From: Hyphobacterium sp. CCMP332
Lineage (GTDB): Bacteria; Bacteroidota; Bacteroidia; Cytophagales; CCMP332
Assembly (NCBI GenBank): GCA_014323545.1
Contig: CP058647.1
Span: forward strand, 2,644,001 to 2,708,000
Length of the DNA stretch: 64,000 nucleotides
Reading direction: 5' to 3'
Position numbers and translations under genes: made by a program. The notes beneath the pieces are model-generated. The model was given only the letters and a program-made list of their open reading frames with translations. It ran no database searches and was not told the origin of the DNA. This document shows, one piece after another, positions 1 to 64,000 of the stretch. How positions within the stretch are numbered: position 1 is the first letter of the stretch; each line of letters begins with the position of its first letter.

Positions 1-535
1 TAAATGAAATACTGTCTCCGCAATTGCCCGGCACATAATTTCCTTTGATACTTATTGTTTTCGCTCCCTGAGATGTGTATTTATAGGAAATGCTACTCAG
101 TCCTGAAATGGTATCCGAATTTCCATCGCCCCAATAAATAAAATATTCCTCGTATTGATCATTTAATATCTCTATCACAACACGATTTGAATCACATCTG
201 GAGGCCTTGTAAAGAGGTTCCGGAGATGGGAGAACTTCGATATAATTAATTCTTAGAGAAGTGTCTGCAACGCCATTGACATTTCCTATTTGTATAAGGG
301 TATAGAACCCGGGATTGGTGTAAGTGAAAAAAGTATCCGGGTTTCCACTTATGGGATCACCTAAATTGTAATCAAAATTATACAAAATGGATTCCGGGGG
401 AACACCATTTGAGCAATTGATAACACTGACATCCAAAGGTGCACAACCCCTGGTGACGTCAGCTGTAAAACATAGGTTTTGCGCTTCTGCCTGAAAAACG
501 AAAAGAATAAAAATTACTGAAATAAAAAACTTCAA
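1..535 (-). CDS. Secreted PKD-domain protein, N-terminal part (3' end outside window)
   Basis: Reading the minus strand from a TTG at 533-535 gives an open frame to the window edge (178 codons, no stop). The start LKFFISVIFILFVFQAEAQ looks like a signal peptide ending in the AEAQ pattern common in this phylum. The following region has Cys residues, a stretch like a PKD/Ig-like fold (GDPISGNPDTFFTYTNPG, then YFIYWGDGNSD, the typical WGDG of PKD domains). The TTG start lies 3 nt after the hutH stop, so it is probably the third gene of the hisS-hutH operon. PKD proteins of Bacteroidota are usually large surface or secreted proteins, often ending in a sorting domain; that end is not visible here. 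The start is inferred because no ATG lies between the hutH stop and the signal peptide. Confidence 0.75.
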   Translation of the reverse strand, partial: MKFFISVIFILFVFQAEAQNLCFTADVTRGCAPLDVSVINCSNGVPPESILYNFDYNLGDPISGNPDTFFTYTNPGFYTLIQIGNVNGVADTSLRINYIEVLPSPEPLYKASRCDSNRVVIEILNDQYEEYFIYWGDGNSDTISGLSSISYKYTSQGAKTISIKGNYVPGNCGDSISF

Positions 536-538
536 TTT

Positions 539-2044
539 TTAAACGATTTCATCAATTGGATATGACTTAAGGAATTCTATGGCTTTTTTTATGTCCTTAT
601 GCAAATAACGATCCTCTTTGAGAATTGGTATTTCTGCTCTGAAGTCACTTAAAACCTTTTGAACCAAAGCTGAGCTTTTATAATCCGTTCTAAAATAAAA
701 TGCCTGTGAAGCATTGATGAGTTCTATGGCCAAGACCCTTTGACTGTTTTCTAAAACCCTCAATGCCTTGGAGGCCGCATTGGCTCCCATGCTCACGTGA
801 TCCTCCTGCCCGTTAGAAGATGAAATGGAATCAACTGATGCCGGAGTACAGAGTTGTTTGTTTTGACTCACAATTCCTGCTGCCACGTATTGTGGTATCA
901 TTAAACCTGAATGGAGGCCCGGTTCATCAATCAAAAAATCGGGCAATTCTCTCTGACCGCTCAATAATTGAAATGTTCTTCTCTCAGAAATACTTCCCAG
1001 TTCCGCAATAGCTATCGCTATAAAATCCAATGCCAATGCCAAAGGTTGCCCGTGAAAATTTCCTCCTGAAAGAATAATATTATCCTCGGGACAAAAATTT
1101 GGATTATCGTTTACACCATTTAGCTCGCGGCTAAATATATCCTCTGAATATTTAAATGCATCATAACTTGCACCGTGAACCTGAGGCATGCACCGAAATG
1201 AATAGGGGTCTTGTGTATATATTTTAGCTCTGCTTTCATTATCGCTTCCCGAAAGAATAGATCGAATTTGTTCTGCAGCGATAATTTGCCCATTCTGGTT
1301 TCTCAATTTATGCACCAGTGGATGCATTGGTTCAAGTTTGCCGTCAAATGCTTCCAGGGAAATGGCGCCAATAAGATTCGCCCATTTAAAAAGTTCAAAT
1401 GCCTTATTTGTCACTAAAGCACCGAAAGAACTCATAAATTGTGTTCCGTTTAATATGGCAAGGCCTTCTTTGGCCACAAGGGCATGGGCTTCCCAGCCTA
1501 GTTTTTTATAAACGACTTCTGTTTTTTGAATTTTTCCTTCATAATGAACTTCTCCTTCGCCAATTACCGCCAATGCCAGGTGAGCCAAGGGTGCTAAATC
1601 TCCTGAAGCTCCCAATGAACCCATTTCGTAAACCACAGGTATAACATCGCGGTTGTACATGGCAACCAAAAACTCCACAAGATCCAGCGTGGTACCTGAA
1701 TTGCCATAGGAGAGCGAGATGATTTTATGCAAAAGCATTCGCTTTGAAATTTCAGGAGAAATAATGTCGCCGGTGCCGCATGCATGCGAACGCACCAAAT
1801 TAACTTGCAATTCCTCCAGATGCTCCTCACTGATTACTTTATTACAGAGCGACCCAAATCCGGTGTTAATCCCGTAAACTGTTTTTTTAGAAGAGAGTAT
1901 TTCTTCCTCGAGAAAAGTCCTGCAATTGAGAATTTTCCTTTTGGATTCATCAGAGAGTATTAAATTCTGTGCGCTGTCAACAATCTTTTCAAGATCCCTG
2001 AGTGATTTGTCTTTAACAGGTTTTATTATAAAATGATCGCTCAT
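539..2044 (-). CDS. hutH: Histidine ammonia-lyase
   Basis: Converts L-histidine to urocanate and ammonia in the cytoplasm, the first step of histidine degradation. The 501 aa length is normal. The Ala146-Ser147-Gly148 triad (GSLGASGDLAPL), which cyclises to the MIO cofactor, is present, as are YGINTGFG near residue 57, GNFHGQP and QEDHVSMG. The Ser86-His87 pair (NLVRSHACG) is the form seen in histidine rather than phenylalanine or tyrosine lyases (family knowledge). The start codon overlaps the hisS stop by 4 nt (ATGA), so the two are co-transcribed and possibly translationally coupled. No hutU, hutI or hutG gene is in the window, so the rest of the pathway must lie elsewhere or be absent. 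Confidence 0.93.
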   Translation of the reverse strand: MSDHFIIKPVKDKSLRDLEKIVDSAQNLILSDESKRKILNCRTFLEEEILSSKKTVYGINTGFGSLCNKVISEEHLEELQVNLVRSHACGTGDIISPEISKRMLLHKIISLSYGNSGTTLDLVEFLVAMYNRDVIPVVYEMGSLGASGDLAPLAHLALAVIGEGEVHYEGKIQKTEVVYKKLGWEAHALVAKEGLAILNGTQFMSSFGALVTNKAFELFKWANLIGAISLEAFDGKLEPMHPLVHKLRNQNGQIIAAEQIRSILSGSDNESRAKIYTQDPYSFRCMPQVHGASYDAFKYSEDIFSRELNGVNDNPNFCPEDNIILSGGNFHGQPLALALDFIAIAIAELGSISERRTFQLLSGQRELPDFLIDEPGLHSGLMIPQYVAAGIVSQNKQLCTPASVDSISSSNGQEDHVSMGANAASKALRVLENSQRVLAIELINASQAFYFRTDYKSSALVQKVLSDFRAEIPILKEDRYLHKDIKKAIEFLKSYPIDEIV

Positions 2045-3381
2045 TTCAGTTTTTCAATAATTTTTTCCGTACTCATTAATTGCTGCTGGCCGCTTTCCAT
2101 ATCTCTTAATTGCCATTTTTCCTTAGCCAACTCTTCATCTCCAATAATAATCGAATATGGGATATTTTTTCTGTTTGCGTATTGCAATTGTTTTTTGAGT
2201 TTTCCAGTATCGGGAAAGAGTTCTACTGCAATACCTGCTCTGCGCAGTTGTTGTATTACTTTCAGACCCTTTTCAAAGCCTTTTTTATCAAAATGGACAA
2301 TCAGAACATCCGTCGTTTTGCTAATTTTTTCTGGAAAGAGTTTTAATTCCTCCATTACATCAAAAAGGCGATCCACACCAAAAGAAAAACCAACTCCGCT
2401 TACATTGGGCAAGCCAAAAATACCGGTCAGGTCATCATAACGCCCCCCGCCCGAAACACTCCCTATTTGCACATTATTGACCTTTACTTCAAGGATCGTT
2501 CCTGTATAATAGCCAAGCCCCCTGGCCAGTGTAGGCTGTATTTTTATCAATTCTGAATTGCCACCGAGCTTTGAATGCAAGTCTAAGACTTCCCGTAATT
2601 CTTCAAGACCTTCTGAATCTGCATTATCAAGATATGAAGCTATGGAATCCAGAACCTCGCTGTTTGAACCTTCAATGTCTATCAGATCTTTTATTCGTGA
2701 AATCTGTGTTTCTGAAAAAGACATCTTAGCAAATTCATCAATGACAACATTTTTTCCCAATTTATCGAGTTTGTCTAAAACTGTAAAAAAAGAATTGCTG
2801 TTGGTTGAGCCAACACTTTTTGCAATCTGATCGAGTAACTTCCTGTTATTTACCAGAATTTGAAAATCTCCGATGTTTAATTTTTTAAACACCTCTTCTA
2901 TCATTATAAAGATCTCCGCTTCGCAGAAAAGAGAATGGGTTCCAATTACATCCGCATCGCATTGATAAAACTCTCTGTAACGCCCCTTTTGCGGTCTGTC
3001 AGCCCGCCATACGGGTTGTATTTGATAGCGTTTAAATGGTATGGGCAATTCATTGTAATTGCCGGCGACGTACCTGGCAAAAGGAACGGTTAAATCATAG
3101 CGTAATCCTTTTTCAGTTATTTTAGGCGCTACGACTTTTTCTCCTTTTTCTAGATCTGATTCATTGACCAATAAATTTCCTCTTTTATGAAGAAAATCAC
3201 CGGAATTCAGGACTTTGTACAAAAGCTGATCGCCTTCATCACCGTATTTTCCTGTTAAAGTGCTCAATGATTCCATTGCTGGGGTTTCCAGTGCCTGAAA
3301 TCCATATTTTTCAAATACCATTCGAATGGCATCAAAAATATATGCCCGCTTCTGCATTGTTTCGGGAGAAAAGTCCCTCAT
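2041..3381 (-). CDS. hisS: Histidyl-tRNA synthetase
   Basis: Class II synthetase that charges tRNA-His. Motif 2 (WRADRPQKGRYREFYQ), the histidine-A signature LARGLGYYTGTI and motif 3 (GVGFSFGVDRL) are visible, with a C-terminal anticodon-binding domain from about residue 350. The ATG at 3381 begins with MRDFSPE, but family members normally have a PKGxRDF N-terminus. In frame upstream there is indeed PGTPKG directly before this Met, with no ATG, GTG or TTG before the stop codon at 3433-3435. The true start is therefore probably a rare codon upstream (CTG at 3406-3408 or one of the ATT codons just before it). First gene of hisS-hutH-PKD. Confidence 0.93.
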   Translation of the reverse strand: MRDFSPETMQKRAYIFDAIRMVFEKYGFQALETPAMESLSTLTGKYGDEGDQLLYKVLNSGDFLHKRGNLLVNESDLEKGEKVVAPKITEKGLRYDLTVPFARYVAGNYNELPIPFKRYQIQPVWRADRPQKGRYREFYQCDADVIGTHSLFCEAEIFIMIEEVFKKLNIGDFQILVNNRKLLDQIAKSVGSTNSNSFFTVLDKLDKLGKNVVIDEFAKMSFSETQISRIKDLIDIEGSNSEVLDSIASYLDNADSEGLEELREVLDLHSKLGGNSELIKIQPTLARGLGYYTGTILEVKVNNVQIGSVSGGGRYDDLTGIFGLPNVSGVGFSFGVDRLFDVMEELKLFPEKISKTTDVLIVHFDKKGFEKGLKVIQQLRRAGIAVELFPDTGKLKKQLQYANRKNIPYSIIIGDEELAKEKWQLRDMESGQQQLMSTEKIIEKLK

Positions 3382-3485
3382 ACCCTTTGGTGTACCTGGT
3401 GCTTTCAGAATAATTAATTTATGCAGGCGAAATTATAAAATTAATGCCCCTTTGCCAGATAAATTAAGTATTTATCCAAAAGAAA

Positions 3486-3518
3486 TTTGCCGGAAATCAA
3501 AAGAAAATTTTACCTTTG
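3486..3518 (+). promoter_or_regulatory. Bacteroidota-type promoter
   Basis: TTTG at 3486-3489 and TACCTTTG at 3511-3518 are separated by 21 nt, which fits the Bacteroidota sigma-A pattern TTTG-N19-21-TAnnTTTG. It would drive the Lys-rich protein gene starting at 3545, with a leader of roughly 20 nt. An AAGGA stretch precedes the ATG. Confidence 0.65.
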
Positions 3519-3544
3519 CGCCTCAATTTATTAAAGGATCAATA

Positions 3545-3964
3545 ATGAGCGGATTCAGCACAAAGAAAACAAGGTTAAGAGTAAGATCTAAAACAAGAAA
3601 CGCAAAGCTAAAGCATTTGCAGTTTCAGCCTGTTATCAAAAAAGTAGATGTAGAGGAAATCAAGAAAGAATTTGCATCAAAACCAGCAAAGAAGGAAACA
3701 AAGAAAGAAGAGCCTAAGGCGGAGGTAAAAGAAACTAAAGTTGAGGCTAAAACAAGCCCGGAAGTTAAAGTAAGTCCTGAGAAGGAAGAAGCTCCGAAAG
3801 CAAAGAAAACTGCAGACGTTAAGATAGAAGAAAAAGCTGCACCTAAGAAAGAAGCTAAGCCTAAGGCGGAAGCAAAGAAAAGTGCAAAATCAAAAGCCGA
3901 AGCAAAAAAAGAAGAAAAGCCAAAGGCTGAGAAAAAAGAAACTAAGCCAGAATCTAAAGAATAG
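3545..3964 (+). CDS. Lys/Ala/Glu-rich basic protein of unknown function
   Basis: A 139 aa protein. The first 45 residues are strongly basic and of normal complexity (STKKTRLRVRSKTRNAKL, then a QFQPVIKKVDVEEIKKEF stretch). The rest is a low-complexity tail of Lys, Ala, Glu and Pro with repeated KAEAKK / KPKAE units. Such tails resemble histone H1-like or ribosome-associated basic proteins, but no family could be named. The ATG at 3545 was chosen because it follows a good promoter and the conserved-looking part begins there; an upstream in-frame extension would cover the promoter and run antisense to hisS. A strong hairpin follows the stop. It could bind nucleic acid; that is inference only. 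Confidence 0.8.
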   Translation: MSGFSTKKTRLRVRSKTRNAKLKHLQFQPVIKKVDVEEIKKEFASKPAKKETKKEEPKAEVKETKVEAKTSPEVKVSPEKEEAPKAKKTADVKIEEKAAPKKEAKPKAEAKKSAKSKAEAKKEEKPKAEKKETKPESKE

Positions 3965-3988
3965 AATTAGATTTTGATCCACACAATT

Positions 3989-4020
3989 AAAACCCTGAGG
4001 CCTACAGCTTCAGGGTTTTA
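3989..4020. terminator. Bidirectional Rho-independent terminator
   Basis: Inverted repeat AAAACCCTGA (3989-3998) and TCAGGGTTTT (4010-4019), with A-rich sequence on one side and T-rich on the other. It lies between the convergent Lys-rich protein gene and the metallophosphoesterase gene and includes the stop codon of the latter. Confidence 0.8.
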
Positions 4021-4516
4021 TTTTGCCTCTTTTTCCCAGCTCTACCGCTTCCATTGAATGAATGTTGCCTTTTTCAATAGAAAAACGTAGCAATGTTCTG
4101 ATTTTATGAAATCCATGATGGCCTGCTGCACCGGGATTCATATGCAGGAGATTTAATTTCTTGTCGGGAATTACTTTTAAAATATGAGAGTGGCCACAAA
4201 CAAATATATCCGGTCGGATAATCTCAATTTGTTTTCGGATTGAAGTATTGTATTTGGGCGGATAAGATCCGATATGTGTCATCCAGATTTTTTTGGACTC
4301 GATTTCAAAAATTTGATGTTCCGGATAGCTTTGTCTGATTTCTGGGCCGTCGATATTTCCATACACGGCTTTTAAAACGCTAATTTCCGAGAGGCGTTCA
4401 GCAACAATCGGATCGCCAATGTCTCCAGCATGCCAGATTTGATCACAATCCTTTAAAAGCGAAATTATTTGCTCATCAATAAATGAATGCGTATCCGAAA
4501 TGAGTCCTATTCTCAT
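4010..4516 (-). CDS. YfcE/MJ0936-type metallophosphoesterase
   Basis: A 168 aa calcineurin-like phosphodiesterase. The metal-binding signatures are all present in order: LISDTHS (residues 5-11), HAGDIGD, VYGNID, CGHSH and a final MNPGA. The size and spacing match the small YfcE family, which hydrolyses phosphodiesters in the cytoplasm; the natural substrate is unknown. The ATG overlaps the pyrE stop codon by 4 nt (ATGA), so it is the second gene of a pyrE operon. A hairpin terminator overlaps its stop codon. Confidence 0.88.
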   Translation of the reverse strand: MRIGLISDTHSFIDEQIISLLKDCDQIWHAGDIGDPIVAERLSEISVLKAVYGNIDGPEIRQSYPEHQIFEIESKKIWMTHIGSYPPKYNTSIRKQIEIIRPDIFVCGHSHILKVIPDKKLNLLHMNPGAAGHHGFHKIRTLLRFSIEKGNIHSMEAVELGKRGKIKP

Positions 4517-5145
4517 TTATTCCAGTTAGCCGGGTCTTTTCTCCATTCTTTCAAGGTTTGCATTTGTTCGTCCTTGATAAAATTATTTTCAATGGCCACA
4601 TCGATTAATGCTGCGTAATTACTCAAACAATGATATTTTAAATTGTGCTTTTTAAAGTTTTCATCGGCCATGGCAAAGCCATAAGTAAAAATGGCAATTA
4701 AGCCAATTACTTCAATGCCTTCATTTCTCAATACTTCAACCGCTTTTAAAGAGCTGCCACCCGTTGAAATCAGGTCTTCTACCATTACACATTTGCTTCC
4801 TTTTTCGATCCTTCCCTCAATTTGGTTTTGCATGCCATGCGATTTTGGATTTGGCCTGACATAGGACAGCGGGAGATTCATTTTATCGGCAATAATTGAA
4901 GCTTGTGGGATACCGGCTGTGGCAACGCCGGATATGCAATCGGCCACCGGAAAATAGGTTTTTACCAGATCAATTAAGCCGGTGCTGATGTCATTTCTTA
5001 TTTCGGGATAAGACAAGGTTAATCGATTATCGCAGTATATAGGAGAAGCCCAACCCGAAGCCCATTGAAATGGTTTTTCAGGTGATAAACGCACGGCTGA
5101 ACTTTTTAATAAATGCTTTGCAATTATTCTTGATTGATCCTTCAT
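4513..5145 (-). CDS. pyrE: Orotate phosphoribosyltransferase
   Basis: Joins orotate to PRPP to form OMP in de novo pyrimidine synthesis. The PRPP-binding motif is seen as CVMVEDLISTGGSS, together with the substrate region FQWASGWASPIYCDNR near the N-terminus and YVRPNPKSHG for the flexible catalytic loop. Length (210 aa) is normal. It starts an operon with the metallophosphoesterase. The 83-nt region 5146-5228 separates it from the divergent NUDIX pair and must hold both promoters. Confidence 0.95.
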   Translation of the reverse strand: MKDQSRIIAKHLLKSSAVRLSPEKPFQWASGWASPIYCDNRLTLSYPEIRNDISTGLIDLVKTYFPVADCISGVATAGIPQASIIADKMNLPLSYVRPNPKSHGMQNQIEGRIEKGSKCVMVEDLISTGGSSLKAVEVLRNEGIEVIGLIAIFTYGFAMADENFKKHNLKYHCLSNYAALIDVAIENNFIKDEQMQTLKEWRKDPANWNK

Positions 5146-5228
5146 AAAAAAATTATATTTGGGAGAACAAATTAAAGTATTTTAGTTTTCTCGGCGCCAA
5201 TCAATATCGGGATCATTTTAATTGAATT

Positions 5229-5933
5229 ATGAAAATCCTTGTCAATAAGGTTCAAATTGAAATCACCAAAGACCACCAGGATCTTGACCGTTTTGAGTAT
5301 GAGACAATTTATGATGCCAAAAAGGATAAAGATATATTTGAATTTCTCGAATATGAATCTGCCCTGATAATAAGGCCATCGGATAAATTGGTTTCAAAAA
5401 TATTTGAAACACTTCTGGAAGCGAATGAAGATTTGAAAATAAAAAAGCTGACATTCGTTGTATTCAAACCCAAACTCTTTAAAGAGAGTTTTAAAAAAAG
5501 ATATCAGCTGCAAGCTTTGGCAGGCGGGCTTGTACAAAGGGGTAATAAATTTTTACTTGTTTATGAAAACAATAAATGGGCTTTGCCAAAAGGACGCATT
5601 GATGCAGGTGAGCAGTTAAACGAAGCTGCCAAAAGAGAAGTGGAAGAGGAATCTTCAATTTCTGTCAATGTATTATTTAAACTGGGGAGCACCTATAAAA
5701 TAAATGCCAAAAATAAATCTACTCTCCGGCGATACCATTGGTTTTTAATGGAGACCCAGGATAGAACCAAATTAAAACCTTCTATGCTGGAAGGTATAAA
5801 AGATGCAAAGTGGCATACCAGATCGGAGATAGGACGCTTACACGCTGAGCTCGATTGGTACGTTGAAGAAGTATTAAAGAAATACGATCGTTTTTTGCTC
5901 AAAAAAATGCGATTGGATACGAACGATGACTAA
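5229..5933 (+). CDS. NUDIX hydrolase with extra N-terminal domain (tandem copy 1)
   Basis: Residues 1-95 form an unidentified region (strand-rich, beginning MKILVNKVQIEI). Residues 96-234 are a NUDIX domain. The NUDIX box runs G122-x5-E128-x7-R136-E-V-x-E140-E141 and keeps the metal-binding glutamates, but the final Gly of the box is Ser143. NUDIX enzymes cleave nucleoside diphosphates linked to another group; the substrate is not predictable here. The next gene is a paralogue that starts on the last base of this stop codon, so the two are co-expressed and perhaps interact. Confidence 0.88.
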   Translation: MKILVNKVQIEITKDHQDLDRFEYETIYDAKKDKDIFEFLEYESALIIRPSDKLVSKIFETLLEANEDLKIKKLTFVVFKPKLFKESFKKRYQLQALAGGLVQRGNKFLLVYENNKWALPKGRIDAGEQLNEAAKREVEEESSISVNVLFKLGSTYKINAKNKSTLRRYHWFLMETQDRTKLKPSMLEGIKDAKWHTRSEIGRLHAELDWYVEEVLKKYDRFLLKKMRLDTNDD

Positions 5934-6613
5934 TGAAAATATACATTGATAATGTATTGGTGAGATTTGAAAAAGAGGATCTAATAAAAGAGTCTTCGAA
6001 TCATTCATTTGATGAATTTTTTGAATTGTATCCAAATCTGGAGAGCGGAGTTTATCAAATCAGTCATTTTAACAAAGAAAAATTTTTAGAATTATTACCC
6101 AATATACTTACCCACCGCCCCGAATATTCTATTGAAATTATATTCAATGAGAATCCCGAAGTCAATATTTACGAAGATATAGCAAGTACTTATGAGGCTG
6201 AACCTGCAGCAGGTGGTTTTGTCAAATACAATGATAAATATTTGATGATTAAAAGGTTAGGAAAATGGGATTTGCCTAAAGGAAAAATTGAATCAGGTGA
6301 AAATGCAGAGATGGCTGCTATCAGGGAAGTAAAAGAAGAATGCGGGGTAATAGCCAGCTCTCATGGTTGGCTTTGCGATACCCATCATATGTACATTAGA
6401 AAAAGTCAGCTATACATAAAGAAAACCTCTTGGTTTTTGATGGAAAACGAAGATGACAGTGCAATGAAAGGGCAAGAAGAAGAGGGGATAACTGAAGTTA
6501 ATTGGTTTGACAGAAAAATGTTGGAAACCAACCTGATTCATTCTTACGGAAATATTGAAGACGTATTTTTAAATTATTTAAAAATCGACAAGTCTACAGT
6601 TGATAGGGGATAA
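5933..6613 (+). CDS. NUDIX hydrolase with extra N-terminal domain (tandem copy 2)
   Basis: Paralogue of the preceding gene with the same plan: about 90 residues of unassigned N-terminal region (MKIYIDNVLVRFEK, alignable in its first strand with copy 1) and then a NUDIX domain. Its NUDIX box is canonical: G117-x5-E123-x7-R131-E-V-x-E135-E136-x-G138. Its ATG shares one base with the upstream TAA. The 3' end overlaps the convergent coaD gene by 20 nt. One fully standard and one slightly altered copy suggest different substrates or a heteromer; this is inference. Confidence 0.9.
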   Translation: MKIYIDNVLVRFEKEDLIKESSNHSFDEFFELYPNLESGVYQISHFNKEKFLELLPNILTHRPEYSIEIIFNENPEVNIYEDIASTYEAEPAAGGFVKYNDKYLMIKRLGKWDLPKGKIESGENAEMAAIREVKEECGVIASSHGWLCDTHHMYIRKSQLYIKKTSWFLMENEDDSAMKGQEEEGITEVNWFDRKMLETNLIHSYGNIEDVFLNYLKIDKSTVDRG

Positions 6614-7049
6614 ATTCGTTGATATCACCGCCATTTTTATATACTTCTCTAATCACAGTAGAGCTAATGGCCGCCAGTTCAGGTGAAGTGATTAAGAAAA
6701 CAGTTTCCAGGCCTTCTGCAAGATGTTTGTTGATATTAGCAATGCTATTCTCATACTCAAAGTCCGTGGTATTTCTCAAGCCTCTCAGGATAAATTTGGC
6801 GCCTTCTTTTTTGGCAAATTCTGCGGTCAGCCCTTCAAAGGGTTTAATTTCAACACGCGATTCACCGGGAAAAGCCTCTTTGATCTTCTCCTGCATAAAA
6901 TCAATGTCAAAAAATCTTTTTTTATTGCTGTTTTTTCCGAGAGCGATTACGATTTTGTCAAATAACAATAAGCCGCGATTAACGATATCCTGATGTCCGC
7001 TTGTAAATGGGTCAAATGATCCCGGAAATAAAGCAATCTTTTGGGGCAT
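6594..7049 (-). CDS. coaD: Phosphopantetheine adenylyltransferase
   Basis: Transfers AMP to 4'-phosphopantetheine, the fourth step of coenzyme A synthesis. The nucleotidyltransferase motif is GSFDPFTSGHQDI at residues 10-22, and the C-terminal ISSTVIRE signature is present. Length is 151 aa, near the usual 155-165. It is the last gene of a minus-strand set: membrane-anchored protein, DUF3822 protein, coaD, with gaps of only 2 nt. The other CoA gene of this window, coaBC, is about 45 kb away. Confidence 0.95.
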   Translation of the reverse strand: MPQKIALFPGSFDPFTSGHQDIVNRGLLLFDKIVIALGKNSNKKRFFDIDFMQEKIKEAFPGESRVEIKPFEGLTAEFAKKEGAKFILRGLRNTTDFEYENSIANINKHLAEGLETVFLITSPELAAISSTVIREVYKNGGDINEFIPYQL

Positions 7050-7051
7050 AG

Positions 7052-7945
7052 CTATTTACAAAGATAAGCGCAAAAGGTTTCAAAATGCCATTGCGATGGA
7101 ATTTCATCGAATTCATAGTTGAAATAAAAGAGTTTTGGCCTTTCGCCTAAGTGTACTTCTTTAATATATTTTTGAGCGCTTTTTATTATAGCAGAATCCT
7201 TAACCACATCGCCATAGAAACTAAGCGAAGCTTGAGAAGCCTTTATGTCAAAATCCTGCATGACGGATAAGAGATAATAAATGGCATCTTCGGGACTGTC
7301 GTATTTAAAGGTATTGAAAAACCTAATTTTACCTTTATCGGTACAAACTATGGTAATATTCTGATTGTGTAAGTAGGCGGAAAACTCAACTTTCGGTCTG
7401 CCCGCGCCCCATGAGATTATACCTTCAAGAGTTGATGTCAGTTCGTGTAAATACTGGATCTTTATCTTGGGATAGAATTTTTTAAGAAAAGTATTTATCT
7501 TTTTTGGGATTGAAAATACACTTATGGCCGGCCCGCTATTGGGTTTAAAAAAGCCGGTATCTTTGGAACGGGCATCAAATTCACTAAAATTTAATGCCAA
7601 TAATTTTGAAGCTTTCTTTTCAATGAATAGATCTTTTGGAACCAGAGTAAAAAATTCTTCAGAAAGAACACATCGCACTGAATTCCAGAAGCCTGCCTGA
7701 AGTACATGATGTTCTTCGAAAATTAAATTTAATTGATTAAGAATGGCATCCTGATCGAGTGTTTTGGTAAAATCAAAACTTTCAAAAAATACACAGCGTC
7801 CGAGTTTTTCACTGGCAGCAGAGCATTTAAAATGTTTGGAACTCAGGTACAGTACAAGGTCATAAGAGCCGATATCTTCAACATTGAATTTTTCGTCTTT
7901 TATGCGTTGGGTTGATCTATGGTTTTTTTGAATGGTGTCTTTCAA
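7052..7945 (-). CDS. DUF3822 family protein
   Basis: A 297 aa protein recognised as DUF3822, a Bacteroidota family that is commonly found beside coaD; its biochemical role is not known. No signal peptide or membrane segment is visible. Motifs include YDLVLYLSSKHFKCSA near the start and SFYGDVVKDS near the C-terminus, the latter reminiscent of actin/ASKHA-type folds (a weak impression). The start is TTG at 7943-7945, 2 nt after the stop of the upstream gene; a Met further in would lose the N-terminal strand. Confidence 0.75.
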   Translation of the reverse strand: MKDTIQKNHRSTQRIKDEKFNVEDIGSYDLVLYLSSKHFKCSAASEKLGRCVFFESFDFTKTLDQDAILNQLNLIFEEHHVLQAGFWNSVRCVLSEEFFTLVPKDLFIEKKASKLLALNFSEFDARSKDTGFFKPNSGPAISVFSIPKKINTFLKKFYPKIKIQYLHELTSTLEGIISWGAGRPKVEFSAYLHNQNITIVCTDKGKIRFFNTFKYDSPEDAIYYLLSVMQDFDIKASQASLSFYGDVVKDSAIIKSAQKYIKEVHLGERPKLFYFNYEFDEIPSQWHFETFCAYLCK

Positions 7946-7947
7946 AT

Positions 7948-8526
7948 TTATTCCCAGTTACCGCTGGTGGTCACTTCGCTTCTTGAACCTACTCTCAAAG
8001 GATCTCCTTTACTTCGCAATTCGCTCAACATGCTGATGGGCTCTACATCGGTGATTTCAAAAACATCAACCATCACGTTGTTCTTCTCAATTTTATCAGC
8101 ATATATTTTGAATTTTTTATTGTTACCCGGAATAAAGGGCAGGGTTTCAGCATTAAAATTCGGAAATTCGCTTTCGGGAAATAATAGGTCTTTTACAGCA
8201 ATAGCATCTATGGTATCTACATTGACAACAATAGAATCTCCACTGTATTGACGCACAAATATTTCTTCAGATTTTTCGATGGTATAATAGGTGTCTTCTT
8301 GCACAAAAGTGATCAAAGAATCCCAGTGACCTGCGTATTTTCCATGTACATTGAGATATGACTTCTGAACCTCTCTGAGCATTTTCAATTTATCAATCTT
8401 ACGAGCTTCAGCTCTTTTGACCTGCTTTCTTTCAGTAATAGGACCTTCAATATTTTTGTACAATAAAAATCCGAGGGCTACCGCGATTACAAAAAATACT
8501 GCTGAAATGATCTGAATTAACTTCAT
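7948..8526 (-). CDS. Membrane-anchored protein of unknown function
   Basis: A 192 aa protein with one N-terminal hydrophobic segment (residues 4-23) followed by a basic helical stretch (ERKQVKRAEARKIDKLKML) and an extracytoplasmic globular part. The topology (single N-terminal helix continuing into a long amphipathic helix) resembles pseudopilins, but there is no prepilin peptidase signature. It heads the operon with DUF3822 and coaD. No function can be assigned. Confidence 0.72.
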   Translation of the reverse strand: MKLIQIISAVFFVIAVALGFLLYKNIEGPITERKQVKRAEARKIDKLKMLREVQKSYLNVHGKYAGHWDSLITFVQEDTYYTIEKSEEIFVRQYSGDSIVVNVDTIDAIAVKDLLFPESEFPNFNAETLPFIPGNNKKFKIYADKIEKNNVMVDVFEITDVEPISMLSELRSKGDPLRVGSRSEVTTSGNWE

Positions 8527-8589
8527 TTGACTGTTAGTTTGGATTGCAATAATAAAGAATTAGCATTGAAATTAAAACGAAGGAATCTT

Positions 8590-9090
8590 CTATTTAGCTT
8601 TATTTATCAATCCTTTTAATCTATAAATTTCGGATAATGACTGGATTTCTGAAAAGAGGGAATGCATATTTTCAATTCCAATTTCTCTAATTCTTTTTGT
8701 ATCTAAAAAATCAATGTTGGAAATAATATTGATTTCATCGGTTTCCGGTTCTTTTCCTCGTACAAGTTTTCCCCCTTTGCGTTCAACTTTAAAAAATAAT
8801 TCTATAGCGTGAAGAGGTGATTGAAGGTGCTCGTTGACAAATAAAAACTCCCTTACATTAACTAAAAGACCTGTTTCTTCGAAAAATTCCCTTTTCAATG
8901 CTTCTTCCATACTTTCCAAAAACTGTGGTTCGCCCCCGGGCGGCGACCAAAGAAATCCGTTTTTACCCAAACCTTTGTGTTTGACCAGAAGTATACGGTC
9001 TTCTTCAATAAGAATCCCACAAATTCTTATTCTTAGCTTTTTTCCAAAGGTCTTTGATAATTTTGCCGCAAATTTATCGTCCAATTTCAA
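8590..9090 (-). CDS. NUDIX hydrolase (third in the region)
   Basis: The NUDIX box is complete: GEPQFLE, seven residues, then REFFEETGL. The domain begins with KLRIRICGILIEEDRILL, where NUDIX proteins usually start. The open frame continues to an ATG at 9243, but this part would be antisense to the thioesterase gene and has no NUDIX-like content. TTG codons at 9088-9090 and 9082-9084 are the nearest plausible starts; 9090 is used here, giving 166 aa. The 5' end is then only 4 nt from the divergent thioesterase ATG. Unlike the tandem pair at 5.2-6.6 kb it has no extra N-terminal domain. Substrate unknown. Confidence 0.8.
   Translation of the reverse strand: MKLDDKFAAKLSKTFGKKLRIRICGILIEEDRILLVKHKGLGKNGFLWSPPGGEPQFLESMEEALKREFFEETGLLVNVREFLFVNEHLQSPLHAIELFFKVERKGGKLVRGKEPETDEINIISNIDFLDTKRIREIGIENMHSLFSEIQSLSEIYRLKGLINKAK
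9058..9065 (+). promoter_or_regulatory. Possible -7 element for thioesterase gene
   Basis: TAATTTTG matches TAnnTTTG, 29 nt before the ATG at 9095. No good TTG element is seen at the expected distance upstream. The site lies inside the 5' part of the divergent NUDIX gene. Confidence 0.4.
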
Positions 9091-9094
9091 GCTT

Positions 9095-9565
9095 ATGTCT
9101 ATTTCAGAATTTAAATATAAAACCAGAAACCCCGCATTTAGAGAATTAATTAAGGAAAAATTAAAAGGACAGCATTTTATGCGTCTTGTGGACTTCGAAA
9201 TTACCGAAATAAATGAAGGCGAAATAAAAGGCGAATTGAACATTGAGCAAAAACATCATCAGCAAAACGGTTTTCTTCACGGTGGTGTTGTCAGCACCAT
9301 GTCGGATATTGTGATGGGATTTGCTGCCTTCAGTCTTGTACCCGAAGATTTTCATGTGGTCACTGCAGAATTGAAAGTGTCCTATTTCGCCCCGGGTATA
9401 GGTGTAAAAGCTTTTGCTTTGGGCAGGGTTTTAAAAAGCGGAAAAAAATTAAACTTCTGTGAAGCAGAAATTTATATTGAGAATAAGGGCATAAGAAAAC
9501 TTATTGCACATGCCACATCGACAATGGCATCAATATTGCCGGAGGAAATGAAAAAGAAGAATTAA
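9095..9565 (+). CDS. PaaI-type hotdog-fold thioesterase
   Basis: A 156 aa acyl-CoA thioesterase of the PaaI/4HBT family. The hotdog helix region is clear: QNGFLHGGVVSTMSDIVMG with the HGG motif, followed by VVTAELKVSYFAPG. It would hydrolyse a CoA thioester in the cytoplasm; the acyl group is not predictable. Start at the ATG 9095; longer in-frame versions run back through the divergent NUDIX gene and carry no recognisable sequence. A second, unrelated-subfamily thioesterase is at 20.4 kb. Confidence 0.88.
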   Translation: MSISEFKYKTRNPAFRELIKEKLKGQHFMRLVDFEITEINEGEIKGELNIEQKHHQQNGFLHGGVVSTMSDIVMGFAAFSLVPEDFHVVTAELKVSYFAPGIGVKAFALGRVLKSGKKLNFCEAEIYIENKGIRKLIAHATSTMASILPEEMKKKN

Positions 9566-9643
9566 AAAATTAATAATATTGAAGTTCAATTCGTGAAACT
9601 TTAAAAAAGAAAACACAGTTTAACATTTGACAAATTACCAGTT

Positions 9644-10072
9644 ATGAAGAAAGTATTCGCATTAGCATTAATATTAACAGTATTTCAATTGGCAAAAGCT
9701 CAGAAACTTGAGATGGAAGCTGAACCCAAAGCTGAAAAGGGTGTGCCCGTATTGGCATTTGCAGAAGAGGCCTATGATTTTGGTGATATTACTCAGGGAG
9801 ATAAGGTGACCCATGTTTTTAAATTTAAAAATGAGGGCTCAGTACCTTTGTTGATTTCAAATGTTCAAACCACATGTGGTTGTACTGTACCCGAGTGGCC
9901 AAAAACTCCAATTCCTCCGGGAGCGGAAAGCGAGATTAAAGCGACCTTTAACAGTTCTGGAAAAATGGGACAGCAAAATAAAGTTATAACCATTCACTCC
10001 AATGCCAGTGAACCGGTTTCCAGAGTGATGTTAAAATCAAATGTTCTGCCAAAAGATGCTGCTCAGAATTAA
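9644..10072 (+). CDS. DUF1573 exported protein
   Basis: A 142 aa protein with a signal peptide (MKKVFALALILTVFQLAKAQ) and a DUF1573 domain: YDFGDITQGDKVTHVFKFKN, then TTCGCTVPEWP and the P(I)PPG turn. DUF1573 is an Ig-like (ASH-related) extracytoplasmic domain common in Bacteroidota, of unknown function. A strong terminator follows, so it is a single-gene unit separate from the DUF58 operon. Confidence 0.88.
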   Translation: MKKVFALALILTVFQLAKAQKLEMEAEPKAEKGVPVLAFAEEAYDFGDITQGDKVTHVFKFKNEGSVPLLISNVQTTCGCTVPEWPKTPIPPGAESEIKATFNSSGKMGQQNKVITIHSNASEPVSRVMLKSNVLPKDAAQN

Positions 10073-10094
10073 ATAAAATATACTTTAAAGTAAG

Positions 10095-10128
10095 AAAGGC
10101 TTGAGTTTTCTCAGGCCTTTTGTTTTTT
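10095..10128 (+). terminator. Rho-independent terminator
   Basis: Stem of 11 pairs with one G-T wobble: AAAGGCTTGAG (10095-10105) and CTCAGGCCTTT (10110-10120), TTTT loop, followed by TGTTTTTTT. It ends the DUF1573 transcript. Confidence 0.9.
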
Positions 10129-10155
10129 TCGCGTTCTCTACTCTTTTTTTTGAAT

Positions 10156-11034
10156 ATGAAGGAGATCATTAAGAAATTAAGACAGTATGACATTCGCATA
10201 AGAAAGGCGATTAATTCCCATATGCAGGGTGATTTCCATTCTGTGTTTAAGGGTTCTGGTCTGGAATTTGACGATGTAAGAGAATACCAATACGGCGATG
10301 ATGTAAGAAGTATTGACTGGAACGTATCGGCCAAAGGGCATGGAACCTTCATTAAAACTTACAAGGAAGAGAAGGAACAAACCGTGTTTTTTCTTTTGGA
10401 TGTGTCGGCATCTCAGGAAATAGGTACCAGCGGCCATCAAAAAATTGACGTAGCAAAGGAAATTTGTGGCGTGCTCTCACTTTCCGCTGTGAGAGAATCC
10501 AGCCAGGTTGGAGTATTGGCTTATAGCGATCAAAAAGAGATATACATACCACCGGGCAAAGGCATGTCGCATGCCTATCACATAATCAATCGAATTTTTA
10601 AGAATAAGGCGCAATCCAGAGAAACAGATATTACAGGCATGCTTTCTTTCGCCATGAATATGATCAAAAGAAGATCGGTAATTATTTTAATTTCGGACTT
10701 TATAGACGAGGATTATGAAAAGAACCTGAGGGCATTGGCGAAACTTCACGATTTGGTTGTAATTCATCTTTCGGATAAAAGAGAAAGTCAAATTCCCAAT
10801 CTTGGTATTGTTCCTTTGTATGATAAGGAAAGTGGTAAAACACTATGGGTCAATAGTTCATCTTCGGGATTTGGGAAAAACACGGCCAATTATTTTCATG
10901 AAAATAAAGAGAAAATAATGCATTTATGCAGGCGTTATCAGGCAAATTATCTACAGCTTGATACAGGTCAGGAGTATGTGGGACAACTAATAAAATTATT
11001 TAAGGTCAGAAACAGAATGAAGAAAAAGGCATGA
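10156..11034 (+). CDS. DUF58 domain protein (VWA-like, Bat operon type)
   Basis: A 292 aa cytoplasmic protein. The DUF58 signature is complete: GSGLEFDDVREYQYGDD, then VRSIDWNVSAK, followed by the VWA-like part with FFLLDVSASQ. Family members are usually encoded with a MoxR ATPase and VWA proteins and are thought to act in chaperone-like assembly or stress (aerotolerance) functions. Here the partners BatD-like and VWA follow with overlaps, but no MoxR gene is adjacent. The start MKEIIKKLRQYDIRIRK at 10156 was chosen over an in-frame codon 36 nt upstream, which falls within the terminator tail of DUF1573. Confidence 0.9.
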   Translation: MKEIIKKLRQYDIRIRKAINSHMQGDFHSVFKGSGLEFDDVREYQYGDDVRSIDWNVSAKGHGTFIKTYKEEKEQTVFFLLDVSASQEIGTSGHQKIDVAKEICGVLSLSAVRESSQVGVLAYSDQKEIYIPPGKGMSHAYHIINRIFKNKAQSRETDITGMLSFAMNMIKRRSVIILISDFIDEDYEKNLRALAKLHDLVVIHLSDKRESQIPNLGIVPLYDKESGKTLWVNSSSSGFGKNTANYFHENKEKIMHLCRRYQANYLQLDTGQEYVGQLIKLFKVRNRMKKKA

Positions 11035-11930
11035 TGATCAAGCGTGTTTTACTCTTTTTCATTTTTCTCACATTAATTTCCAGCGAAACCTTATTTGCCG
11101 GAAAATATCAACCTAAAGCGATATTTCTGGACGATACGCTTAAAATAGGATACCCCATGCGCTTCTCTTTGAGCATTGAGTACCCGGGTGAATGGCAGAT
11201 TTTTTTTCCCGATTCCAGTTCGGATTTTGGACTATTTGAATTTTATTCTAAGACCGCCTTTAAAACTATCGTTAAAGACTCTTTGGTTATCGACTCTGTC
11301 ATTTATGAACTAATGAGTTTTGAATTGGATTCAGTTCAGGGATTGGCTCTTCCGGTATTCAGACTTCATCGCGGTGACACCATCGAAATGATGTCAAATT
11401 CTGATTCGGTCATGCTCAAAGAGTACATAGAAACCTTGCCAAAGGAGCTGGACTTAAAAGAGAATGCGCTTTTGAGATTTATCCCGGATATTTTCAATAA
11501 AAAGCTCTTTTTAATAATCGCAGGGGCAATCCTTGTCATCCTTTTCCTGGTTGCCATTTTATTTGGAAAGAAAATTAGAAGTCGTTGGAAATTGTATTGG
11601 ATCAGTAAAAATCACAGAAAATTTATTAGCGAATTTGATTTGGCAATTACTGAGAGCCGGAGCAATGCGGTGAAAGAAAACATTGAAAAGGCCAATGCCA
11701 AATGGAAAAACTACCTGAGCGGTCTTGAAAAGAAACCTTACAATACCTATTCCACCAAAGACTTTCGCAAACACATTCAAAACGATGAGCTTCTTGAAAG
11801 TCTTAAACATTTGGATGCATTTGTTTACGGAGGATTTGAAGAAGACAAATTAACAGATCGACTGATCGTGTTAAAGCATTTTGCCGAAGATCGATTTGAA
11901 CTGGTAAAAAAGGAGGTGATGAATGCCTGA
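11031..11930 (+). CDS. BatD/DUF4381-like membrane protein
   Basis: A 299 aa protein with a signal peptide (ending near LFAG), an extracytoplasmic domain of about 130 residues, one transmembrane helix (about 159-178, LFLIIAGAILVILFLVAILF) and a helical cytoplasmic tail. This layout matches the BatD-like / DUF4381-like protein between DUF58 and VWA genes in Bat operons; direct family recognition is weak, so the call rests mainly on position and topology. The ATG overlaps the DUF58 stop by 4 nt, and its end overlaps the next gene by 8 nt. Confidence 0.75.
   Translation: MMIKRVLLFFIFLTLISSETLFAGKYQPKAIFLDDTLKIGYPMRFSLSIEYPGEWQIFFPDSSSDFGLFEFYSKTAFKTIVKDSLVIDSVIYELMSFELDSVQGLALPVFRLHRGDTIEMMSNSDSVMLKEYIETLPKELDLKENALLRFIPDIFNKKLFLIIAGAILVILFLVAILFGKKIRSRWKLYWISKNHRKFISEFDLAITESRSNAVKENIEKANAKWKNYLSGLEKKPYNTYSTKDFRKHIQNDELLESLKHLDAFVYGGFEEDKLTDRLIVLKHFAEDRFELVKKEVMNA
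11909..11920 (+). promoter_or_regulatory. Full-length Shine-Dalgarno sequence
   Basis: AAAGGAGGTGAT is a 12-nt perfect complement of the conserved 16S rRNA 3' end, with AGGAGG ending 6 nt before the ATG at 11923. It sits inside the 3' coding end of the preceding gene. Bacteroidota mRNAs generally lack such sequences, so this is unusual. Confidence 0.75.
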
Positions 11931-12975
11931 TCTTTTAAACGATTATTGGGCCTGGTTTTCTCTTTTTTGGTTTAAGCCCGAGGTATTAAAATCTTTTAGC
12001 TGGGCCAATCCGGAATTCTTTTATGCATTGCTGATCATTCCACTCTTATTTTTTTTGAGGTGGTTGTTTTTTATTCGCCTGAGACAAAAACTGGAAATAG
12101 CATTGCCAAAAAAGGATATAAAATGGCAAGCCATAAGTCTCTTGAGATTTATTCCGGATGTGATTTTTAGTCTATTTATCGCTTTGATTATAATTGCTCT
12201 TGCCCGTCCTCAAAAAACCAATGAAAGCGTAGAACAATGGACCGAGGGAATTGATATCATGCTGGTTCTGGATATCTCCGAATCCATGGACCTTCAGGAT
12301 TTTCGTCCCAACCGACTGGAAGCTGCCAAGAACGTGGCAAGGGAATTCATAGAAGGCCGTTTTCAGGATAGAATTGGCCTTGTTGTTTTCTCAGGCGAGG
12401 CTTATTCACTTGCACCGCTAACAACTGATTATGAGCTGCTTTACAGTAATATCGATGATATTCATTTAAAAATGATACAAAAAAGCGGTACAGCCATTGG
12501 TTCAGCTCTTGGGGTTGCGGTCAATCGAATGAGAGAATCGGATACAAAATCAAAAGTGATGATATTGTTGAGTGATGGCGAAAGTAATGTGGGCAATATA
12601 GATCCGGTTACGGCTGCTGAGTTGGCTGCTGCTTATGGCATTAAAATTTATACCATCGGTGTGGGAAAAGAAGGGAAAGTGCCTTATGGTAAAGATTTCT
12701 TTGGAAGAACCCAATATGTGGAAAGCTCTCTGGACGAATCCGTATTAAGGCAAATTGCCTATATCGGTTCGGGAAAATTTTTCCGTGCTTCCAACAATGA
12801 TGCTTTGGAAGAGATTTTTTTAACCATTGATAAATACGAAAAAGCGGAAATTAAAGAAACCCGATATAAAGACACCATGGATTATTACATGGCCTATCTG
12901 ATCTGGGCCTTGTGTTTTTTTCTCTTCTGGTTGCTTCTGAAAAATACATTTTTATTTAATGCCCTGGAGGATTAG
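11923..12975 (+). CDS. VWA-domain membrane protein (BatA-like)
   Basis: A 350 aa protein with N-terminal transmembrane segments (about residues 30-50 and 80-98), a von Willebrand factor A domain (about 105-300) and a C-terminal transmembrane helix. The MIDAS metal site is complete: DISES, the Thr in SGTAIGSA, and LLSDGES. It is BatA-like in layout. It overlaps the preceding gene by 8 nt and is preceded by an exceptional Shine-Dalgarno match. BatB, BatC and BatE homologues do not follow; the next gene is an unrelated barrel protein. Confidence 0.9.
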   Translation: MPDLLNDYWAWFSLFWFKPEVLKSFSWANPEFFYALLIIPLLFFLRWLFFIRLRQKLEIALPKKDIKWQAISLLRFIPDVIFSLFIALIIIALARPQKTNESVEQWTEGIDIMLVLDISESMDLQDFRPNRLEAAKNVAREFIEGRFQDRIGLVVFSGEAYSLAPLTTDYELLYSNIDDIHLKMIQKSGTAIGSALGVAVNRMRESDTKSKVMILLSDGESNVGNIDPVTAAELAAAYGIKIYTIGVGKEGKVPYGKDFFGRTQYVESSLDESVLRQIAYIGSGKFFRASNNDALEEIFLTIDKYEKAEIKETRYKDTMDYYMAYLIWALCFFLFWLLLKNTFLFNALED

Positions 12976-13008
12976 GTTGAAATTTCAAGAATAATCTATA
13001 TTTAAAAC

Positions 13009-13662
13009 ATGGATTATTTTTTTAAAAAAATACTGATTCTTTTATTTCCGGTTTTGCTTTTTAGCACAGCAAAGGCCCAGGAAAATCAACTTCTGGCGCA
13101 AAAACCACAATACAGTTACGGATTTTTGAATATCTCCGCTGATTTTGGTTTACATAAAATAAACGACTCCTATTTAAAATCAACATACAATGCCCGCAAT
13201 GCTTTTCAATGGAATGTAGGTTTTGAACTCGGCGATACTGGGAGTGATTTCTTTGGTTTTCTAAAATATGGTCAATATGGAATGCAAACAGATTTTGAAC
13301 TAGAAGAGCTGGATAGCCTCGGTATTCCAAATGGAAATATTAGTGATTCTTCTTATGCTTTAAATCGAAATAGAATTGCATTTGGATTATCCAGAGTGGA
13401 GAAAATTTCCAAAAAATCTTTTCTAACCCTTAGTTCAGCCTTGATTTACAACAATTATAAGGACAATTCCAGAGCGCTCGAGAATGCATCTCCCGGATTT
13501 TTAGTTGGAATAGGTTATTTATTCAGAGGAATAGATCAGGTTGACTATTTTGTAAAATTGAATTATGAATATGGAAAAACCCGTACCAGCAAATTTACTA
13601 CCGACTGGAGTGGCTTAAATCTTGAGACAGGTTTTTCTATTCTGATTAGTAAAGCCGAATAA
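13009..13662 (+). CDS. Predicted outer-membrane beta-barrel protein
   Basis: A 217 aa protein with a signal peptide ending STAKAQ. The mature part shows alternating hydrophobic/polar strands (FLNISADFGLHK, NAFQWNVGFELG, FFGFLKYGQYG) and ends in a strand (LNLETGFSILIS), as in small outer-membrane barrels. No family was recognised. It lies 33 nt after the VWA gene and may be co-transcribed. Confidence 0.7.
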   Translation: MDYFFKKILILLFPVLLFSTAKAQENQLLAQKPQYSYGFLNISADFGLHKINDSYLKSTYNARNAFQWNVGFELGDTGSDFFGFLKYGQYGMQTDFELEELDSLGIPNGNISDSSYALNRNRIAFGLSRVEKISKKSFLTLSSALIYNNYKDNSRALENASPGFLVGIGYLFRGIDQVDYFVKLNYEYGKTRTSKFTTDWSGLNLETGFSILISKAE

Positions 13663-13682
13663 TATTAAAAAGTAAATTGAAA

Positions 13683-14066
13683 TTATTGTGCATTTGCATC
13701 ATACTGCATGGCACAAAGTAAATTCCCTTCAGTATCCAGAAATTTGCATATCCAGCCAACATAGGGAATGGAGGTTTTAGGCAGGACTATTTTACCGCCA
13801 TTGGAATCAACTTTTTCGATTATTTCATCGATATTTTCTACACCAATTGTGCCTTCAAGCCCATTGATATTTTCCTTAATTGCTGAGTATTTTCTCGATT
13901 GCAATGCACCAATCAGCTCATCATTTTCTGAATCTCCTGTTTTTATTTGAAGAAAATCTTCCGGACCATAGCTCTTAAAGCCCCAATCAAACACCGCTTT
14001 GTAAAAGGACTTGGCCCGCTGAATATCATCGGTATGGATGGCAAAATGTGTGAGTTTGTGTTTCAT
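13683..14066 (-). CDS. VOC (glyoxalase/bleomycin resistance) family protein
   Basis: A 127 aa protein with two beta-alpha-beta units typical of the vicinal oxygen chelate fold: THFAIHTDDIQRAKSFYKAVFDW at the start and the second unit ending FLDTEGNLLCAMQ. The His8 and Glu near the C-terminus are at the usual metal-ligand positions. Substrate unknown. Adjacent to two DUF1801 genes on the same strand with no gap, suggesting one operon. Confidence 0.87.
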   Translation of the reverse strand: MKHKLTHFAIHTDDIQRAKSFYKAVFDWGFKSYGPEDFLQIKTGDSENDELIGALQSRKYSAIKENINGLEGTIGVENIDEIIEKVDSNGGKIVLPKTSIPYVGWICKFLDTEGNLLCAMQYDANAQ

Positions 14067-14495
14067 TCAATTGTTTTGATAGCCTAATAATTCAAGATTT
14101 TTTATTTTGTGATAACGCAAGGCCATGGATATACAGGTTTTCAGTTTCTCAATTGGAAGCTCCTCTTCCAAATCCAATAAAATGGCGCGGTTATTCTCGT
14201 ATTGTAGTGTATCGCCAAAAATTGACCTAAATGTGGGAACGAGCTTAGAGGTGCATTTGAAATATATTGCCACCCGCTCCGGATTTTTGGCTTTCCAGTC
14301 CATTCTTAGCGTGCTTCCGATTTTGCTTAAATAGCTGGGTTCTCCCCATTTTAAGGTTTCTTCAAGAACAGCAATTTCCTCGATTTCTTCGGCGGTGCTT
14401 AATATCAAAGTCCTGATTTCATCCAGCTTATCCTGTGCTTTTTTTGGATATTTAATAATGGTCTGATCAACCAGCGGATTGCTTTTCAGTTTCAT
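14067..14495 (-). CDS. DUF1801 family protein
   Basis: A 142 aa protein of the DUF1801 (YdhG-like) family, as seen from the early helix LDEIRTLILSTAEEIEE and the KWGEPSYL motif. Function is not firmly known; relatives have been described as iron chaperone-like. Its ATG overlaps the stop of the next DUF1801 gene (ATGA) and its stop directly abuts the VOC gene start. Confidence 0.82.
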   Translation of the reverse strand: MKLKSNPLVDQTIIKYPKKAQDKLDEIRTLILSTAEEIEEIAVLEETLKWGEPSYLSKIGSTLRMDWKAKNPERVAIYFKCTSKLVPTFRSIFGDTLQYENNRAILLDLEEELPIEKLKTCISMALRYHKIKNLELLGYQNN

Positions 14496-14854
14496 TGGCG
14501 AATTATTTGCATTTTATATCTAATCATTTTTTCAATCAAATCTTCCGGCAGAGCTTCCGTTAATGGAAATTGCACTGAACCTTTGCCCTTTTCATATTTA
14601 TTGAGTTCTGATTCAAAATGAGCAATTACATCGGGATGTGGGTAAAAACCAATGTGTTTTTTATATCCTGCAATCATAATTTGATGATTTCGATTCCCTT
14701 TTTTCATTAGAGTATAGGCCGGGATATTATAATTGATGCTTTCACTCGCCAGCGGAGCACATCTCATGATTATATTTTTAATCTTCAACAAGGCCATTTT
14801 GGCATCGCCGGTTTGCTCATTGAAATAATCCTTAGCTGTTGTATATTTTTTCAA
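14492..14854 (-). CDS. DUF1801 family protein (second copy)
   Basis: A 120 aa protein with the DUF1801 pattern: KMALLKIKNIIMRCAPLASE, NYNIPAYTL and HIGFYPHPDVIAHFE. It is closer to the YdhG-type 'iron chaperone' subfamily than the neighbouring copy. Translation begins at TTG (14852-14854); there is no ATG before the conserved helix. First gene of DUF1801-DUF1801-VOC. Confidence 0.8.
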   Translation of the reverse strand: MKKYTTAKDYFNEQTGDAKMALLKIKNIIMRCAPLASESINYNIPAYTLMKKGNRNHQIMIAGYKKHIGFYPHPDVIAHFESELNKYEKGKGSVQFPLTEALPEDLIEKMIRYKMQIIRQ

Positions 14855-14863
14855 TGTACAGAA

Positions 14864-15274
14864 CTAACTCTGAATTTTCTCAGCGATTTTTCCTCCAAGC
14901 CATGCCATTGGAATATAGGCAAAAATAAAATCGATGGCATTGTACCATGTAGGACTGTTGAGCATTATTCCTGCCAGTATTCCTCCCAAAAGAAACAATC
15001 CACCTACGGAGTAAACAAATTTCATTTTGTGAGATGCTGCAATCAGATAGGCCACAGCCGCACCGACCAATGTGCCGATGGCGTGAGCCAGAAATGGAAA
15101 AATAAAAAACTTCATTTCAAGATTCGGCATTACCGAAGCCAGGGCATCCATATCGTTGATATCAATTCCCTCTATAGGGAAAATATTATGGCCCAATTGA
15201 ATCAGGCCCATGTTTACAATACTGCCGGCCAGCCAGCCGACTACAAGTGAAAGAATATTTCTAAAAATCTTCAT
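14864..15274 (-). CDS. Small four-helix membrane protein
   Basis: A 136 aa protein with four hydrophobic segments (about residues 5-25, 57-78, 85-107 and 112-128). Two Asp/Glu-rich residues patches lie between helices 1 and 2 (EGIDINDMDAL). No family could be named. It precedes the DUF1801-VOC set by 9 nt and probably shares its transcript. Confidence 0.7.
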   Translation of the reverse strand: MKIFRNILSLVVGWLAGSIVNMGLIQLGHNIFPIEGIDINDMDALASVMPNLEMKFFIFPFLAHAIGTLVGAAVAYLIAASHKMKFVYSVGGLFLLGGILAGIMLNSPTWYNAIDFIFAYIPMAWLGGKIAEKIQS

Positions 15275-15334
15275 CGTCCTGTTTTTTTTAGGGGTAGGAT
15301 ATACTTATTAAAGTTATTAAATATTCTAAAACTA

Positions 15335-15366
15335 TTCGATTTTCTAATTTCATCATCTTACCTTCG
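15335..15366 (+). promoter_or_regulatory. Weak promoter candidate for sulP gene
   Basis: TTCG at 15335-15338 and TACCTTCG at 15359-15366 are 20 nt apart. Both elements differ by one base (C for T) from TTTG / TAnnTTTG. The gene starts 45 nt downstream. Confidence 0.35.
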
Positions 15367-15411
15367 CGCGCTATTTTAAAAAAGCCACTTAAGAGCATAT
15401 AATTTTTTTGA

Positions 15412-16941
15412 ATGAAGAAGATCCTTAATCTCTTTGACTTTAAACAAAGTGTAGATTATAAAACAGAAGTATTATCCGGTCTTACGGTGGCACTGGCTTT
15501 AGTGCCGGAGGCCGTCGCCTTTGCAATGATTGCAGGATTAAGCCCTTTGACAGGCCTTTATGCTGCATTTGTAATGGGTTTGGTAACTTCTGTATTTGGT
15601 GGAAGACCCGGTATGATATCCGGTGCTACAGGTGCCGTGGCCGTTGTAATAGTTGTTTTGGCCAAAGATTATGGCGTAGAGTATGTATTTGCGACCGTGG
15701 TTTTGGCCGGGCTTATACAATTGACAGCGGGATTTCTCCGATTGGGTAAACTGATTCGCCTGGTGCCACACCCGGTTATTTTTGGTTTTGTCAACGGTTT
15801 GGCCATAGTGATATTTATGTCACAATTGGATCAATTCAAAGATGCTTCGGGCAATATCCTCAGCGGTTCAGCCATGTACATATTGTTGGGATTGGTATTG
15901 CTTACAATGGCGATTATTTACGGCTTGCCAAAACTGACAAAAGCAGTTCCGGCATCATTGATGGCCATATTGACAGTTTTCGGTCTTGTGGCATTCTTTG
16001 ATATTCCTACAAAAACGGTTGGTGATATTGCCTCTATACAAGGCGGCTTTCCTCCATTTCATATTCCAAATATTCCATGGAATCTGGAAACTCTTGGAAT
16101 TATTTTCCCATTTGCGGCAATTGTTGCAGGCGTGGGCTTAATCGAAAGTTTGTTGACTTTGAATATCGTCGATGAAATAACAGAAACCCGTGGAAGTGGT
16201 AATAAAGAAGCCGTAGCACAAGGTGCAGCTAATGTCTTATCCGGATTGTTTTCAGGCATGGGAGGTTGCGCGATGATCGGTCAGAGTCTGATAAATGTAT
16301 CCAATGGCGCCAGAGCCAGGCTTTCGGGAATTGTAGCCTCGGTAATGCTATTGATTTTTGTGATGTTTGGCTCCGGTTTGATTGAAAAAGTGCCCATGGC
16401 TGCATTAACCGGTTTAATGATCATGGTCGCGATTGGAACATTTGAATGGGCGAGTTTGAGGACGTTCAATAAAATGCCAAAATCGGATATTTTCGTCATG
16501 GTGATGGTTACCCTTGTTACCGTATTTCTTCACAACCTTGCTCTGGCAGTAATCATTGGCGTAATTATCTCAGCATTGGTATTTGCATGGGACAATGCCA
16601 AAAGGATAAGGGCGAGAAAAACCATCGATGAAAAGGGCATAAAGCGTTATGAAATTTACGGACCGCTATTTTTTGGATCTGTTACGGCATTTAATGAAAA
16701 ATTTGATGTGCTAAATGACCCGGAAGAGGTAATCATTGACTTTGCGGAAAGCAGAGTTGTTGATATGTCGGCGATTGAAGCATTGAATAAAATTACCGAG
16801 CGCTATGAAAAACTGGGTAAAACTGTTCATTTGAAACATTTGAGTTCTGATTGCAGAAAACTACTTAAAAATGCGGATAAGATAATTGATGTCAACGTGA
16901 TTGAAGATCCAACTTATAAGGTAGTAGTTGATAAAATTTAG
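15412..16941 (+). CDS. SulP-family anion transporter with STAS domain
   Basis: A 509 aa inner-membrane transporter. The SulP core shows LSGLTVALALVPEAVAFAMIAG, GLYAAFVMGL and about 10-12 membrane segments. The C-terminal STAS domain (about 400-509) contains VIIDFAESRVVDMSAIEAL. Family members carry sulfate, bicarbonate or dicarboxylates; the substrate here is unknown. It is flanked by its own intergenic regions and appears to be a single-gene unit. Confidence 0.93.
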   Translation: MKKILNLFDFKQSVDYKTEVLSGLTVALALVPEAVAFAMIAGLSPLTGLYAAFVMGLVTSVFGGRPGMISGATGAVAVVIVVLAKDYGVEYVFATVVLAGLIQLTAGFLRLGKLIRLVPHPVIFGFVNGLAIVIFMSQLDQFKDASGNILSGSAMYILLGLVLLTMAIIYGLPKLTKAVPASLMAILTVFGLVAFFDIPTKTVGDIASIQGGFPPFHIPNIPWNLETLGIIFPFAAIVAGVGLIESLLTLNIVDEITETRGSGNKEAVAQGAANVLSGLFSGMGGCAMIGQSLINVSNGARARLSGIVASVMLLIFVMFGSGLIEKVPMAALTGLMIMVAIGTFEWASLRTFNKMPKSDIFVMVMVTLVTVFLHNLALAVIIGVIISALVFAWDNAKRIRARKTIDEKGIKRYEIYGPLFFGSVTAFNEKFDVLNDPEEVIIDFAESRVVDMSAIEALNKITERYEKLGKTVHLKHLSSDCRKLLKNADKIIDVNVIEDPTYKVVVDKI

Positions 16942-17064
16942 AAACTATTTACCCTTGGCTGTTCGAAAAGTAAATCCACATTTTAATATGCAGGAAAGAG
17001 AACCAATAGAACACTTTCTTGGTTAGATTATTTCAAACCCGGAGTAATCAATCAAATATATCAT

Positions 17065-17072
17065 TAACTTTG
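17065..17072 (+). promoter_or_regulatory. -7 element of sigma-factor gene
   Basis: TAACTTTG fits TAnnTTTG exactly and lies 9 nt before the proposed TTG start at 17082, implying an extremely short or absent leader. No clear TTG element at -33. Confidence 0.5.
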
Positions 17073-17081
17073 CGGATTCAA

Positions 17082-17699
17082 TTGAGAAAATTGGCAACAG
17101 TTCAAGACATATCGATTTATCAAAACAGTTTAAAATCCATAGCCTATAATATGCTGGGCTCCATGGCTGATGCTGAAGATGCTGTGCACGATGCTTTTGT
17201 CAAATGGTTCACCATTGACACCAGTAAAATTGAGAATGTAAAGGCCTACCTGGTGAGAATGGTCACCAATATTTGTCTTAACATTATAAAATCGAGAAAA
17301 GACCGTCAAAATCTCCATATCGACGCTGTGCATGATACTTTGGAAGACCGGGATGTGGAAGAAGATTTAAATCATTTTGATCTTGAAAATCAGTTAAATG
17401 AAGCATGGAGGTACATTCATCGAAAACTTGAACCGATTGAGCAGGCTATTTATGTGCTTAGAGAAGGGTTTAATGTAGAATATGAAGATCTTCAATTGAT
17501 ATTTGACCGGAAAGCGGAGAATTGCAGAAAAATTGTTTCAAGAGCCAAATCAAAATTGAATAATACTGATTTTAAAAGCATTCCAAAGTCATTTTCACAA
17601 ATGCATTTGCTTGAGAGTATTAAGAATGCCAGCCGCAAAGGACACATCGCTCAGCTGATCTCAGACTTCACTTCTGAGACCTTTAACAAAAAAAAGTAA
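17082..17699 (+). CDS. ECF-type RNA polymerase sigma factor (SigJ-like)
   Basis: Sigma-70 region 2 is clear (YQNSLKSIAYNMLGSMADAED, then VHDAF and YLVRMVTNICLNIIKS), followed by region 4 (LNEAWRYIHRKLEPIEQAIY with REGFNVEYEDL). The MLGSxxDAED form is typical of SigJ-like ECF factors, but the SnoaL-like C-terminal domain of that group is absent; instead there is a short basic tail. The start was placed at TTG 17082 (205 aa) just after the -7 element; TTG 17091 is an alternative. No anti-sigma gene is adjacent. The desaturase gene lies 62 nt downstream. Confidence 0.85.
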   Translation: MRKLATVQDISIYQNSLKSIAYNMLGSMADAEDAVHDAFVKWFTIDTSKIENVKAYLVRMVTNICLNIIKSRKDRQNLHIDAVHDTLEDRDVEEDLNHFDLENQLNEAWRYIHRKLEPIEQAIYVLREGFNVEYEDLQLIFDRKAENCRKIVSRAKSKLNNTDFKSIPKSFSQMHLLESIKNASRKGHIAQLISDFTSETFNKKK

Positions 17700-17761
17700 T
17701 ATTTTTGTCACAAAATCCATTTGACATTGTCTTATATATTAAAGACTAAAACGACTATTTC

Positions 17762-18544
17762 ATGGAAGTAATAATCCCCTTCTTTTTATTGCATTGGTAC
17801 GGATCTTTGTTTTTCCAAACCTTTTTTCTTCACAGATATGCATCTCATCAAATGTTTACCATGTCGAAAGCATGGGAGAAAGTATTCTTTGTATTAACCT
17901 GGATTTTCCAGGGCTCTAATTACCTAAGCGCCTATGGGTATGGGGTTATGCATAGAATGCACCATGCATATGCCGACACAGAAAACGATCCTCATTCTCC
18001 AAAATACGATGAGTCGATTTTCAAAATGATGTGGAAGACCAAAACGATTTATTCCGCCATAGGAAACGGAGAAATGGAAGTCGAAGAACGTTTCACCAAA
18101 AACACACCCAAATGGCCTTTATTTGACAAATTTGCCAGATCATGGGTGTCAAGAATTATGTGGGGTAGCTTGTATGTTTATGTATACTACATCTTTGCTG
18201 ATGTTTGGTGGTTGTGGTTATTATTACCTATTCAGTTTTTACTTTCACCAATTCACGGTGCAATAATCAATTGGTTTGCTCATAAATATGGCTATATCAA
18301 TTTTAAAGTAAGTGATACCTCAAAAAATTTACTGCCATTGGATATTTTAATGATGGGAGAAAGCTATCACAATAATCATCACCGATTTGGTGATCGCGCC
18401 AATTTTGGAGGAATCAGATGGCATGAAATCGATCCAACTTATGTATTTATCAGGCTTTTCGCAGCCTTGGGAATCATTAAGATGAAGAAAAAGGAAAAAG
18501 TGGTACCTGCCATGGTAGACGCCAATATGGATAAAGCGGCCTAA
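17762..18544 (+). CDS. Acyl-CoA / fatty-acid desaturase
   Basis: A 260 aa membrane di-iron desaturase of the stearoyl-CoA (delta-9) type. The three histidine boxes are present: HRYASH, HRMHH and HNNHH. Hydrophobic segments flank them as expected. It would insert a double bond in membrane acyl chains, so adjusting fluidity. It follows the sigma-factor gene by 62 nt in the same direction, possibly under its control or in one unit. A terminator follows. Confidence 0.92.
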   Translation: MEVIIPFFLLHWYGSLFFQTFFLHRYASHQMFTMSKAWEKVFFVLTWIFQGSNYLSAYGYGVMHRMHHAYADTENDPHSPKYDESIFKMMWKTKTIYSAIGNGEMEVEERFTKNTPKWPLFDKFARSWVSRIMWGSLYVYVYYIFADVWWLWLLLPIQFLLSPIHGAIINWFAHKYGYINFKVSDTSKNLLPLDILMMGESYHNNHHRFGDRANFGGIRWHEIDPTYVFIRLFAALGIIKMKKKEKVVPAMVDANMDKAA

Positions 18545-18565
18545 TTTTTCTGGAAAAAATAATTG

Positions 18566-18602
18566 AACCGGGTTTTGGCAATTGGCTGATTCCCGGTTTT
18601 TT
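18566..18602. terminator. Rho-independent terminator
   Basis: AACCGGG (18566-18572) and CCCGGTT (18592-18598), followed by a run of T. It lies between the convergent desaturase and TRAP large-permease genes. Confidence 0.75.
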
Positions 18603-19884
18603 AATGGCTCATCAGTATTAATACTATCAGAAAAGTCATTTGAATTACAACAAAAGGAATAGCTCCTTTATAAATTTCTCTGCTTTTGAGTTCTGAAGGA
18701 GCGACACCCTTGAGATAAAATAAGGCAAAACCGAAAGGAGGCGTGAGAAAAGAGGTCTGCAAATTGATAGCGAGCAGAATTCCAATCCACACCAGATCAA
18801 AACCCATCAATTTAAAAATGGGCAAAACTACAGGAACGATAATAAAAATGATTTCAATGAAATCAATAAAAAAACCGGCCAAAAAGACAATAAGCATCAC
18901 CATGATCAGAAACATAAGAGGATTGAGGTTTGAAGCACTCACGATTTCAGATAAAAAATGATCACCTCCCAGGCCTCTGAAAACCAATGAAAATGCTGTG
19001 GCTCCCATAAATATCATAAAAACCATCGATGTGATTTTCATGGTTTCCATATTGACTTCTGCTATAATTTTACGATTTAATTTGCCCTTAAAAGCCGTCA
19101 GTAAAATGGCGCCCATTCCGCCCACCGCCGCTGCTTCGGTAGGAGAAGCTATACCGGCGAAAATTGTACCCAATACCGTGGCGACCAAGGCAAAAGGCAG
19201 CACAAATGCCATTAAAATGGATTTGAAGGTCAATTCATCCCTGAATTCTCTTATTTCTTTATGTGGGATAACAGGTGCCCAATCAGGCTTGAGCCTGCTA
19301 ATGAATGCGATATATAAAAGATAAAGGGCAACCAGAACTAAGCCCGGAATCAATGCTTCTTTAAATAATTCACCAACAGATACATTTAATACGCTTCCCA
19401 AAAGCACAAGTACGACGGAAGGTGGAATAATTTGTCCCAGCGTACCTGAAGCCGCAACCGTACCTGTAGCCAATGCGGGATGATATCCGCGTTTTAGCAT
19501 GGTAGGGAGTGAAATTAATCCCATTGTGACCACTGTGGCTCCAACTATTCCCGTACTTGCAGCTAGCATGGCACCCACAAGCACTACGGAAATTGCCAAA
19601 CCTCCGCGAAGCCTTCCGAATAATAAGGCCATGGTTTCCAATAAGGTAGCGGCCAGTCCAGACTTTTCCAGCATTATTCCCATATAGATAAACAGCGGTG
19701 CAGCGATAAGCACGTAATTATTCATTGTACCAAAAATCCGTAGTGGAAGCGCATAAAAGAAGTCAGGGCCTAAGGAGAAAAAGCCAAAAAACAAAGCTGT
19801 ACCACCAAGAGTGAAAGCCACCGGAAAACCGTAAAGCAATAAACCAAATGCCACCAAAAACATGATTATCGCTAGATATTCCAT
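18601..19884 (-). CDS. dctM: TRAP transporter large permease (DctM type)
   Basis: A 427 aa membrane protein with about 12 helices and the DctM signatures LGQIIPPSVVLVLLG and FAGIASPTEAAAVG. TRAP systems import organic acids or similar compounds using a sodium gradient and a periplasmic binding protein. The small permease lies directly upstream and shares one base (TAATG). No binding protein (DctP) is encoded beside them, so the substrate cannot be suggested. Confidence 0.93.
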   Translation of the reverse strand: MEYLAIIMFLVAFGLLLYGFPVAFTLGGTALFFGFFSLGPDFFYALPLRIFGTMNNYVLIAAPLFIYMGIMLEKSGLAATLLETMALLFGRLRGGLAISVVLVGAMLAASTGIVGATVVTMGLISLPTMLKRGYHPALATGTVAASGTLGQIIPPSVVLVLLGSVLNVSVGELFKEALIPGLVLVALYLLYIAFISRLKPDWAPVIPHKEIREFRDELTFKSILMAFVLPFALVATVLGTIFAGIASPTEAAAVGGMGAILLTAFKGKLNRKIIAEVNMETMKITSMVFMIFMGATAFSLVFRGLGGDHFLSEIVSASNLNPLMFLIMVMLIVFLAGFFIDFIEIIFIIVPVVLPIFKLMGFDLVWIGILLAINLQTSFLTPPFGFALFYLKGVAPSELKSREIYKGAIPFVVIQMTFLIVLILMSH

Positions 19885-20381
19885 TATTCTGAATCAACTT
19901 TTGTGAACAGAAACAGAATGGCCTGAAATAACAAAAGCGTATAACCAAAAGGAATCAGTGATTTGATTAAGAATCGCCAGGGCAGGCCATTGGCTTCAGG
20001 AGAGCCCTCCATGATAAGCCATGAATTGTAGGTATATTTTCCGGAAAAATAAATGACGAGCAGGCAAAATGGAATAAGGAATAAAACTATTCCGACTTTA
20101 TTGACCAGACCTTTCTTTTTCTCACTAAAACCGTTGTAGAATACATCAACGCGAACATGCCGGTCACTTTTAAAGGTATAGGACAGACCCAGGAGGAAAA
20201 GTATGGAAAAAAAGTACCATTCCAGCTCAGTGATAGCGATGAATGAAACATTAAAGAGGTATCGCATGAGGACATCAATACAAATTAGAATGACCAGGGA
20301 GCTGGCAAAAGAGGCCACATAATTGGCGAGTTTGCGATGGACTTTATTGATATTTTTGACAATGCTTTCCTTCATGAGCAT
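19884..20381 (-). CDS. dctQ: TRAP transporter small permease (DctQ type)
   Basis: A 165 aa protein with four membrane helices and the DctQ pattern RYLFNVSFIAITELEWYFFS. It pairs with the large permease to form the membrane unit. Two ATGs (20381, 20375) are possible; the first is used. A TAnnTTTG element lies 16 nt upstream. Confidence 0.9.
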   Translation of the reverse strand: MLMKESIVKNINKVHRKLANYVASFASSLVILICIDVLMRYLFNVSFIAITELEWYFFSILFLLGLSYTFKSDRHVRVDVFYNGFSEKKKGLVNKVGIVLFLIPFCLLVIYFSGKYTYNSWLIMEGSPEANGLPWRFLIKSLIPFGYTLLLFQAILFLFTKVDSE

Positions 20382-20397
20382 ATTTACAAATCAAAGC

Positions 20398-20405
20398 CAA
20401 ATATA
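20398..20405 (-). promoter_or_regulatory. -7 element for TRAP permease operon
   Basis: On the minus strand TATATTTG fits TAnnTTTG, 16 nt before the dctQ ATG. It lies in the 40-nt gap between divergent genes. Confidence 0.45.
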
Positions 20406-20421
20406 AAATTCCCAAAAGAAT

Positions 20422-20853
20422 ATGGATAGACTGAAAATTGTGGAACCTGAAAATTACATCTTTGAAACTTCTATCAAAGTCAGAGTTTCAGACCTAAACT
20501 ATGGAAACCACCTGAGCAACGACGCCTTTTTACGTTTTGCACATGAAGCCAGAATGCGATTTTTTAATCAACTCGGATATACCGAATTGAATATTGAAGG
20601 CTTGGGAACAATAATGGCCGATGCTGCGCTTCAGTTTAAAGGACAGGGCTATTTTGGTGATGAGATTGAAATCAGCATCGGAATTGGTTCACATTCTAAA
20701 ATGGGATTTGACCTTATTTATAAATTCAGCAAAGCAAATCTTGCTATTGCAATGATAAAAACCGCAATCCTCGGTTTTGACTATGAAGTAAATAAAGTCA
20801 AGCCGATACCTATTAAATTTTGGAATAAAACAGGTATAAAAAGTGAGAGCTGA
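20422..20853 (+). CDS. Acyl-CoA thioesterase (YbgC/4HBT type)
   Basis: A 143 aa hotdog-fold thioesterase. The catalytic region reads VRVSDLNYGNHLSNDAFLRF, a variant of the D-x-x-G-H active site of 4-hydroxybenzoyl-CoA thioesterase-like enzymes, in which the Asp is catalytic. Substrate unknown. It stands alone, divergent from the TRAP operon and abutting the convergent DUF302 gene. Confidence 0.86.
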   Translation: MDRLKIVEPENYIFETSIKVRVSDLNYGNHLSNDAFLRFAHEARMRFFNQLGYTELNIEGLGTIMADAALQFKGQGYFGDEIEISIGIGSHSKMGFDLIYKFSKANLAIAMIKTAILGFDYEVNKVKPIPIKFWNKTGIKSES

Positions 20854-21246
20854 TCAATTCAGGTTTTCAATGACCTGTTTCAGAGATTCGCGAACCTCTG
20901 AAGCTATTGGTCCTAATTTGTCATTTTTAACTGATTGCATTGAAGCTATAGGATCTACAGCACTGACCTCTACATTTCCATCTTCATGTTCTTCTACGAT
21001 TACATTGCATGGCAAGAAAACTCCAATTTTATCTTCAGATGTTAATACTTTGTGAGCAAAATGTGGATTGCATGCTCCCAAAATCTTATAATTTTTAAAG
21101 TCTACGTCGATCTTCTTTTTAAGGGTTTCTTTGACATCGATTTCGGTTAATACCCCGAAACCGGCTGTTTTTAATTCACTGATAACCAATTCAATAGCCT
21201 CATCAAAAGATTTTCCGGGTAGTGTTTTATTAAAGTAATATGCCAT
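20854..21246 (-). CDS. DUF302 family protein
   Basis: A 130 aa protein of the DUF302 family: FGVLTEIDVKETLKKK, YKILGACNPHFAHKVL and VGQ-like IGVFLPCNVIVEE. The conserved Cys residues in GACNP and LPCN are present. DUF302 proteins are small alpha-beta proteins of unknown role, sometimes tied to redox or sulfur metabolism. Its gene touches the thioesterase gene end to end. Confidence 0.88.
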   Translation of the reverse strand: MAYYFNKTLPGKSFDEAIELVISELKTAGFGVLTEIDVKETLKKKIDVDFKNYKILGACNPHFAHKVLTSEDKIGVFLPCNVIVEEHEDGNVEVSAVDPIASMQSVKNDKLGPIASEVRESLKQVIENLN

Positions 21247-21329
21247 TTTTTTAAAATTTAAATTTTTGCATTCTATGAACAGAACTGTTCTGGCTTGAAA
21301 TTGGTTTTCGAATTCCTCGAATTAGAAAG

Positions 21330-21337
21330 TATCTTTG
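21330..21337 (+). promoter_or_regulatory. -7 element of rlmN
   Basis: TATCTTTG fits TAnnTTTG and ends only 4 nt before the rlmN ATG, which implies a leaderless transcript if used. Confidence 0.5.
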
Positions 21338-21341
21338 CAAA

Positions 21342-22388
21342 ATGGTCATTTCCGATAAGAAAACAGATATAAGAAAAATTAGCCTGGCAGATTTGAGGGA
21401 GAAGCTTGCCGCGGCCGGCCAGAAACCATTCAGGGCTAATCAAATCTATGAATGGCTTTGGCAAAAGTCCGCAACTTCATTTGATGAGATGACCAATCTT
21501 TCAAAGGATTTCAGGGACAAGTTGAATCAGGAGTATTTCATTTCGCCCGCAAAGTTGGAACAGGAGCAATTTAGCAATGATGGTACCATCAAATCAGGGA
21601 TAAAACTAGCCGACGGAAATATGGTGGAAAGTGTGCTTATTCCCACTGACACAAGGATGACCGCCTGTATTTCTTCCCAAATTGGTTGTTCTCTGAGTTG
21701 CAAGTTTTGCGCTACAGGTTATATGGAAAGAAAACGGAATCTCGATGCCGGAGAAATTTACGATCAGGTGGTTTTGGTCAATAAGCAGGCGATGGAGCAT
21801 TTCAATATGCCATTGAGCAATATTGTATTCATGGGCATGGGAGAGCCGCTTTTAAATTACAAAAATGTATTGGAAGGAATCGACAGGTTGTGCAATGAAG
21901 ACGGTTTAAACATGTCTCCCAAAAGAATAACAGTATCGACCGCTGGAATAGCCAAAATGATTGAAAAACTGGCAGATGACCATGTAAAATTTAATCTTGC
22001 ACTTTCGCTTCATGCCGCAAATGATAAAAAAAGAGCGGAAATAATGCCCATTAATGAGAGCAATAATCTGGCAGTACTAAAAAAAGCGCTCTTGTATTTC
22101 TATGAGAAAACAGGCAATAAAATCACCTTTGAATACATCGTTTTCAATAAATTCAATGACAGCATTCTCGATGCCAAAGAACTTTACGATTTTGCGAAGA
22201 ACATACCCAGCAAGATCAACATCATCGAATACAATCCTATTTCAGAGGCCGAATTCACCAATACCACAGAGGATAAACTGGATATTTTCGCCAATTTTCT
22301 TAAAGAGAGAGGATTGATTGTGAATGTAAGACGAAGCAGAGGAAAAGATATTGATGCTGCCTGCGGACAATTGGCCAATAAGAATTAG
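21342..22388 (+). CDS. rlmN: Dual-specificity RNA methyltransferase RlmN
   Basis: Radical-SAM enzyme that methylates C2 of A2503 in 23S rRNA and A37 in some tRNAs. The cluster-binding CxxxCxxC motif is at Cys116, Cys120 and Cys123 (CSLSCKFC), and the mechanistic Cys341 is in DAACGQL near the C-terminus. GMGEPLLNY is also typical. 348 aa is a normal length. Single gene, followed by a hairpin shared with the convergent neighbour. Confidence 0.96.
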   Translation: MVISDKKTDIRKISLADLREKLAAAGQKPFRANQIYEWLWQKSATSFDEMTNLSKDFRDKLNQEYFISPAKLEQEQFSNDGTIKSGIKLADGNMVESVLIPTDTRMTACISSQIGCSLSCKFCATGYMERKRNLDAGEIYDQVVLVNKQAMEHFNMPLSNIVFMGMGEPLLNYKNVLEGIDRLCNEDGLNMSPKRITVSTAGIAKMIEKLADDHVKFNLALSLHAANDKKRAEIMPINESNNLAVLKKALLYFYEKTGNKITFEYIVFNKFNDSILDAKELYDFAKNIPSKINIIEYNPISEAEFTNTTEDKLDIFANFLKERGLIVNVRRSRGKDIDAACGQLANKN

Positions 22389-22413
22389 GAATTTTCAATT
22401 ACGATTTACGAAT

Positions 22414-22447
22414 TGGAGGTCGCATTATGCGACCACCATTTTTTTAT
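22414..22447. terminator. Rho-independent terminator
   Basis: GGTCGCA (22418-22424), TTA loop, TGCGACC (22428-22434), with further outer pairing beyond one mismatch, then a run of seven T. It separates the convergent rlmN and the 22444-23427 gene. Confidence 0.85.
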
Positions 22448-23427
22448 TCTATAATCAATTCTACATCAGAAATTCTAACCTGAAATTCTTTAGGATCTGT
22501 TTTCAAATCACATTCTACTAAAACAGTCCTTGACGAGGTAATTTTTCTCACAATCCCAATTCTATCCGGTCCGGGTCCTATGTATTTAATATAATCACCA
22601 ATTTTTAGGCCATCAGAATTGTAAACTTTTTTTGTACTGATACTGTCAATGGGCATGGAGCTTAAACGATCCAGAATATTGCTTCTGTTTTTCTGAGATA
22701 ATTTTTCAGTACGTTCTTTAACTTTTTCCGGGCTGCTATCATAAAGCTTTAAAATTTCTAATAGCTCTTCATATGTCGTCATCTCCATTAATCGAGGATA
22801 AAGTCCAAAATGATCTTTAGTCATTTCGGCGAGCTTTTTCTTACCGTAATCATCTGATAAGTTGATATACTCAATTGGATAATCAATAAATTGGAAATAA
22901 TCAATACCCTTTAACCTATACGGAAGTGGTCCTAAAAAAGTGGCGGTGTTAGTATCTTCGGATAAAAGACCTGTATAGTCATCACCTTTAATGTAAACTC
23001 CTGAAACATATAAATCTGGCATATTCGCGCGATAACTTCTGTAAAAATTCAATGAACCCTTATGAACAACTTCAATCAAATTATCAGCAACATTTGGTAA
23101 TCCTACCAGAGGTTCATCTACAAAAACACGTTTAATTCCTTGTAAATCAATAAAATCAAGGTATTCAATTTCACTTATATGGATCTGAAAATCCTTACCA
23201 TCTATTCCAGTAAAATCAATATTTTTTCCAAGCACATCTAAGTCTCGAATAAGGTTTTTATATCTACTCCTTCTACCAACCTTTAGTACCATATCAAGAG
23301 TATCAGGATCATTTTTTAATACCAAATGTGCTTCCAATTCCTCTTTCTGAGCATATGAATCAATTGAAATAAAACAAAGGATAATAAACTGGCAGATCAC
23401 CAAGGATATGAATACTAAATTCTTCAT
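22444..23427 (-). CDS. Exported protein with KOW-like C-terminal region
   Basis: A 327 aa protein with a signal peptide (IILCFISIDSYAQ). Most of it is unassigned. The C-terminal 55 residues (GLKIGDYIKYIGPGPDRIG, then VRKITSSRTVLVECD) look like a small KOW/SH3-type barrel. No family was recognised. It stands between two hairpins and so is probably a single transcription unit. Confidence 0.72.
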   Translation of the reverse strand: MKNLVFISLVICQFIILCFISIDSYAQKEELEAHLVLKNDPDTLDMVLKVGRRSRYKNLIRDLDVLGKNIDFTGIDGKDFQIHISEIEYLDFIDLQGIKRVFVDEPLVGLPNVADNLIEVVHKGSLNFYRSYRANMPDLYVSGVYIKGDDYTGLLSEDTNTATFLGPLPYRLKGIDYFQFIDYPIEYINLSDDYGKKKLAEMTKDHFGLYPRLMEMTTYEELLEILKLYDSSPEKVKERTEKLSQKNRSNILDRLSSMPIDSISTKKVYNSDGLKIGDYIKYIGPGPDRIGIVRKITSSRTVLVECDLKTDPKEFQVRISDVELIIE

Positions 23428-23447
23428 TTTTAATTATTAATTATAAA

Positions 23448-23477
23448 AATGGCTCCTGCATTTCCACATGAGCCATT
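23448..23477 (-). terminator. Rho-independent terminator of proS-NfeD-floA
   Basis: AATGGCTC (23448-23455) pairs with GAGCCATT (23470-23477); on the minus strand it is followed by TTTTATAA. An AT-rich run of TTAATTC-like units lies between it and the floA stop. Confidence 0.65.
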
Positions 23478-23504
23478 CTTAATTCTTAATTCTAAATTCT
23501 TAAT

Positions 23505-24536
23505 TTATTTATCGTCGTCCTTCTTTTTTCCGGATTGTTTCTTGCCGGAATTAGCGATAGACTCTCTCATATCCGTATCGGATTCAATATTTCTGAGTTT
23601 GTAATAGTCCATCACACCAAGATTTCCCTGACGGAATGCTTCTGAAAGTGCTTTAGGAATCTCAGATTCCGCATCGATCACTTTAGCACGCATCTCCTGA
23701 CTTTTGGCTTTCATTTCCTGTTCCTGTGCCACAGCCATGGCCCTTCTTTCTTCGGCCTTAGCTTCAGCTACTTTTAAATCGGCACTTGCCTGATCAATTT
23801 GAAGTTTTGCTCCGATATTTTCTCCTACATCTACATCAGCAATATCTATAGAAAGTATTTCAAAAGCAGTGCCTGCATCTAAACCTCTTTGCAATACGAG
23901 TTTTGAAATCTTATCCGGGTTTTCCAACACCTCTTTATGCGATGCTGCTGAACCTATGGAAGTCACAATGCCTTCACCCACTCTGGCCAAAATGGTATCT
24001 TCTCCTGCACCACCCACCAATTGCTGAATGTTTGCTCTAACGGTAACCCTTGCAATGGCAATGAGTTGAATTCCATCGGCAGCAACCGCTGCAACTTTAG
24101 GCGTAGTGATCACTTTTGGATTAACCGATATTTGCACAGCTTCAAACACGTCTCTACCGGCCAGGTCTATAGCCGTACACTGTTTGAAGGTTAAATTGAT
24201 ATTGGCCTTATCCGCTGATATCAAGGCTCTGATGACATTGGGCACATTTCCTCCGGCGAGATAATGGGTTTCAAGATCGGAGGCCTTTAAATCCCTTTTT
24301 GGAGAGTCCTCGGTATCGGTCACTTTAATACCCGCCTTTGTAGATGTAATCATCGAATTGACGATAATTGATGGTGGCACTTTTCTGATTCGCATAAACA
24401 CCAGCTCCAGCAAACCAATCCTCACCCCGGAAAATATGGCGGTGATCCACAAATTTATCGGGACGAAATAAAGAAATATAAATAGGAGTATTATGGCTCC
24501 TATGAGCATGAAAATAGTAAATAGACCGGTACCCAT
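23505..24536 (-). CDS. floA: Flotillin-like protein FloA
   Basis: A 343 aa protein of the UPF0365 (FloA) family: a hydrophobic N-terminal region (about 4-45), [16 protein letters not shown], an SPFH-like domain and a helical Ala/Glu-rich part ([20 protein letters not shown]). FloA proteins assemble into membrane microdomains that scaffold other proteins. The NfeD gene lies 5 nt upstream, the standard partner. Last gene of proS-NfeD-floA. Confidence 0.94.
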
Positions 24537-24541
24537 TTATT

Positions 24542-25009
24542 TTATGTTTTAGGTTTTACAAATATTTTTCTGTTGTCAATTTTCTCAATTACAATCCTTG
24601 TTCCACTTGTAATGAATTCATCGTGGGCAAAGACTTCATATTCAAGCTCTCCAAATTCCGCCTTACCCGAAGGTCTAAGATATGAAATTGAAACACCTTC
24701 CTGTCCCACTTCGAGATTAATTTTTTGCTCTTCATTGAACCTGCTTTCAGAACTGGATTTTAAGGCAAATTTATCCCAGGATTTAGATCGCAATGAAAAG
24801 ACTACAAAGACAATACTGACAAGCAATGTGGAGATTAAGATTATAGTTCCGGTACTTGTACCGAAATTCTCATAACCCATATATATTCCAAAAAGAAGAC
24901 AGGCAAAACCAACAATACCAAAAATGGTTGTGCCGGGTATGAAAATCAATTCTACTATCAATAGCGATATTCCAATTAGTATTAATCCGATTACTGCTGC
25001 CCAATCCAT
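24542..25009 (-). CDS. NfeD family membrane protein
   Basis: A 155 aa protein with hydrophobic helices in the first 75 residues (GLILIGISLLIVELIFIPGT) and a C-terminal OB-fold-like NfeD domain (VGQEGVSISYLRPSGKAEFG). NfeD proteins work with flotillin-like or stomatin-like proteins, and the floA gene follows directly. It starts 1 nt after the proS stop. Confidence 0.9.
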   Translation of the reverse strand: MDWAAVIGLILIGISLLIVELIFIPGTTIFGIVGFACLLFGIYMGYENFGTSTGTIILISTLLVSIVFVVFSLRSKSWDKFALKSSSESRFNEEQKINLEVGQEGVSISYLRPSGKAEFGELEYEVFAHDEFITSGTRIVIEKIDNRKIFVKPKT

Positions 25010-25010
25010 T

Positions 25011-26486
25011 TTAATATGCTTTGGCGAAAATAACTTTTTGTTTGGAAGTTTTGCCTGTGACTACACATTTTCCCTCTTTGCCATTGGAATCCAATGGAAT
25101 ACATCTCAAGCTTGCCTTGGTATCATTTTTTATTTTATCCTCCGTTTCGGCCGTTCCATCCCAATGGGCCAGAACAAATCCTCCCTTTGTATTGAGAACC
25201 TCTTTTAGTTCATCATAAGTTTCAACCTCATGCGTATTTTGCTTTCTAAAATCCAAAGCTCTTTTATAAATATTGTTTTGTATCTCTTCCAGTAGTTTTA
25301 CCACATCATCACTCAATTGGTCGAGCGAAATAAACATTTTCTCTTTGGTATCCCTTCTGGCCACTTCTGCCTGATTCTTTTCCAAATCTCTCGGGCCGAG
25401 AGCAATTCGTACAGGCACACCTTTTAATTCGTATTCTGCAAACTTCCATCCCGGTCTTTCCGTGTCTCTGTCATCAAATTTGAAAGAAATTCCTTTACTA
25501 AGAAATTCTTTTTCCAGTTTTGAAACCACTTCTTTAATTTTTTCAAGATCTTCTTCATTTCTGTAAATAGGGACACAAACCACCTGGATAGGGGCGAGTT
25601 TTGGTGGTAACACCAATCCGTCGTCATCAGAATGCGCCATAATCAAAGCGCCGATTAAACGCGTAGTAACACCCCAGGATGTTCCCCAAACGAGCTCTTC
25701 TTTTCCTTCTTTGGTCGCAAATTTTACATCAAAAGCTTTTGCAAAATTTTGACCCAGATAATGTGAGGTGCCTGCCTGAAGTGCTTTTCCATCCTGCATA
25801 AGCGCTTCAATACAATACGTATCAATGGCACCGGCAAATTTTTCCGATTCTGATTTTATACCCTGAATTACTGGCAATGCCATGGTTTCCTCTGCAAATT
25901 GAGTATATACATTGAGCATTCTTTCGGCTTCTTCAACGGCTTCTTTTGATGTGGCATGGGCCGTATGCCCCTCTTGCCATAAAAATTCAGTTGTTCTTAA
26001 AAACAATCTTGTTCTCATTTCCCAACGCACTACATTAGCCCATTGATTGACCAATAAGGGCAAATCTCTATAGGATTGTATCCATTTTCTATAAGTGCTC
26101 CAGATGACTGTTTCAGATGTCGGTCTTACTATTAATTCTTCTTCAAGTTTTGCCTCAGGATCGGGAATCACACCCTTTCCATCTTCAGACGTTTTTAATC
26201 GATAATGGGTAACTATTGCACATTCTTTTGCAAAACCTTCCACGTGATCGGCTTCACGGCTCATATAGGATTTTGGGATAAAGAGAGGAAAATAGGCATT
26301 GACATGTCCGGTTGCTTTAAACATGTCGTCCAGGCCTCTTTGCATCTTTTCCCAGATGCTGTATCCATAGGGTTTTATCACCATGCAGCCCCTCACATCA
26401 GAATTTTCTGCGAGATCGGCTTTCTTTACTAACTCATTGTACCACAGGGAGTAATTCTCTTTTCTACTCGGTAATGCTTTGGCCAT
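25011..26486 (-). CDS. proS: Prolyl-tRNA synthetase (archaeal/eukaryal-type)
   Basis: Class II synthetase charging tRNA-Pro. The 491 aa length, the missing editing insertion and motifs such as [25 protein letters not shown] (here [17 protein letters not shown]) and [14 protein letters not shown] place it in the archaeal/eukaryal-like group common in Bacteroidota. The C-terminal zinc-type extension ends in KVIFAKAY. First gene of proS-NfeD-floA; a TATCTTTG element lies about 60 nt upstream. Confidence 0.95.
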
Positions 26487-26547
26487 TTAGGAAAAATATT
26501 TCGTTTGGTATGCTATTTGCTACTTTTATTGTGTATAAGTTTTGCGG

Positions 26548-26555
26548 CAAAGATA
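26548..26555 (-). promoter_or_regulatory. -7 element for proS operon
   Basis: TATCTTTG on the minus strand fits TAnnTTTG and lies 61 nt before the proS ATG. No TTG at the expected -33 distance. Confidence 0.5.
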
Positions 26556-26621
26556 AGTGATAGCTCGGATAAAACTTTTACTTAATAAGAATTGTGTTAT
26601 AAGTGTAAAATGATGTCAATT

Positions 26622-28352
26622 ATGAAAAATTTTCTGAACAAACTCATCCTTTTAATTTCAATGGTGATCCTTTACGGTCAGACATCATTTGCCCAAGAAT
26701 ATGATGATATGTATTTCTCTGCAAATGATAGAATGAAGGTAAAATATGCCGATGCAGAGAGCAAACCGCTTAATCAATATCAGGATTACAGTGGAAATTC
26801 AAGTAAATATTCAGATAACTACGACGGAACGGCAAGAGATGTCGATTCGGATCTAGTAAAATATTATAAAGACAAAGCTGAGGAAACATCCAATTCATAT
26901 GCCATAGACAATGGAACTCAAAACCTTGCCGGTAATGATGGCTATTACAGCGATGAAACTTATGATTATGTCAGTTCTGATAATACGAATAGGGGAGGTA
27001 CTGTAAATAATTACTACGGACCTACTTATTTATCTGATCCCTGGTATACCAATCCCGGTTTTGCTGTCAATACCGGATTAAACTGGGGTTATTATCCATG
27101 GAGACCTGTCAACTGGGGTTGGGGATTTGGTTGGAATTCCTGGTCTGGATGGAATGTTGGCTTTGGCTGGGGTTGGAACAGTTGGGGACTTTACGATCCA
27201 TTCTGGGGACCTGGCTGGGGATGGAATAGCTGGGGTTGGAATAACTGGGGCTGGAGAAATGGCTATTATGGCTGGGGCGGCGGATGTTGGAATTGTTATC
27301 CCGGTTGCGGTGCATGGGGCGGCGGTGGAGTTATCATCAATAATAATGTTGGAATAAATAACAACAGCTTTTACGGGCCTCGTTATGCCAACCGAAGTAC
27401 AAACGTAGTTCAATCAGGTAGTGTAACGAGAACAACCAGATTGGGTAATTCTGGTAAAACCGGAACGGTAGTCGGTGCAGACCAAAGCAATAAAAGAATT
27501 TCCAGATATACCAGGTCTTCTGCTGCTACTTCCAATACCGTGGAAAGAGCCACAAGAAATTCGGGTTCAACTGCAACTCGTGGTGAAGTTTCAAGAGCTG
27601 CGGCCACTCCTGAACGTTATAAAGATGTGAGCAGAGGAAGTACTTCGAGAAACTATGGAACAGCTTCCCGTAACGAAAATGCAGTGGACAGCAGATCTCA
27701 AAGAGCACAAGAAAGGTATAGAACTTCTACACCTTCAGTGCGAACTTCAAGCAGTCCAACAAGATCTACGGTTGAATCTGAGACCAGGTCATTCCCAACA
27801 AGAAGTGGCTCTGATGTAAGCAGAGATCCTCGACAGCAAAGGTATAGTAACTCTAACAGGAGTAATACCTATCAAAGAGCTGAAACAGGTTCAAATACAA
27901 GGACCGTTCCTTCAAGGTCTTCCGGTAATTCCGGCAGAAATTATGGAACGCCTTCGAGAAGTAGCGAATCATCAAGATCTTATGAGGCGCCTACAAGATC
28001 GGGCAACACCCCTTCAAGGACTTATAGCAAGCCTTCAAGGAGTAATACACCTAATAGAGAGTACAGAAGAAGCACTCCGTCAAGGTCGAGTACTCCGAGC
28101 AGGTCTTACAGCAGTCCATCGAGAAGCAGTACGCCTTCAAGGTCATATAGTACTCCTTCAAGATCAAGAAGCTCAAGCCCTTCAAGAAGCTATAGCTCAC
28201 CGTCTAGGTCGAGCTCACCTTCACGAAGCTTTAGTTCACCATCGAGATCGAGTTCACCTTCCAGGAGTTTTAGTTCTCCATCAAGGAGCAGTTCTCCTTC
28301 AAGATCAAGTGGTGGAGGAAGCAGATCCAGTGGTGGAAGATCGAGAAGATAA
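26622..28352 (+). CDS. Exported Trp/Gly-rich and Ser/Arg-rich repetitive protein
   Basis: A 576 aa protein beginning with a signal peptide (NKLILLISMVILYGQTSFAQ). Residues to about 145 are polar. About 150-235 are extremely Trp/Gly/Asn-rich (NWGWGFGWNSWSGWN). From about 270 onward it is Ser/Arg/Thr/Pro-rich and becomes an RS-type repeat (SPSRSFSSPSRSS) that ends GGGSRSSGGRSRR. The ATG at 26622 is preferred as the start of a normal signal peptide; ATGs at 26610/26613 are possible. No enzyme motif is present. It lies 27 nt before a FadL-type porin gene, so a cell-surface or periplasmic role is likely (inference). Confidence 0.82.
   Translation: MKNFLNKLILLISMVILYGQTSFAQEYDDMYFSANDRMKVKYADAESKPLNQYQDYSGNSSKYSDNYDGTARDVDSDLVKYYKDKAEETSNSYAIDNGTQNLAGNDGYYSDETYDYVSSDNTNRGGTVNNYYGPTYLSDPWYTNPGFAVNTGLNWGYYPWRPVNWGWGFGWNSWSGWNVGFGWGWNSWGLYDPFWGPGWGWNSWGWNNWGWRNGYYGWGGGCWNCYPGCGAWGGGGVIINNNVGINNNSFYGPRYANRSTNVVQSGSVTRTTRLGNSGKTGTVVGADQSNKRISRYTRSSAATSNTVERATRNSGSTATRGEVSRAAATPERYKDVSRGSTSRNYGTASRNENAVDSRSQRAQERYRTSTPSVRTSSSPTRSTVESETRSFPTRSGSDVSRDPRQQRYSNSNRSNTYQRAETGSNTRTVPSRSSGNSGRNYGTPSRSSESSRSYEAPTRSGNTPSRTYSKPSRSNTPNREYRRSTPSRSSTPSRSYSSPSRSSTPSRSYSTPSRSRSSSPSRSYSSPSRSSSPSRSFSSPSRSSSPSRSFSSPSRSSSPSRSSGGGSRSSGGRSRR
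28176..28310 (+). repeat. 39-bp tandem coding repeat (RS repeat)
   Basis: Three full in-frame units of 39 bp (28176-28214, 28215-28253, 28254-28292) and a partial fourth, each encoding SPSRSFSSPSRSS or the Tyr variant. Codons differ between units, so the protein pattern is kept while the DNA has diverged. Confidence 0.85.
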
Positions 28353-28379
28353 TTGAGAGGTTAAATAAAATTTAAGGTC

Positions 28380-29954
28380 ATGAAAAAATTAAGCTTAAAA
28401 TTAATAATACCAATGCTGTGCCTGTTTTTAGAGCTGCAGGCACAGGTTGATCCAAATTCCATAGGCTATTATCAGGATGCACTCAGATTTAGTTCTACTG
28501 ATAGGGGCGGAACAGCCAGATTACAAGGTTTGGCCGGTTCAGGTGTTGCATTGGGTGGAGATTTATCGTCAGTAATTATCAATCCTGCTGGCCTTGGATT
28601 TTACAATCGATCTGTTTTAAGCATTACTCCACAGATTTCATTCCGTGATAACACTGCGAGTTTTCAAGGACAGGATAACGTGACTTTTAACGATAAGTTT
28701 TCGGTGGGTCAAATAGGAATATCCATAGACCTGACAAAATCAGATATCGAAAAAGGGGATTTCAGAGGCGGTTCTTTGGCTTTTTCATTTAGCAAGAGAA
28801 ACGATTTTAATGAAGAGATTGAACTCGTTGGGGAAAACTATCAAAGTTCAATAGTGGATTATTATCTGGAAAGCGCTCAGGGAATTTATACTTCAGATTT
28901 ATATAGGGAAAATAACGGAGAACAAATTCCAGCAAATCCCATTGGAATGGCTTATGATGCATTTCTATTTGATATTGATATCAATGCCTGTAATGACCCT
29001 GCCGATTGCAATATATATGAACGTTTTTATGCATTCGAACCAATGCGCCAGAGAGAATTGATTAGAACTACCGGAAATCAAAATGAATGGACCGTTTCAT
29101 ACGGAGGGAACTTTAAAGATCAATTCTATTTTGGGACGAAATTGGGTATAGCCTCGGTGAATTATTTAATTGAAAGAACTTACAATGAAAGGGCACTCGA
29201 TCAAGGGACAGATGCACTTCGAAGTACCACTTTAAACGATAGACTGGAAATTGATGGAACAGGATTCAATCTGGGACTGGGTTTTATCTACCGTCCAGTT
29301 GATTTGTTCCGTTTTGGACTCAACTTTGAAACCCCGACTTATTATGCCTTAGAGGAGGATTTTGATGCAGATTTATCAGCTCAATTCAATAATTTCTTAT
29401 TTTATGAAGATCCGAATAATCCTGACAACAATTTCTATTTGAATAATGAAAGTTCAAGCCTGCCCAATGGTTTCTTTAATTATCGTTTGCGTACGCCCAT
29501 GAAGGTAAACTTCGGTGCAGCCATATTTGCGAGCAAGAATGGCTTCATAACTGCCGATGTAGAATACCTCGATTACAGCAGGTCTCGCGTAAGTTTTGAA
29601 AGTTTGGGAGGCGATGAAAGTGCCGATAACAGAAGCATACAGAATATTTACGATCGCACCTTTAATTTTAGAGTGGGAGCCGAATACCGTGTTGATGATT
29701 TTAGATTCAGAGGTGGCTATGCCAATTTAGGTGATCCATTCAAAGAAAATATTAATCTTGTCGATCAGTCGCGTCAAAGAATAAGTGGTGGATTGGGCAT
29801 GCGTTTACAGGATTATTTTTGGGATGTAGCCTTGATTCACGAATGGTGGAATGAAGGGTATACATTGTACAATTTACAAAATGGCTATGCACCGGCAGCG
29901 GAATTCAAAAAAAACCTGACCACATTGGCAATTACCGGCGGATTGTATTTTTAA
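28380..29954 (+). CDS. OmpP1/FadL/TodX-type outer-membrane porin
   Basis: A 524 aa protein with a signal peptide (CLFLELQAQ) and the N-terminal hatch region DALRFSSTDRGGTARLQGLA and INPAGLGFY, typical of the FadL/TodX family that moves hydrophobic compounds across the outer membrane. The rest is strand-rich with barrel repeats such as FRFGLNFETPTYY and ends in an aromatic residue (GLYF). It follows the RS-repeat gene by 27 nt and overlaps the convergent aroK gene by 23 nt. Confidence 0.88.
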   Translation: MKKLSLKLIIPMLCLFLELQAQVDPNSIGYYQDALRFSSTDRGGTARLQGLAGSGVALGGDLSSVIINPAGLGFYNRSVLSITPQISFRDNTASFQGQDNVTFNDKFSVGQIGISIDLTKSDIEKGDFRGGSLAFSFSKRNDFNEEIELVGENYQSSIVDYYLESAQGIYTSDLYRENNGEQIPANPIGMAYDAFLFDIDINACNDPADCNIYERFYAFEPMRQRELIRTTGNQNEWTVSYGGNFKDQFYFGTKLGIASVNYLIERTYNERALDQGTDALRSTTLNDRLEIDGTGFNLGLGFIYRPVDLFRFGLNFETPTYYALEEDFDADLSAQFNNFLFYEDPNNPDNNFYLNNESSSLPNGFFNYRLRTPMKVNFGAAIFASKNGFITADVEYLDYSRSRVSFESLGGDESADNRSIQNIYDRTFNFRVGAEYRVDDFRFRGGYANLGDPFKENINLVDQSRQRISGGLGMRLQDYFWDVALIHEWWNEGYTLYNLQNGYAPAAEFKKNLTTLAITGGLYF

Positions 29955-30471
29955 AAGAATCGGGTATAACTTTTAATATGGAATGAATATCAGAGGGTTG
30001 ATCTACTATGCGATCAGCCCTTTTATAATGTTCTTTTCTTTTTTCAAGCAAGATTTCCAATTGTCTTTTCAGGTCTTTTTTAGAGTCAATTAGTGGTCTT
30101 TCGAAAATTTTATTTCCCAGATTTTTAACAATAGTATCGATTTTGGTATTTATCCAAATACTAAAACTTTTTTCTTTTAACAGCTTAAAATTGCTTTTGC
30201 TACAGGGTGTTCCGCCACCCAAAGAAAGAATAATTCTCTTATTGTGATTTAGTAAATGATTGAGTGCCTTTTCTTCTTTTGATCTGAAATAGGTTTCGCC
30301 ATTTTGATTTATCATTTCAAAAATTCTCAGACCGGATTCTTTTTCAACAAATTCATCAAGATCAATGAAATCCAATGATAGGACTTCTGATAATTTACGG
30401 CCCCAATAGGTTTTACCGGCTCCGGGCATCCCCCATAAGCTCAGTATTTTCTTATCAGAAATATTAACCAA
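29932..30471 (-). CDS. aroK: Shikimate kinase
   Basis: Phosphorylates shikimate in aromatic amino-acid synthesis. Walker A is GMPGAGKT at residues 14-21; DLDEFVE (shikimate-binding Asp), SLGGGTPC and the lid sequence FERPLI are also present. 179 aa is normal. Start is TTG at 30469-30471, overlapping the DoxX gene by 8 nt. Last gene of the DUF1599-DoxX-aroK set. Confidence 0.92.
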   Translation of the reverse strand: MVNISDKKILSLWGMPGAGKTYWGRKLSEVLSLDFIDLDEFVEKESGLRIFEMINQNGETYFRSKEEKALNHLLNHNKRIILSLGGGTPCSKSNFKLLKEKSFSIWINTKIDTIVKNLGNKIFERPLIDSKKDLKRQLEILLEKRKEHYKRADRIVDQPSDIHSILKVIPDSFKNTIRR

Positions 30472-31561
30472 TGACTTTGGCCAATTTATTTTTAGAAGGG
30501 GTATCCCTGAAATGCCATTTTTCTAAAATGGTGCCCTCTTCGATCAATATCAAACCAGGGTTGGACCGGATCATTGTTTTTAGTACAGTCGCATCGCCGT
30601 AGTATACAGGTATATCCGGCAGACCAAGTTCTGTAAATGTATTTTTTACCTCCTGACCATCCGAAGAGGTAATGATCATTGTTTGAATATTCAGATTTGG
30701 CAATTCAGGTGCCAGGTCTTTAAGTTTTTTATAATTTTTAGTCTTTGTTTTATTGATATCGCTGATGATGATCATCATTTTTCTTCCGCGAAAAGTCTCT
30801 TCGGTATAATCGCCTTCATCATTCCAAATGCTGTAGTCGGTAATCTTGGGCTGAGCTTCCGGATTAACAAGAACCATATCAACATATTTAAACGAAGGGT
30901 CACTGGGGTATTCCATCATCTCAACTTGCTCACCATCCTTTTCCATGATGTATTTGTATTTCAACGGCTCGGAGGGCTGCATTGCTTTTTCAATATTGGT
31001 TCCCACTTTATAGGCTCTGAAGTCCAAAAAGGGTAAATGTCTTATGGCAATGACAGCAAGAAAAAAACTAATAACCAGAGAAATCGCAAAAAATGCATTG
31101 CGTGTTCTCTCTGGTAGATTGGGTTCAAGCTCATTCTTCCTGAAATACAACCAAAGTATCATTATCAAAAGAACAATATCCTTAATAAAACTTTGCCACG
31201 GATTAAGAGGTATGGCATCGCCAAAACAGCCACAATCTGTGACTTTATTAAAATAAGCAGAATAAAAAGTCAAAAAGGTAAAAAATACGATAAGCAAAAG
31301 GGTCAAATTGATTGTGATTTTGGCCCCGTGTTTGGTCAATAAATTTATTCCCAATACAATTTCAAAGAGACAAACAATAACCGCTATTGTTAGTGAGAAA
31401 GGGATAAAATAATGGAATATCCCTGCAAAATCGTTCGAGAATACTTCAAAGTATTCTGATAATTTTATCGAGAACCCAACAGGGTCATTGATTTTAATAA
31501 GCCCTGAAAAAATGAATAACGTCCCAACAAAAACTCTGAATATGCTTGTAATCCACTTCAT
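30464..31561 (-). CDS. BT_3928-type DoxX/MauE-like membrane protein with thioredoxin-like C-terminus
   Basis: A 365 aa protein. The first 150 residues hold four membrane helices with RVFVGTLFIFSGLIKINDP and the TDCGCFGDA motif of the DoxX/MauE group. After another hydrophobic segment (about 155-172) the C-terminal 150 residues look thioredoxin-like in secondary structure (RKMMIIISDINKT, PNLNIQTMIITSSDG) but have no CxxC. The family (BT_3928-like) is typical of Bacteroidota; role unknown, perhaps quinone- or redox-linked. It overlaps its neighbours on both sides by a few nt. Confidence 0.85.
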   Translation of the reverse strand: MKWITSIFRVFVGTLFIFSGLIKINDPVGFSIKLSEYFEVFSNDFAGIFHYFIPFSLTIAVIVCLFEIVLGINLLTKHGAKITINLTLLLIVFFTFLTFYSAYFNKVTDCGCFGDAIPLNPWQSFIKDIVLLIMILWLYFRKNELEPNLPERTRNAFFAISLVISFFLAVIAIRHLPFLDFRAYKVGTNIEKAMQPSEPLKYKYIMEKDGEQVEMMEYPSDPSFKYVDMVLVNPEAQPKITDYSIWNDEGDYTEETFRGRKMMIIISDINKTKTKNYKKLKDLAPELPNLNIQTMIITSSDGQEVKNTFTELGLPDIPVYYGDATVLKTMIRSNPGLILIEEGTILEKWHFRDTPSKNKLAKVIG

Positions 31562-32106
31562 TTATGTAGGTAATTTAATTTAATAAGTGCAAAAACAGAA
31601 TAATTAATTATATCCCTATAATTGGCATCCACACCTTCAGAAACAAGGGTTTTGCCTTTTTGATCTTCAATTTGTTTAATGCGCAATAACTTCATCAAAA
31701 TTATATCTGTAAAAGAACTAACCCGCATTTCCCGCCAGGCTTCATCATAATCATGATTTTTATTCTCGAGAAGCGATTTTGTTTGCGTTGACTCTTTATC
31801 AAAATTTTCCAACACTTCTTCAACGCTTAAATCAAGCGTTTCGTTTTCATGCATGGAAATCTGGATCAGGGCTATTATGCAATAATTAATAATGCCCACA
31901 AATTCTTCATAAATATTATCTGCAACTTTTTGTTCGCCTTTGGTCTCTATCGATCTAATTCTTTGCGCCTTAATAAAAATCTGGTCGGTGAGTGAAGGTA
32001 AGCGGAGAATTCTCCAAGAAGTGCCATAATCTCTTGTCTTTTTTTCAAACAAGGCTTTGCACGATTTAATTACCTCAGTATATTCACCGGCGGTATCTTT
32101 TTTCAA
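31558..32106 (-). CDS. DUF1599 (Nmad1) family protein with two repeats
   Basis: A 182 aa protein made of two similar halves. Repeat 1 (16-81) has EKKTRDYGTSWRILR and NYCIIALI; repeat 2 (109-175) has ENKNHDYDEAWREMR and NYSVFALI. The K-x-x-D-Y-x-x-x-W-R core is kept in both. DUF1599 is also called nucleotide modification associated domain 1, but the cellular role of the Bacteroidota members is unknown. Start TTG at 32104-32106, preceded by AGAGGA. First gene of DUF1599-DoxX-aroK, divergent from folP. Confidence 0.85.
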   Translation of the reverse strand: MKKDTAGEYTEVIKSCKALFEKKTRDYGTSWRILRLPSLTDQIFIKAQRIRSIETKGEQKVADNIYEEFVGIINYCIIALIQISMHENETLDLSVEEVLENFDKESTQTKSLLENKNHDYDEAWREMRVSSFTDIILMKLLRIKQIEDQKGKTLVSEGVDANYRDIINYSVFALIKLNYLHK

Positions 32107-32149
32107 AATATCCTCTGTTTAAATTGAGTCACAAAGTAAGTCAAAAGCT

Positions 32150-32992
32150 ATGAATTACAGTATTAATACCCGAGGAAAGATCATGCTTTTTGACAAACCC
32201 AGAATTATGGGAATTCTTAATGTTAACGATGACTCTTTTTTTGTGGAAAGCAGAGTAAAAACTGAAAAAGCACTTTTGAAGAAAGCTGAAAAAATGTTTT
32301 CAGAAGGGGCAGATATTCTTGATATCGGCGCTCAATCTACCAGGCCGGGTGCAGAAGAAATTTCACTGGAAAGCGAAATAACAAACGCAGTTTTCGCAGT
32401 AAATGCTGTTAAAAGTAAATTTCCCGAAGCGATCGTTTCAATAGATACCTATAGATCGGAAGTATTAAAAGCGGCTTATGATTGTGGTGCTGATATATGC
32501 AATGATGTATCCGGTGGCTCATTGGATGAGAATATGTTTCCGACCTTATCCGATTTAAAAATTCCCTATATCCTGATGCACATGAAAGGAAATCCTCAAA
32601 CAATGAAAGATTTAAATAAATATGAGGACATGATTTTGGAAATGATTGAGTATTTTAAAGGAAAAATTCAGCGATTAACCTCTCTGGGAATCCACGATAT
32701 TATCATAGATCCCGGATTTGGATTTGCCAAAAATATCGATCAGAATTTTTATCTTTTAAGGCAATTGAGAGCTTTTGATTTGTTTGAAAGGCCTCTTTTG
32801 GTGGGGATTTCAAGGAAATCAATGATTTTTAAAAGTTTGGGTATTGAAGCCGATGAAGCGCTGAATGGAACTACGGCATTAAATATGCTTGCATTAGCAC
32901 AGGGAGCGAATTTATTGCGAGTTCATGACGTTAAAGAGGCAAATGAAACTATAAAATTATATCTTAAATACAATAGTGATAGCATTTATTAA
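32150..32992 (+). CDS. folP: Dihydropteroate synthase
   Basis: Condenses p-aminobenzoate with a pterin in folate synthesis. The pterin/pABA site motifs ILDIGAQSTRPGA, VSIDTY, IIDPGFGFAK and VGISRKS are present. The first loop reads NVNDDSF (residues 24-30) where most enzymes have NVTPDSF: Asn24 is kept but Thr and Pro are replaced. 280 aa is normal. It overlaps the cdaA gene by 17 nt, an arrangement common in Bacteroidota. Confidence 0.93.
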   Translation: MNYSINTRGKIMLFDKPRIMGILNVNDDSFFVESRVKTEKALLKKAEKMFSEGADILDIGAQSTRPGAEEISLESEITNAVFAVNAVKSKFPEAIVSIDTYRSEVLKAAYDCGADICNDVSGGSLDENMFPTLSDLKIPYILMHMKGNPQTMKDLNKYEDMILEMIEYFKGKIQRLTSLGIHDIIIDPGFGFAKNIDQNFYLLRQLRAFDLFERPLLVGISRKSMIFKSLGIEADEALNGTTALNMLALAQGANLLRVHDVKEANETIKLYLKYNSDSIY

Positions 32993-33884
32993 AATAGGAT
33001 TTTTAAATTTTACTCTGGTCGATTTTATCGACATATTTTTGGTGAGCCTATTGCTCTATCAGTTGTATAAACTGCTACGCGGTTCTGTAGCAGTAAAAAT
33101 TTTCATTGGTCTTCTTTCAATTGTTTTGTTATACCTGATTGTAAAAGCGGCAAAAATGGAGCTTCTGAGTTCTATACTAGGCCAGTTTACCGGGGTGGGC
33201 GTATTGGCGGCGATTATATTATTCCAACAGGAAATTCGAAAATTTCTTCTCCTGGTTGGGAAAACTACCATCTTCAATAATGAAAACTTTCTCTTTGTCT
33301 GGCCCTGGAACAAAAGGGCACAAATGCGCTATTTTAACATTACCCCAATCATTGAAGCTGTAAAAACTATGGGTGGTTCAAATACAGGTTCACTTATTGT
33401 ATTCAGCAAAAACTCAGAACTAAAATTTTATGCTGAATCGGGGGATATACTCGATTCTGTTCTTTCAAAACGGCTTTTGATTTCCATATTCAATAAGTAC
33501 AGCCCACTCCACGACGGTGCCGTAATTGTTTATAAAAATCGCATTAAGGCTGCCAGATGTGTTTTGCCGGTTTCTGAAAATGATTCCTTACCTGCATCTA
33601 TGGGTTTAAGACACAGGGCTGCTCTTGGTATGTCGGAAAATACAGATACATTAGTATTGGTGGTTTCCGAAGAGACGGGTCAATTTTCTATTGCAAGAAA
33701 TGGCAAAATATATTCAAACCTTTCTCCTACTGACATTCGATATCGATTGAACAGATATCTGTTTGAAGAGGAAGAGGAAGAAGAAAAAGAAGATGAGGAA
33801 GGTGGAAAAGAAGTGCCATTGTTTACAGAAGACAACAGCACTTCATCATCGGAAGAAAACCCCTCTCAAAGCAAAGAGATCTGA
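32976..33884 (+). CDS. cdaA: Diadenylate cyclase CdaA
   Basis: Makes cyclic di-AMP from two ATP. Three N-terminal membrane helices (about 12-30, 36-54, 66-84) are followed by the DisA_N catalytic domain with Asp180-Gly181-Ala182 (SPLHDGAV) and Arg212-His-Arg (LRHRAALG). The last 40 residues are an acidic tail (EEEEEEEKEDEEGG). Start is GTG at 32976, inside folP; this gives the expected N-terminus IKIGFLNFTLVDFIDI. c-di-AMP controls potassium and osmotic balance and cell-wall homeostasis in other bacteria. Confidence 0.94.
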   Translation: MIAFIKIGFLNFTLVDFIDIFLVSLLLYQLYKLLRGSVAVKIFIGLLSIVLLYLIVKAAKMELLSSILGQFTGVGVLAAIILFQQEIRKFLLLVGKTTIFNNENFLFVWPWNKRAQMRYFNITPIIEAVKTMGGSNTGSLIVFSKNSELKFYAESGDILDSVLSKRLLISIFNKYSPLHDGAVIVYKNRIKAARCVLPVSENDSLPASMGLRHRAALGMSENTDTLVLVVSEETGQFSIARNGKIYSNLSPTDIRYRLNRYLFEEEEEEEKEDEEGGKEVPLFTEDNSTSSSEENPSQSKEI

Positions 33885-34406
33885 TCATTTGAAGAACTTT
33901 TCAAGCTCTTCTTCATCCATTTGAATAAATTTTATAAGATTTTCGGCATCATCCCGAAATTCATGATCCGGGTATTTTGCGATGAATAGCTTTAATTGAT
34001 TGATGGCATTAAGGGTGTCGCCCATGTCGTGTAGAGCATTGCCCTGATAAAACAACATCATTGCGCGATTTTTATACTTTGGGTATTCATCATAAATCCT
34101 TTGATACAATCTCGCTGCTTTGGCTTTGTCATTTACCATTCCATCAAATATCTGAGCTGATTTAAATAAATAAGAAGGTGTCAGTGAATCATCCGGGAAT
34201 TTATAGGTGAAAATCTCATATTCTTTTACCGCACCCAGCGCTAACTGAATGCTTGGGTTTTCAGCGGATTCAATGCTCGTTCTGATTTCAGATTCAAAAC
34301 TGTCGATTTTAAGAACATGTTTGTCCCTAATACTCATTTCAGTCTCTTTTTCCTTTGAACAAGCTGCTATACTCAGAAAGGTCAGTAAAAAAATTATTAA
34401 TCTCAT
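33885..34406 (-). CDS. TPR-containing lipoprotein
   Basis: A 173 aa protein with a lipoprotein signal (FLSIAAC, lipidated Cys16). The mature part has TPR-like helices (ALGAVKEYEIFTYKFPDDS, KAARLYQRIYDEYPKYK, AINQLKLFIAKYPDHEFRD), resembling the BamD/YbgF class of envelope TPR proteins. The specific role is unknown. It lies 2 nt downstream of kbl in the same direction and directly abuts cdaA at its 3' end. Confidence 0.8.
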   Translation of the reverse strand: MRLIIFLLTFLSIAACSKEKETEMSIRDKHVLKIDSFESEIRTSIESAENPSIQLALGAVKEYEIFTYKFPDDSLTPSYLFKSAQIFDGMVNDKAKAARLYQRIYDEYPKYKNRAMMLFYQGNALHDMGDTLNAINQLKLFIAKYPDHEFRDDAENLIKFIQMDEEELEKFFK

Positions 34407-34408
34407 AT

Positions 34409-35596
34409 TTATTTAATCACATTTAATTCTTTACCAATTTCAATAAATGCATTTATGGCTGTATCGAGATGTATTCTTTCATGGCCAGCTGAAATTTGAA
34501 CCCTGATTCTGGCCTGGCCTTTTGGCACTACTGGATAGAAAAATCCAATGACGTAAATCCCTTTGTCCAGTAATTTTTCTGCAAATTTTTGTGACAATGG
34601 GGCATCGTACAACATGATGGGGACAATCGGATGCTCTCCGGGTTTCAAGTCAAATCCTGCAGCCTCCATTTTCGATCTAAAATATTTTGTATTTTCTTCC
34701 AGTTTATCCCTCAATGCCGTACTTGCTGAAAGTATGTCAAATACGCGTATAGACGCACCTACGATGGAAGGTGCTAGGGTGTTTGAGAATAAATAGGGTC
34801 TTGATCTTTGTCTTAAAATCTCAATAATCTCTTTTTTCCCCGAAGTAAATCCACCAGAGGCACCGCCCAAGGCTTTACCCAAAGTTCCTGTAATGATATC
34901 GACACGATCCATACAATTTCTGAATTCGTGAACGCCTCTTCCTGTTTTTCCCATAAAACCGGTGGAATGGCATTCGTCCGTTAATACCATTGCCTCGTAT
35001 TTTTCGGCGAGATCACAAATTTTATCTAATTGAGCAATGGTTCCATCCATCGAAAAAACGCCATCCGTTACAATAATCTTCTGCTTACAGGAGGAAGCGT
35101 CTTTTAATTGTTTTTCAAGATCTGCCATATCATTATGTGCGTATCTGAATCTTTGAGCTTTACAAAGCCGAACACCATCAATTATAGAGGCATGATTTAA
35201 AGCATCTGAAATAATGGCATCTTCAGGACCTAAGAGGGGTTCAAAAACACCTCCGTTGGCATCAAAGGCTGCTGCATAAAGGATAGTGTCTTCAGTACCT
35301 AAAAATTCAGATATCTTTTTTTCCAGTTCTTTATGGATATCCTGTGTTCCGCAGATAAAGCGCACGGAAGACAGGCCAAAACCATGGCTGTCTATGCTTT
35401 CTTTGGCTGCCTTGACCACTTCCGGATGAGAGGAAAGCCCGAGATAATTATTGGCGCAGAAGTTAAGTACTATTTTACCATTTGCCTCAATCTCTGCAGC
35501 CTGGGGAGTGCTGATTACTCTTTCTTTTTTGAAAAGTCCCTCATCTTTAATTTTTTGAATTTCTTCCTCTAAAACACCTTTAAATTGACTGTACAT
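34409..35596 (-). CDS. kbl: 2-amino-3-ketobutyrate CoA ligase (glycine C-acetyltransferase)
   Basis: PLP enzyme that splits 2-amino-3-ketobutyrate with CoA into glycine and acetyl-CoA. The PLP lysine is Lys241 in [42 protein letters not shown] and [11 protein letters not shown] are typical. 395 aa matches E. coli Kbl. The substrate is made by threonine dehydrogenase, and such a gene is divergently placed 0.35 kb away, so the pair completes threonine to glycine conversion. Confidence 0.94.
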
Positions 35597-35844
35597 TATC
35601 GCTTGAATTTAGGTTTAATAATAGGTTTTGGTGATCTATTTAAGGTTGAATCTCTTTCTTCTTCCTTTTTCACCAGTTTATATTTTCTTCTGATTTTATT
35701 GATAAGAAATAGTTTTCTGGCTTCAAAACTTTTTGAATGCATTTTAGAAAATTCTTCTTGCCATAAGGCATTCATCTCCGGTTCATTTTTTTCAAATGAT
35801 TCCTTATCAATTTTCTTACTGATCAGAAAGCTTTCGTAATCCAT
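35596..35844 (-). CDS. Small basic protein of unknown function
   Basis: An 82 aa protein, helical and Lys/Glu-rich ([19 protein letters not shown]), with a basic tail [11 protein letters not shown]. It starts at ATG 35844 and shares one base with the kbl start, so it is translated from the same mRNA. No family recognised. The 97-nt gap 35845-35941 to the divergent dehydrogenase gene holds the promoters. Confidence 0.65.
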
Positions 35845-35941
35845 GAAAATAAAAATCCAAATTTATACAAATTAATAATCGCAATGGAAAGGGATTGTTT
35901 TTTTTAAATAGATTTGCCACGATCAAAATGCTTGCTTCAAT

Positions 35942-36889
35942 ATGAAAAAAATTCTGGTAATAGGGGCCAGCGGCCAAATAGGTTCTGAGCTTGTCACAAA
36001 ATTGCGTGAGATGCACGGAGGTGAAAATGTGGTGGCTGCTGATCTTAAAAAACTTAAGAAATACGAAATAGAGGGGCCTTTTGAAAAACTGGATATATTA
36101 AAAGAAAAGCGAGTTCTAGATCTGATCAAAAAATACGATATCGATGATGTTTACCATCTCGTAGCTGTTTTATCGGCCAAAGGTGAAGACAATCCAATGT
36201 TTGCCTGGAATTTAAATATGAATAGCTTGCTGGAGCTTTTGGAATTTGCGAGGAATGGTATAATAAAGAGAATTTTTTGGCCCAGTTCAATAGCCGTGTT
36301 CGGAACGGATACACCAAAAAACAATACACCTCAAAATACAATAATGAATCCTGATACGGTCTACGGCATTACAAAACTGGCCGGGGAACGTTGGTGTGAA
36401 TACTATTTTAGAAAATTTAATGTGGACGTTAGAAGTCTGCGTTTTCCCGGATTAATAGGTTATAAAAGTTTACCGGGCGGAGGAACTACTGATTATGCAG
36501 TGGATATTTTTCACAGGGCATTAAAAGGAGAAACCTTTGAATGTTTTTTACAAAAGGATACCAGACTGCCCATGATGTTTATGCCGGATGCCATTAATTC
36601 CATATTAAAAATAATGACGGCGAATCATGAAAATGTGAAAATCCGATCGAGTTATAATCTGGCGGCAATGAGTTTCACACCTGAGGAATTGTATTATGAA
36701 ATTAAAAAGCATCGACCTGATTTTGAGATTGATTATAAACCCGACTTCAGACAAAAAATTGCTGATTCCTGGCCTGATTCAATCGATGATACTTCCGCGC
36801 GTGTCGATTGGGATTGGTCGCATGAATATGATTTGGAAAAAATGAGCTCAATTATTCTGGAAAACCTTCCGAAACATTTCAAATTTTAG
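35942..36889 (+). CDS. NAD-dependent epimerase-type L-threonine 3-dehydrogenase
   Basis: A 315 aa short-chain dehydrogenase/epimerase. The Rossmann motif is GASGQIGSEL (residues 8-17); the catalytic triad is Ser115/116 (FWPSSIAVFG), Tyr141 and Lys145 (YGITK). The sequence pattern (GGGTTDYAVDIFHRALKG) fits the UDP-galactose-epimerase-like threonine dehydrogenases rather than the zinc type. It oxidises threonine to 2-amino-3-ketobutyrate, the Kbl substrate, and the divergent kbl supports this call. Confidence 0.88.
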   Translation: MKKILVIGASGQIGSELVTKLREMHGGENVVAADLKKLKKYEIEGPFEKLDILKEKRVLDLIKKYDIDDVYHLVAVLSAKGEDNPMFAWNLNMNSLLELLEFARNGIIKRIFWPSSIAVFGTDTPKNNTPQNTIMNPDTVYGITKLAGERWCEYYFRKFNVDVRSLRFPGLIGYKSLPGGGTTDYAVDIFHRALKGETFECFLQKDTRLPMMFMPDAINSILKIMTANHENVKIRSSYNLAAMSFTPEELYYEIKKHRPDFEIDYKPDFRQKIADSWPDSIDDTSARVDWDWSHEYDLEKMSSIILENLPKHFKF

Positions 36890-37254
36890 TGAATGGCTTC
36901 AGCGTTTTTTCCACTCAGATGAAGTATATCATGTCTTAGTTTTTTGAATCCTTCATCAAGGTTTTTGAAATGGGCCTTATTGCGATTATGACCTTCAATA
37001 TCGAGCATTTCCATTGTTCGAATATCTTCAATTGCCATCTCCGCAAGAAAAGCTTTATGTGATTGAATTGATGTCATTAATTTGTCCAGCAGCCTTCGAT
37101 GGTGATCGAGATCATTTTGGAATTTACCCTCTTTGAGATTGGGGTTTTTCTGGACCAGTTTGGTGAGAAAAGTTATCTCGGTTTTTAATAGTTCAATTTC
37201 GGCTATCCATTCTCTATGGTCCTTGTGGATCTGGTTTAGTTTTCCGGTTATCAT
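36886..37254 (-). CDS. His-rich helical protein of unknown function
   Basis: A 122 aa all-helical protein with at least ten His residues, many spaced along the helices (HKDH, DHHRRLLD, HKAFL, HNRNKAHF, RHDILHLS). The layout recalls four-helix metal-binding or hemerythrin-like proteins but no known signature fits. It overlaps the threonine dehydrogenase gene by 4 nt at the 3' ends. Confidence 0.65.
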   Translation of the reverse strand: MITGKLNQIHKDHREWIAEIELLKTEITFLTKLVQKNPNLKEGKFQNDLDHHRRLLDKLMTSIQSHKAFLAEMAIEDIRTMEMLDIEGHNRNKAHFKNLDEGFKKLRHDILHLSGKNAEAIH

Positions 37255-37350
37255 GACTTGTTTTATTTTGGTCTAACATTTGATTAAAATTTTGTAAGAG
37301 GATTAAGTTAGTTTTTTTCCGACGAATTCGAAAGTTATTTGAATGGAATT

Positions 37351-39924
37351 TTATTCTTTATCCAATAATTCTCCACAACCCAAATTGGCAGCCTGATCTG
37401 CAGTGATTAAAGTTTTATCAAGTTCAAATCCATTTGAATCCAATAGTTTCAATAGGAAAAGATCTATTTCTTCATAATGCTTGAATGCGAGATAATTTTG
37501 AATTTCACCTCTTCTACCTATAAGCGGATAGAGCATAAAATATTCCGGATAGATGTTTTCATTTTTCACGGTATTGTAAAAGCCATATCCGTTGACAGTC
37601 TCATAGATTAGATGATTGTTTCCAAGTCCATCCTTCCAAATTCTATACCTCAAAGCATTAATGCCTAATTGCTCAAATTCTGCTTTTTCATTTAGTTTCA
37701 TGAGTTTCCAGCTGAAATCCTGGTTAAATAAAACCAAACTGTCATTAAGGACTGCCAAATCTTTCGCTTGAGCGATTTCTTTATTTTTTGTATTATATAA
37801 TTTCAACTCAGCATTTAATTGCACTGTAAAAAATGGGAATTTCAAATCCATGAGTTTCAGTGAAGAAGTAAATCTGCACGGAATATAGATGGATTTCTCT
37901 GGATGAATCAGCCCGAACCTGTTGTTCTTATAAAGCGCAAGTGCACCTTCAAAATAGTTGGATATGGCATCGAATTCAGGTTTTAATATTTCTTTACCTT
38001 CAAAATTGTACAATCCGTATTTAGCCTTTTTGCTGACCCTAATCGCATTGGAATCGAAGACTTTTATTTCATCCCATTCGAGTGGAATAATTGTGTCACC
38101 AAGCGCGCTTATCAGTCCAAAATTATTGTCACTGCCTACAACAAAACAAAACGTGTCTACATCATTTATTTTATAAATCTGAGTGTTGATAACATCGTAT
38201 TGTACAATTGGAAATCTGGCTCTCTTATTATAAATATATACACTGTCTGATATGAAAAACTTTTTATAATAGCTGTTAAAGCTTTCAAATAAATCGACAC
38301 TCAAGGTATCTGAATAAAAAAAACATTTCCAGAGAGAGTCCGATTTAAAAGAGTAACCACTTTGGTCAAAATAAATTTCTGTTTCGCTTTCGGAAAGCAA
38401 GTTGATTTCATTGTCATATAATTTGTATTTCTTTTGATCAAAAGTTTGAATAAAATTTTCCGATTCGGAAACCAGCTTAAAGCTGTAATCAATAAGTGTG
38501 TCTAAAACATTATTTAGGAGAAAGGTATTGGCTATAGTGCCTGTAAATAATCTGCCGAATTCGCTGCGGTAGACGGTATCATAAACAAATTTCAATTTTG
38601 GTATATCGGGCCAATTCAGAAATTCACTTCCTTTTACAATGGCCCATTTCTTATCTTTTTTTAAAGCGCAGAGCCCTTTTCCAATATCGAAAATTTGATC
38701 GTACGCAATCTCCGACAGAAGTTTTCCGTTTTTTGCCGCCAGGGCTTTATTTCCGTCCAATTGGACAGAAATAAATGTGTCGTTCAATACCTCAAAGCCA
38801 TCGTATAAAGCATTGCAGATTCTAAAACCCGAAACATGTACAAGGCCTTTTTTTAATCCGTTGGAATAAATGTAAATATCATTTTCAAGCTTTTCCAAAT
38901 CGTGAAAAAGAGGCGGAATCCGGCCTTCTCCCCTGCTGTTGGCCAATCCCCATTTATCCGATTTTGAATAGATGATATAGGGCTGCCTATAAGGATTACA
39001 TGCAAAATGATTTTTAACTGAGTCGATATCTAATTTAAACAGACTGTCCTGCGTATTTATTAACAAGTAGGACGATTTATCCTTTTGAGGAAACAAAAAG
39101 ATGGGTTCGATGCTGTCATAGTTTTCTTTTTTATGTCTGATCCAAAGTTTGGCTTCATCTACTTTAAAGGAATTTGGAAAAGCAGTTATAAAATTTTCAA
39201 ATGAAGATGTCCTGTTATCAAGCGTGTAGAGTTCAAATACTTTTTCTATGGCTTTTTCCTTATAAGGCGAGTGAGGGAATTTTTTTATAAAATTTTCATA
39301 GGAGATTTTATGTTGATCGCGGGTATGCGTTTCATATAATAACAACTCATAAATTTCTCTGGCCTCTTCAATTTGTTTTGAGTCGGGGTATTTCTCTATA
39401 AAATTTTTATAGGCCAAATAGGTATTTTCCCTTTTGGCTTTATAAAATGCGCATGAATCCCTCAACTCTTTGGCTTTGGTGTAAAATCTTGAAGTTGGAA
39501 AATTATTCAGGTAGTCAATAAATGTTTTTTCACTGGCATATTTTTTTGCTTCAAAAAACCCAAGACTGTCAATTTCCTCAATCAAGGTTTTAAAAGGATC
39601 AGAATCTTCTGATTTTCGGATGACAAATGATTTTTCCCAGCTTATTGATTTCATCCAAACGGAATCTCCAATATGTGCCCATTTGATTGCAGAATCGAGT
39701 TCTCTAAAAGGGCTTCCGTCTTTCTTAAAGTGGAGGACATGAACATATGCCTTCAATGCACCATGTGTGTTGTCTTTTTTTATTTGACTTAAGTGAAAAG
39801 AAGCCCGATCAAATTGCCCCTTGTCTATTTTTTTTAATGTCCTTATGTAAGGGTTTAATATCGTGCAGCTGTTTAATGCGAGGATTATCAAAAACGACGA
39901 TATACATGCCTTTCTATAATTCAT
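37351..39924 (-). CDS. Large WG-repeat lipoprotein
   Basis: An 857 aa protein with a lipoprotein signal (LIILALNSC, Cys20). Residues about 100-265 contain TPR-like helical repeats (TYLAYKNFIEKYPDSKQIEEA, HKISYENFIKKFPHSPYKE). Residues about 290-840 hold degenerate WG repeats (SDKWGLANSRGEG, DKKWAIVKGSEF, DNNFGLISALGDT, KAKYGLYNFEGKE, NNRFGLIHPEKS). WG proteins of Bacteroidota are surface or periplasmic and of unknown function. It is the only gene on its transcript as far as visible; 93 nt upstream to the next gene hold no obvious motif. Confidence 0.84.
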   Translation of the reverse strand: MNYRKACISSFLIILALNSCTILNPYIRTLKKIDKGQFDRASFHLSQIKKDNTHGALKAYVHVLHFKKDGSPFRELDSAIKWAHIGDSVWMKSISWEKSFVIRKSEDSDPFKTLIEEIDSLGFFEAKKYASEKTFIDYLNNFPTSRFYTKAKELRDSCAFYKAKRENTYLAYKNFIEKYPDSKQIEEAREIYELLLYETHTRDQHKISYENFIKKFPHSPYKEKAIEKVFELYTLDNRTSSFENFITAFPNSFKVDEAKLWIRHKKENYDSIEPIFLFPQKDKSSYLLINTQDSLFKLDIDSVKNHFACNPYRQPYIIYSKSDKWGLANSRGEGRIPPLFHDLEKLENDIYIYSNGLKKGLVHVSGFRICNALYDGFEVLNDTFISVQLDGNKALAAKNGKLLSEIAYDQIFDIGKGLCALKKDKKWAIVKGSEFLNWPDIPKLKFVYDTVYRSEFGRLFTGTIANTFLLNNVLDTLIDYSFKLVSESENFIQTFDQKKYKLYDNEINLLSESETEIYFDQSGYSFKSDSLWKCFFYSDTLSVDLFESFNSYYKKFFISDSVYIYNKRARFPIVQYDVINTQIYKINDVDTFCFVVGSDNNFGLISALGDTIIPLEWDEIKVFDSNAIRVSKKAKYGLYNFEGKEILKPEFDAISNYFEGALALYKNNRFGLIHPEKSIYIPCRFTSSLKLMDLKFPFFTVQLNAELKLYNTKNKEIAQAKDLAVLNDSLVLFNQDFSWKLMKLNEKAEFEQLGINALRYRIWKDGLGNNHLIYETVNGYGFYNTVKNENIYPEYFMLYPLIGRRGEIQNYLAFKHYEEIDLFLLKLLDSNGFELDKTLITADQAANLGCGELLDKE

Positions 39925-40017
39925 TAAAAAATCTAGCTTTATTAAATAGCTTTATATAGAATTTACAAAAATTCCCTATTTTCATTGCCCATTTGATTAT
40001 TCAATCAAGAAACAAAT

Positions 40018-40593
40018 ATGAATGACTTTTATGACCTTTTTTTAATCGGCTTCAACTATTTATATAGCTTAGAAGCACTGCCACATATTGCTTTGATTTT
40101 GGCATTTTTTGCCATACTCAAAGTTACGGATTTCAAAAAAGGCTTTATCATACTCTTTAGTTTTTCTACCGGAATCCTGGTAAATATCCTGCTTTTGGGA
40201 TTTAAAATATTTACGATTGAAAACAATATTTGGTTGGCAATTATTACTGCCTCCACCTTGCTTTTTGCCTTATGGAATTTCGGTCTGAGTCCGGATAAAT
40301 TTCGTCGGAGAAAATCTAATATGAGCTCTCGATATCTTATAGCTTTCATTCTTGGTCTTATCCACGGTATATACATTTACTTCCTGCAATACGATCTTTT
40401 TATCAACGATCCGCTTATTCCGGTTTTTGGATATTGGACGGGCCTTTTTTTATCTCTTTTCCTGATCCTATTTATCAACTTTTTTGTTCTTTGGTTGTTA
40501 TCTAATCTCCTCAGAGTTAGGGATGAAAGCTGGTTACAGGTAGTAACTGGAATTTCAATAGGATTAGCAATAAGTATTTATTTAACTTTTTAA
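40018..40593 (+). CDS. HupE/UreJ-like membrane protein
   Basis: A 191 aa integral membrane protein with about six helices. Its arrangement (short N-terminal helix, then PHIALILAFFAILKVTDFKKG, later LIAFILGLIHGIYIYFLQ) parallels HupE/UreJ-type proteins of Bacteroidota, which are predicted nickel or cobalt permeases. The normal histidines of the family are only partly kept, so it is a diverged member at best. It lies 10 nt before dps and is probably co-transcribed, hinting at metal handling. Confidence 0.6.
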   Translation: MNDFYDLFLIGFNYLYSLEALPHIALILAFFAILKVTDFKKGFIILFSFSTGILVNILLLGFKIFTIENNIWLAIITASTLLFALWNFGLSPDKFRRRKSNMSSRYLIAFILGLIHGIYIYFLQYDLFINDPLIPVFGYWTGLFLSLFLILFINFFVLWLLSNLLRVRDESWLQVVTGISIGLAISIYLTF

Positions 40594-40603
40594 AATTACA
40601 GGA

Positions 40604-41047
40604 ATGAACAAGTCGCAGGCCGTTGTAGAAAAATTAAACATTTTATTGTCAAGTGAAATGCTCTATTACCAAAACGTAAGAGGCTATCACTGGAATATCA
40701 AAGGACCACAGTTTTTTGAATTGCACATGAAATTTGAAGAATTGTATAATGAAGCTGCAGCTTTTGCAGATGAAGTAGCTGAAAGAATCTTAATGTTAAA
40801 AGGGAAGCCTTTACATACCTATTCCGATTTTCTCAAACATTCCATCGTCAAAGAAACTTCCAATGTTTCCAAGGATTCAGAATGTGTTAAAAATGTAGTT
40901 CAACACAGCGAAAAATTACTGGCACTGGTCAATGAAATTCTTGAAATGGCCACTTCAAATGAAGACGAAGGCACCATGAATCTTATGAGCGATCAGGTAA
41001 ATGTTATCGAAGCCAGATTGTGGATGTTTAGTTCCTGGTTGGCTTAA
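40604..41047 (+). CDS. dps: Dps-family ferritin-like protein
   Basis: A 147 aa Dps/ferritin-like protein. The ferroxidase ligands are in the first conserved block (NVRGYHWNIKGPQFFELH) and the second (FEELYNEAAAFADEVAERI), as in Dps miniferritins. Dps dodecamers store iron and protect DNA from peroxide. A Lys-rich N-terminal DNA-binding tail is absent, so DNA binding is uncertain. Second gene after the HupE-like gene. Confidence 0.93.
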   Translation: MNKSQAVVEKLNILLSSEMLYYQNVRGYHWNIKGPQFFELHMKFEELYNEAAAFADEVAERILMLKGKPLHTYSDFLKHSIVKETSNVSKDSECVKNVVQHSEKLLALVNEILEMATSNEDEGTMNLMSDQVNVIEARLWMFSSWLA

Positions 41048-41049
41048 GA

Positions 41050-41646
41050 TTACAGGTATTGAACCAAAAGAATTTGCACAATACCAATTAAAAAGCCCAG
41101 AACGGCACCAACTAATTCGATAAATCTGAATTCTTTTTTGAGAATTGCAAAGAGAAGCTCCTCCAGTTTTTCCGATGAAAATGATGCGACTTTTTCACTG
41201 ACCATTATTTCAATATTGAGGTCTTGTTCAATTTTATCGACGTAGTTGTTTACGATCATCGGTAAAATAGATTCAATCTCATTGGTAAGCACATTTTTGA
41301 TTTTTTGAATCGTGTTGTCATTTAAGAACATACTTAGCATGGGGAAATTTTCCTTGAGCTTTGTTTGTAAAAATGTTTCAAGATGTGCTTCTATAGTTTT
41401 GTGGATAGTTGCCATTGCTGCGGGATCATCTAAACTTTTTTTGATATCGTCGAAATGGACGAGGTTATTGGCCACCACATTTCCCAATCTTTCAGCTAAT
41501 ACATTTTGCCTTTTCGGAAAAATGCCCTGCAACTTATAGAAACCCAGATCTATTGGGTTTTTAGGATGAAAGAGCATTTTAATAGCCAGAAAATTGGTGA
41601 ACCATCCAATTAAGGCTGCAATGATTGGTAATAAATAAATACTCAT
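41050..41646 (-). CDS. DUF445 family membrane protein
   Basis: A 198 aa protein with membrane helices at both ends (residues 3-22 and 178-197) and the DUF445 pattern GWFTNFLAIKMLFHPKNP, LQGIFPKRQNVLAERLG. The central part is helical. Function unknown. It starts 1 nt after the metG stop and is co-transcribed with it. Confidence 0.85.
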   Translation of the reverse strand: MSIYLLPIIAALIGWFTNFLAIKMLFHPKNPIDLGFYKLQGIFPKRQNVLAERLGNVVANNLVHFDDIKKSLDDPAAMATIHKTIEAHLETFLQTKLKENFPMLSMFLNDNTIQKIKNVLTNEIESILPMIVNNYVDKIEQDLNIEIMVSEKVASFSSEKLEELLFAILKKEFRFIELVGAVLGFLIGIVQILLVQYL

Positions 41647-41647
41647 A

Positions 41648-43705
41648 TCACGAAATTCGGGAACCTGGATTTAGTTCGCCTTTTGGAGCAACAAAATATA
41701 ACTCACCTTTGTCATTTTCTGCCATCAGAATCATTCCCTGGGACTCTATGCCTTTAATTTTTCTCGGTGCAAGGTTGACCAAAATCAGCACGTCCATTCC
41801 GATTATTTTTTCCGGTTCAAAATATTCTGCGATGCCCGAAACTACGGTTCTCTGATCTATCCCCGTGTCTACCTTAATTTGAAGTAGTTTTTTAGTTTTC
41901 GCTACTTTTTCAGCAGCCAAAATTTTAGCTACGCGGATGTCCATTTTGGTAAAATCTTCAAAACTCACCTCAGGTTTGGAGGCTTCAATATTTACTTCAG
42001 ATTGATTGTCCATTTTAGTTTGCTCTAGTTTTTGGATTTGTTTTTCGATGGCCTCATCTTCAATTTTTTCGAAAAGGAGTGAAGCTTTGTTGATAGAACT
42101 GCCGGATTCAATAAGAGGAAACTTTTTTGAAGAATCCCATTCTTGGAGCTTTAGATTAAGCATTTCGCCAAGTTGGTTAGAACTAAAGGGAAGAAAAGGG
42201 GCAGAAAGAATTTTTAATGATGCTGCAATTTGCAGGGAGAGATAGATAATTGTTTTTACCCTTTCCTCATCCGTCTTGATCAATTTCCAGGGTTCATTAT
42301 CGGCCAGGTATTTATTACCTAGACGCGCAAGATCCATCAATTTGGAAAGGGCATCTCTGAATTTAAATTCTTCAAGTGATTTTTCAATTTCCGATGGGAA
42401 ATTTTTTAGCCTTGAGATTACCTCTTGATCTCCCGTATTCAAGTCCCCGACATTTGGGACAAGACCATCAAAATATTTATGCGTTAAGACAAGCGTTCTA
42501 TTTATGAAATTGCCATATATAGCAACTAATTCGCTGTTATTTCTTAGTTGAAATTCCTTCCAGGTAAAATCATTGTCTTTAGTTTCCGGGGCATTGGCCG
42601 TTAAAGAATATCTCAATACATCCTGCTTACCGGGAAAATCTTCCAGATATTCATGAAGCCATACCGCCCAATTTCTGGATGTTGAAATTTTCTGTCCTTC
42701 CAGATTCAAAAATTCATTGGCAGGTACATTATCGGGGAGAATATAAGAGCCTTCGGCTTTTAAAATAGTAGGGAAAATGATACAATGAAATACAATATTG
42801 TCTTTTCCAATGAAATGTATCAATCTGGTCTCCTCATCTTTCCAGTAATCTTCCCAGTTTTTATTGTTGGCTTCAGCCCATTCGCGAGTGGCAGAAATGT
42901 AACCGATCGGAGCATCAAACCACACATAAAGAACTTTTCCTTCAGCCCCTTCCAGGGGTACCTGAACACCCCAATCTAAATCCCTGGTCATGGCTCGCGC
43001 TTGCAGACCGCCATCCAACCATGACTTGCACTGCCCATACACATTTGATTTCCATTCCTTATGCTCTTCTAAAATCCATTTTTTTAACCAATTTTCGTAC
43101 TTATCCATTGGAAGAAACCAATGACGCGTTTTTTTCAGTTCGGGTTTTTTTCCGCTTAAAGTAGAAACAGGATTTTTTAAGTCTCTGGGGTTTAAGGAAC
43201 TTCCACAGTTTTCGCATTGATCTCCATAGGCTTCCGAATAGGAACAAATAGGACAAATCCCTTTAATATAGCGGTCGGCCAGGAACTGTTTGGCTTCACT
43301 GTCGTAATACTGCTCAGATTCTGTTTCTTCAAACACCCCTTTTTCATAGAGCGTTTTAAAAAATTCTGCTGCTGTTTCATTATGAACCGGAGAGGATGTT
43401 CTTGAATACATGTCAAAGCTTATGCCCAGATCGTCGAGACTCTTTTTAATGATATTGTGATATCTGTCGATTATCATTTTTGGACTGAGTCCTTCTTTTC
43501 TGGCGCGCATTGTTATGGCCATTCCGTGTTCATCCGAACCACATATAAAAGCCACATCTCGTTTTTTTAGACGAAGAAATCGCGCATAGATATCTGATGG
43601 AATATATACTCCTGCAAGATGGCCAATGTGAATAGGGCCATTGGCATAAGGCAAAGCTGCAGTTATTGTATGACGCTTGAAATTTTTGTTTGACATTTGA
43701 GTCAT
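41648..43705 (-). CDS. metG: Methionyl-tRNA synthetase
   Basis: Class I synthetase charging tRNA-Met. HIGH motif in PIHIGHLAG; zinc knuckle [22 protein letters not shown] position is KISTS ([11 protein letters not shown]). The C-terminal 110 residues are a tRNA-binding domain ([17 protein letters not shown], ending in a region with [15 protein letters not shown]), fused as in E. coli MetG. 685 aa is normal for that type. Two ATGs (43705, 43699) are possible. A TAAATTTG element lies 11 nt upstream. Confidence 0.96.
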
Positions 43706-43716
43706 TTTGAGGCTGC

Positions 43717-43724
43717 AAATTTAT
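43717..43724 (-). promoter_or_regulatory. -7 element of metG
   Basis: TAAATTTG on the minus strand fits TAnnTTTG, 11 nt before the first metG ATG. Confidence 0.5.
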
Positions 43725-43808
43725 AAAGTTTAAAGGCTTTATTGACATCTTTATTTTTTGCACTTGTTTTATTAAGTAAGGGAAATAGAAAAAACGTAAT
43801 TTGCATAA

Positions 43809-46800
43809 ATGATCGATGATCGAAATACACTTGCTGTTTTACTAAAGCAAATTGGCAAAGCAAAAAATTTTAATGAATTCTCAGATTTTACCTTTAAGCT
43901 GTTTGTTTGGCTGGGTGCTAAAGCGGTATATCTGAAAACAGAAGAATTGAATCAGAAATATTTTCTCACTTTTTTTTTAAAAGAAGATTCATCCATTATT
44001 AAGAAAAGAGTGAGCATAGGTAATGAAAAAAATTACATCACTGAAATTTACCCGAATTACCAATCTGAAAGAATCAAGGAATTTAATATTAACACAAGCT
44101 CTGCGAATGTTCAAAATGTCAATTTAAAGGTTTTCTGGGATCAAAACTTTGATTTAGAGTCTTTTGAAACAGAAATTGAATTGCTGCAACCTGTATTGAC
44201 TCTTAAAATGGAGCAATTGCAATTAGACTCCAAGGTCAATAAGTACGAGGAAATGCTGGCCAATTCAATGGATGTTCTGATGCTTATCGAGAATAATGAG
44301 TTGGAATACATTAGTCCTCAGGCATTCAAATATCTCGGATATAACCTTGAAGAATTACAGGAAGCCGTGAATTCCAAAAGTATTTTTCATCCGGGAGATA
44401 AAAAAGAAATTGAAAAAAAAATAAGTCAGGATTTTGAGAAAAAAAGGCAATTCTCAAAACGTGAATACAGGGTCAAACTAAAGGATGGAAATTTCAGATG
44501 GATACAATGGGTTGTAAGACGAATATTTAGTGAAAATGGTGATCTCTTAAGGATGATCCTGAACTTCCGGGATGTAACTGAAAAAAAACAAGCCGAAGAA
44601 GAAATCGAACATCAAAAGTTGTTCTTACAGGAAATTCTGGATCGTCTTCCTATAGATATTTATCTAAAGGATTTAAATGGAAAATATATTTTCATTAATA
44701 AATCAGCGGCGAAAACATTAGGGGCCAGTCCTGAAAAAATATTAGGTAAAAAAGATTTGGAAGTTCTGGATGAGTCAATTGCTTTACGATTTTCAGAAGA
44801 AGATCAAAAGGTCTTTGATGGAGAGCACATCCAGGAAATTCGTGAAATAAAAAATAAAAGTATATCACGGACCTATCTTGTAAACAAACAACTTGTAAGA
44901 GTTGATAAACGCAAGGTCCTTCTCGGATACTCCGTCGATATTACAGAGCAGAAAGAAAATGAAGCTAAACTTCTGGAAAGCACTGAATTTATCAATAAAA
45001 GTATTCAAATCATTCCTGACAGCATTTTCATATTTGACTTGTCAAATTTTTCATATGTATTTACCAATGATAAGATATTTAAAAAGCTAGGTTACAGCGA
45101 AAAAGACGTTGGGAAAAACTTAAAAGCATTTATTAAAAAAATAATGCATAATGAGGATGTTAAAGCCTATTTCAAACAGTTAAAAGATATAAGAAAAGGG
45201 AAAAAGGATTTATATGAATTAGAATACAGGGTATACGACAAGGATGGAGGCGAACATTGGATGTATTCCAAGAAAACCCCAATGAAAAGAAATTCTAAAG
45301 GTGAAATAGAACAATTTGTCGGACTGACATTTGAAATAACCGATCAGAAATCCAAGGAGCAAAATCTTGAAAAAACAAGAGAGAAATTGGAAAAGGCGCT
45401 AAATGCCCGTGAGGAATTTCTTTCAATTATCAGTCATGAAATAAGAACGCCTTTGAATGCAATTTTGGGGATAGCAAATTTGCTTGAAAGTTCGATGCCC
45501 GAAGATGAAAAAGCTGAAATGTTGAATATCCTTAAAAACAGCGGCGAAAACCTGCTTTTGATGATCAATGATATTCTGGATTTTTCTAAAATCAGGGCAG
45601 ATCAATTGCAGTTTGATATTTCAACCTTCAATATCGAAGAGGTAATCAATAATATTTGCAAAACCTATGGGCCTCAAATTAAAGAGAAGGGACTCATTTT
45701 TGAGCATTCTTACGATGGGAATATCTCCGAATATGTCAAGGGCGATCCATTGCGATTAAACCAAATTCTGAATAATCTCATTTCCAATGCAATCAAATTT
45801 ACCGATAAGGGTAAAATTGTCTGTAATGTTCGAATTATTCAGGAAGATGTTGCCCGTCAAATTATTGAATTCAATTTGAAAGACACCGGTATAGGAATTC
45901 CAAAAAACAAGCAAAAAATAGTATTTAACCCATTCAGCCAAATAAATTCCAAAACAACCAGAAAATACGGAGGTACCGGTTTGGGATTATCTATTACAAA
46001 AGAACTTGTGGAACGGCAAGGTGGGGTGTTAAATCTAAAAAGTGAAAAAGGAGAGGGCACGGAGTTTTCAGTAATTATGGCTTTCGCGAAAAGTGTACAG
46101 AAAAGAAAATTCAATACTCCTCAAAATAGTGTGGTAAAAACATTTCCCAAAGGGAAATATAAAATCATGTATGTTGAGGATGTTGCTTCCAATCGCTATT
46201 TGATGAGGGCTTATTGCAACCGGTTAAATTTAGAACTGACAGAAGCAAAAAGCGGTGAAGAAGCTTTAAAATATGCAGCATCAAAGGAATTTGACTTAAT
46301 ACTTATGGATCTTCAAATGCCAGAGATGGATGGTTTTAAAACTCTTAAGGCATTTAGAAAAGCAGTAAACAATGTTCCTCCTGTTATTGCCATTACTGCT
46401 GATGTTTCCAGTAAAATTGCAAAAAATATAAATTCAGCCGGAATGCTTGATTACATTAGCAAACCGATGAATGTTGGCCTACTATATCAGAAATTAAAAA
46501 ACATCTTAGAGCCTGAAAAAAATATTCATTTGAATTATGATATTCTTCAGCCTAGAACTGGTAAGACTGCGCATCAGAAACTGTTGGAAATTTATGGCGG
46601 CAAGGAGGAATATTTAGAATACATCAAGCAGGTGAACGATGAAATTGACCAATGCAAAGATCAAATTATTGATGCCTTGAATAAAAAGGATTTTAAATCT
46701 TTTCGCGAAATATGCCATAAACTTACTGGTCCGATAGGTATTTTTGAGCTATACAATCTGGAAGACAAACTGAACGCGATAAAATTTCAGATTACCTATG

Positions 46801-46907
46801 GAGCGGAAAGTATAAACTTATCAGAAATTAGCAAAAGGGTTACAGAGATCATTGAAAAAAGCAAGCAGCAAATCAATAAGGATCTTACAGAAGTTATTGT
46901 AAATTAG
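43809..46907 (+). CDS. Hybrid sensor histidine kinase (PAS x3, HisKA, HATPase, REC, HPt)
   Basis: A 1032 aa protein without membrane segments. Order: N-terminal region 1-140; PAS about 145-265 (RVKLKDGNFRWIQWVVRR), PAS about 270-380 and PAS about 390-515; HisKA with His543 (FLSIISHEIRTPLNA); HATPase (NLISNAIKFTD, DTGIGIP, GGTGLGLSI); receiver with Asp834 (LMDLQMPEMDG); and an HPt-like domain with His970 (CHKLTG). A full phosphorelay within one chain, probably a cytoplasmic sensor. No separate output regulator is adjacent, so the partner is elsewhere. It overlaps ispE by 4 nt at the 3' end. Confidence 0.92.
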   Translation: MIDDRNTLAVLLKQIGKAKNFNEFSDFTFKLFVWLGAKAVYLKTEELNQKYFLTFFLKEDSSIIKKRVSIGNEKNYITEIYPNYQSERIKEFNINTSSANVQNVNLKVFWDQNFDLESFETEIELLQPVLTLKMEQLQLDSKVNKYEEMLANSMDVLMLIENNELEYISPQAFKYLGYNLEELQEAVNSKSIFHPGDKKEIEKKISQDFEKKRQFSKREYRVKLKDGNFRWIQWVVRRIFSENGDLLRMILNFRDVTEKKQAEEEIEHQKLFLQEILDRLPIDIYLKDLNGKYIFINKSAAKTLGASPEKILGKKDLEVLDESIALRFSEEDQKVFDGEHIQEIREIKNKSISRTYLVNKQLVRVDKRKVLLGYSVDITEQKENEAKLLESTEFINKSIQIIPDSIFIFDLSNFSYVFTNDKIFKKLGYSEKDVGKNLKAFIKKIMHNEDVKAYFKQLKDIRKGKKDLYELEYRVYDKDGGEHWMYSKKTPMKRNSKGEIEQFVGLTFEITDQKSKEQNLEKTREKLEKALNAREEFLSIISHEIRTPLNAILGIANLLESSMPEDEKAEMLNILKNSGENLLLMINDILDFSKIRADQLQFDISTFNIEEVINNICKTYGPQIKEKGLIFEHSYDGNISEYVKGDPLRLNQILNNLISNAIKFTDKGKIVCNVRIIQEDVARQIIEFNLKDTGIGIPKNKQKIVFNPFSQINSKTTRKYGGTGLGLSITKELVERQGGVLNLKSEKGEGTEFSVIMAFAKSVQKRKFNTPQNSVVKTFPKGKYKIMYVEDVASNRYLMRAYCNRLNLELTEAKSGEEALKYAASKEFDLILMDLQMPEMDGFKTLKAFRKAVNNVPPVIAITADVSSKIAKNINSAGMLDYISKPMNVGLLYQKLKNILEPEKNIHLNYDILQPRTGKTAHQKLLEIYGGKEEYLEYIKQVNDEIDQCKDQIIDALNKKDFKSFREICHKLTGPIGIFELYNLEDKLNAIKFQITYGAESINLSEISKRVTEIIEKSKQQINKDLTEVIVN

Positions 46908-47725
46908 GAGTTTAATCTCGATTTAAAAACAAAATAATCCTTTTTGAACCAGGTCTTAAAATCATCTCCCGGATCTTCATTAAACAAACCAAAATAAGAA
47001 GAACCACTTCCGCTCATCGCTGCATAATAGGCATTATGATTATACATGACCTGTGATAAGCCTGCCAGCTGTGAGTATTTCTTTTCCAATACCATTTGAA
47101 AATCATTCTGAAGCAATTTTTTCCATTCTGTTTTACTTTCTTTCAGCGCAGTTTTCAATTTTTGACTAGGGGTCTTTGGATTTATTAATGAATAAGCAAT
47201 TGAAGAGGAAATAAATAGTTTTGGAAATACAAGAATCAAGTAGTCACCTTTAAGACTCAATTCTAAAGTTTCAATTTTTTCACCTCTTCCATGCGCGATT
47301 GATGGCCTGTTTTTCACAAAGAAAGGACAATCACTGCCTAGATAAGAAGATAAACTCAATAATTCATTTTCGCTAATATTGAGGTTCAGAATTTTATTAA
47401 TGCTCTGAAGCGTATGTACTGCATCCGAGGAACCACCTCCCAATCCGGCACCATGAGGGATAAGTTTGTGTAAATGAACATGCAAAGCCGGAATTTTATA
47501 ATTCTCTGCCAATAGTCTTATAGCTTTGTAACACAAATTTTCTTCGGGTTTGCCGTCAATTGCATTTCCGGTAACGATAAGTTTATCCTCATTTGAGGGA
47601 ACAATTTCGAGAATATCATTTAGAGGTATCGGATAAAGACAAGTTTCAATTTCATGATAGCCATCATCTCTTTTAGATTTAATTTGCAGACCCAGGTTTA
47701 TCTTTGCATTAGGAAATGATAGCAT
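46904..47725 (-). CDS. ispE: 4-diphosphocytidyl-2-C-methyl-D-erythritol kinase
   Basis: GHMP kinase of the non-mevalonate isoprenoid pathway. The ATP loop PHGAGLGGGSSDAVH and the N-terminal FPNAKINLGLQI with the catalytic Lys are present, and GSDCPFFV is the substrate motif. 273 aa is normal. Single gene with a -7 element 14 nt upstream; the divergent sugar transferase starts 38 nt away. Confidence 0.93.
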   Translation of the reverse strand: MLSFPNAKINLGLQIKSKRDDGYHEIETCLYPIPLNDILEIVPSNEDKLIVTGNAIDGKPEENLCYKAIRLLAENYKIPALHVHLHKLIPHGAGLGGGSSDAVHTLQSINKILNLNISENELLSLSSYLGSDCPFFVKNRPSIAHGRGEKIETLELSLKGDYLILVFPKLFISSSIAYSLINPKTPSQKLKTALKESKTEWKKLLQNDFQMVLEKKYSQLAGLSQVMYNHNAYYAAMSGSGSSYFGLFNEDPGDDFKTWFKKDYFVFKSRLNS

Positions 47726-47739
47726 GACGTGAATTTGGA

Positions 47740-47747
47740 CAAAATTA
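47740..47747 (-). promoter_or_regulatory. -7 element of ispE
   Basis: TAATTTTG on the minus strand fits TAnnTTTG, 14 nt before the ispE ATG. Confidence 0.5.
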
Positions 47748-47763
47748 TAAGGAATTTAAATAA

Positions 47764-48336
47764 TTGAGACAGATATATTCAGGCTTTTTAAAACCTCTTT
47801 TAGACAAGTTTACAGCATTACTTGTCCTGATTATAATTTCGCCATTAATGTTGACGATTGCGATAGCGCTCTATTTCAAACATGGCGAGGTAATATTCCG
47901 CCAGCAAAGACCGGGGTTCAAAGGGGAAACGTTTACCATTTTCAAATTTGCAAGTCTGAATACAGATCATGTGGCCGATTCGGCTTTGCGGAGATTAATC
48001 CGTACCACACATTTTAATGAAACACCGCAGTTGTTAAATATCTTAAAAGGAAATATGTCATGGGTAGGGCCAAGGCCATTGCTCCTGGATTATATGCCTT
48101 ATTATTCGATGAAGCAGAACGAAAGGCATGATGTGAAGCCTGGAATATTTGGTCTGGCGCAATTAAAGGAAACGGAATTAAAATCCTGGGAAGAAAAATT
48201 CAAAATGGATTTAGATTATGTCGAAAGACAAAGTTTCAGTCTGGATTCAAAAATACTTATGCTATCAATAAAACAAGCCCTGTCAGGAAAATTATTTGAC
48301 AGGGCCGATACTTTGAAACGATTCAGTGAGAATTAA
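47764..48336 (+). CDS. Sugar transferase-like protein, catalytic Asp replaced
   Basis: A 190 aa member of the bacterial sugar (polyprenyl-phosphate phosphosugar) transferase family: one N-terminal membrane helix (about 15-37), then FRQQRPGFKGETFTIFKF, LKGNMSWVGPRPLL and KPGIFGLAQL. The catalytic Asp-Glu pair that in the family reads LDELPQ is FNETPQ here, with Asn85-Glu86. The KFRSM motif is KFASL, and the stretch between it and the catalytic pair is shorter than usual. It may be inactive or have a changed role. Start TTG at 47764; ends directly against fabI. No other polysaccharide genes are adjacent. Confidence 0.82.
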   Translation: MRQIYSGFLKPLLDKFTALLVLIIISPLMLTIAIALYFKHGEVIFRQQRPGFKGETFTIFKFASLNTDHVADSALRRLIRTTHFNETPQLLNILKGNMSWVGPRPLLLDYMPYYSMKQNERHDVKPGIFGLAQLKETELKSWEEKFKMDLDYVERQSFSLDSKILMLSIKQALSGKLFDRADTLKRFSEN

Positions 48337-49146
48337 TTATTGCCATTTTTCAATAATGGCATCCGAAATACCTGTGCTGCTAAAGCCACCGTCGTGAAAC
48401 AAGTTTTGCATGGTAACCATTCTGGTCAAATCTGAAAACATCATTACACAGTAATTGGCACAATCCTCGGCCGTAGCATTTCCCAATGGTGACATTCTTT
48501 TGGCATAATCAATAAAAATATCAAAACCTCCAACTCCTGTGCCCGCGGTAGTTGGTGTAGGAGATTGGGAAATAGTATTGACTCTTACTTTTTTACTTAC
48601 TCCAAGTCTATAACCATAGCTTCGGGCAATGGATTCCAGAAGGGCTTTTGCCTGCGCCATATCGGAATAGTCCGGAAATACCTTTTGAGCAGCGATATAA
48701 CTCAGCGCTAACACTGAGCCCCATTCATTCAGCGCATCTTGTTTTTCAGCAACCTGCATAACCTTGTGAAATGACAAAGCAGAAACATCAAGCGTTTTCT
48801 GAAACCAGTCGTAATTGAGATCGCCATAAGATTTGTTCTTTCGCACATTTGGACTCATTCCAATTGAGTGCAAAATAAAATCAAGTTTACCACCCAATAT
48901 TTTCACCGACTCTGAAATCAGATTTTCCAGATCCTCCAGGGAGGTGGCATCTGCTGGAATAATTTGTGCATTGCACTTTTCTGCGAGTTTATTGATCTCA
49001 CCCATGCGCATAGCGATAGGCGCATTGGTCAAGACAAATTCTGCTCCTTCTTCATGCGCTTTTAATGCGACTTTCCACGCAATGGATTTCTCATCCAAAG
49101 CACCGAAAATGATTCCTTTCTTTCCTTTTAATAATTGATGTGACAT
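48337..49146 (-). CDS. fabI: Enoyl-[acyl-carrier-protein] reductase (NADH)
   Basis: Last step of each fatty-acid elongation cycle. The short-chain dehydrogenase core has LSYIAAQKVFPDYSDMAQAK with Tyr150, Tyr160 and Lys167 at the FabI spacing (Tyr-x6-Lys). The N-terminal nucleotide site is GIIFGALDEKSIAWKVA. 269 aa is normal. Its ATG shares one base with the recN stop; last gene of the bamD operon. Confidence 0.94.
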   Translation of the reverse strand: MSHQLLKGKKGIIFGALDEKSIAWKVALKAHEEGAEFVLTNAPIAMRMGEINKLAEKCNAQIIPADATSLEDLENLISESVKILGGKLDFILHSIGMSPNVRKNKSYGDLNYDWFQKTLDVSALSFHKVMQVAEKQDALNEWGSVLALSYIAAQKVFPDYSDMAQAKALLESIARSYGYRLGVSKKVRVNTISQSPTPTTAGTGVGGFDIFIDYAKRMSPLGNATAEDCANYCVMMFSDLTRMVTMQNLFHDGGFSSTGISDAIIEKWQ

Positions 49147-50807
49147 TATAGTTTTTTATGTTCTAGTAATTCTTTAGCACTTGCAATAGCGGAACTCGAA
49201 TCCGACTTTCCGCTTATCATTTGTGCAATTTCGATAATTCTTTCTTCTCCTGAAAGTTCTCGTATTTCCGTTGATGTTTTTTGATCGCCGGTTTCTTTAA
49301 AGACAACAAAATGCCGATTGCCTTTAGCGGCTATTTGTGGCAAATGCGTGATGGCCAAAACCTGATGTTCAAGTGCTATTTTTTTAAACATCTCACCCAT
49401 TTGGATTGCTATTTTGCCGGAAATTCCGGTATCGATTTCGTCAAAAATAATTGTAGGTAAAGAAGTCTTATCGGCAATTAAATATTTAATCACCAGCATC
49501 AAACGGGACATTTCCCCTCCGGAGGCTGCTTCTTTTAATGGCACCGGTTTTTGACCTTTATTGGCAGAGAAAAGTATATTCACCTGATCGATCCCATCAT
49601 CGGAAAGAATTTTTTCTGTGATATCAATTTGAATTTGTGCCTCTTCTATTCCCAAATTATTTAGCAAAGCCACCATTTCATTGGCCAATTGATCCTTTAC
49701 ACTTTTTCTTGAATCGGAAAGTACTTTGGCTTTTTCATCGATATCTGATTTGATTTCGGCCAGCGATGATTCCAGATTGGCAATTTCCGTTTCGAGGTTT
49801 AATGATTTGCCCAAGTCATTTTCAAGCGCCTTTTGGATTTCCAATAACTCATTGAATTCTTTTACATGATGCTTGTCTTCGAGTCTTTGTATCAAATTAA
49901 CTCTTTCCCTGAGCTCATTAAGTTTTTCAGCATCGATGTCTACCTGATCCAATAAGTTTTGACTTTCACCAAGAATATCTTTTAGTTCTATCTCCGCACT
50001 TTCAAGGCGTTTATACAATTCTTCATAGTCATTGGAATAAGAAGCAATTTTTTGAATCGCCAATATGGCCTCTCTTAAAATTTGCATTGCCCCGGGTTCT
50101 GACAAATCCATCAATTGCTGAAAACTTCCTAGCTGCAAATGTATTTGTTCAGCATTTTCAGCTATTTGAAGTTCATTTTCAATTTTATCCTTTTCATCTT
50201 GTTCTAAGGATGCTTCATCCAACTCCTTTAAAAGAAATGATTTATAATCTTTTTCTTTTTCGTCTTCTTCCCTGATGGCATTTAGTTGATTTAGTTCTGA
50301 TTGTACTTTTGAATACTTTTGAAAAGCACTTCTAAATTCATTAAGCTCCTTTTGATTTCCGGCTATGGCATCAATAATGCTTAATTGATATTTTGAATTA
50401 TTAACAAGGATAGACTCGTGTTGGGAATGGATATCGAGCAATTGCTCACCGAGTTCCTTAACCTTATTCAAATTGGCAGGACTGTCATTGACAAATGCCC
50501 GGGATCTGCCTGCAGAATTGATTTCACGGCGTATGATGCATTCATCATAATAATCCCATTCGTTTTCTTTAAAGAAATTTTGAAGCCGGTAGTTCTTAAT
50601 ATTGAACAGCCCCTCAATCACACATTTTTTATCTGCATCGAAAAGGGTTTTGGTGTCTGCTCTTGCGCCCATCAAAAGGTCAATTGCTCCGAGAATAATG
50701 GATTTTCCCGCTCCCGTTTCACCGGTAATGACTACCAGACTTGAATCGGGATTTATCTCCAGTTCCTTAATTAATATGTAATTCTTTACCCTTAGGCTAT
50801 TGAGCAT
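49146..50807 (-). CDS. recN: DNA repair protein RecN
   Basis: SMC-like ATPase for double-strand break repair. Walker A GETGAGKSIILGAI near residue 30, then long coiled coils (about 150-370), signature EAASGGEMSRLMLV and Walker B TIIFDEIDTGISG. 553 aa is typical. Located between the DUF4835 gene and fabI. Confidence 0.95.
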   Translation of the reverse strand: MLNSLRVKNYILIKELEINPDSSLVVITGETGAGKSIILGAIDLLMGARADTKTLFDADKKCVIEGLFNIKNYRLQNFFKENEWDYYDECIIRREINSAGRSRAFVNDSPANLNKVKELGEQLLDIHSQHESILVNNSKYQLSIIDAIAGNQKELNEFRSAFQKYSKVQSELNQLNAIREEDEKEKDYKSFLLKELDEASLEQDEKDKIENELQIAENAEQIHLQLGSFQQLMDLSEPGAMQILREAILAIQKIASYSNDYEELYKRLESAEIELKDILGESQNLLDQVDIDAEKLNELRERVNLIQRLEDKHHVKEFNELLEIQKALENDLGKSLNLETEIANLESSLAEIKSDIDEKAKVLSDSRKSVKDQLANEMVALLNNLGIEEAQIQIDITEKILSDDGIDQVNILFSANKGQKPVPLKEAASGGEMSRLMLVIKYLIADKTSLPTIIFDEIDTGISGKIAIQMGEMFKKIALEHQVLAITHLPQIAAKGNRHFVVFKETGDQKTSTEIRELSGEERIIEIAQMISGKSDSSSAIASAKELLEHKKL

Positions 50808-50847
50808 AATTCAAAAAAAATGGAGGGTAAAATTAAGAAAGCATTGA

Positions 50848-51753
50848 CTAACCTTTGAGAATTTTATCGTATTCTTCTACCTGTGTTGGGTCAATCTCGG
50901 TCATTATTTTGTGAACCTCCTGTTTTTGAAGGGGAGCACCTTCCTGAAAGACATTTACGATTTCAGGCGTTTTGCCATTGAAATAATTATTGTACAATAC
51001 TGAAATGGGGGCTCGTTTTCTTGTTTCAACGTATAATTTCAGACTTTCAACGATTTGTTTACGCGCATCTTCCGGCTCTTTAGCAAGTTTGTCAAATCCC
51101 TGACGGTGATAAACATAGACGCCTTCCCGGAATTTTTGAAAAGCCTGGTTCATTAGGTTTTCAATTAACCAATATCGCGTTAAGTTGCCTTCAAAAGGTT
51201 GCCAACCAGGTGCGTTTGAGGCTTGTTGTGCATTTTGCATTACCGTTTGAGCCTTTTGATAAAAGGCAGTCCCGCCCAGTCTGGAATAAGAATCGTAGTC
51301 TAAACCGATAATACAGTAGGCATAGAAGCCTAATAAAGATGTGAGGTTGGAATTAAATGTTTGCTCTGCAAATTGTAAGGGCTGCGATTGCGCGTATTCA
51401 AAATCCCAGTCTTTGTCGACAAAATTAAAGAGGAGGGATTCATAGCTGGTGCCGTATATTGGCCTGGAAGAGGTTATTTGAACTGTAGCTTTAAACCTGT
51501 TGAGCACAGGCATTTCGGTAATCGTGATAAAAAGGTTGCATTTTATCCTTTCCTCCGTGGTATAAATATCGTTGGTCCAAACATTATTATTCATGAATTC
51601 CCAGATAGCCTGTTGCATGTCATCAAAAATGGTTTTATCTGACAGCTGAATTCTATTTGCATCCACAATGACGCGACAATTGAGCTCCTGAGCCTTTAGA
51701 TTAATGCCAAGGGAAATAAAAAATAGAATTAAAATGATTTGAATAATTCTCAT
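50848..51753 (-). CDS. DUF4835 / PorD-type exported protein
   Basis: A 301 aa protein with a signal peptide (FFISLGINLKAQ). It matches the DUF4835 family: LNCRVIVDANRIQLSDKTIF, DKDWDFEY, YCIIGLDYDSYS and NAPGWQPFEG. In some databases this family is named PorD, linked to type IX secretion; the exact role is not clear. It overlaps coaBC by 4 nt (ATGA) within the bamD-rpoZ-coaBC-DUF4835-recN-fabI order usual in Bacteroidota. Confidence 0.87.
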   Translation of the reverse strand: MRIIQIILILFFISLGINLKAQELNCRVIVDANRIQLSDKTIFDDMQQAIWEFMNNNVWTNDIYTTEERIKCNLFITITEMPVLNRFKATVQITSSRPIYGTSYESLLFNFVDKDWDFEYAQSQPLQFAEQTFNSNLTSLLGFYAYCIIGLDYDSYSRLGGTAFYQKAQTVMQNAQQASNAPGWQPFEGNLTRYWLIENLMNQAFQKFREGVYVYHRQGFDKLAKEPEDARKQIVESLKLYVETRKRAPISVLYNNYFNGKTPEIVNVFQEGAPLQKQEVHKIMTEIDPTQVEEYDKILKG

Positions 51754-52955
51754 CCTTTAAAATTTCTGATTGATTTGAGAATATCGAAGGCGAGCTCCTC
51801 TTTAGACTTCAACTCAAATTCAGTTAAATTATTATATCTGTCGAGTATAGATATTCTATTGGTATCGTGAGCAAAACCACTGTCGTTATCATTGGCTTTG
51901 TTCATGACTATTAAATCAAAATTTTTCCTGATAAGTTTCTCTTTGGCATTTTTCCGGAGGTTTTCCGTTTCAAGTGCAAATCCGATTAACTTTTGATTTT
52001 TTGTCTTTTTTTGTCCCAACTCGAAAGCGATATCCGGATTTTCAATTAATTCGATATTCAGATTTTTGCCATTTTTTTTCTTGATCTTATTTTCTGCTTT
52101 TGTTTTGGGCCGATAATCTGATACAGCAGCAGCCAAAACCGAAATGTCACATTTTGGGAATAGTTTTTTGGCTGTCTTTTCCATTTCCAAAGCGCTGTCT
52201 ACCTTGTAAATCTTTAGATTTGGGTGATTATAATCGATGTTAACAGGTCCACTGATGAGTTCAACTTTGGCACCGGAAAGGCAAAATGCTTTGGCGATGG
52301 CATAGCCCATTTTTCCGGAAGAATGATTGCCAATGTAGCGAACCGGATCGATGGCTTCCTGTGTAGGACCGGCGGTAATTAAGACTTTCTGGCCTGTGAA
52401 ATCACTTTTTTTTTTAAGCCCTTCGCTGATAATCTTTAATATATTTTCAGGCTCTTCCATTCTTCCCTTTCCCTCGAGTCCGCTGGCAAGTACACCACTT
52501 GTGGAATCAATTATTAAATTGCCATAACCCATTAATTTCTGAAGATTATTTTGAGTGCTTTGATGCGCCAGCATATCGAGATCCATGGCCGGTGCAAAGT
52601 AGACAGGACATCGCGCTGAAAGGTAAACTGCTAAAAGCAAATTATCACAAATGCCATTTGCAGCTTTTGCAATGGTATTGGCACTTGCCGGGGCGATCAA
52701 CATAATGTCAGCCCAAAGAGCCATTTCAACATGATTGTGCCATTCTCCGGTTTCGGGATTCGAATATTTGCTCAGTACCGGATTTTCGGAAAGTGTGGAT
52801 AGTGTAAGCGGAGTAATAAAATCTTTGGCACTCTCGGTCATTATGACCTTAACAATGGCACCCTGCTTTTTTAATAAGCGAATAAGTATTGCCACTTTAT
52901 AAGCAGCAATACTACCCGTAACTCCAATTAGTATTTTTTTGTCTTTTAAAGACAT
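51750..52955 (-). CDS. coaBC: Bifunctional phosphopantothenoylcysteine decarboxylase / synthase
   Basis: Two CoA-synthesis steps in one 401 aa chain. The N-terminal flavoprotein CoaC half has GVTGSIAAYKVAILIR, the active-site His in WHNHVEMALW and the PxMN-like PAMDLDML. The C-terminal CoaB half has ITAGPTQEAIDPVRYIGNHS and the KIKKKN region. Normal length. It lies 6 nt after rpoZ. Confidence 0.95.
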   Translation of the reverse strand: MSLKDKKILIGVTGSIAAYKVAILIRLLKKQGAIVKVIMTESAKDFITPLTLSTLSENPVLSKYSNPETGEWHNHVEMALWADIMLIAPASANTIAKAANGICDNLLLAVYLSARCPVYFAPAMDLDMLAHQSTQNNLQKLMGYGNLIIDSTSGVLASGLEGKGRMEEPENILKIISEGLKKKSDFTGQKVLITAGPTQEAIDPVRYIGNHSSGKMGYAIAKAFCLSGAKVELISGPVNIDYNHPNLKIYKVDSALEMEKTAKKLFPKCDISVLAAAVSDYRPKTKAENKIKKKNGKNLNIELIENPDIAFELGQKKTKNQKLIGFALETENLRKNAKEKLIRKNFDLIVMNKANDNDSGFAHDTNRISILDRYNNLTEFELKSKEELAFDILKSIRNFKG

Positions 52956-52961
52956 TCTTTT

Positions 52962-53291
52962 TTAGATCAAAAGATCATCCTGACCGTCTTCCTTGCTTGG
53001 CTGTCTGAAAACAATTTTATCTTCGTGAAATTCTTCGATGGATTTCGCTGAAGGCTTGGGCATTTTTTCATAATGCTTGGAAATCTCAATCTGCTCTTTG
53101 TTTTCAAATATTTCCTCCAAATTGTCTACAGTTGTAGCGAACTCGGCGAGTTTTGAGCTCAATTCTTCTTTTTCTTTCACAGCAATCTGTCTTGCTCTTT
53201 TAGTAAGAATAATAATTGATTCGTAAACATTTTTGGTCTCGTCACACAGATCTACAACGTCTCTTGTAACTATTGATGCATTATTTGCCAT
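52962..53291 (-). CDS. rpoZ: RNA polymerase omega subunit
   Basis: A 109 aa protein of the Bacteroidota omega type: ITRDVVDL-like start (SIVTRDVVDLCDETKNVYES) and the helix IIILTKRARQIAVKEKEEL that contacts beta prime. The C-terminal half is acidic and lineage-specific. Position between bamD and coaBC agrees. Confidence 0.88.
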   Translation of the reverse strand: MANNASIVTRDVVDLCDETKNVYESIIILTKRARQIAVKEKEELSSKLAEFATTVDNLEEIFENKEQIEISKHYEKMPKPSAKSIEEFHEDKIVFRQPSKEDGQDDLLI

Positions 53292-53293
53292 AA

Positions 53294-54100
53294 TTATGAT
53301 TGATTATAATCTTCAATTTCTTTTAAACAATTTTCGTATATTTTTTCCGCCTCACCCAAATACTGGCTGGCCGGGTATTTATCAACAAATTCCTGATATA
53401 AACTTATCGTTTCATAAAAACGTTCTTTTTTCTTTGATTCGATGCTCTTTTTCGCATAGTTATATTGGGCATCAATTCTCAGATACTGAGCTTCTTCATT
53501 GTACTGAGAATCCGGATATTTCTTTCGGTAATTCTCCAATGACACCACGGCAGATTTATATTTTCTGATTTTATGATAAAGTTTGGCGCTTTCAAAGTAC
53601 TTTTTATTGAGTTTTTTATCCAATCCTCCATAGATACGCTGAACTTCATCTGCAAATTCAGATTTAGGATATTTTTTTAGAAAAGACTGAATGGCCTGCA
53701 TGGCATCTTTGGTGGTACTCTGATCCAAATCATCTCTCGGAGAAGACTCATATAGTGAACGACAATGCATATAATGTGCTTCCTGTGCAAATTCACTTCT
53801 GGGATAAGTCTGATAAAACTTTTTGAAATAATAGGCGCTCAAATACAACTGCCTTTGGTAATACTGACAATAAGCATAGTAGAATTCAGTATCTTCCGCT
53901 TCTTTTTTACCACGCATAAGTGGTATCAGCTCTTCAAAAAGCAAGCCTGCACGATAATAATCCCCTGCTTTATAATACTTTACAGCGGCATCGTATTTCT
54001 CGACAATGCTGGTCGATTTCTGTATTTTTTGAAATTTGCTGCAAGAAGCAAATACAAATAGCAGGACAAATAATAAAAATGAAAAGTGCCTTAATTTCAT
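53294..54100 (-). CDS. bamD: Outer-membrane assembly lipoprotein BamD
   Basis: A 268 aa lipoprotein (LLFVFASC, Cys20) with five TPR-like repeats (YYKAGDYYRAGLLFEELIP, YYFKKFYQTYPRSEFAQEA, FLKKYPKSEFADEV, YRKKYPDSQYNEEAQYL, FVDKYPASQYLGEAEKIY). BamD is the essential TPR subunit of the BAM complex that inserts outer-membrane barrels. First gene of the operon running to fabI. A clear promoter lies just upstream. Confidence 0.94.
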   Translation of the reverse strand: MKLRHFSFLLFVLLFVFASCSKFQKIQKSTSIVEKYDAAVKYYKAGDYYRAGLLFEELIPLMRGKKEAEDTEFYYAYCQYYQRQLYLSAYYFKKFYQTYPRSEFAQEAHYMHCRSLYESSPRDDLDQSTTKDAMQAIQSFLKKYPKSEFADEVQRIYGGLDKKLNKKYFESAKLYHKIRKYKSAVVSLENYRKKYPDSQYNEEAQYLRIDAQYNYAKKSIESKKKERFYETISLYQEFVDKYPASQYLGEAEKIYENCLKEIEDYNQS

Positions 54101-54107
54101 CGGGGCG

Positions 54108-54138
54108 CAAAATTAACGTATTTGTAAGTAATTGACAA
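54108..54138 (-). promoter_or_regulatory. Promoter of bamD operon
   Basis: On the minus strand TTG (54138-54136), 20 nt, then TAATTTTG (54115-54108), matching the Bacteroidota consensus. TAATTTTG ends 7 nt before the ATG, so the leader must be near zero. Confidence 0.65.
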
Positions 54139-54172
54139 TTAAATCAATTGACTAACGCTAAATGTCCTGAGA

Positions 54173-54892
54173 CTATTTTGAGATTGCGAATTTTTTGGTC
54201 TGAAATTTCTGACCATCCAACTGAACGGTATATAGATAAACCCCTCTTTCAAGCGAAGAAACATCGATGCTTGTCAGATTATTATTGATATTGATTGGCT
54301 TATTTATCAATTCAGAACCCAAAGCATTTCGGACAATAATTCTTCCCGAATTGAAACCTTTGATGTCACCGAAGGCAACATTCAGTGTATTGACGGTAGG
54401 ATTTGGATAAGCATAAAAATCATTCTCATCCAATACCCTCGTTTTGATACCGACGGTAGAATAGGCTGTATAGACAAAAACTCTGCTTATTGTATCGCTG
54501 CTTGAATTTTGATTAAAGAAAACATATTTCACTACCGAAGTACCTTCAATTCCGCCACTGCCGTCATAAGGTGTTAAATAACCGATAAATGTAGAATCGC
54601 GTTCTCCTTGTGCAAGTGTTACAAAACTGGTTGAAAGGGAAACATTCGTTGGATAACAATCAATACTCCAGCAGAAATATGAACTGTGGCCAGTGGCCAT
54701 ATCCAATTCAAAACGCTCGACTCCATAGGTATTGGTATTGGATGCGGTATTTTCTAGCGTGATTTTTGCTTCCATTTCAGTGTAGAAATCTCCTGAGAGG
54801 GAATCAGAGCTTTGACTCACAACGCTGAGGCTCTGTGAAAAGGCATTGATGAATAGGAAAAGAATCAGTGCTGAAGTAAAAATATATTTCAT
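54173..54892 (-). CDS. T9SS-sorted protein (type A C-terminal domain)
   Basis: A 239 aa protein with a signal peptide (LILFLFINAFSQ), a central strand-rich domain of unknown type, and a type A sorting domain (about 158-239): FYAYPNPTVNTLNVAF, GRIIVRNALGSELIN, LERGVYLYTVQLDG and the final TKKFAISK. Such proteins are exported by the type IX system and anchored or released at the surface. Divergent from the TlpA-DUF6029-Omp28 set, 103 nt away. Confidence 0.9.
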   Translation of the reverse strand: MKYIFTSALILFLFINAFSQSLSVVSQSSDSLSGDFYTEMEAKITLENTASNTNTYGVERFELDMATGHSSYFCWSIDCYPTNVSLSTSFVTLAQGERDSTFIGYLTPYDGSGGIEGTSVVKYVFFNQNSSSDTISRVFVYTAYSTVGIKTRVLDENDFYAYPNPTVNTLNVAFGDIKGFNSGRIIVRNALGSELINKPININNNLTSIDVSSLERGVYLYTVQLDGQKFQTKKFAISK

Positions 54893-54995
54893 ATTAGCGC
54901 TTTGGTTTCTCTTATGTTTTAAGATTTTTTATTTTCGACCTCTCTTAAGAGTTTCAAAGCTTAAAAATAAACAGAATTACCCAAAATTCCATAAT

Positions 54996-55508
54996 ATGTT
55001 TTTTAGAACACTAGCAATTCTTTCATTTGTCCTTTTTTCAACACTTCTCTTTGCTCAGGAGAAGTCCTGGAAAGTTCCGAATGTAGAAATTAAAGATTTG
55101 AAAAATACTTCGGTTTCGGCATCTGAAATATACAATACCGAAGGACCAACAATTTTATCATTTTGGGCAACCTGGTGTAAGCCCTGTATACTTGAACTCA
55201 ATACTATCAAAGATTATTATGTGGATTGGCAGGACGAAACCAATGTAAAATTGGTCGCCATATCCATCGACGACACCAGAAACATTGCCAAAGTTGGGCC
55301 ATTGGCCAGAGGGAAAGGCTGGGAATACGACATCTATATTGATGCAAATTCTGATTTAAGAAGGGCTTTAAACGTAAACAATGTGCCGCATACTTTTTTG
55401 CTTGATAAAAACGGCAATATTGTATGGCAGCATAATGGATACGCTCCCGGTGATGAAGATGAATTATACGATAAAGTACTGGAAGTAGCTGAAATGAGCT
55501 CGAACTAG
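54996..55508 (+). CDS. TlpA-type thioredoxin-like protein
   Basis: A 170 aa exported thioredoxin-fold protein: signal peptide ending LLFAQ, redox centre Cys61-Lys-Pro-Cys64 (WATWCKPC) and cis-Pro in NNVPHTFLLD. It is periplasmic and could reduce or oxidise disulfides in the exported partners next door. The start at 54996 gives a complete signal peptide; the open frame continues upstream without recognisable content. 15 nt before the DUF6029 gene. Confidence 0.9.
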   Translation: MFFRTLAILSFVLFSTLLFAQEKSWKVPNVEIKDLKNTSVSASEIYNTEGPTILSFWATWCKPCILELNTIKDYYVDWQDETNVKLVAISIDDTRNIAKVGPLARGKGWEYDIYIDANSDLRRALNVNNVPHTFLLDKNGNIVWQHNGYAPGDEDELYDKVLEVAEMSSN

Positions 55509-55523
55509 CGTAAAATTTGCATT

Positions 55524-57191
55524 TTGATTAAAAGACTACTACTACTTACTGTCCTGTCTGTATACTGTTTCTCAAATATATCTGCACAAAATTCAGATTT
55601 TAATTCGGGGGCCCTTAGTGGAGGGCAGTTGCACGGTGATTTTTTACTCGATGCACAATACTATGTGAAAGATAAGGCCATAAATGCACAGGAATTACCA
55701 CAGGGGGCAGGAATGAATGCCTATGGTAATTTTAATTACACAGCCGGAAATTTCAAAGCGGGTATGCGACTGGAATCATATGAACCTGCACTTTTGGGCT
55801 TTGACAGAAGGTATGATCAGACTGGAATAACCTTTAGGTATGCCCAATATTTTAACGATCAACTCGATATTACTGTAGGTAATTTTTACGAACAATTTGG
55901 TAATGGTTTAACATTACGAGCCTATTGGGAATGGTACCTTGGCCTCGATAATAATATCGATGGGATCAGAGTGCATTACAAACCAATTCCAGGAATTATA
56001 TTAAAAGGTATTATAGGAAGACAACGTTTTTATTTTGATCAAAGCCCGGGAGTGGTGAGAGGTCTGGACGGTGAATTTTCGATCAATGATATAGTTTCAT
56101 CTTTTAACGAATCAAAAACACGAATTATCATCGGTGGAAGCTTTGTTTCCAGATATCAGGAAGATCGTAATTCTACCTTAATACTTCCTGAAAATGTTGC
56201 CAATTTTGCAGGAAGAATAAATCTAAGCAGGGGAGGCTTTAACCTCAATGCGGAATACGCATATAAAGTCAATGACCCCTCGACCATCAATCAAAACTCT
56301 TACAGCAGCGGTGATGCATTACTTGTCAACGCTTCATATACAGGAAATAATTTTGGAGCGAGCATAGGAATGAAACGCTGGGATAATATGGATTTTCGCA
56401 GCGACAGAGCCGCTACCGGATTTGATTTGTTCATTAATTACCAACCAGCGCTTACAAAGCAGCATACTTATAGATTGAGCTCACTCTATTCCTATCCGAC
56501 AGTACCCCAGGGGGAAATGGCAATTCAGGCTGATGTTTTTTATAACATTAAAAGAGGGACTTTTCTTGGAGGAAAATACGGGACCAATATTGCCATTAAT
56601 ACATCATTGGTCAATGACATACCAAGAACACCCACCGGTGACAGTCTCAGAAATGATTATGTCTCAGATTTCTTTGAAATAGGAGATGAGGTGTTTTACA
56701 GGGATATTAATGTGGAAATCAGCAGGAAACTTAGTCGAAAATTCAAATTTACAGGTTCGGTGATTCGACAAATTGTCAATTATGTATTTCAGCCGGCTAC
56801 ATTAAGCGGAGATGCCTTGAAAGTAAAATCCTGGATAGGGATAATGGAAGGAACTTACAGCTATAAAGTCAATGACAAAAGATATACCTCAAGATTAGAA
56901 TTACAGGTTTTGACAACTAAGCAGGATTTTGGAGATTGGTTTACCGGATTATTTGAACAAACCCTGACATCCCACTGGTATATTACAGCCCTTGGCGAAT
57001 ACAATTATGGTAATCCCAATGCTGACCGAAGGAATCTTTATTTATCCGGTGCTGTTGGATACAGAAAAGATACCTATTCCATAAAACTTGGAGGAGGACG
57101 TCAGCGAGGTGGATTTCTTTGTGTTGGAGGAATTTGCCGACCGGTACCTGAAAATACCGGAGTTACTTTAACATTGGCAAGCTCCTTTTAG
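55524..57191 (+). CDS. DUF6029 predicted outer-membrane barrel
   Basis: A 555 aa protein with a signal peptide (VLSVYCFSNISAQ) and a long series of amphipathic strands, ending in a typical last barrel strand (GVTLTLASSF). It fits DUF6029, a Bacteroidota family of unknown function. Start TTG at 55524. Located between TlpA and Omp28 with gaps of 15 and 10 nt, so the three form one operon. A Cys pair occurs near the C-terminus (FLCVGGICRP). Confidence 0.82.
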   Translation: MIKRLLLLTVLSVYCFSNISAQNSDFNSGALSGGQLHGDFLLDAQYYVKDKAINAQELPQGAGMNAYGNFNYTAGNFKAGMRLESYEPALLGFDRRYDQTGITFRYAQYFNDQLDITVGNFYEQFGNGLTLRAYWEWYLGLDNNIDGIRVHYKPIPGIILKGIIGRQRFYFDQSPGVVRGLDGEFSINDIVSSFNESKTRIIIGGSFVSRYQEDRNSTLILPENVANFAGRINLSRGGFNLNAEYAYKVNDPSTINQNSYSSGDALLVNASYTGNNFGASIGMKRWDNMDFRSDRAATGFDLFINYQPALTKQHTYRLSSLYSYPTVPQGEMAIQADVFYNIKRGTFLGGKYGTNIAINTSLVNDIPRTPTGDSLRNDYVSDFFEIGDEVFYRDINVEISRKLSRKFKFTGSVIRQIVNYVFQPATLSGDALKVKSWIGIMEGTYSYKVNDKRYTSRLELQVLTTKQDFGDWFTGLFEQTLTSHWYITALGEYNYGNPNADRRNLYLSGAVGYRKDTYSIKLGGGRQRGGFLCVGGICRPVPENTGVTLTLASSF

Positions 57192-57201
57192 AATTATTAC
57201 T

Positions 57202-58116
57202 ATGAAGAATATTTTATTGATTATTTCGGTTTTACTCTTTGCACTTTCCTGTGATGTTATTGATGGGAATGTACTTGAAAATGAAGGCATACCCGGACCC
57301 GTGGATACCACTGGAAACGATACGGTGGAAAAGAGTTTCGCCAAGAAAATTCTTATTGAAGAATACACAGGCCACAAGTGCGGTAATTGTCCCGGAGGTG
57401 CGAGAACTGTAGCTGATTTGAAGGCACAGGATCAATACAAAGATAAACTGGTGGTTATTTCCGTTCATGCGGGAAGTCTGGCCAATTGGGCCCCTCCCGG
57501 TGCACCTAAATTCACAACCAATTTCACGACTGCAGTTGGTGATGCCCTCGATCAGGAATTCGGCGTAAGCCTTACCGGAATACCAAGAGGATTGGTAAAC
57601 AGAGAAGAAATCAGTGGCAGCAAACTTGTATTGCCCGGCACCTTTGAACAGAGCATTCAGGATATACTTGATGAACCCAACACTTTCGTTGCGATAACGG
57701 GAAATCTATCTTTCGATGAAAATACAAAAACCATTTCTGCAAGCATTAGCTCACATTTTAATGCAATCGTGTATGAAGATTTAAATATTAGCGTCTATGT
57801 TACCGAGGATAGTGTAATCGATTGGCAAAAAAATTATGTGAACACAGGAGACCCCAATTATCCGGTTGGAGACATAGAGGAATATGTTCACATGCATGTA
57901 TTGAGAGGATCGATGAACGGAACCTGGGGAGATTTATTAAATGAAAGTGCAGGAAAAAGTATTGAAGAAGGTGCAAGTATAAGTAAGGCATTCACCTATC
58001 AATTGGAAGATGGGAATGATCCTTATTTCTGTAATGTAATTGCCTTTATTTACGATACCGAGACGGATGCAATCGTTCAGGTGCGGGAATGGCATTTGAA
58101 GGACATAATTGATTAA
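57202..58116 (+). CDS. Omp28-related lipoprotein with CxxC motif
   Basis: A 304 aa lipoprotein (LLFALSC, Cys17) of the Omp28 family. A thioredoxin-like first domain contains Cys60-Gly-Asn-Cys63 (EYTGHKCGNCPGG) and KLVVISVHAGS, followed by a strand-rich domain. Omp28 proteins are outer-membrane lipoproteins of Bacteroidota. Together with TlpA this suggests a surface redox module (inference). Overlaps the convergent EamA gene by 4 nt. Confidence 0.87.
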   Translation: MKNILLIISVLLFALSCDVIDGNVLENEGIPGPVDTTGNDTVEKSFAKKILIEEYTGHKCGNCPGGARTVADLKAQDQYKDKLVVISVHAGSLANWAPPGAPKFTTNFTTAVGDALDQEFGVSLTGIPRGLVNREEISGSKLVLPGTFEQSIQDILDEPNTFVAITGNLSFDENTKTISASISSHFNAIVYEDLNISVYVTEDSVIDWQKNYVNTGDPNYPVGDIEEYVHMHVLRGSMNGTWGDLLNESAGKSIEEGASISKAFTYQLEDGNDPYFCNVIAFIYDTETDAIVQVREWHLKDIID

Positions 58117-59018
58117 AATTTTGGAAACCTAATTCTTCCTTTCTTCTGTTGATAACGGATTACAGGATTGATGATGATGGTAACAATAATCAAAGAAGCA
58201 CCTAAATAAAACTCTCCTGACATTTTTTCAGATTCCCCAAAAATTAGCAAGGCTAATAGTATACCGTAAATGGGTTCCATATTTACAGCAAGATTGACCG
58301 TAAAAGGGGTGAGGCGTTTCATAATTTCTACTGATACGCTAAAGGCGTAAACCGTACATACCCCGGAAAGAATTAAAAGATAAAACCAGTCCATTAGCGT
58401 TGGATTCAGTTGCAGTTCTCCATCTGGAGCAATCCCAAAATAAGTGTAGGGGATAAAAAAGATTGCAATGCTCAATGCAGCGCCGGCCATTTCGTAAAAA
58501 GTAATGGCATAGGGGTCGTGTTTTTTTGTGTAAAAGGCATTTAAAATTGAGAAAATTGCCGCCAGAAATGCCGAAAGAAGAGCGATCGATAGCCCGAGGG
58601 CATGATCAAATTCGAAACGGAAAATAATATAGAGACCAAGAATCACTGTAAGACCTGAAAATATTTCAAGAAAGGATATCCTTCTTTTGAAAAATAGTGG
58701 TTCGAGGAAGGCCGTGAAAAGTGTCACCGTGGCCATACCGGCCAAACAAACCGAAACCGTACTCACTCTTGCTGACAAAAAGAAAAATATCCAGTGGGCG
58801 GCAATTATGGTACCTGTAAAAAGCAAAGGAAGAATATCTCTAAATTTTAAAAGCAATAACTGTTTTTTAAAAATAAACCACATGGCCAGTAAAATGGCAG
58901 CTATTCCGGTTCTGTAGAATACCAATTCGATAGAAGGGATTTCTATGAGTTTTCCAAGTATTGCCGTGAAGCCCCATATGAATATGATAAAATGAAGTTT
59001 GAAATAATCTTTGTTCAT
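58113..59018 (-). CDS. EamA/DMT family transporter
   Basis: A 301 aa protein with ten membrane helices in two EamA repeats (KLHFIIFIWGFTAILGKL at the start, and a second half beginning near ALGLSIALLSAFLAAIFS). Drug/metabolite transporter family; substrate unknown. It lies 2 nt after the lptF/G gene, third in the tgt operon. Confidence 0.9.
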   Translation of the reverse strand: MNKDYFKLHFIIFIWGFTAILGKLIEIPSIELVFYRTGIAAILLAMWFIFKKQLLLLKFRDILPLLFTGTIIAAHWIFFFLSARVSTVSVCLAGMATVTLFTAFLEPLFFKRRISFLEIFSGLTVILGLYIIFRFEFDHALGLSIALLSAFLAAIFSILNAFYTKKHDPYAITFYEMAGAALSIAIFFIPYTYFGIAPDGELQLNPTLMDWFYLLILSGVCTVYAFSVSVEIMKRLTPFTVNLAVNMEPIYGILLALLIFGESEKMSGEFYLGASLIIVTIIINPVIRYQQKKGRIRFPKF

Positions 59019-59020
59019 GA

Positions 59021-60097
59021 TTATTTCGGTACGTTGCGATACATGAGTAATGCCACTATTGCAAAAACAATACTCGGGAACAGGGCTCCCATCAAAGGTG
59101 AAAACCCACCCACCTGAGCGATACTTCTACTCATCATTACAAATAGAATGTACACAAATGCCAATACAAAGCCGAAGGCAATCTGAACACCTGTACCTCT
59201 TCTGTTTTTTCTGGAAGCAGAAATAAGGCCCATTAATGCGAGAATAACAATGGCCGCCGGGTATGTAAAACGTTCATACCTCTCAATAATATAAGGTTCT
59301 ATGTTTTCGGCTCCGCGCATCCTCAATTCCCTTATATAATCCGTAAGTTCTGAGACCGTGAATGTCTCGTACAACCTTTCCTGGCGTTCAAAATCATCGG
59401 GTAAAAAATTCAAAGCGGTGTCCAGCGATCGGCCTTCAAGGTATTCTTCTCCTTCCGGCCCAAAATTGTGAATGGTATAACTATTCAAATGCCACTTTTC
59501 CAGCTCTTCATCCCAATTGATTTTCGGACTACTCAATTTTGAAAGCAGCTGATTGTCAACAATTTTTTCTATGGTAAATTTATAGCCCACTTCGAGCCGG
59601 TTATTGTAGCTTTCCATATAAACATAAGTGTCAGGTGATGTTTTAATATGGATATTTCTTCCATCGTAGTAATACTGATTTTTAAGATAGCTGAATTCAA
59701 AAGCAAGTCGGGTGGTATTGGCTTTTGGAATAAACCAGGCTATACCTATAAAATTGACCAAACCAATTAATATCGCTGCTAGAAAATAGGGCCGGGTAAT
59801 CCTTCTAAAGCTGACTCCCGCACTTAACATGGCGATTATTTCCGTATGAGATGCCAATCTGGCTGTCACAAATATGGAAGAGATAAATACCATTAAGGGA
59901 CTCAGTACACTGGCCCAATAGGGGATCAGGTTTAAAAAATAGTCGAAAAGGATTTGGTTGAGCGTGGCATCGGATTGAACAAAATCATCATTTTTTTCAC
60001 TCCAGTCGATTACACAAATTACGAGGCATAGGATGACCACTACAAAGACATAGGCCACCACTAGTTTTCGAAATATGTACCAATCGAGTTTTTTCAC
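59021..60097 (-). CDS. LptF/LptG family LPS-export permease
   Basis: A 358 aa membrane protein of the YjgP/YjgQ family: KKLDWYIFRKLVVAYVFVV at the start, six helices, a periplasmic domain between helices 3 and 4 and YERFTYPAAIVILALMG. It forms the inner-membrane part of the LPS transporter with LptB. Start is GTG at 60097, 1 nt after the tgt stop; the tgt-lptG order is common in this phylum. LptF versus LptG cannot be separated with certainty. Confidence 0.9.
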   Translation of the reverse strand: MKKLDWYIFRKLVVAYVFVVVILCLVICVIDWSEKNDDFVQSDATLNQILFDYFLNLIPYWASVLSPLMVFISSIFVTARLASHTEIIAMLSAGVSFRRITRPYFLAAILIGLVNFIGIAWFIPKANTTRLAFEFSYLKNQYYYDGRNIHIKTSPDTYVYMESYNNRLEVGYKFTIEKIVDNQLLSKLSSPKINWDEELEKWHLNSYTIHNFGPEGEEYLEGRSLDTALNFLPDDFERQERLYETFTVSELTDYIRELRMRGAENIEPYIIERYERFTYPAAIVILALMGLISASRKNRRGTGVQIAFGFVLAFVYILFVMMSRSIAQVGGFSPLMGALFPSIVFAIVALLMYRNVPK

Positions 60098-60098
60098 C

Positions 60099-61232
60099 TT
60101 ACAATCTTCGGCTTAATTTTTCAATCATTTCCTTTTTCCAGGAAGAAAAGCTGTCTTCGGCTATATGCTGCCGGGCTTCTTTCATCAACCAAAGATAAAG
60201 CCCAAGGTTTTGTATGCTGGCAATTTGAGCACCAAGTATCTCATTGCCTATGATTAAATGTCTTAAATAGGCTTTGGAATAAGTTTTATTGATAAACAGG
60301 TCCACATTTTCGTCCAAAGTGCTGAAATCGTTTTTCCATTTCTCATTTCGGATATTGAGGATGCCTTCGGAAGTGAATATCATTCCATGTCTTGCATTTC
60401 TTGTTGGCATGACACAATCAAACATATCGATGCCCCGGTCTATGCATTCCAGCAAATTTTCCGGTGTGCCCACACCCATCAAATACCTGGGTTTGTTTTT
60501 TGGAAGGATATCCGTTACCCAGTCGCAAACCTCGTACATCATTTCATGTGGTTCTCCTACCGATAATCCCCCAATAGCGCATCCCGGCAGATCTGTCTCG
60601 CTGATGTATTTAGCCGATTCGGAGCGCAAATCCTTATAAACGCTTCCCTGAAGAATTGGAAAAAGGTTTTGTTCATAGCCGTATTTGCCCTGTGTTTTGT
60701 TCATTGCCTTAATACAACGATCTAGCCATCGGTGGGTCAGATGCATGGAATTCTTTGCATAATCGTATTCACAAGGATAGGGTGGACATTCATCAAATGC
60801 CATAATTATATCCGCACCTATTCCCCTTTGAATGTCTATAACGTTTTCGGGAGTGAATAAATGCTTTGAACCGTCAATATGCGATTGAAATTCAACGCCT
60901 TCTTCTGAAATTTTACGTGATTGTGCCAAAGAGTAAACCTGATAACCGCCGCTGTCGGTCAACAGTGGCCGCTCCCAATTCATAAACTTGTGAAGCCCAC
61001 CTGCTTGTTTTAATACATCCATCCCGGGACGCAAATAAAGGTGATAGGTGTTTCCTAATATGATTTTGGCATCGAGGTCTTGCGAAAGCTCTCTCTGATG
61101 AAGGGCTTTTACTGTTCCGGCTGTCCCAACGGGCATGAAAATGGGCGTTGGTATTTTACCGTGTTCCGTACTAATCGTACCGGTTCTTGATTGTCCTTCG
61201 GAGCTTTTGGCCTGTATCTTAAATTCGAGCAT
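60099..61232 (-). CDS. tgt: tRNA-guanine transglycosylase (queuosine)
   Basis: Exchanges guanine 34 in tRNAs for the queuosine precursor. Catalytic Asp93 (LLTDSGGYQVYSL) and nucleophile Asp272 (FDCVMPTRNARHG) are present. The zinc site, normally CxCxxC followed by a His, has lost its three cysteines: the region 306-326 reads LDENVDLFINKTYSKAYLRHL in two parts (DENVDLFINK, YSKAYLRHL), keeping only His325. I recall similar loss in other Bacteroidota enzymes. 377 aa is normal. First gene of tgt-lptF/G-EamA, with a TAATTTTG element 7 nt before its ATG. Confidence 0.94.
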   Translation of the reverse strand: MLEFKIQAKSSEGQSRTGTISTEHGKIPTPIFMPVGTAGTVKALHQRELSQDLDAKIILGNTYHLYLRPGMDVLKQAGGLHKFMNWERPLLTDSGGYQVYSLAQSRKISEEGVEFQSHIDGSKHLFTPENVIDIQRGIGADIIMAFDECPPYPCEYDYAKNSMHLTHRWLDRCIKAMNKTQGKYGYEQNLFPILQGSVYKDLRSESAKYISETDLPGCAIGGLSVGEPHEMMYEVCDWVTDILPKNKPRYLMGVGTPENLLECIDRGIDMFDCVMPTRNARHGMIFTSEGILNIRNEKWKNDFSTLDENVDLFINKTYSKAYLRHLIIGNEILGAQIASIQNLGLYLWLMKEARQHIAEDSFSSWKKEMIEKLSRRL

Positions 61233-61239
61233 TTCGGCG

Positions 61240-61247
61240 CAAAATTA
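61240..61247 (-). promoter_or_regulatory. -7 element of tgt operon
   Basis: TAATTTTG on the minus strand ends 7 nt before the tgt ATG, the same distance as at bamD. No TTG at the expected -33 position. Confidence 0.5.
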
Positions 61248-61293
61248 ATTTTTCTGTTCATCTGATAATAAATTTTGCTTATTTCAAATCCGA

Positions 61294-62397
61294 ATGTTTG
61301 AAATATTATTCATTTTATCCTCAATATGTGCCCTGATTCAGATATTATGGCTGATTTCACAAATCGATTCTTTTAATTTTTTTTCTAAAAGAAATCCCGG
61401 GAAACCAATCTCAGTAATTATAGCAGCCAAAAATGAGTTGGAAAATCTTAAGAAACTTGTTCCGGCACTGAGAAATCAAAAGTATAATCGGGATTGGGAA
61501 GTCATTATTATTCTCGATAGATGCAGCGACGATTCACTGGCCTATCTCAAACAAGAAAAGGAATATTTTCAAGGTCTAATTATTCTGGAACAAAAACAGT
61601 CTGATATTCCCCCTGAAATTTCTCCAAAGAAAAATGCCCTAATGAAGGCTATAGAAATAGCAAAATATGATTTGATCTTACAGACGGATGCCGATTGTTA
61701 TCCCAAAACTGATTTTTGGTTAAAAGAAATGGGAGAATCACTTAAAGAAGGTGATGTATTTGTTATTGGCTTATCGCCTTATGAAAAACACCCCGGATTT
61801 TTAAACAAAATCATACAGTACGACACAACCTGGACTGCAGGTAGCATGATTTATTTCGCCAGCAAGGGGAAAGCCTATATGTCCTTAGGAAGAAATCAAA
61901 TGTTTCTAAAAAGCTATTTTCTTGGCAAGGGAGGCTTTGGTGAAAAAGTAATGGTTCCTTTCGGGGATGATGACTTATTGATCCAAAACCTGAATCCTCA
62001 AAAAAAATGCAATACATGTGTTACAAATGATGGACAAACCGTATCAATACCCGAAAGCAATTGGCACGATTGGTTTAACCAGAAACTAAGACATTTAATG
62101 GCGGGAAAATACTATCCAAATAATATTCTTAAAGAACTGATCCTCAATTATCTGACCCTTCCGTTTTATATTTTGCTAGCCATAGCAATTCTGATCTTCC
62201 CCGAATATTGGACCTATTGTTTGGCATTATTCCTCATAAGAAATTTGTTATATGCTTACCTTTTTAAGCGTTTGGCTGATAAAAGCGGATCGGAAATAAA
62301 CATTGTTTTTATTCCTGTACTGGATTTACTTCATATATGTATTAATTTGGCGCTCGGACTAAAAAGCCGACTGAGAAACAATATCGAATGGCGATAG
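61294..62397 (+). CDS. Glycosyltransferase family 2 membrane protein
   Basis: A 367 aa GT2 enzyme: one N-terminal helix, PISVIIAAKNELENLKKLV, LILQTDADCYP with the metal-binding DxD-type Asp-Ala-Asp, and PFGDDDLLIQ with the catalytic acid; C-terminal helices about 285-345. The QxxRW motif of processive synthases is only QKLRH. Substrate unknown. Its last 10 nt overlap the sigma-factor gene. Confidence 0.88.
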   Translation: MFEILFILSSICALIQILWLISQIDSFNFFSKRNPGKPISVIIAAKNELENLKKLVPALRNQKYNRDWEVIIILDRCSDDSLAYLKQEKEYFQGLIILEQKQSDIPPEISPKKNALMKAIEIAKYDLILQTDADCYPKTDFWLKEMGESLKEGDVFVIGLSPYEKHPGFLNKIIQYDTTWTAGSMIYFASKGKAYMSLGRNQMFLKSYFLGKGGFGEKVMVPFGDDDLLIQNLNPQKKCNTCVTNDGQTVSIPESNWHDWFNQKLRHLMAGKYYPNNILKELILNYLTLPFYILLAIAILIFPEYWTYCLALFLIRNLLYAYLFKRLADKSGSEINIVFIPVLDLLHICINLALGLKSRLRNNIEWR

Positions 62398-62996
62398 ACA
62401 AAAGAAAATTTTCTGAAAAAGCGCTTGAAGACTTTAAGCTTGTGGATGCCGCAAAAGCCGGTGATCAAAAAGCTTATGCCGATTTGCTTCATCGTTATAG
62501 AAAATCGGTCTATCATATGATATTGAAAATGGTCAGGAATGTGGACGATGCTGAAGATCTCACCATCGAGGCATTTGGAAAGGCATTTAAAAATCTCAAA
62601 AAATTTAATCCCGATTATACCTTTAGCACCTGGTTATTCAGAATAGCCACCAATAATTGTATCGATTTTATACGAAAAAAGCGACTTCAAACCACCAGCA
62701 TCAGCGGTTCGATGAAAGACAAGGATGGGGATTTCATACCCGTAAATATTAAGGACTCCAACCGAAATCCGCAGGAAGAGGCCATAAGAAGTGAGAAAAT
62801 TGAGATCATGCAGGAGATCGTAACTCAATTGCCACCAAAATACAGACATTTGGTTCGACTGCGTTATTTCAAGGAATTATCTTATGATGAAATTGCCACA
62901 GAATTGGAAGCTCCGCTCGGAACGGTTAAGGCCCAACTTCACAGAGCAAGAGAATTGCTTTACGATTTTGTGAAACACCGCAAAGATTCCATCTGA
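62388..62996 (+). CDS. ECF RNA polymerase sigma factor
   Basis: A 202 aa RpoE-like sigma factor. Region 2: DLLHRYRKSVYHMILKMV, DDAEDLTIEAFGKAF and FSTWLFRIATNNCIDFIR; region 4: LPPKYRHLVRLRYFKELSYDE and APLGTVKAQLHRARELL. No anti-sigma gene adjoins it. It overlaps the GT2 gene and directly abuts rsmG, so the three are one operon; the link of sigma factor and rRNA methylase is by position only. Confidence 0.92.
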   Translation: MAIDKRKFSEKALEDFKLVDAAKAGDQKAYADLLHRYRKSVYHMILKMVRNVDDAEDLTIEAFGKAFKNLKKFNPDYTFSTWLFRIATNNCIDFIRKKRLQTTSISGSMKDKDGDFIPVNIKDSNRNPQEEAIRSEKIEIMQEIVTQLPPKYRHLVRLRYFKELSYDEIATELEAPLGTVKAQLHRARELLYDFVKHRKDSI

Positions 62997-63608
62997 TTGA
63001 ATTTGCTCAATAAATATTTTCCCGAACTTAAAGAGGATAAACTCAATACCTACAGGGATTTCCGTGAGGTTTTTTCAAAATGGAATGAAAAGATCAATTG
63101 TGTGTCCAGAAAAGACATGGAAAATTTTGAGGAGCGACACATTTTGCATTCTCTGGCCATTTCTAAGGTTATTTCTTTTCCAAAAGGGTCAAGTGTTTTG
63201 GATGTGGGAACGGGAGGAGGATTTCCCGGATTGCCCCTGGCCATAATGTTTCCCGAAGTTCAGTTTCACCTGATCGACAGTATTGGAAAAAAAATAAAAG
63301 TGGTTCAGGGCCTTGTCGATGAACTCGAACTAAAAAATGTTAAAGCAACAAAAATCCGATCTGAGGAAATCAAAGAAAAATACGATTTTATAACAGCAAG
63401 GGCCGTGGCAAGAGCTACTACCTTTTTTCATTGGGTTGGCCATTTAAAAAACAATAAGAGTCCTTATGAAAAACAGGGCATTTATTATCTGAAAGGAGGG
63501 GATATTAAGGAGGAAATGCTCGAGTTAAAACGCCCCTTTAAAATCTGGCCGATCAGCGATTTCTTTGAAGAGGAATTCTTTGAAACCAAAAAAGTGGTTC
63601 ATTTCTGA
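62997..63608 (+). CDS. rsmG: 16S rRNA (guanine-N7)-methyltransferase RsmG
   Basis: Methylates G527 of 16S rRNA using SAM. The SAM-binding loop is VLDVGTGGGFPGLPLAI, and ITARAVARATTF is the family's conserved ARA region. 203 aa is normal. Start TTG at 62997 right after the sigma-factor stop codon. It overlaps the next, convergent gene by 10 nt. Confidence 0.93.
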   Translation: MNLLNKYFPELKEDKLNTYRDFREVFSKWNEKINCVSRKDMENFEERHILHSLAISKVISFPKGSSVLDVGTGGGFPGLPLAIMFPEVQFHLIDSIGKKIKVVQGLVDELELKNVKATKIRSEEIKEKYDFITARAVARATTFFHWVGHLKNNKSPYEKQGIYYLKGGDIKEEMLELKRPFKIWPISDFFEEEFFETKKVVHF

Positions 63609-64000
63609 TCTTCGAGCTCTTCCTTTTTTATAATTCTGGTGTAAACTCCCGTTTGAAGTCCCTGTGCTTCTGTCCAGATGGGGGCAATCACTCCATCATG
63701 TGCTGAAATATTATTGTAATCGCCAAAAAATACGATAGGGTTGGGTACAAAGGATTCTTCATTGATTTTTTTATTGAAAAATGTTTCTCCTCCGTCCTTA
63801 GACCAGGCTAAAAATACCTCCGTTTCAGTACTTGTGAAATTTCGTCTGTCGTAAAAAACAGCATACAAATTCCCGTCGTTTTGATCTATTGCCATCCATG
63901 TGAAAAACTGATGGTTGCCGCTCGAATCCCTGTTGACTTTTATAGGATTGCTCCATGTTTCTCCCTTGTCTTCAGATTTTACTAGCCATACGTCCGTATC
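63599..64000 (-). CDS. BNR/sialidase-like repeat protein (C-terminal part)
   Basis: The open frame runs from the right edge of the window to a stop at 63599 (133 codons); the 5' end is outside. Two Asp-box (BNR) motifs are visible, SEDKGETWS and SKDGGETF, typical of the beta-propeller of sialidases and other exported glycosidase-like proteins. The C-terminus ends RIIKKEELEDQK without a sorting domain. Whether it has enzyme activity cannot be told from this part. Confidence 0.8.
   Translation of the reverse strand, partial: DTDVWLVKSEDKGETWSNPIKVNRDSSGNHQFFTWMAIDQNDGNLYAVFYDRRNFTSTETEVFLAWSKDGGETFFNKKINEESFVPNPIVFFGDYNNISAHDGVIAPIWTEAQGLQTGVYTRIIKKEELEDQK

Follow-up and report, generated by a model that had tools for sequence, protein, structure and literature searches.

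An apparently undescribed family of exported, compositionally blocked proteins encoded beside a FadL-superfamily porin in Bacteroidota

The closest described systems to the locus considered here are pairs of a FadL-superfamily barrel and a lipoprotein. BamG is reported to be an essential FadL-family subunit of BAM with the lipoprotein partner BamH (PMC12611786), and BamG2 and BamH2 are assigned to a putative operon (PMC12611786, PMC12578637). Other relatives, including FadL, TodX and TbuX, are channels for hydrophobic compounds. Two eukaryotic protein types provide a comparison of composition. SR proteins consist of a domain rich in RS dipeptides and an RNA recognition domain. In FUS, Tyr residues in one block and Arg residues in another drive phase separation (PMC8847598).

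The window analysed is a stretch of 64,000 nucleotides from Hyphobacterium sp. CCMP332. The designation X is used for its open reading frame 26622-28352(+) and the family members of this frame, and the FadL-like gene directly downstream is called the partner (Table 1). Alternative in-frame starts of X lie further 5' at 26592 (TTG), 26610 and 26613. The reading tentatively preferred here, with a probability of about 0.35, is that X may be a dedicated partner of the downstream, uncharacterised FadL-superfamily porin and may act as a flexible, multivalent sink or scaffold. By analogy, this would be the simplest reading, because BamG-BamH and BamG2-BamH2 are known pairs of such a barrel with a lipoprotein. 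The likeness has limits: BamH is described as a folded lipoprotein of the cell surface that carries an acidic export signal, whereas X is predicted to be disordered and lacks that signal, and the porin of the window is not BamG.

Table 1. Features of the X-porin locus, in positions of the window.
Feature	Positions	Strand	Basis
proS, divergent, upstream of X	25011..26486	-	TIGR00408
Gene X, exported three-block protein, 576 aa + stop	26622..28352	+	Open frame; layout recurs phylum-wide
Signal peptide, residues 1-24, predicted cleavage before Gln25	26622..26693	+	By eye; helix 2-18 in model
N-terminal motif EYDDMYFSANDR, residues 26-37, opens acidic segment	26697..26732	+	Alignment A2 of 28 sequences
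Aromatic block, residues 126-255, rich in Trp, Tyr, Gly, Asn	26997..27386	+	Composition
Arg/Ser tail, residues 256-576, net +43	27387..28349	+	Composition; RS dipeptides
39-bp tandem repeat within tail, 3.2 copies, 78% matches	28179..28304	+	Tandem Repeats Finder
Gap between X and FadL-like gene, 27 nt	28353..28379	+	Sequence; no terminator-like site
Partner: FadL-superfamily outer membrane porin, 524 aa, not BamG	28380..29954	+	Pfam, structure model, Foldseek

The signal peptide of window X appears, as judged by eye, to stop between TSFA and QEYDD. A Gln in the first position of the mature protein agrees with the Bacteroidetes Q-rule (PMC5837995), and the cleavage site is of the signal peptidase I type, without a lipobox. 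The acidic segment that follows has a net charge of -11 across 100 residues. The aromatic block contains 21 W, 31 G, 20 N and 12 Y in 130 residues, and the tail contains 98 S, 55 R, 35 T, 23 P and 4 K in 321 residues, with R and S together making up 48%. These counts agree with the first-pass annotation, which had described a signal peptide, a segment rich in Trp, Gly and Asn, and about 300 residues of Ser, Arg, Pro and Thr ending in a 39-bp tandem repeat; the repeat is recovered with the same period. That annotation had also called the tail a eukaryote-like RS repeat. The tail of window X contains 55 RS/SR dipeptides, more than expected by chance (mean 33.7, sd 4.6, maximum 49 in 2000 same-residue shuffles), but most of the family lacks such patterning, and enrichment beyond composition (z > 2) is found in only 43 of 187 members. 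The likeness to an RS domain is compositional only. In contrast to SR proteins, X has no recognised RNA-binding family (Pfam, NCBIfam) and, to our knowledge, kinase phosphorylation is not to be expected in the periplasm. An out-of-frame ORF of 137 aa at 27943-28356(+), which overlaps the repeat tail, is probably a by-product of Ser/Arg codon bias.

The FadL porin reported by the first-pass annotation is present at the distance it gave. No terminator-like sites were found in 26400-30100, and promoter-like sites are no commoner than in shuffles (10 vs 8.9). The predicted structure of the partner (pLDDT 89.5) has the barrel fold typical of the FadL superfamily. Its top Foldseek matches are BamG and E. 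coli FadL chains alike (E about 6e-17 to 7e-17), at a sequence identity of only 11-14%. The match to Pfam Toluene_X (1.4e-5) lies below the family cut-off, and the profile matches include TbuX (1.5e-11), TodX (6e-5) and PorV chains (PDB). Such matches are what the partner shares with the FadL/TodX/TbuX channels; it differs from them in falling below the Pfam cut-off and in being paired with X. The identification of the partner as the essential BAM subunit BamG was re-tested because a profile of 26 partners matched no BamG chain in the PDB and because the Foldseek identity was 11%. It was rejected, as the BamG of this genome is a separate gene elsewhere (427 aa, C1:1323038-1324318, equivalent to L323:1156-2436(-)), which matches the BamG chains of F. 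johnsoniae, P. gingivalis and B. thetaiotaomicron at 8e-39, 2e-28 and 5e-27 and adjoins a pantothenate-kinase-like gene and a TPR gene. PorV is a third gene, distinct from both. The partner is a separate, uncharacterised porin of the FadL superfamily.

A search with the full-length X sequence gave matches in only 4 of 39 genomes, its own included; consequently, the family was traced by synteny. An ORF was called X if it had at least 150 aa and more than 55% R, S, T, P, N, G, Q, Y and W. The partner is present in 48 of 59 order-level genomes, including the window's own, and in the remaining 47 (the order set) X lies directly 5' of the partner on the same strand in 33. In a phylum-wide draw, the partner was detected in 137 of 198 genomes (E <= 1e-20). 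The phylum set comprises 80 of these 137 (37/37 from the same class, 3 from the same order and 40 hand-picked for family coverage) and spans about 30 families by our count. In 77 of the 79 phylum loci with a partner frame, X immediately precedes the partner, the exceptions being L118 and L185; L159 stands outside the 79, its FadL-like frame being broken by N, and a broken X reading is visible there too. The named set, the best 80 loci of a separate collection, gives 78 of 80. Judging by their titles, these are presumably mostly Cytophagales (Roseivirga, Algoriphagus, Hymenobacter, Pontibacter, Spirosoma and others), with some titled only Bacteroidetes or Bacteroidia and one 'uncultured Bacteroides sp.'. 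The sets share three loci, leaving 185 distinct of 188, and the gap between X and the partner is at most 150 nt in 160 of the 188. By comparison, proS is found in 47 of the 80 phylum loci, and X occurs without it in 30 of these phylum loci. The pairing of X with the partner is conserved and well supported, and the layout, for which the first-pass annotation had advised a search in relatives, is not confined to the genome of the window. Two features of these counts argue against the partner reading: the search upstream of the partner gave no X at 2 of 79 phylum loci and at 2 of 80 named loci, and the calling rule also passes 48 of 489 other long ORFs of the phylum loci, although this rate is far below 77 of 79.

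The family appears to be undescribed. No Pfam or NCBIfam family is common to more than one of 30 X members, and an N-terminal profile gave a best PDB match of E 2.8. No mention of X was found in narrow literature searches, of which those by locus tag were aimed beside BamG and so miss the real locus. Fjoh_4940 and Fjoh_4941, a lipoprotein and a FadL homologue (PMC12045153), are a candidate for the same pair.

The composition and block order of X stay while its letters drift. The aromatic block precedes the Arg block in all 175 distinct members; ten loci with a late script start codon or a cut gene do not enter the block counts. Net charge is negative over the first fifth in 154 members and positive over the second half in 174. 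A strict three-block order is weakened by the fact that the average position of acidic residues lies ahead of that of aromatic ones in only 126 of 178 members. When the mature protein is divided into tenths, acidic residues begin at 18%, aromatic residues peak at 33%, and Arg stays at 13-15% through the second half; in the tail, this Arg level is found in all four GC classes. The ratio R/(R+K) is 0.92 in X compared with 0.61 in the partner of the same locus, and it is higher in X in 170 of 178 cases. An AlphaFold2 model computed with 30 members has a mean pLDDT of 44 and no structure past the signal helix, and X is predicted to be disordered. In ten of ten hand-picked pairs of related genomes, third codon positions change most in the tail, and selection on the protein is observed in all blocks, the tail included. 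A family that is kept in composition and gene order, with drifting letters, and that is missed by family libraries represents an annotation blind spot.

Multivalent weak binding is proposed for X because predicted disorder and the placement of Tyr/Trp and Arg in separate blocks meet its needs. We infer a set of contacts, probably on the periplasmic side. The N-terminal acidic/DDxY segment would anchor X to the membrane or the porin, the Tyr/Trp/Gly block could engage in many weak aromatic contacts, either with further X molecules or with hydrophobic cargo carried by the porin, and the Arg/Ser tail could bind the aromatic block as well as anions (LPS and lipid phosphates, carboxylates), again through many weak contacts. 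X would form a flexible, membrane-associated scaffold or multivalent sink beside the porin and would supply a partner for an uncharacterised member of the FadL superfamily. The docking segment is best defined within the order, where 28 aligned members give the consensus ExDDxYFxSKDR with invariant D28 and Y31 (alignment A2). It is doubtful that members outside the order share a docking motif, because DDxY, present in 40 of 77 phylum members, is absent in 37.

The profile built from this alignment ignores the tail and works within the order but only weakly outside it. At E <= 0.1 it matches 43 of 198 genomes, many of the matches being noise; outside the order 33 genomes are matched, and in 18 of the 33 a match lies within about 1.3 kb 5' of the partner on the same strand. 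Of the 47 order genomes, 14 have X and the partner apart, and the profile locates X elsewhere in 12 of the 14, two of these relocated genes adjoining proS. In the other two, G012 gives no X by profile, and the G003 match (L312) is not counted as X, as it is without aromatic and Arg blocks. Among the 11 order genomes without the partner, X is found only in G051. This difference (12/14 vs 1/11) gives a Fisher p of 2e-4, a value that ignores relatedness. The profile search for the partner itself gives weak partial matches in 4 of these 11 genomes (best 3e-15). At eight FadL-matching loci of partner-less genomes, out of 25 such loci in all, no X-like ORF was seen.

The 12 relocated genes and the lone X of G051 argue against a dedicated partner and lend themselves to the strongest competing explanation. 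X might instead be a general envelope polyelectrolyte, a spacer, tether or glue between the outer membrane and peptidoglycan or LPS, that acts independently of the porin and has it merely as a stable neighbour. The nearly universal positive charge of the second half fits such a role, and this explanation is possible, nearly as likely as the partner reading, because X survives relocation. It accounts poorly, however, for a pairing that persists over about 30 families while proS varies, and for the rarity of X in porin-less order genomes.

Location with respect to the outer membrane bears on a further explanation, in which X is a surface adhesive or matrix protein. Among the 188 members, the cleavage site is of the lipobox type in 118, of the AxAQ type, as in window X, in 48, while 22 fitted neither pattern, some visible lipoproteins missed by the lipobox pattern among them. 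Acidic residues after the lipid cysteine are a reported feature of the surface lipoproteins BamH-K (PMC12578637). A surface-export signal of this kind, defined as at least two acidic residues among the six after the lipid cysteine, is found in 0 of the 118 lipobox members, the six positions containing no acidic residue in 109 and one in 9. The rule applies to lipobox members; signal peptidase I members, window X included, fall outside it. Because of the 0/118 result the periplasmic side is favoured, and X is expected from sequence to face the periplasm rather than to form a surface matrix. With E <= 1, window X gives only a weak ShyA match (0.023) in Pfam and NCBIfam, the latter of which presumably includes models of type IX sorting domains. 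The first-pass annotation had proposed a cell-surface polyelectrolyte, adhesive or matrix component. An exported polyelectrolyte tied to the porin survives from that proposal, the tie being conserved in 77 of 79 phylum loci; the surface position is not supported. The export signal and the low-complexity aromatic, Gly-rich and basic segments, which resemble those of sticky matrix proteins, still speak for an adhesive, but with the surface signal missing from the lipobox members and no NCBIfam family common to the 30 members compared, this role is unlikely.

A similarly low probability is given to X as a periplasmic holdase or assembly factor that serves outer membrane proteins generally and counts the porin among its clients. 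Disorder, abundant aromatic residues and a predicted place at the outer membrane would suit such a protein. However, X is not reported among the co-purified BAM subunits of F. johnsoniae and B. thetaiotaomicron in the accessible parts of the two studies (PMC12611786, PMC12578637). Moreover, BamG is present in 8 of the 11 partner-less order genomes, the other three being genomes of 1.1-1.2 Mb, and 7 of these 8 lack X by profile.

The comparison with FUS leads to a bolder form of the partner reading. As in the Tyr-rich prion-like and Arg-rich RGG blocks of FUS-type proteins, aromatic and Arg residues of X occupy separate blocks, and X also prefers Tyr/Trp over Phe and Arg over Lys. It differs in being exported, in having an acidic first block and in belonging to no recognised nucleic-acid-binding family; the resemblance is one of composition, and Tyr/Arg condensation of X would be an analogy. 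An extracytoplasmic counterpart of FUS, in which lipid-anchored or soluble X self-associates at the inner face of the outer membrane and the condensed layer gathers the FadL-type porin and captures its hydrophobic cargo, is considered improbable. The family would nevertheless offer a natural test of whether aromatic and Arg blocks work outside the cytoplasm as they do in eukaryotic condensates. Scarcely credible, finally, is that X is drifting low-complexity sequence of little function, placed beside the porin gene by chance: its low sequence identity and more variable length (coefficient of variation 0.14 vs 0.04 for the porin, named set) would fit, but the selection seen on the protein in every block, the unchanging order of the blocks and level of Arg, and retention after relocation stand against it.

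Several minor observations were made on individual loci. The G003 match L312, at about 1477-1806(+), encodes a 110-aa exported protein with the motif YDPVYFRKKDRK (DPVYF-type), and the G075 match L109 was rejected by eye as an unrelated MsrB-like protein. In genus g22 (L307, L311, L346), X lies by itself next to metabolic genes and apart from the FadL-like gene; G051, one of these genomes, gives no FadL-like match. The closest available relatives, L035 and L036 of the window genome's family, retain the order proS-X-porin and carry the more divergent X, without the DDxYF motif. Tryptic coverage shows a modest gap (0.50 for X vs 0.62 for comparison), and the O-glycosylation motif occurs in 38 of 187 members, window X not among them. 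Two loci, L173 (G134) and L175 (G148), contain two tandem X-like genes 5' of the FadL-like gene, and in both a CxxCH motif resembling that of haem c proteins is present in the copy adjacent to the porin.
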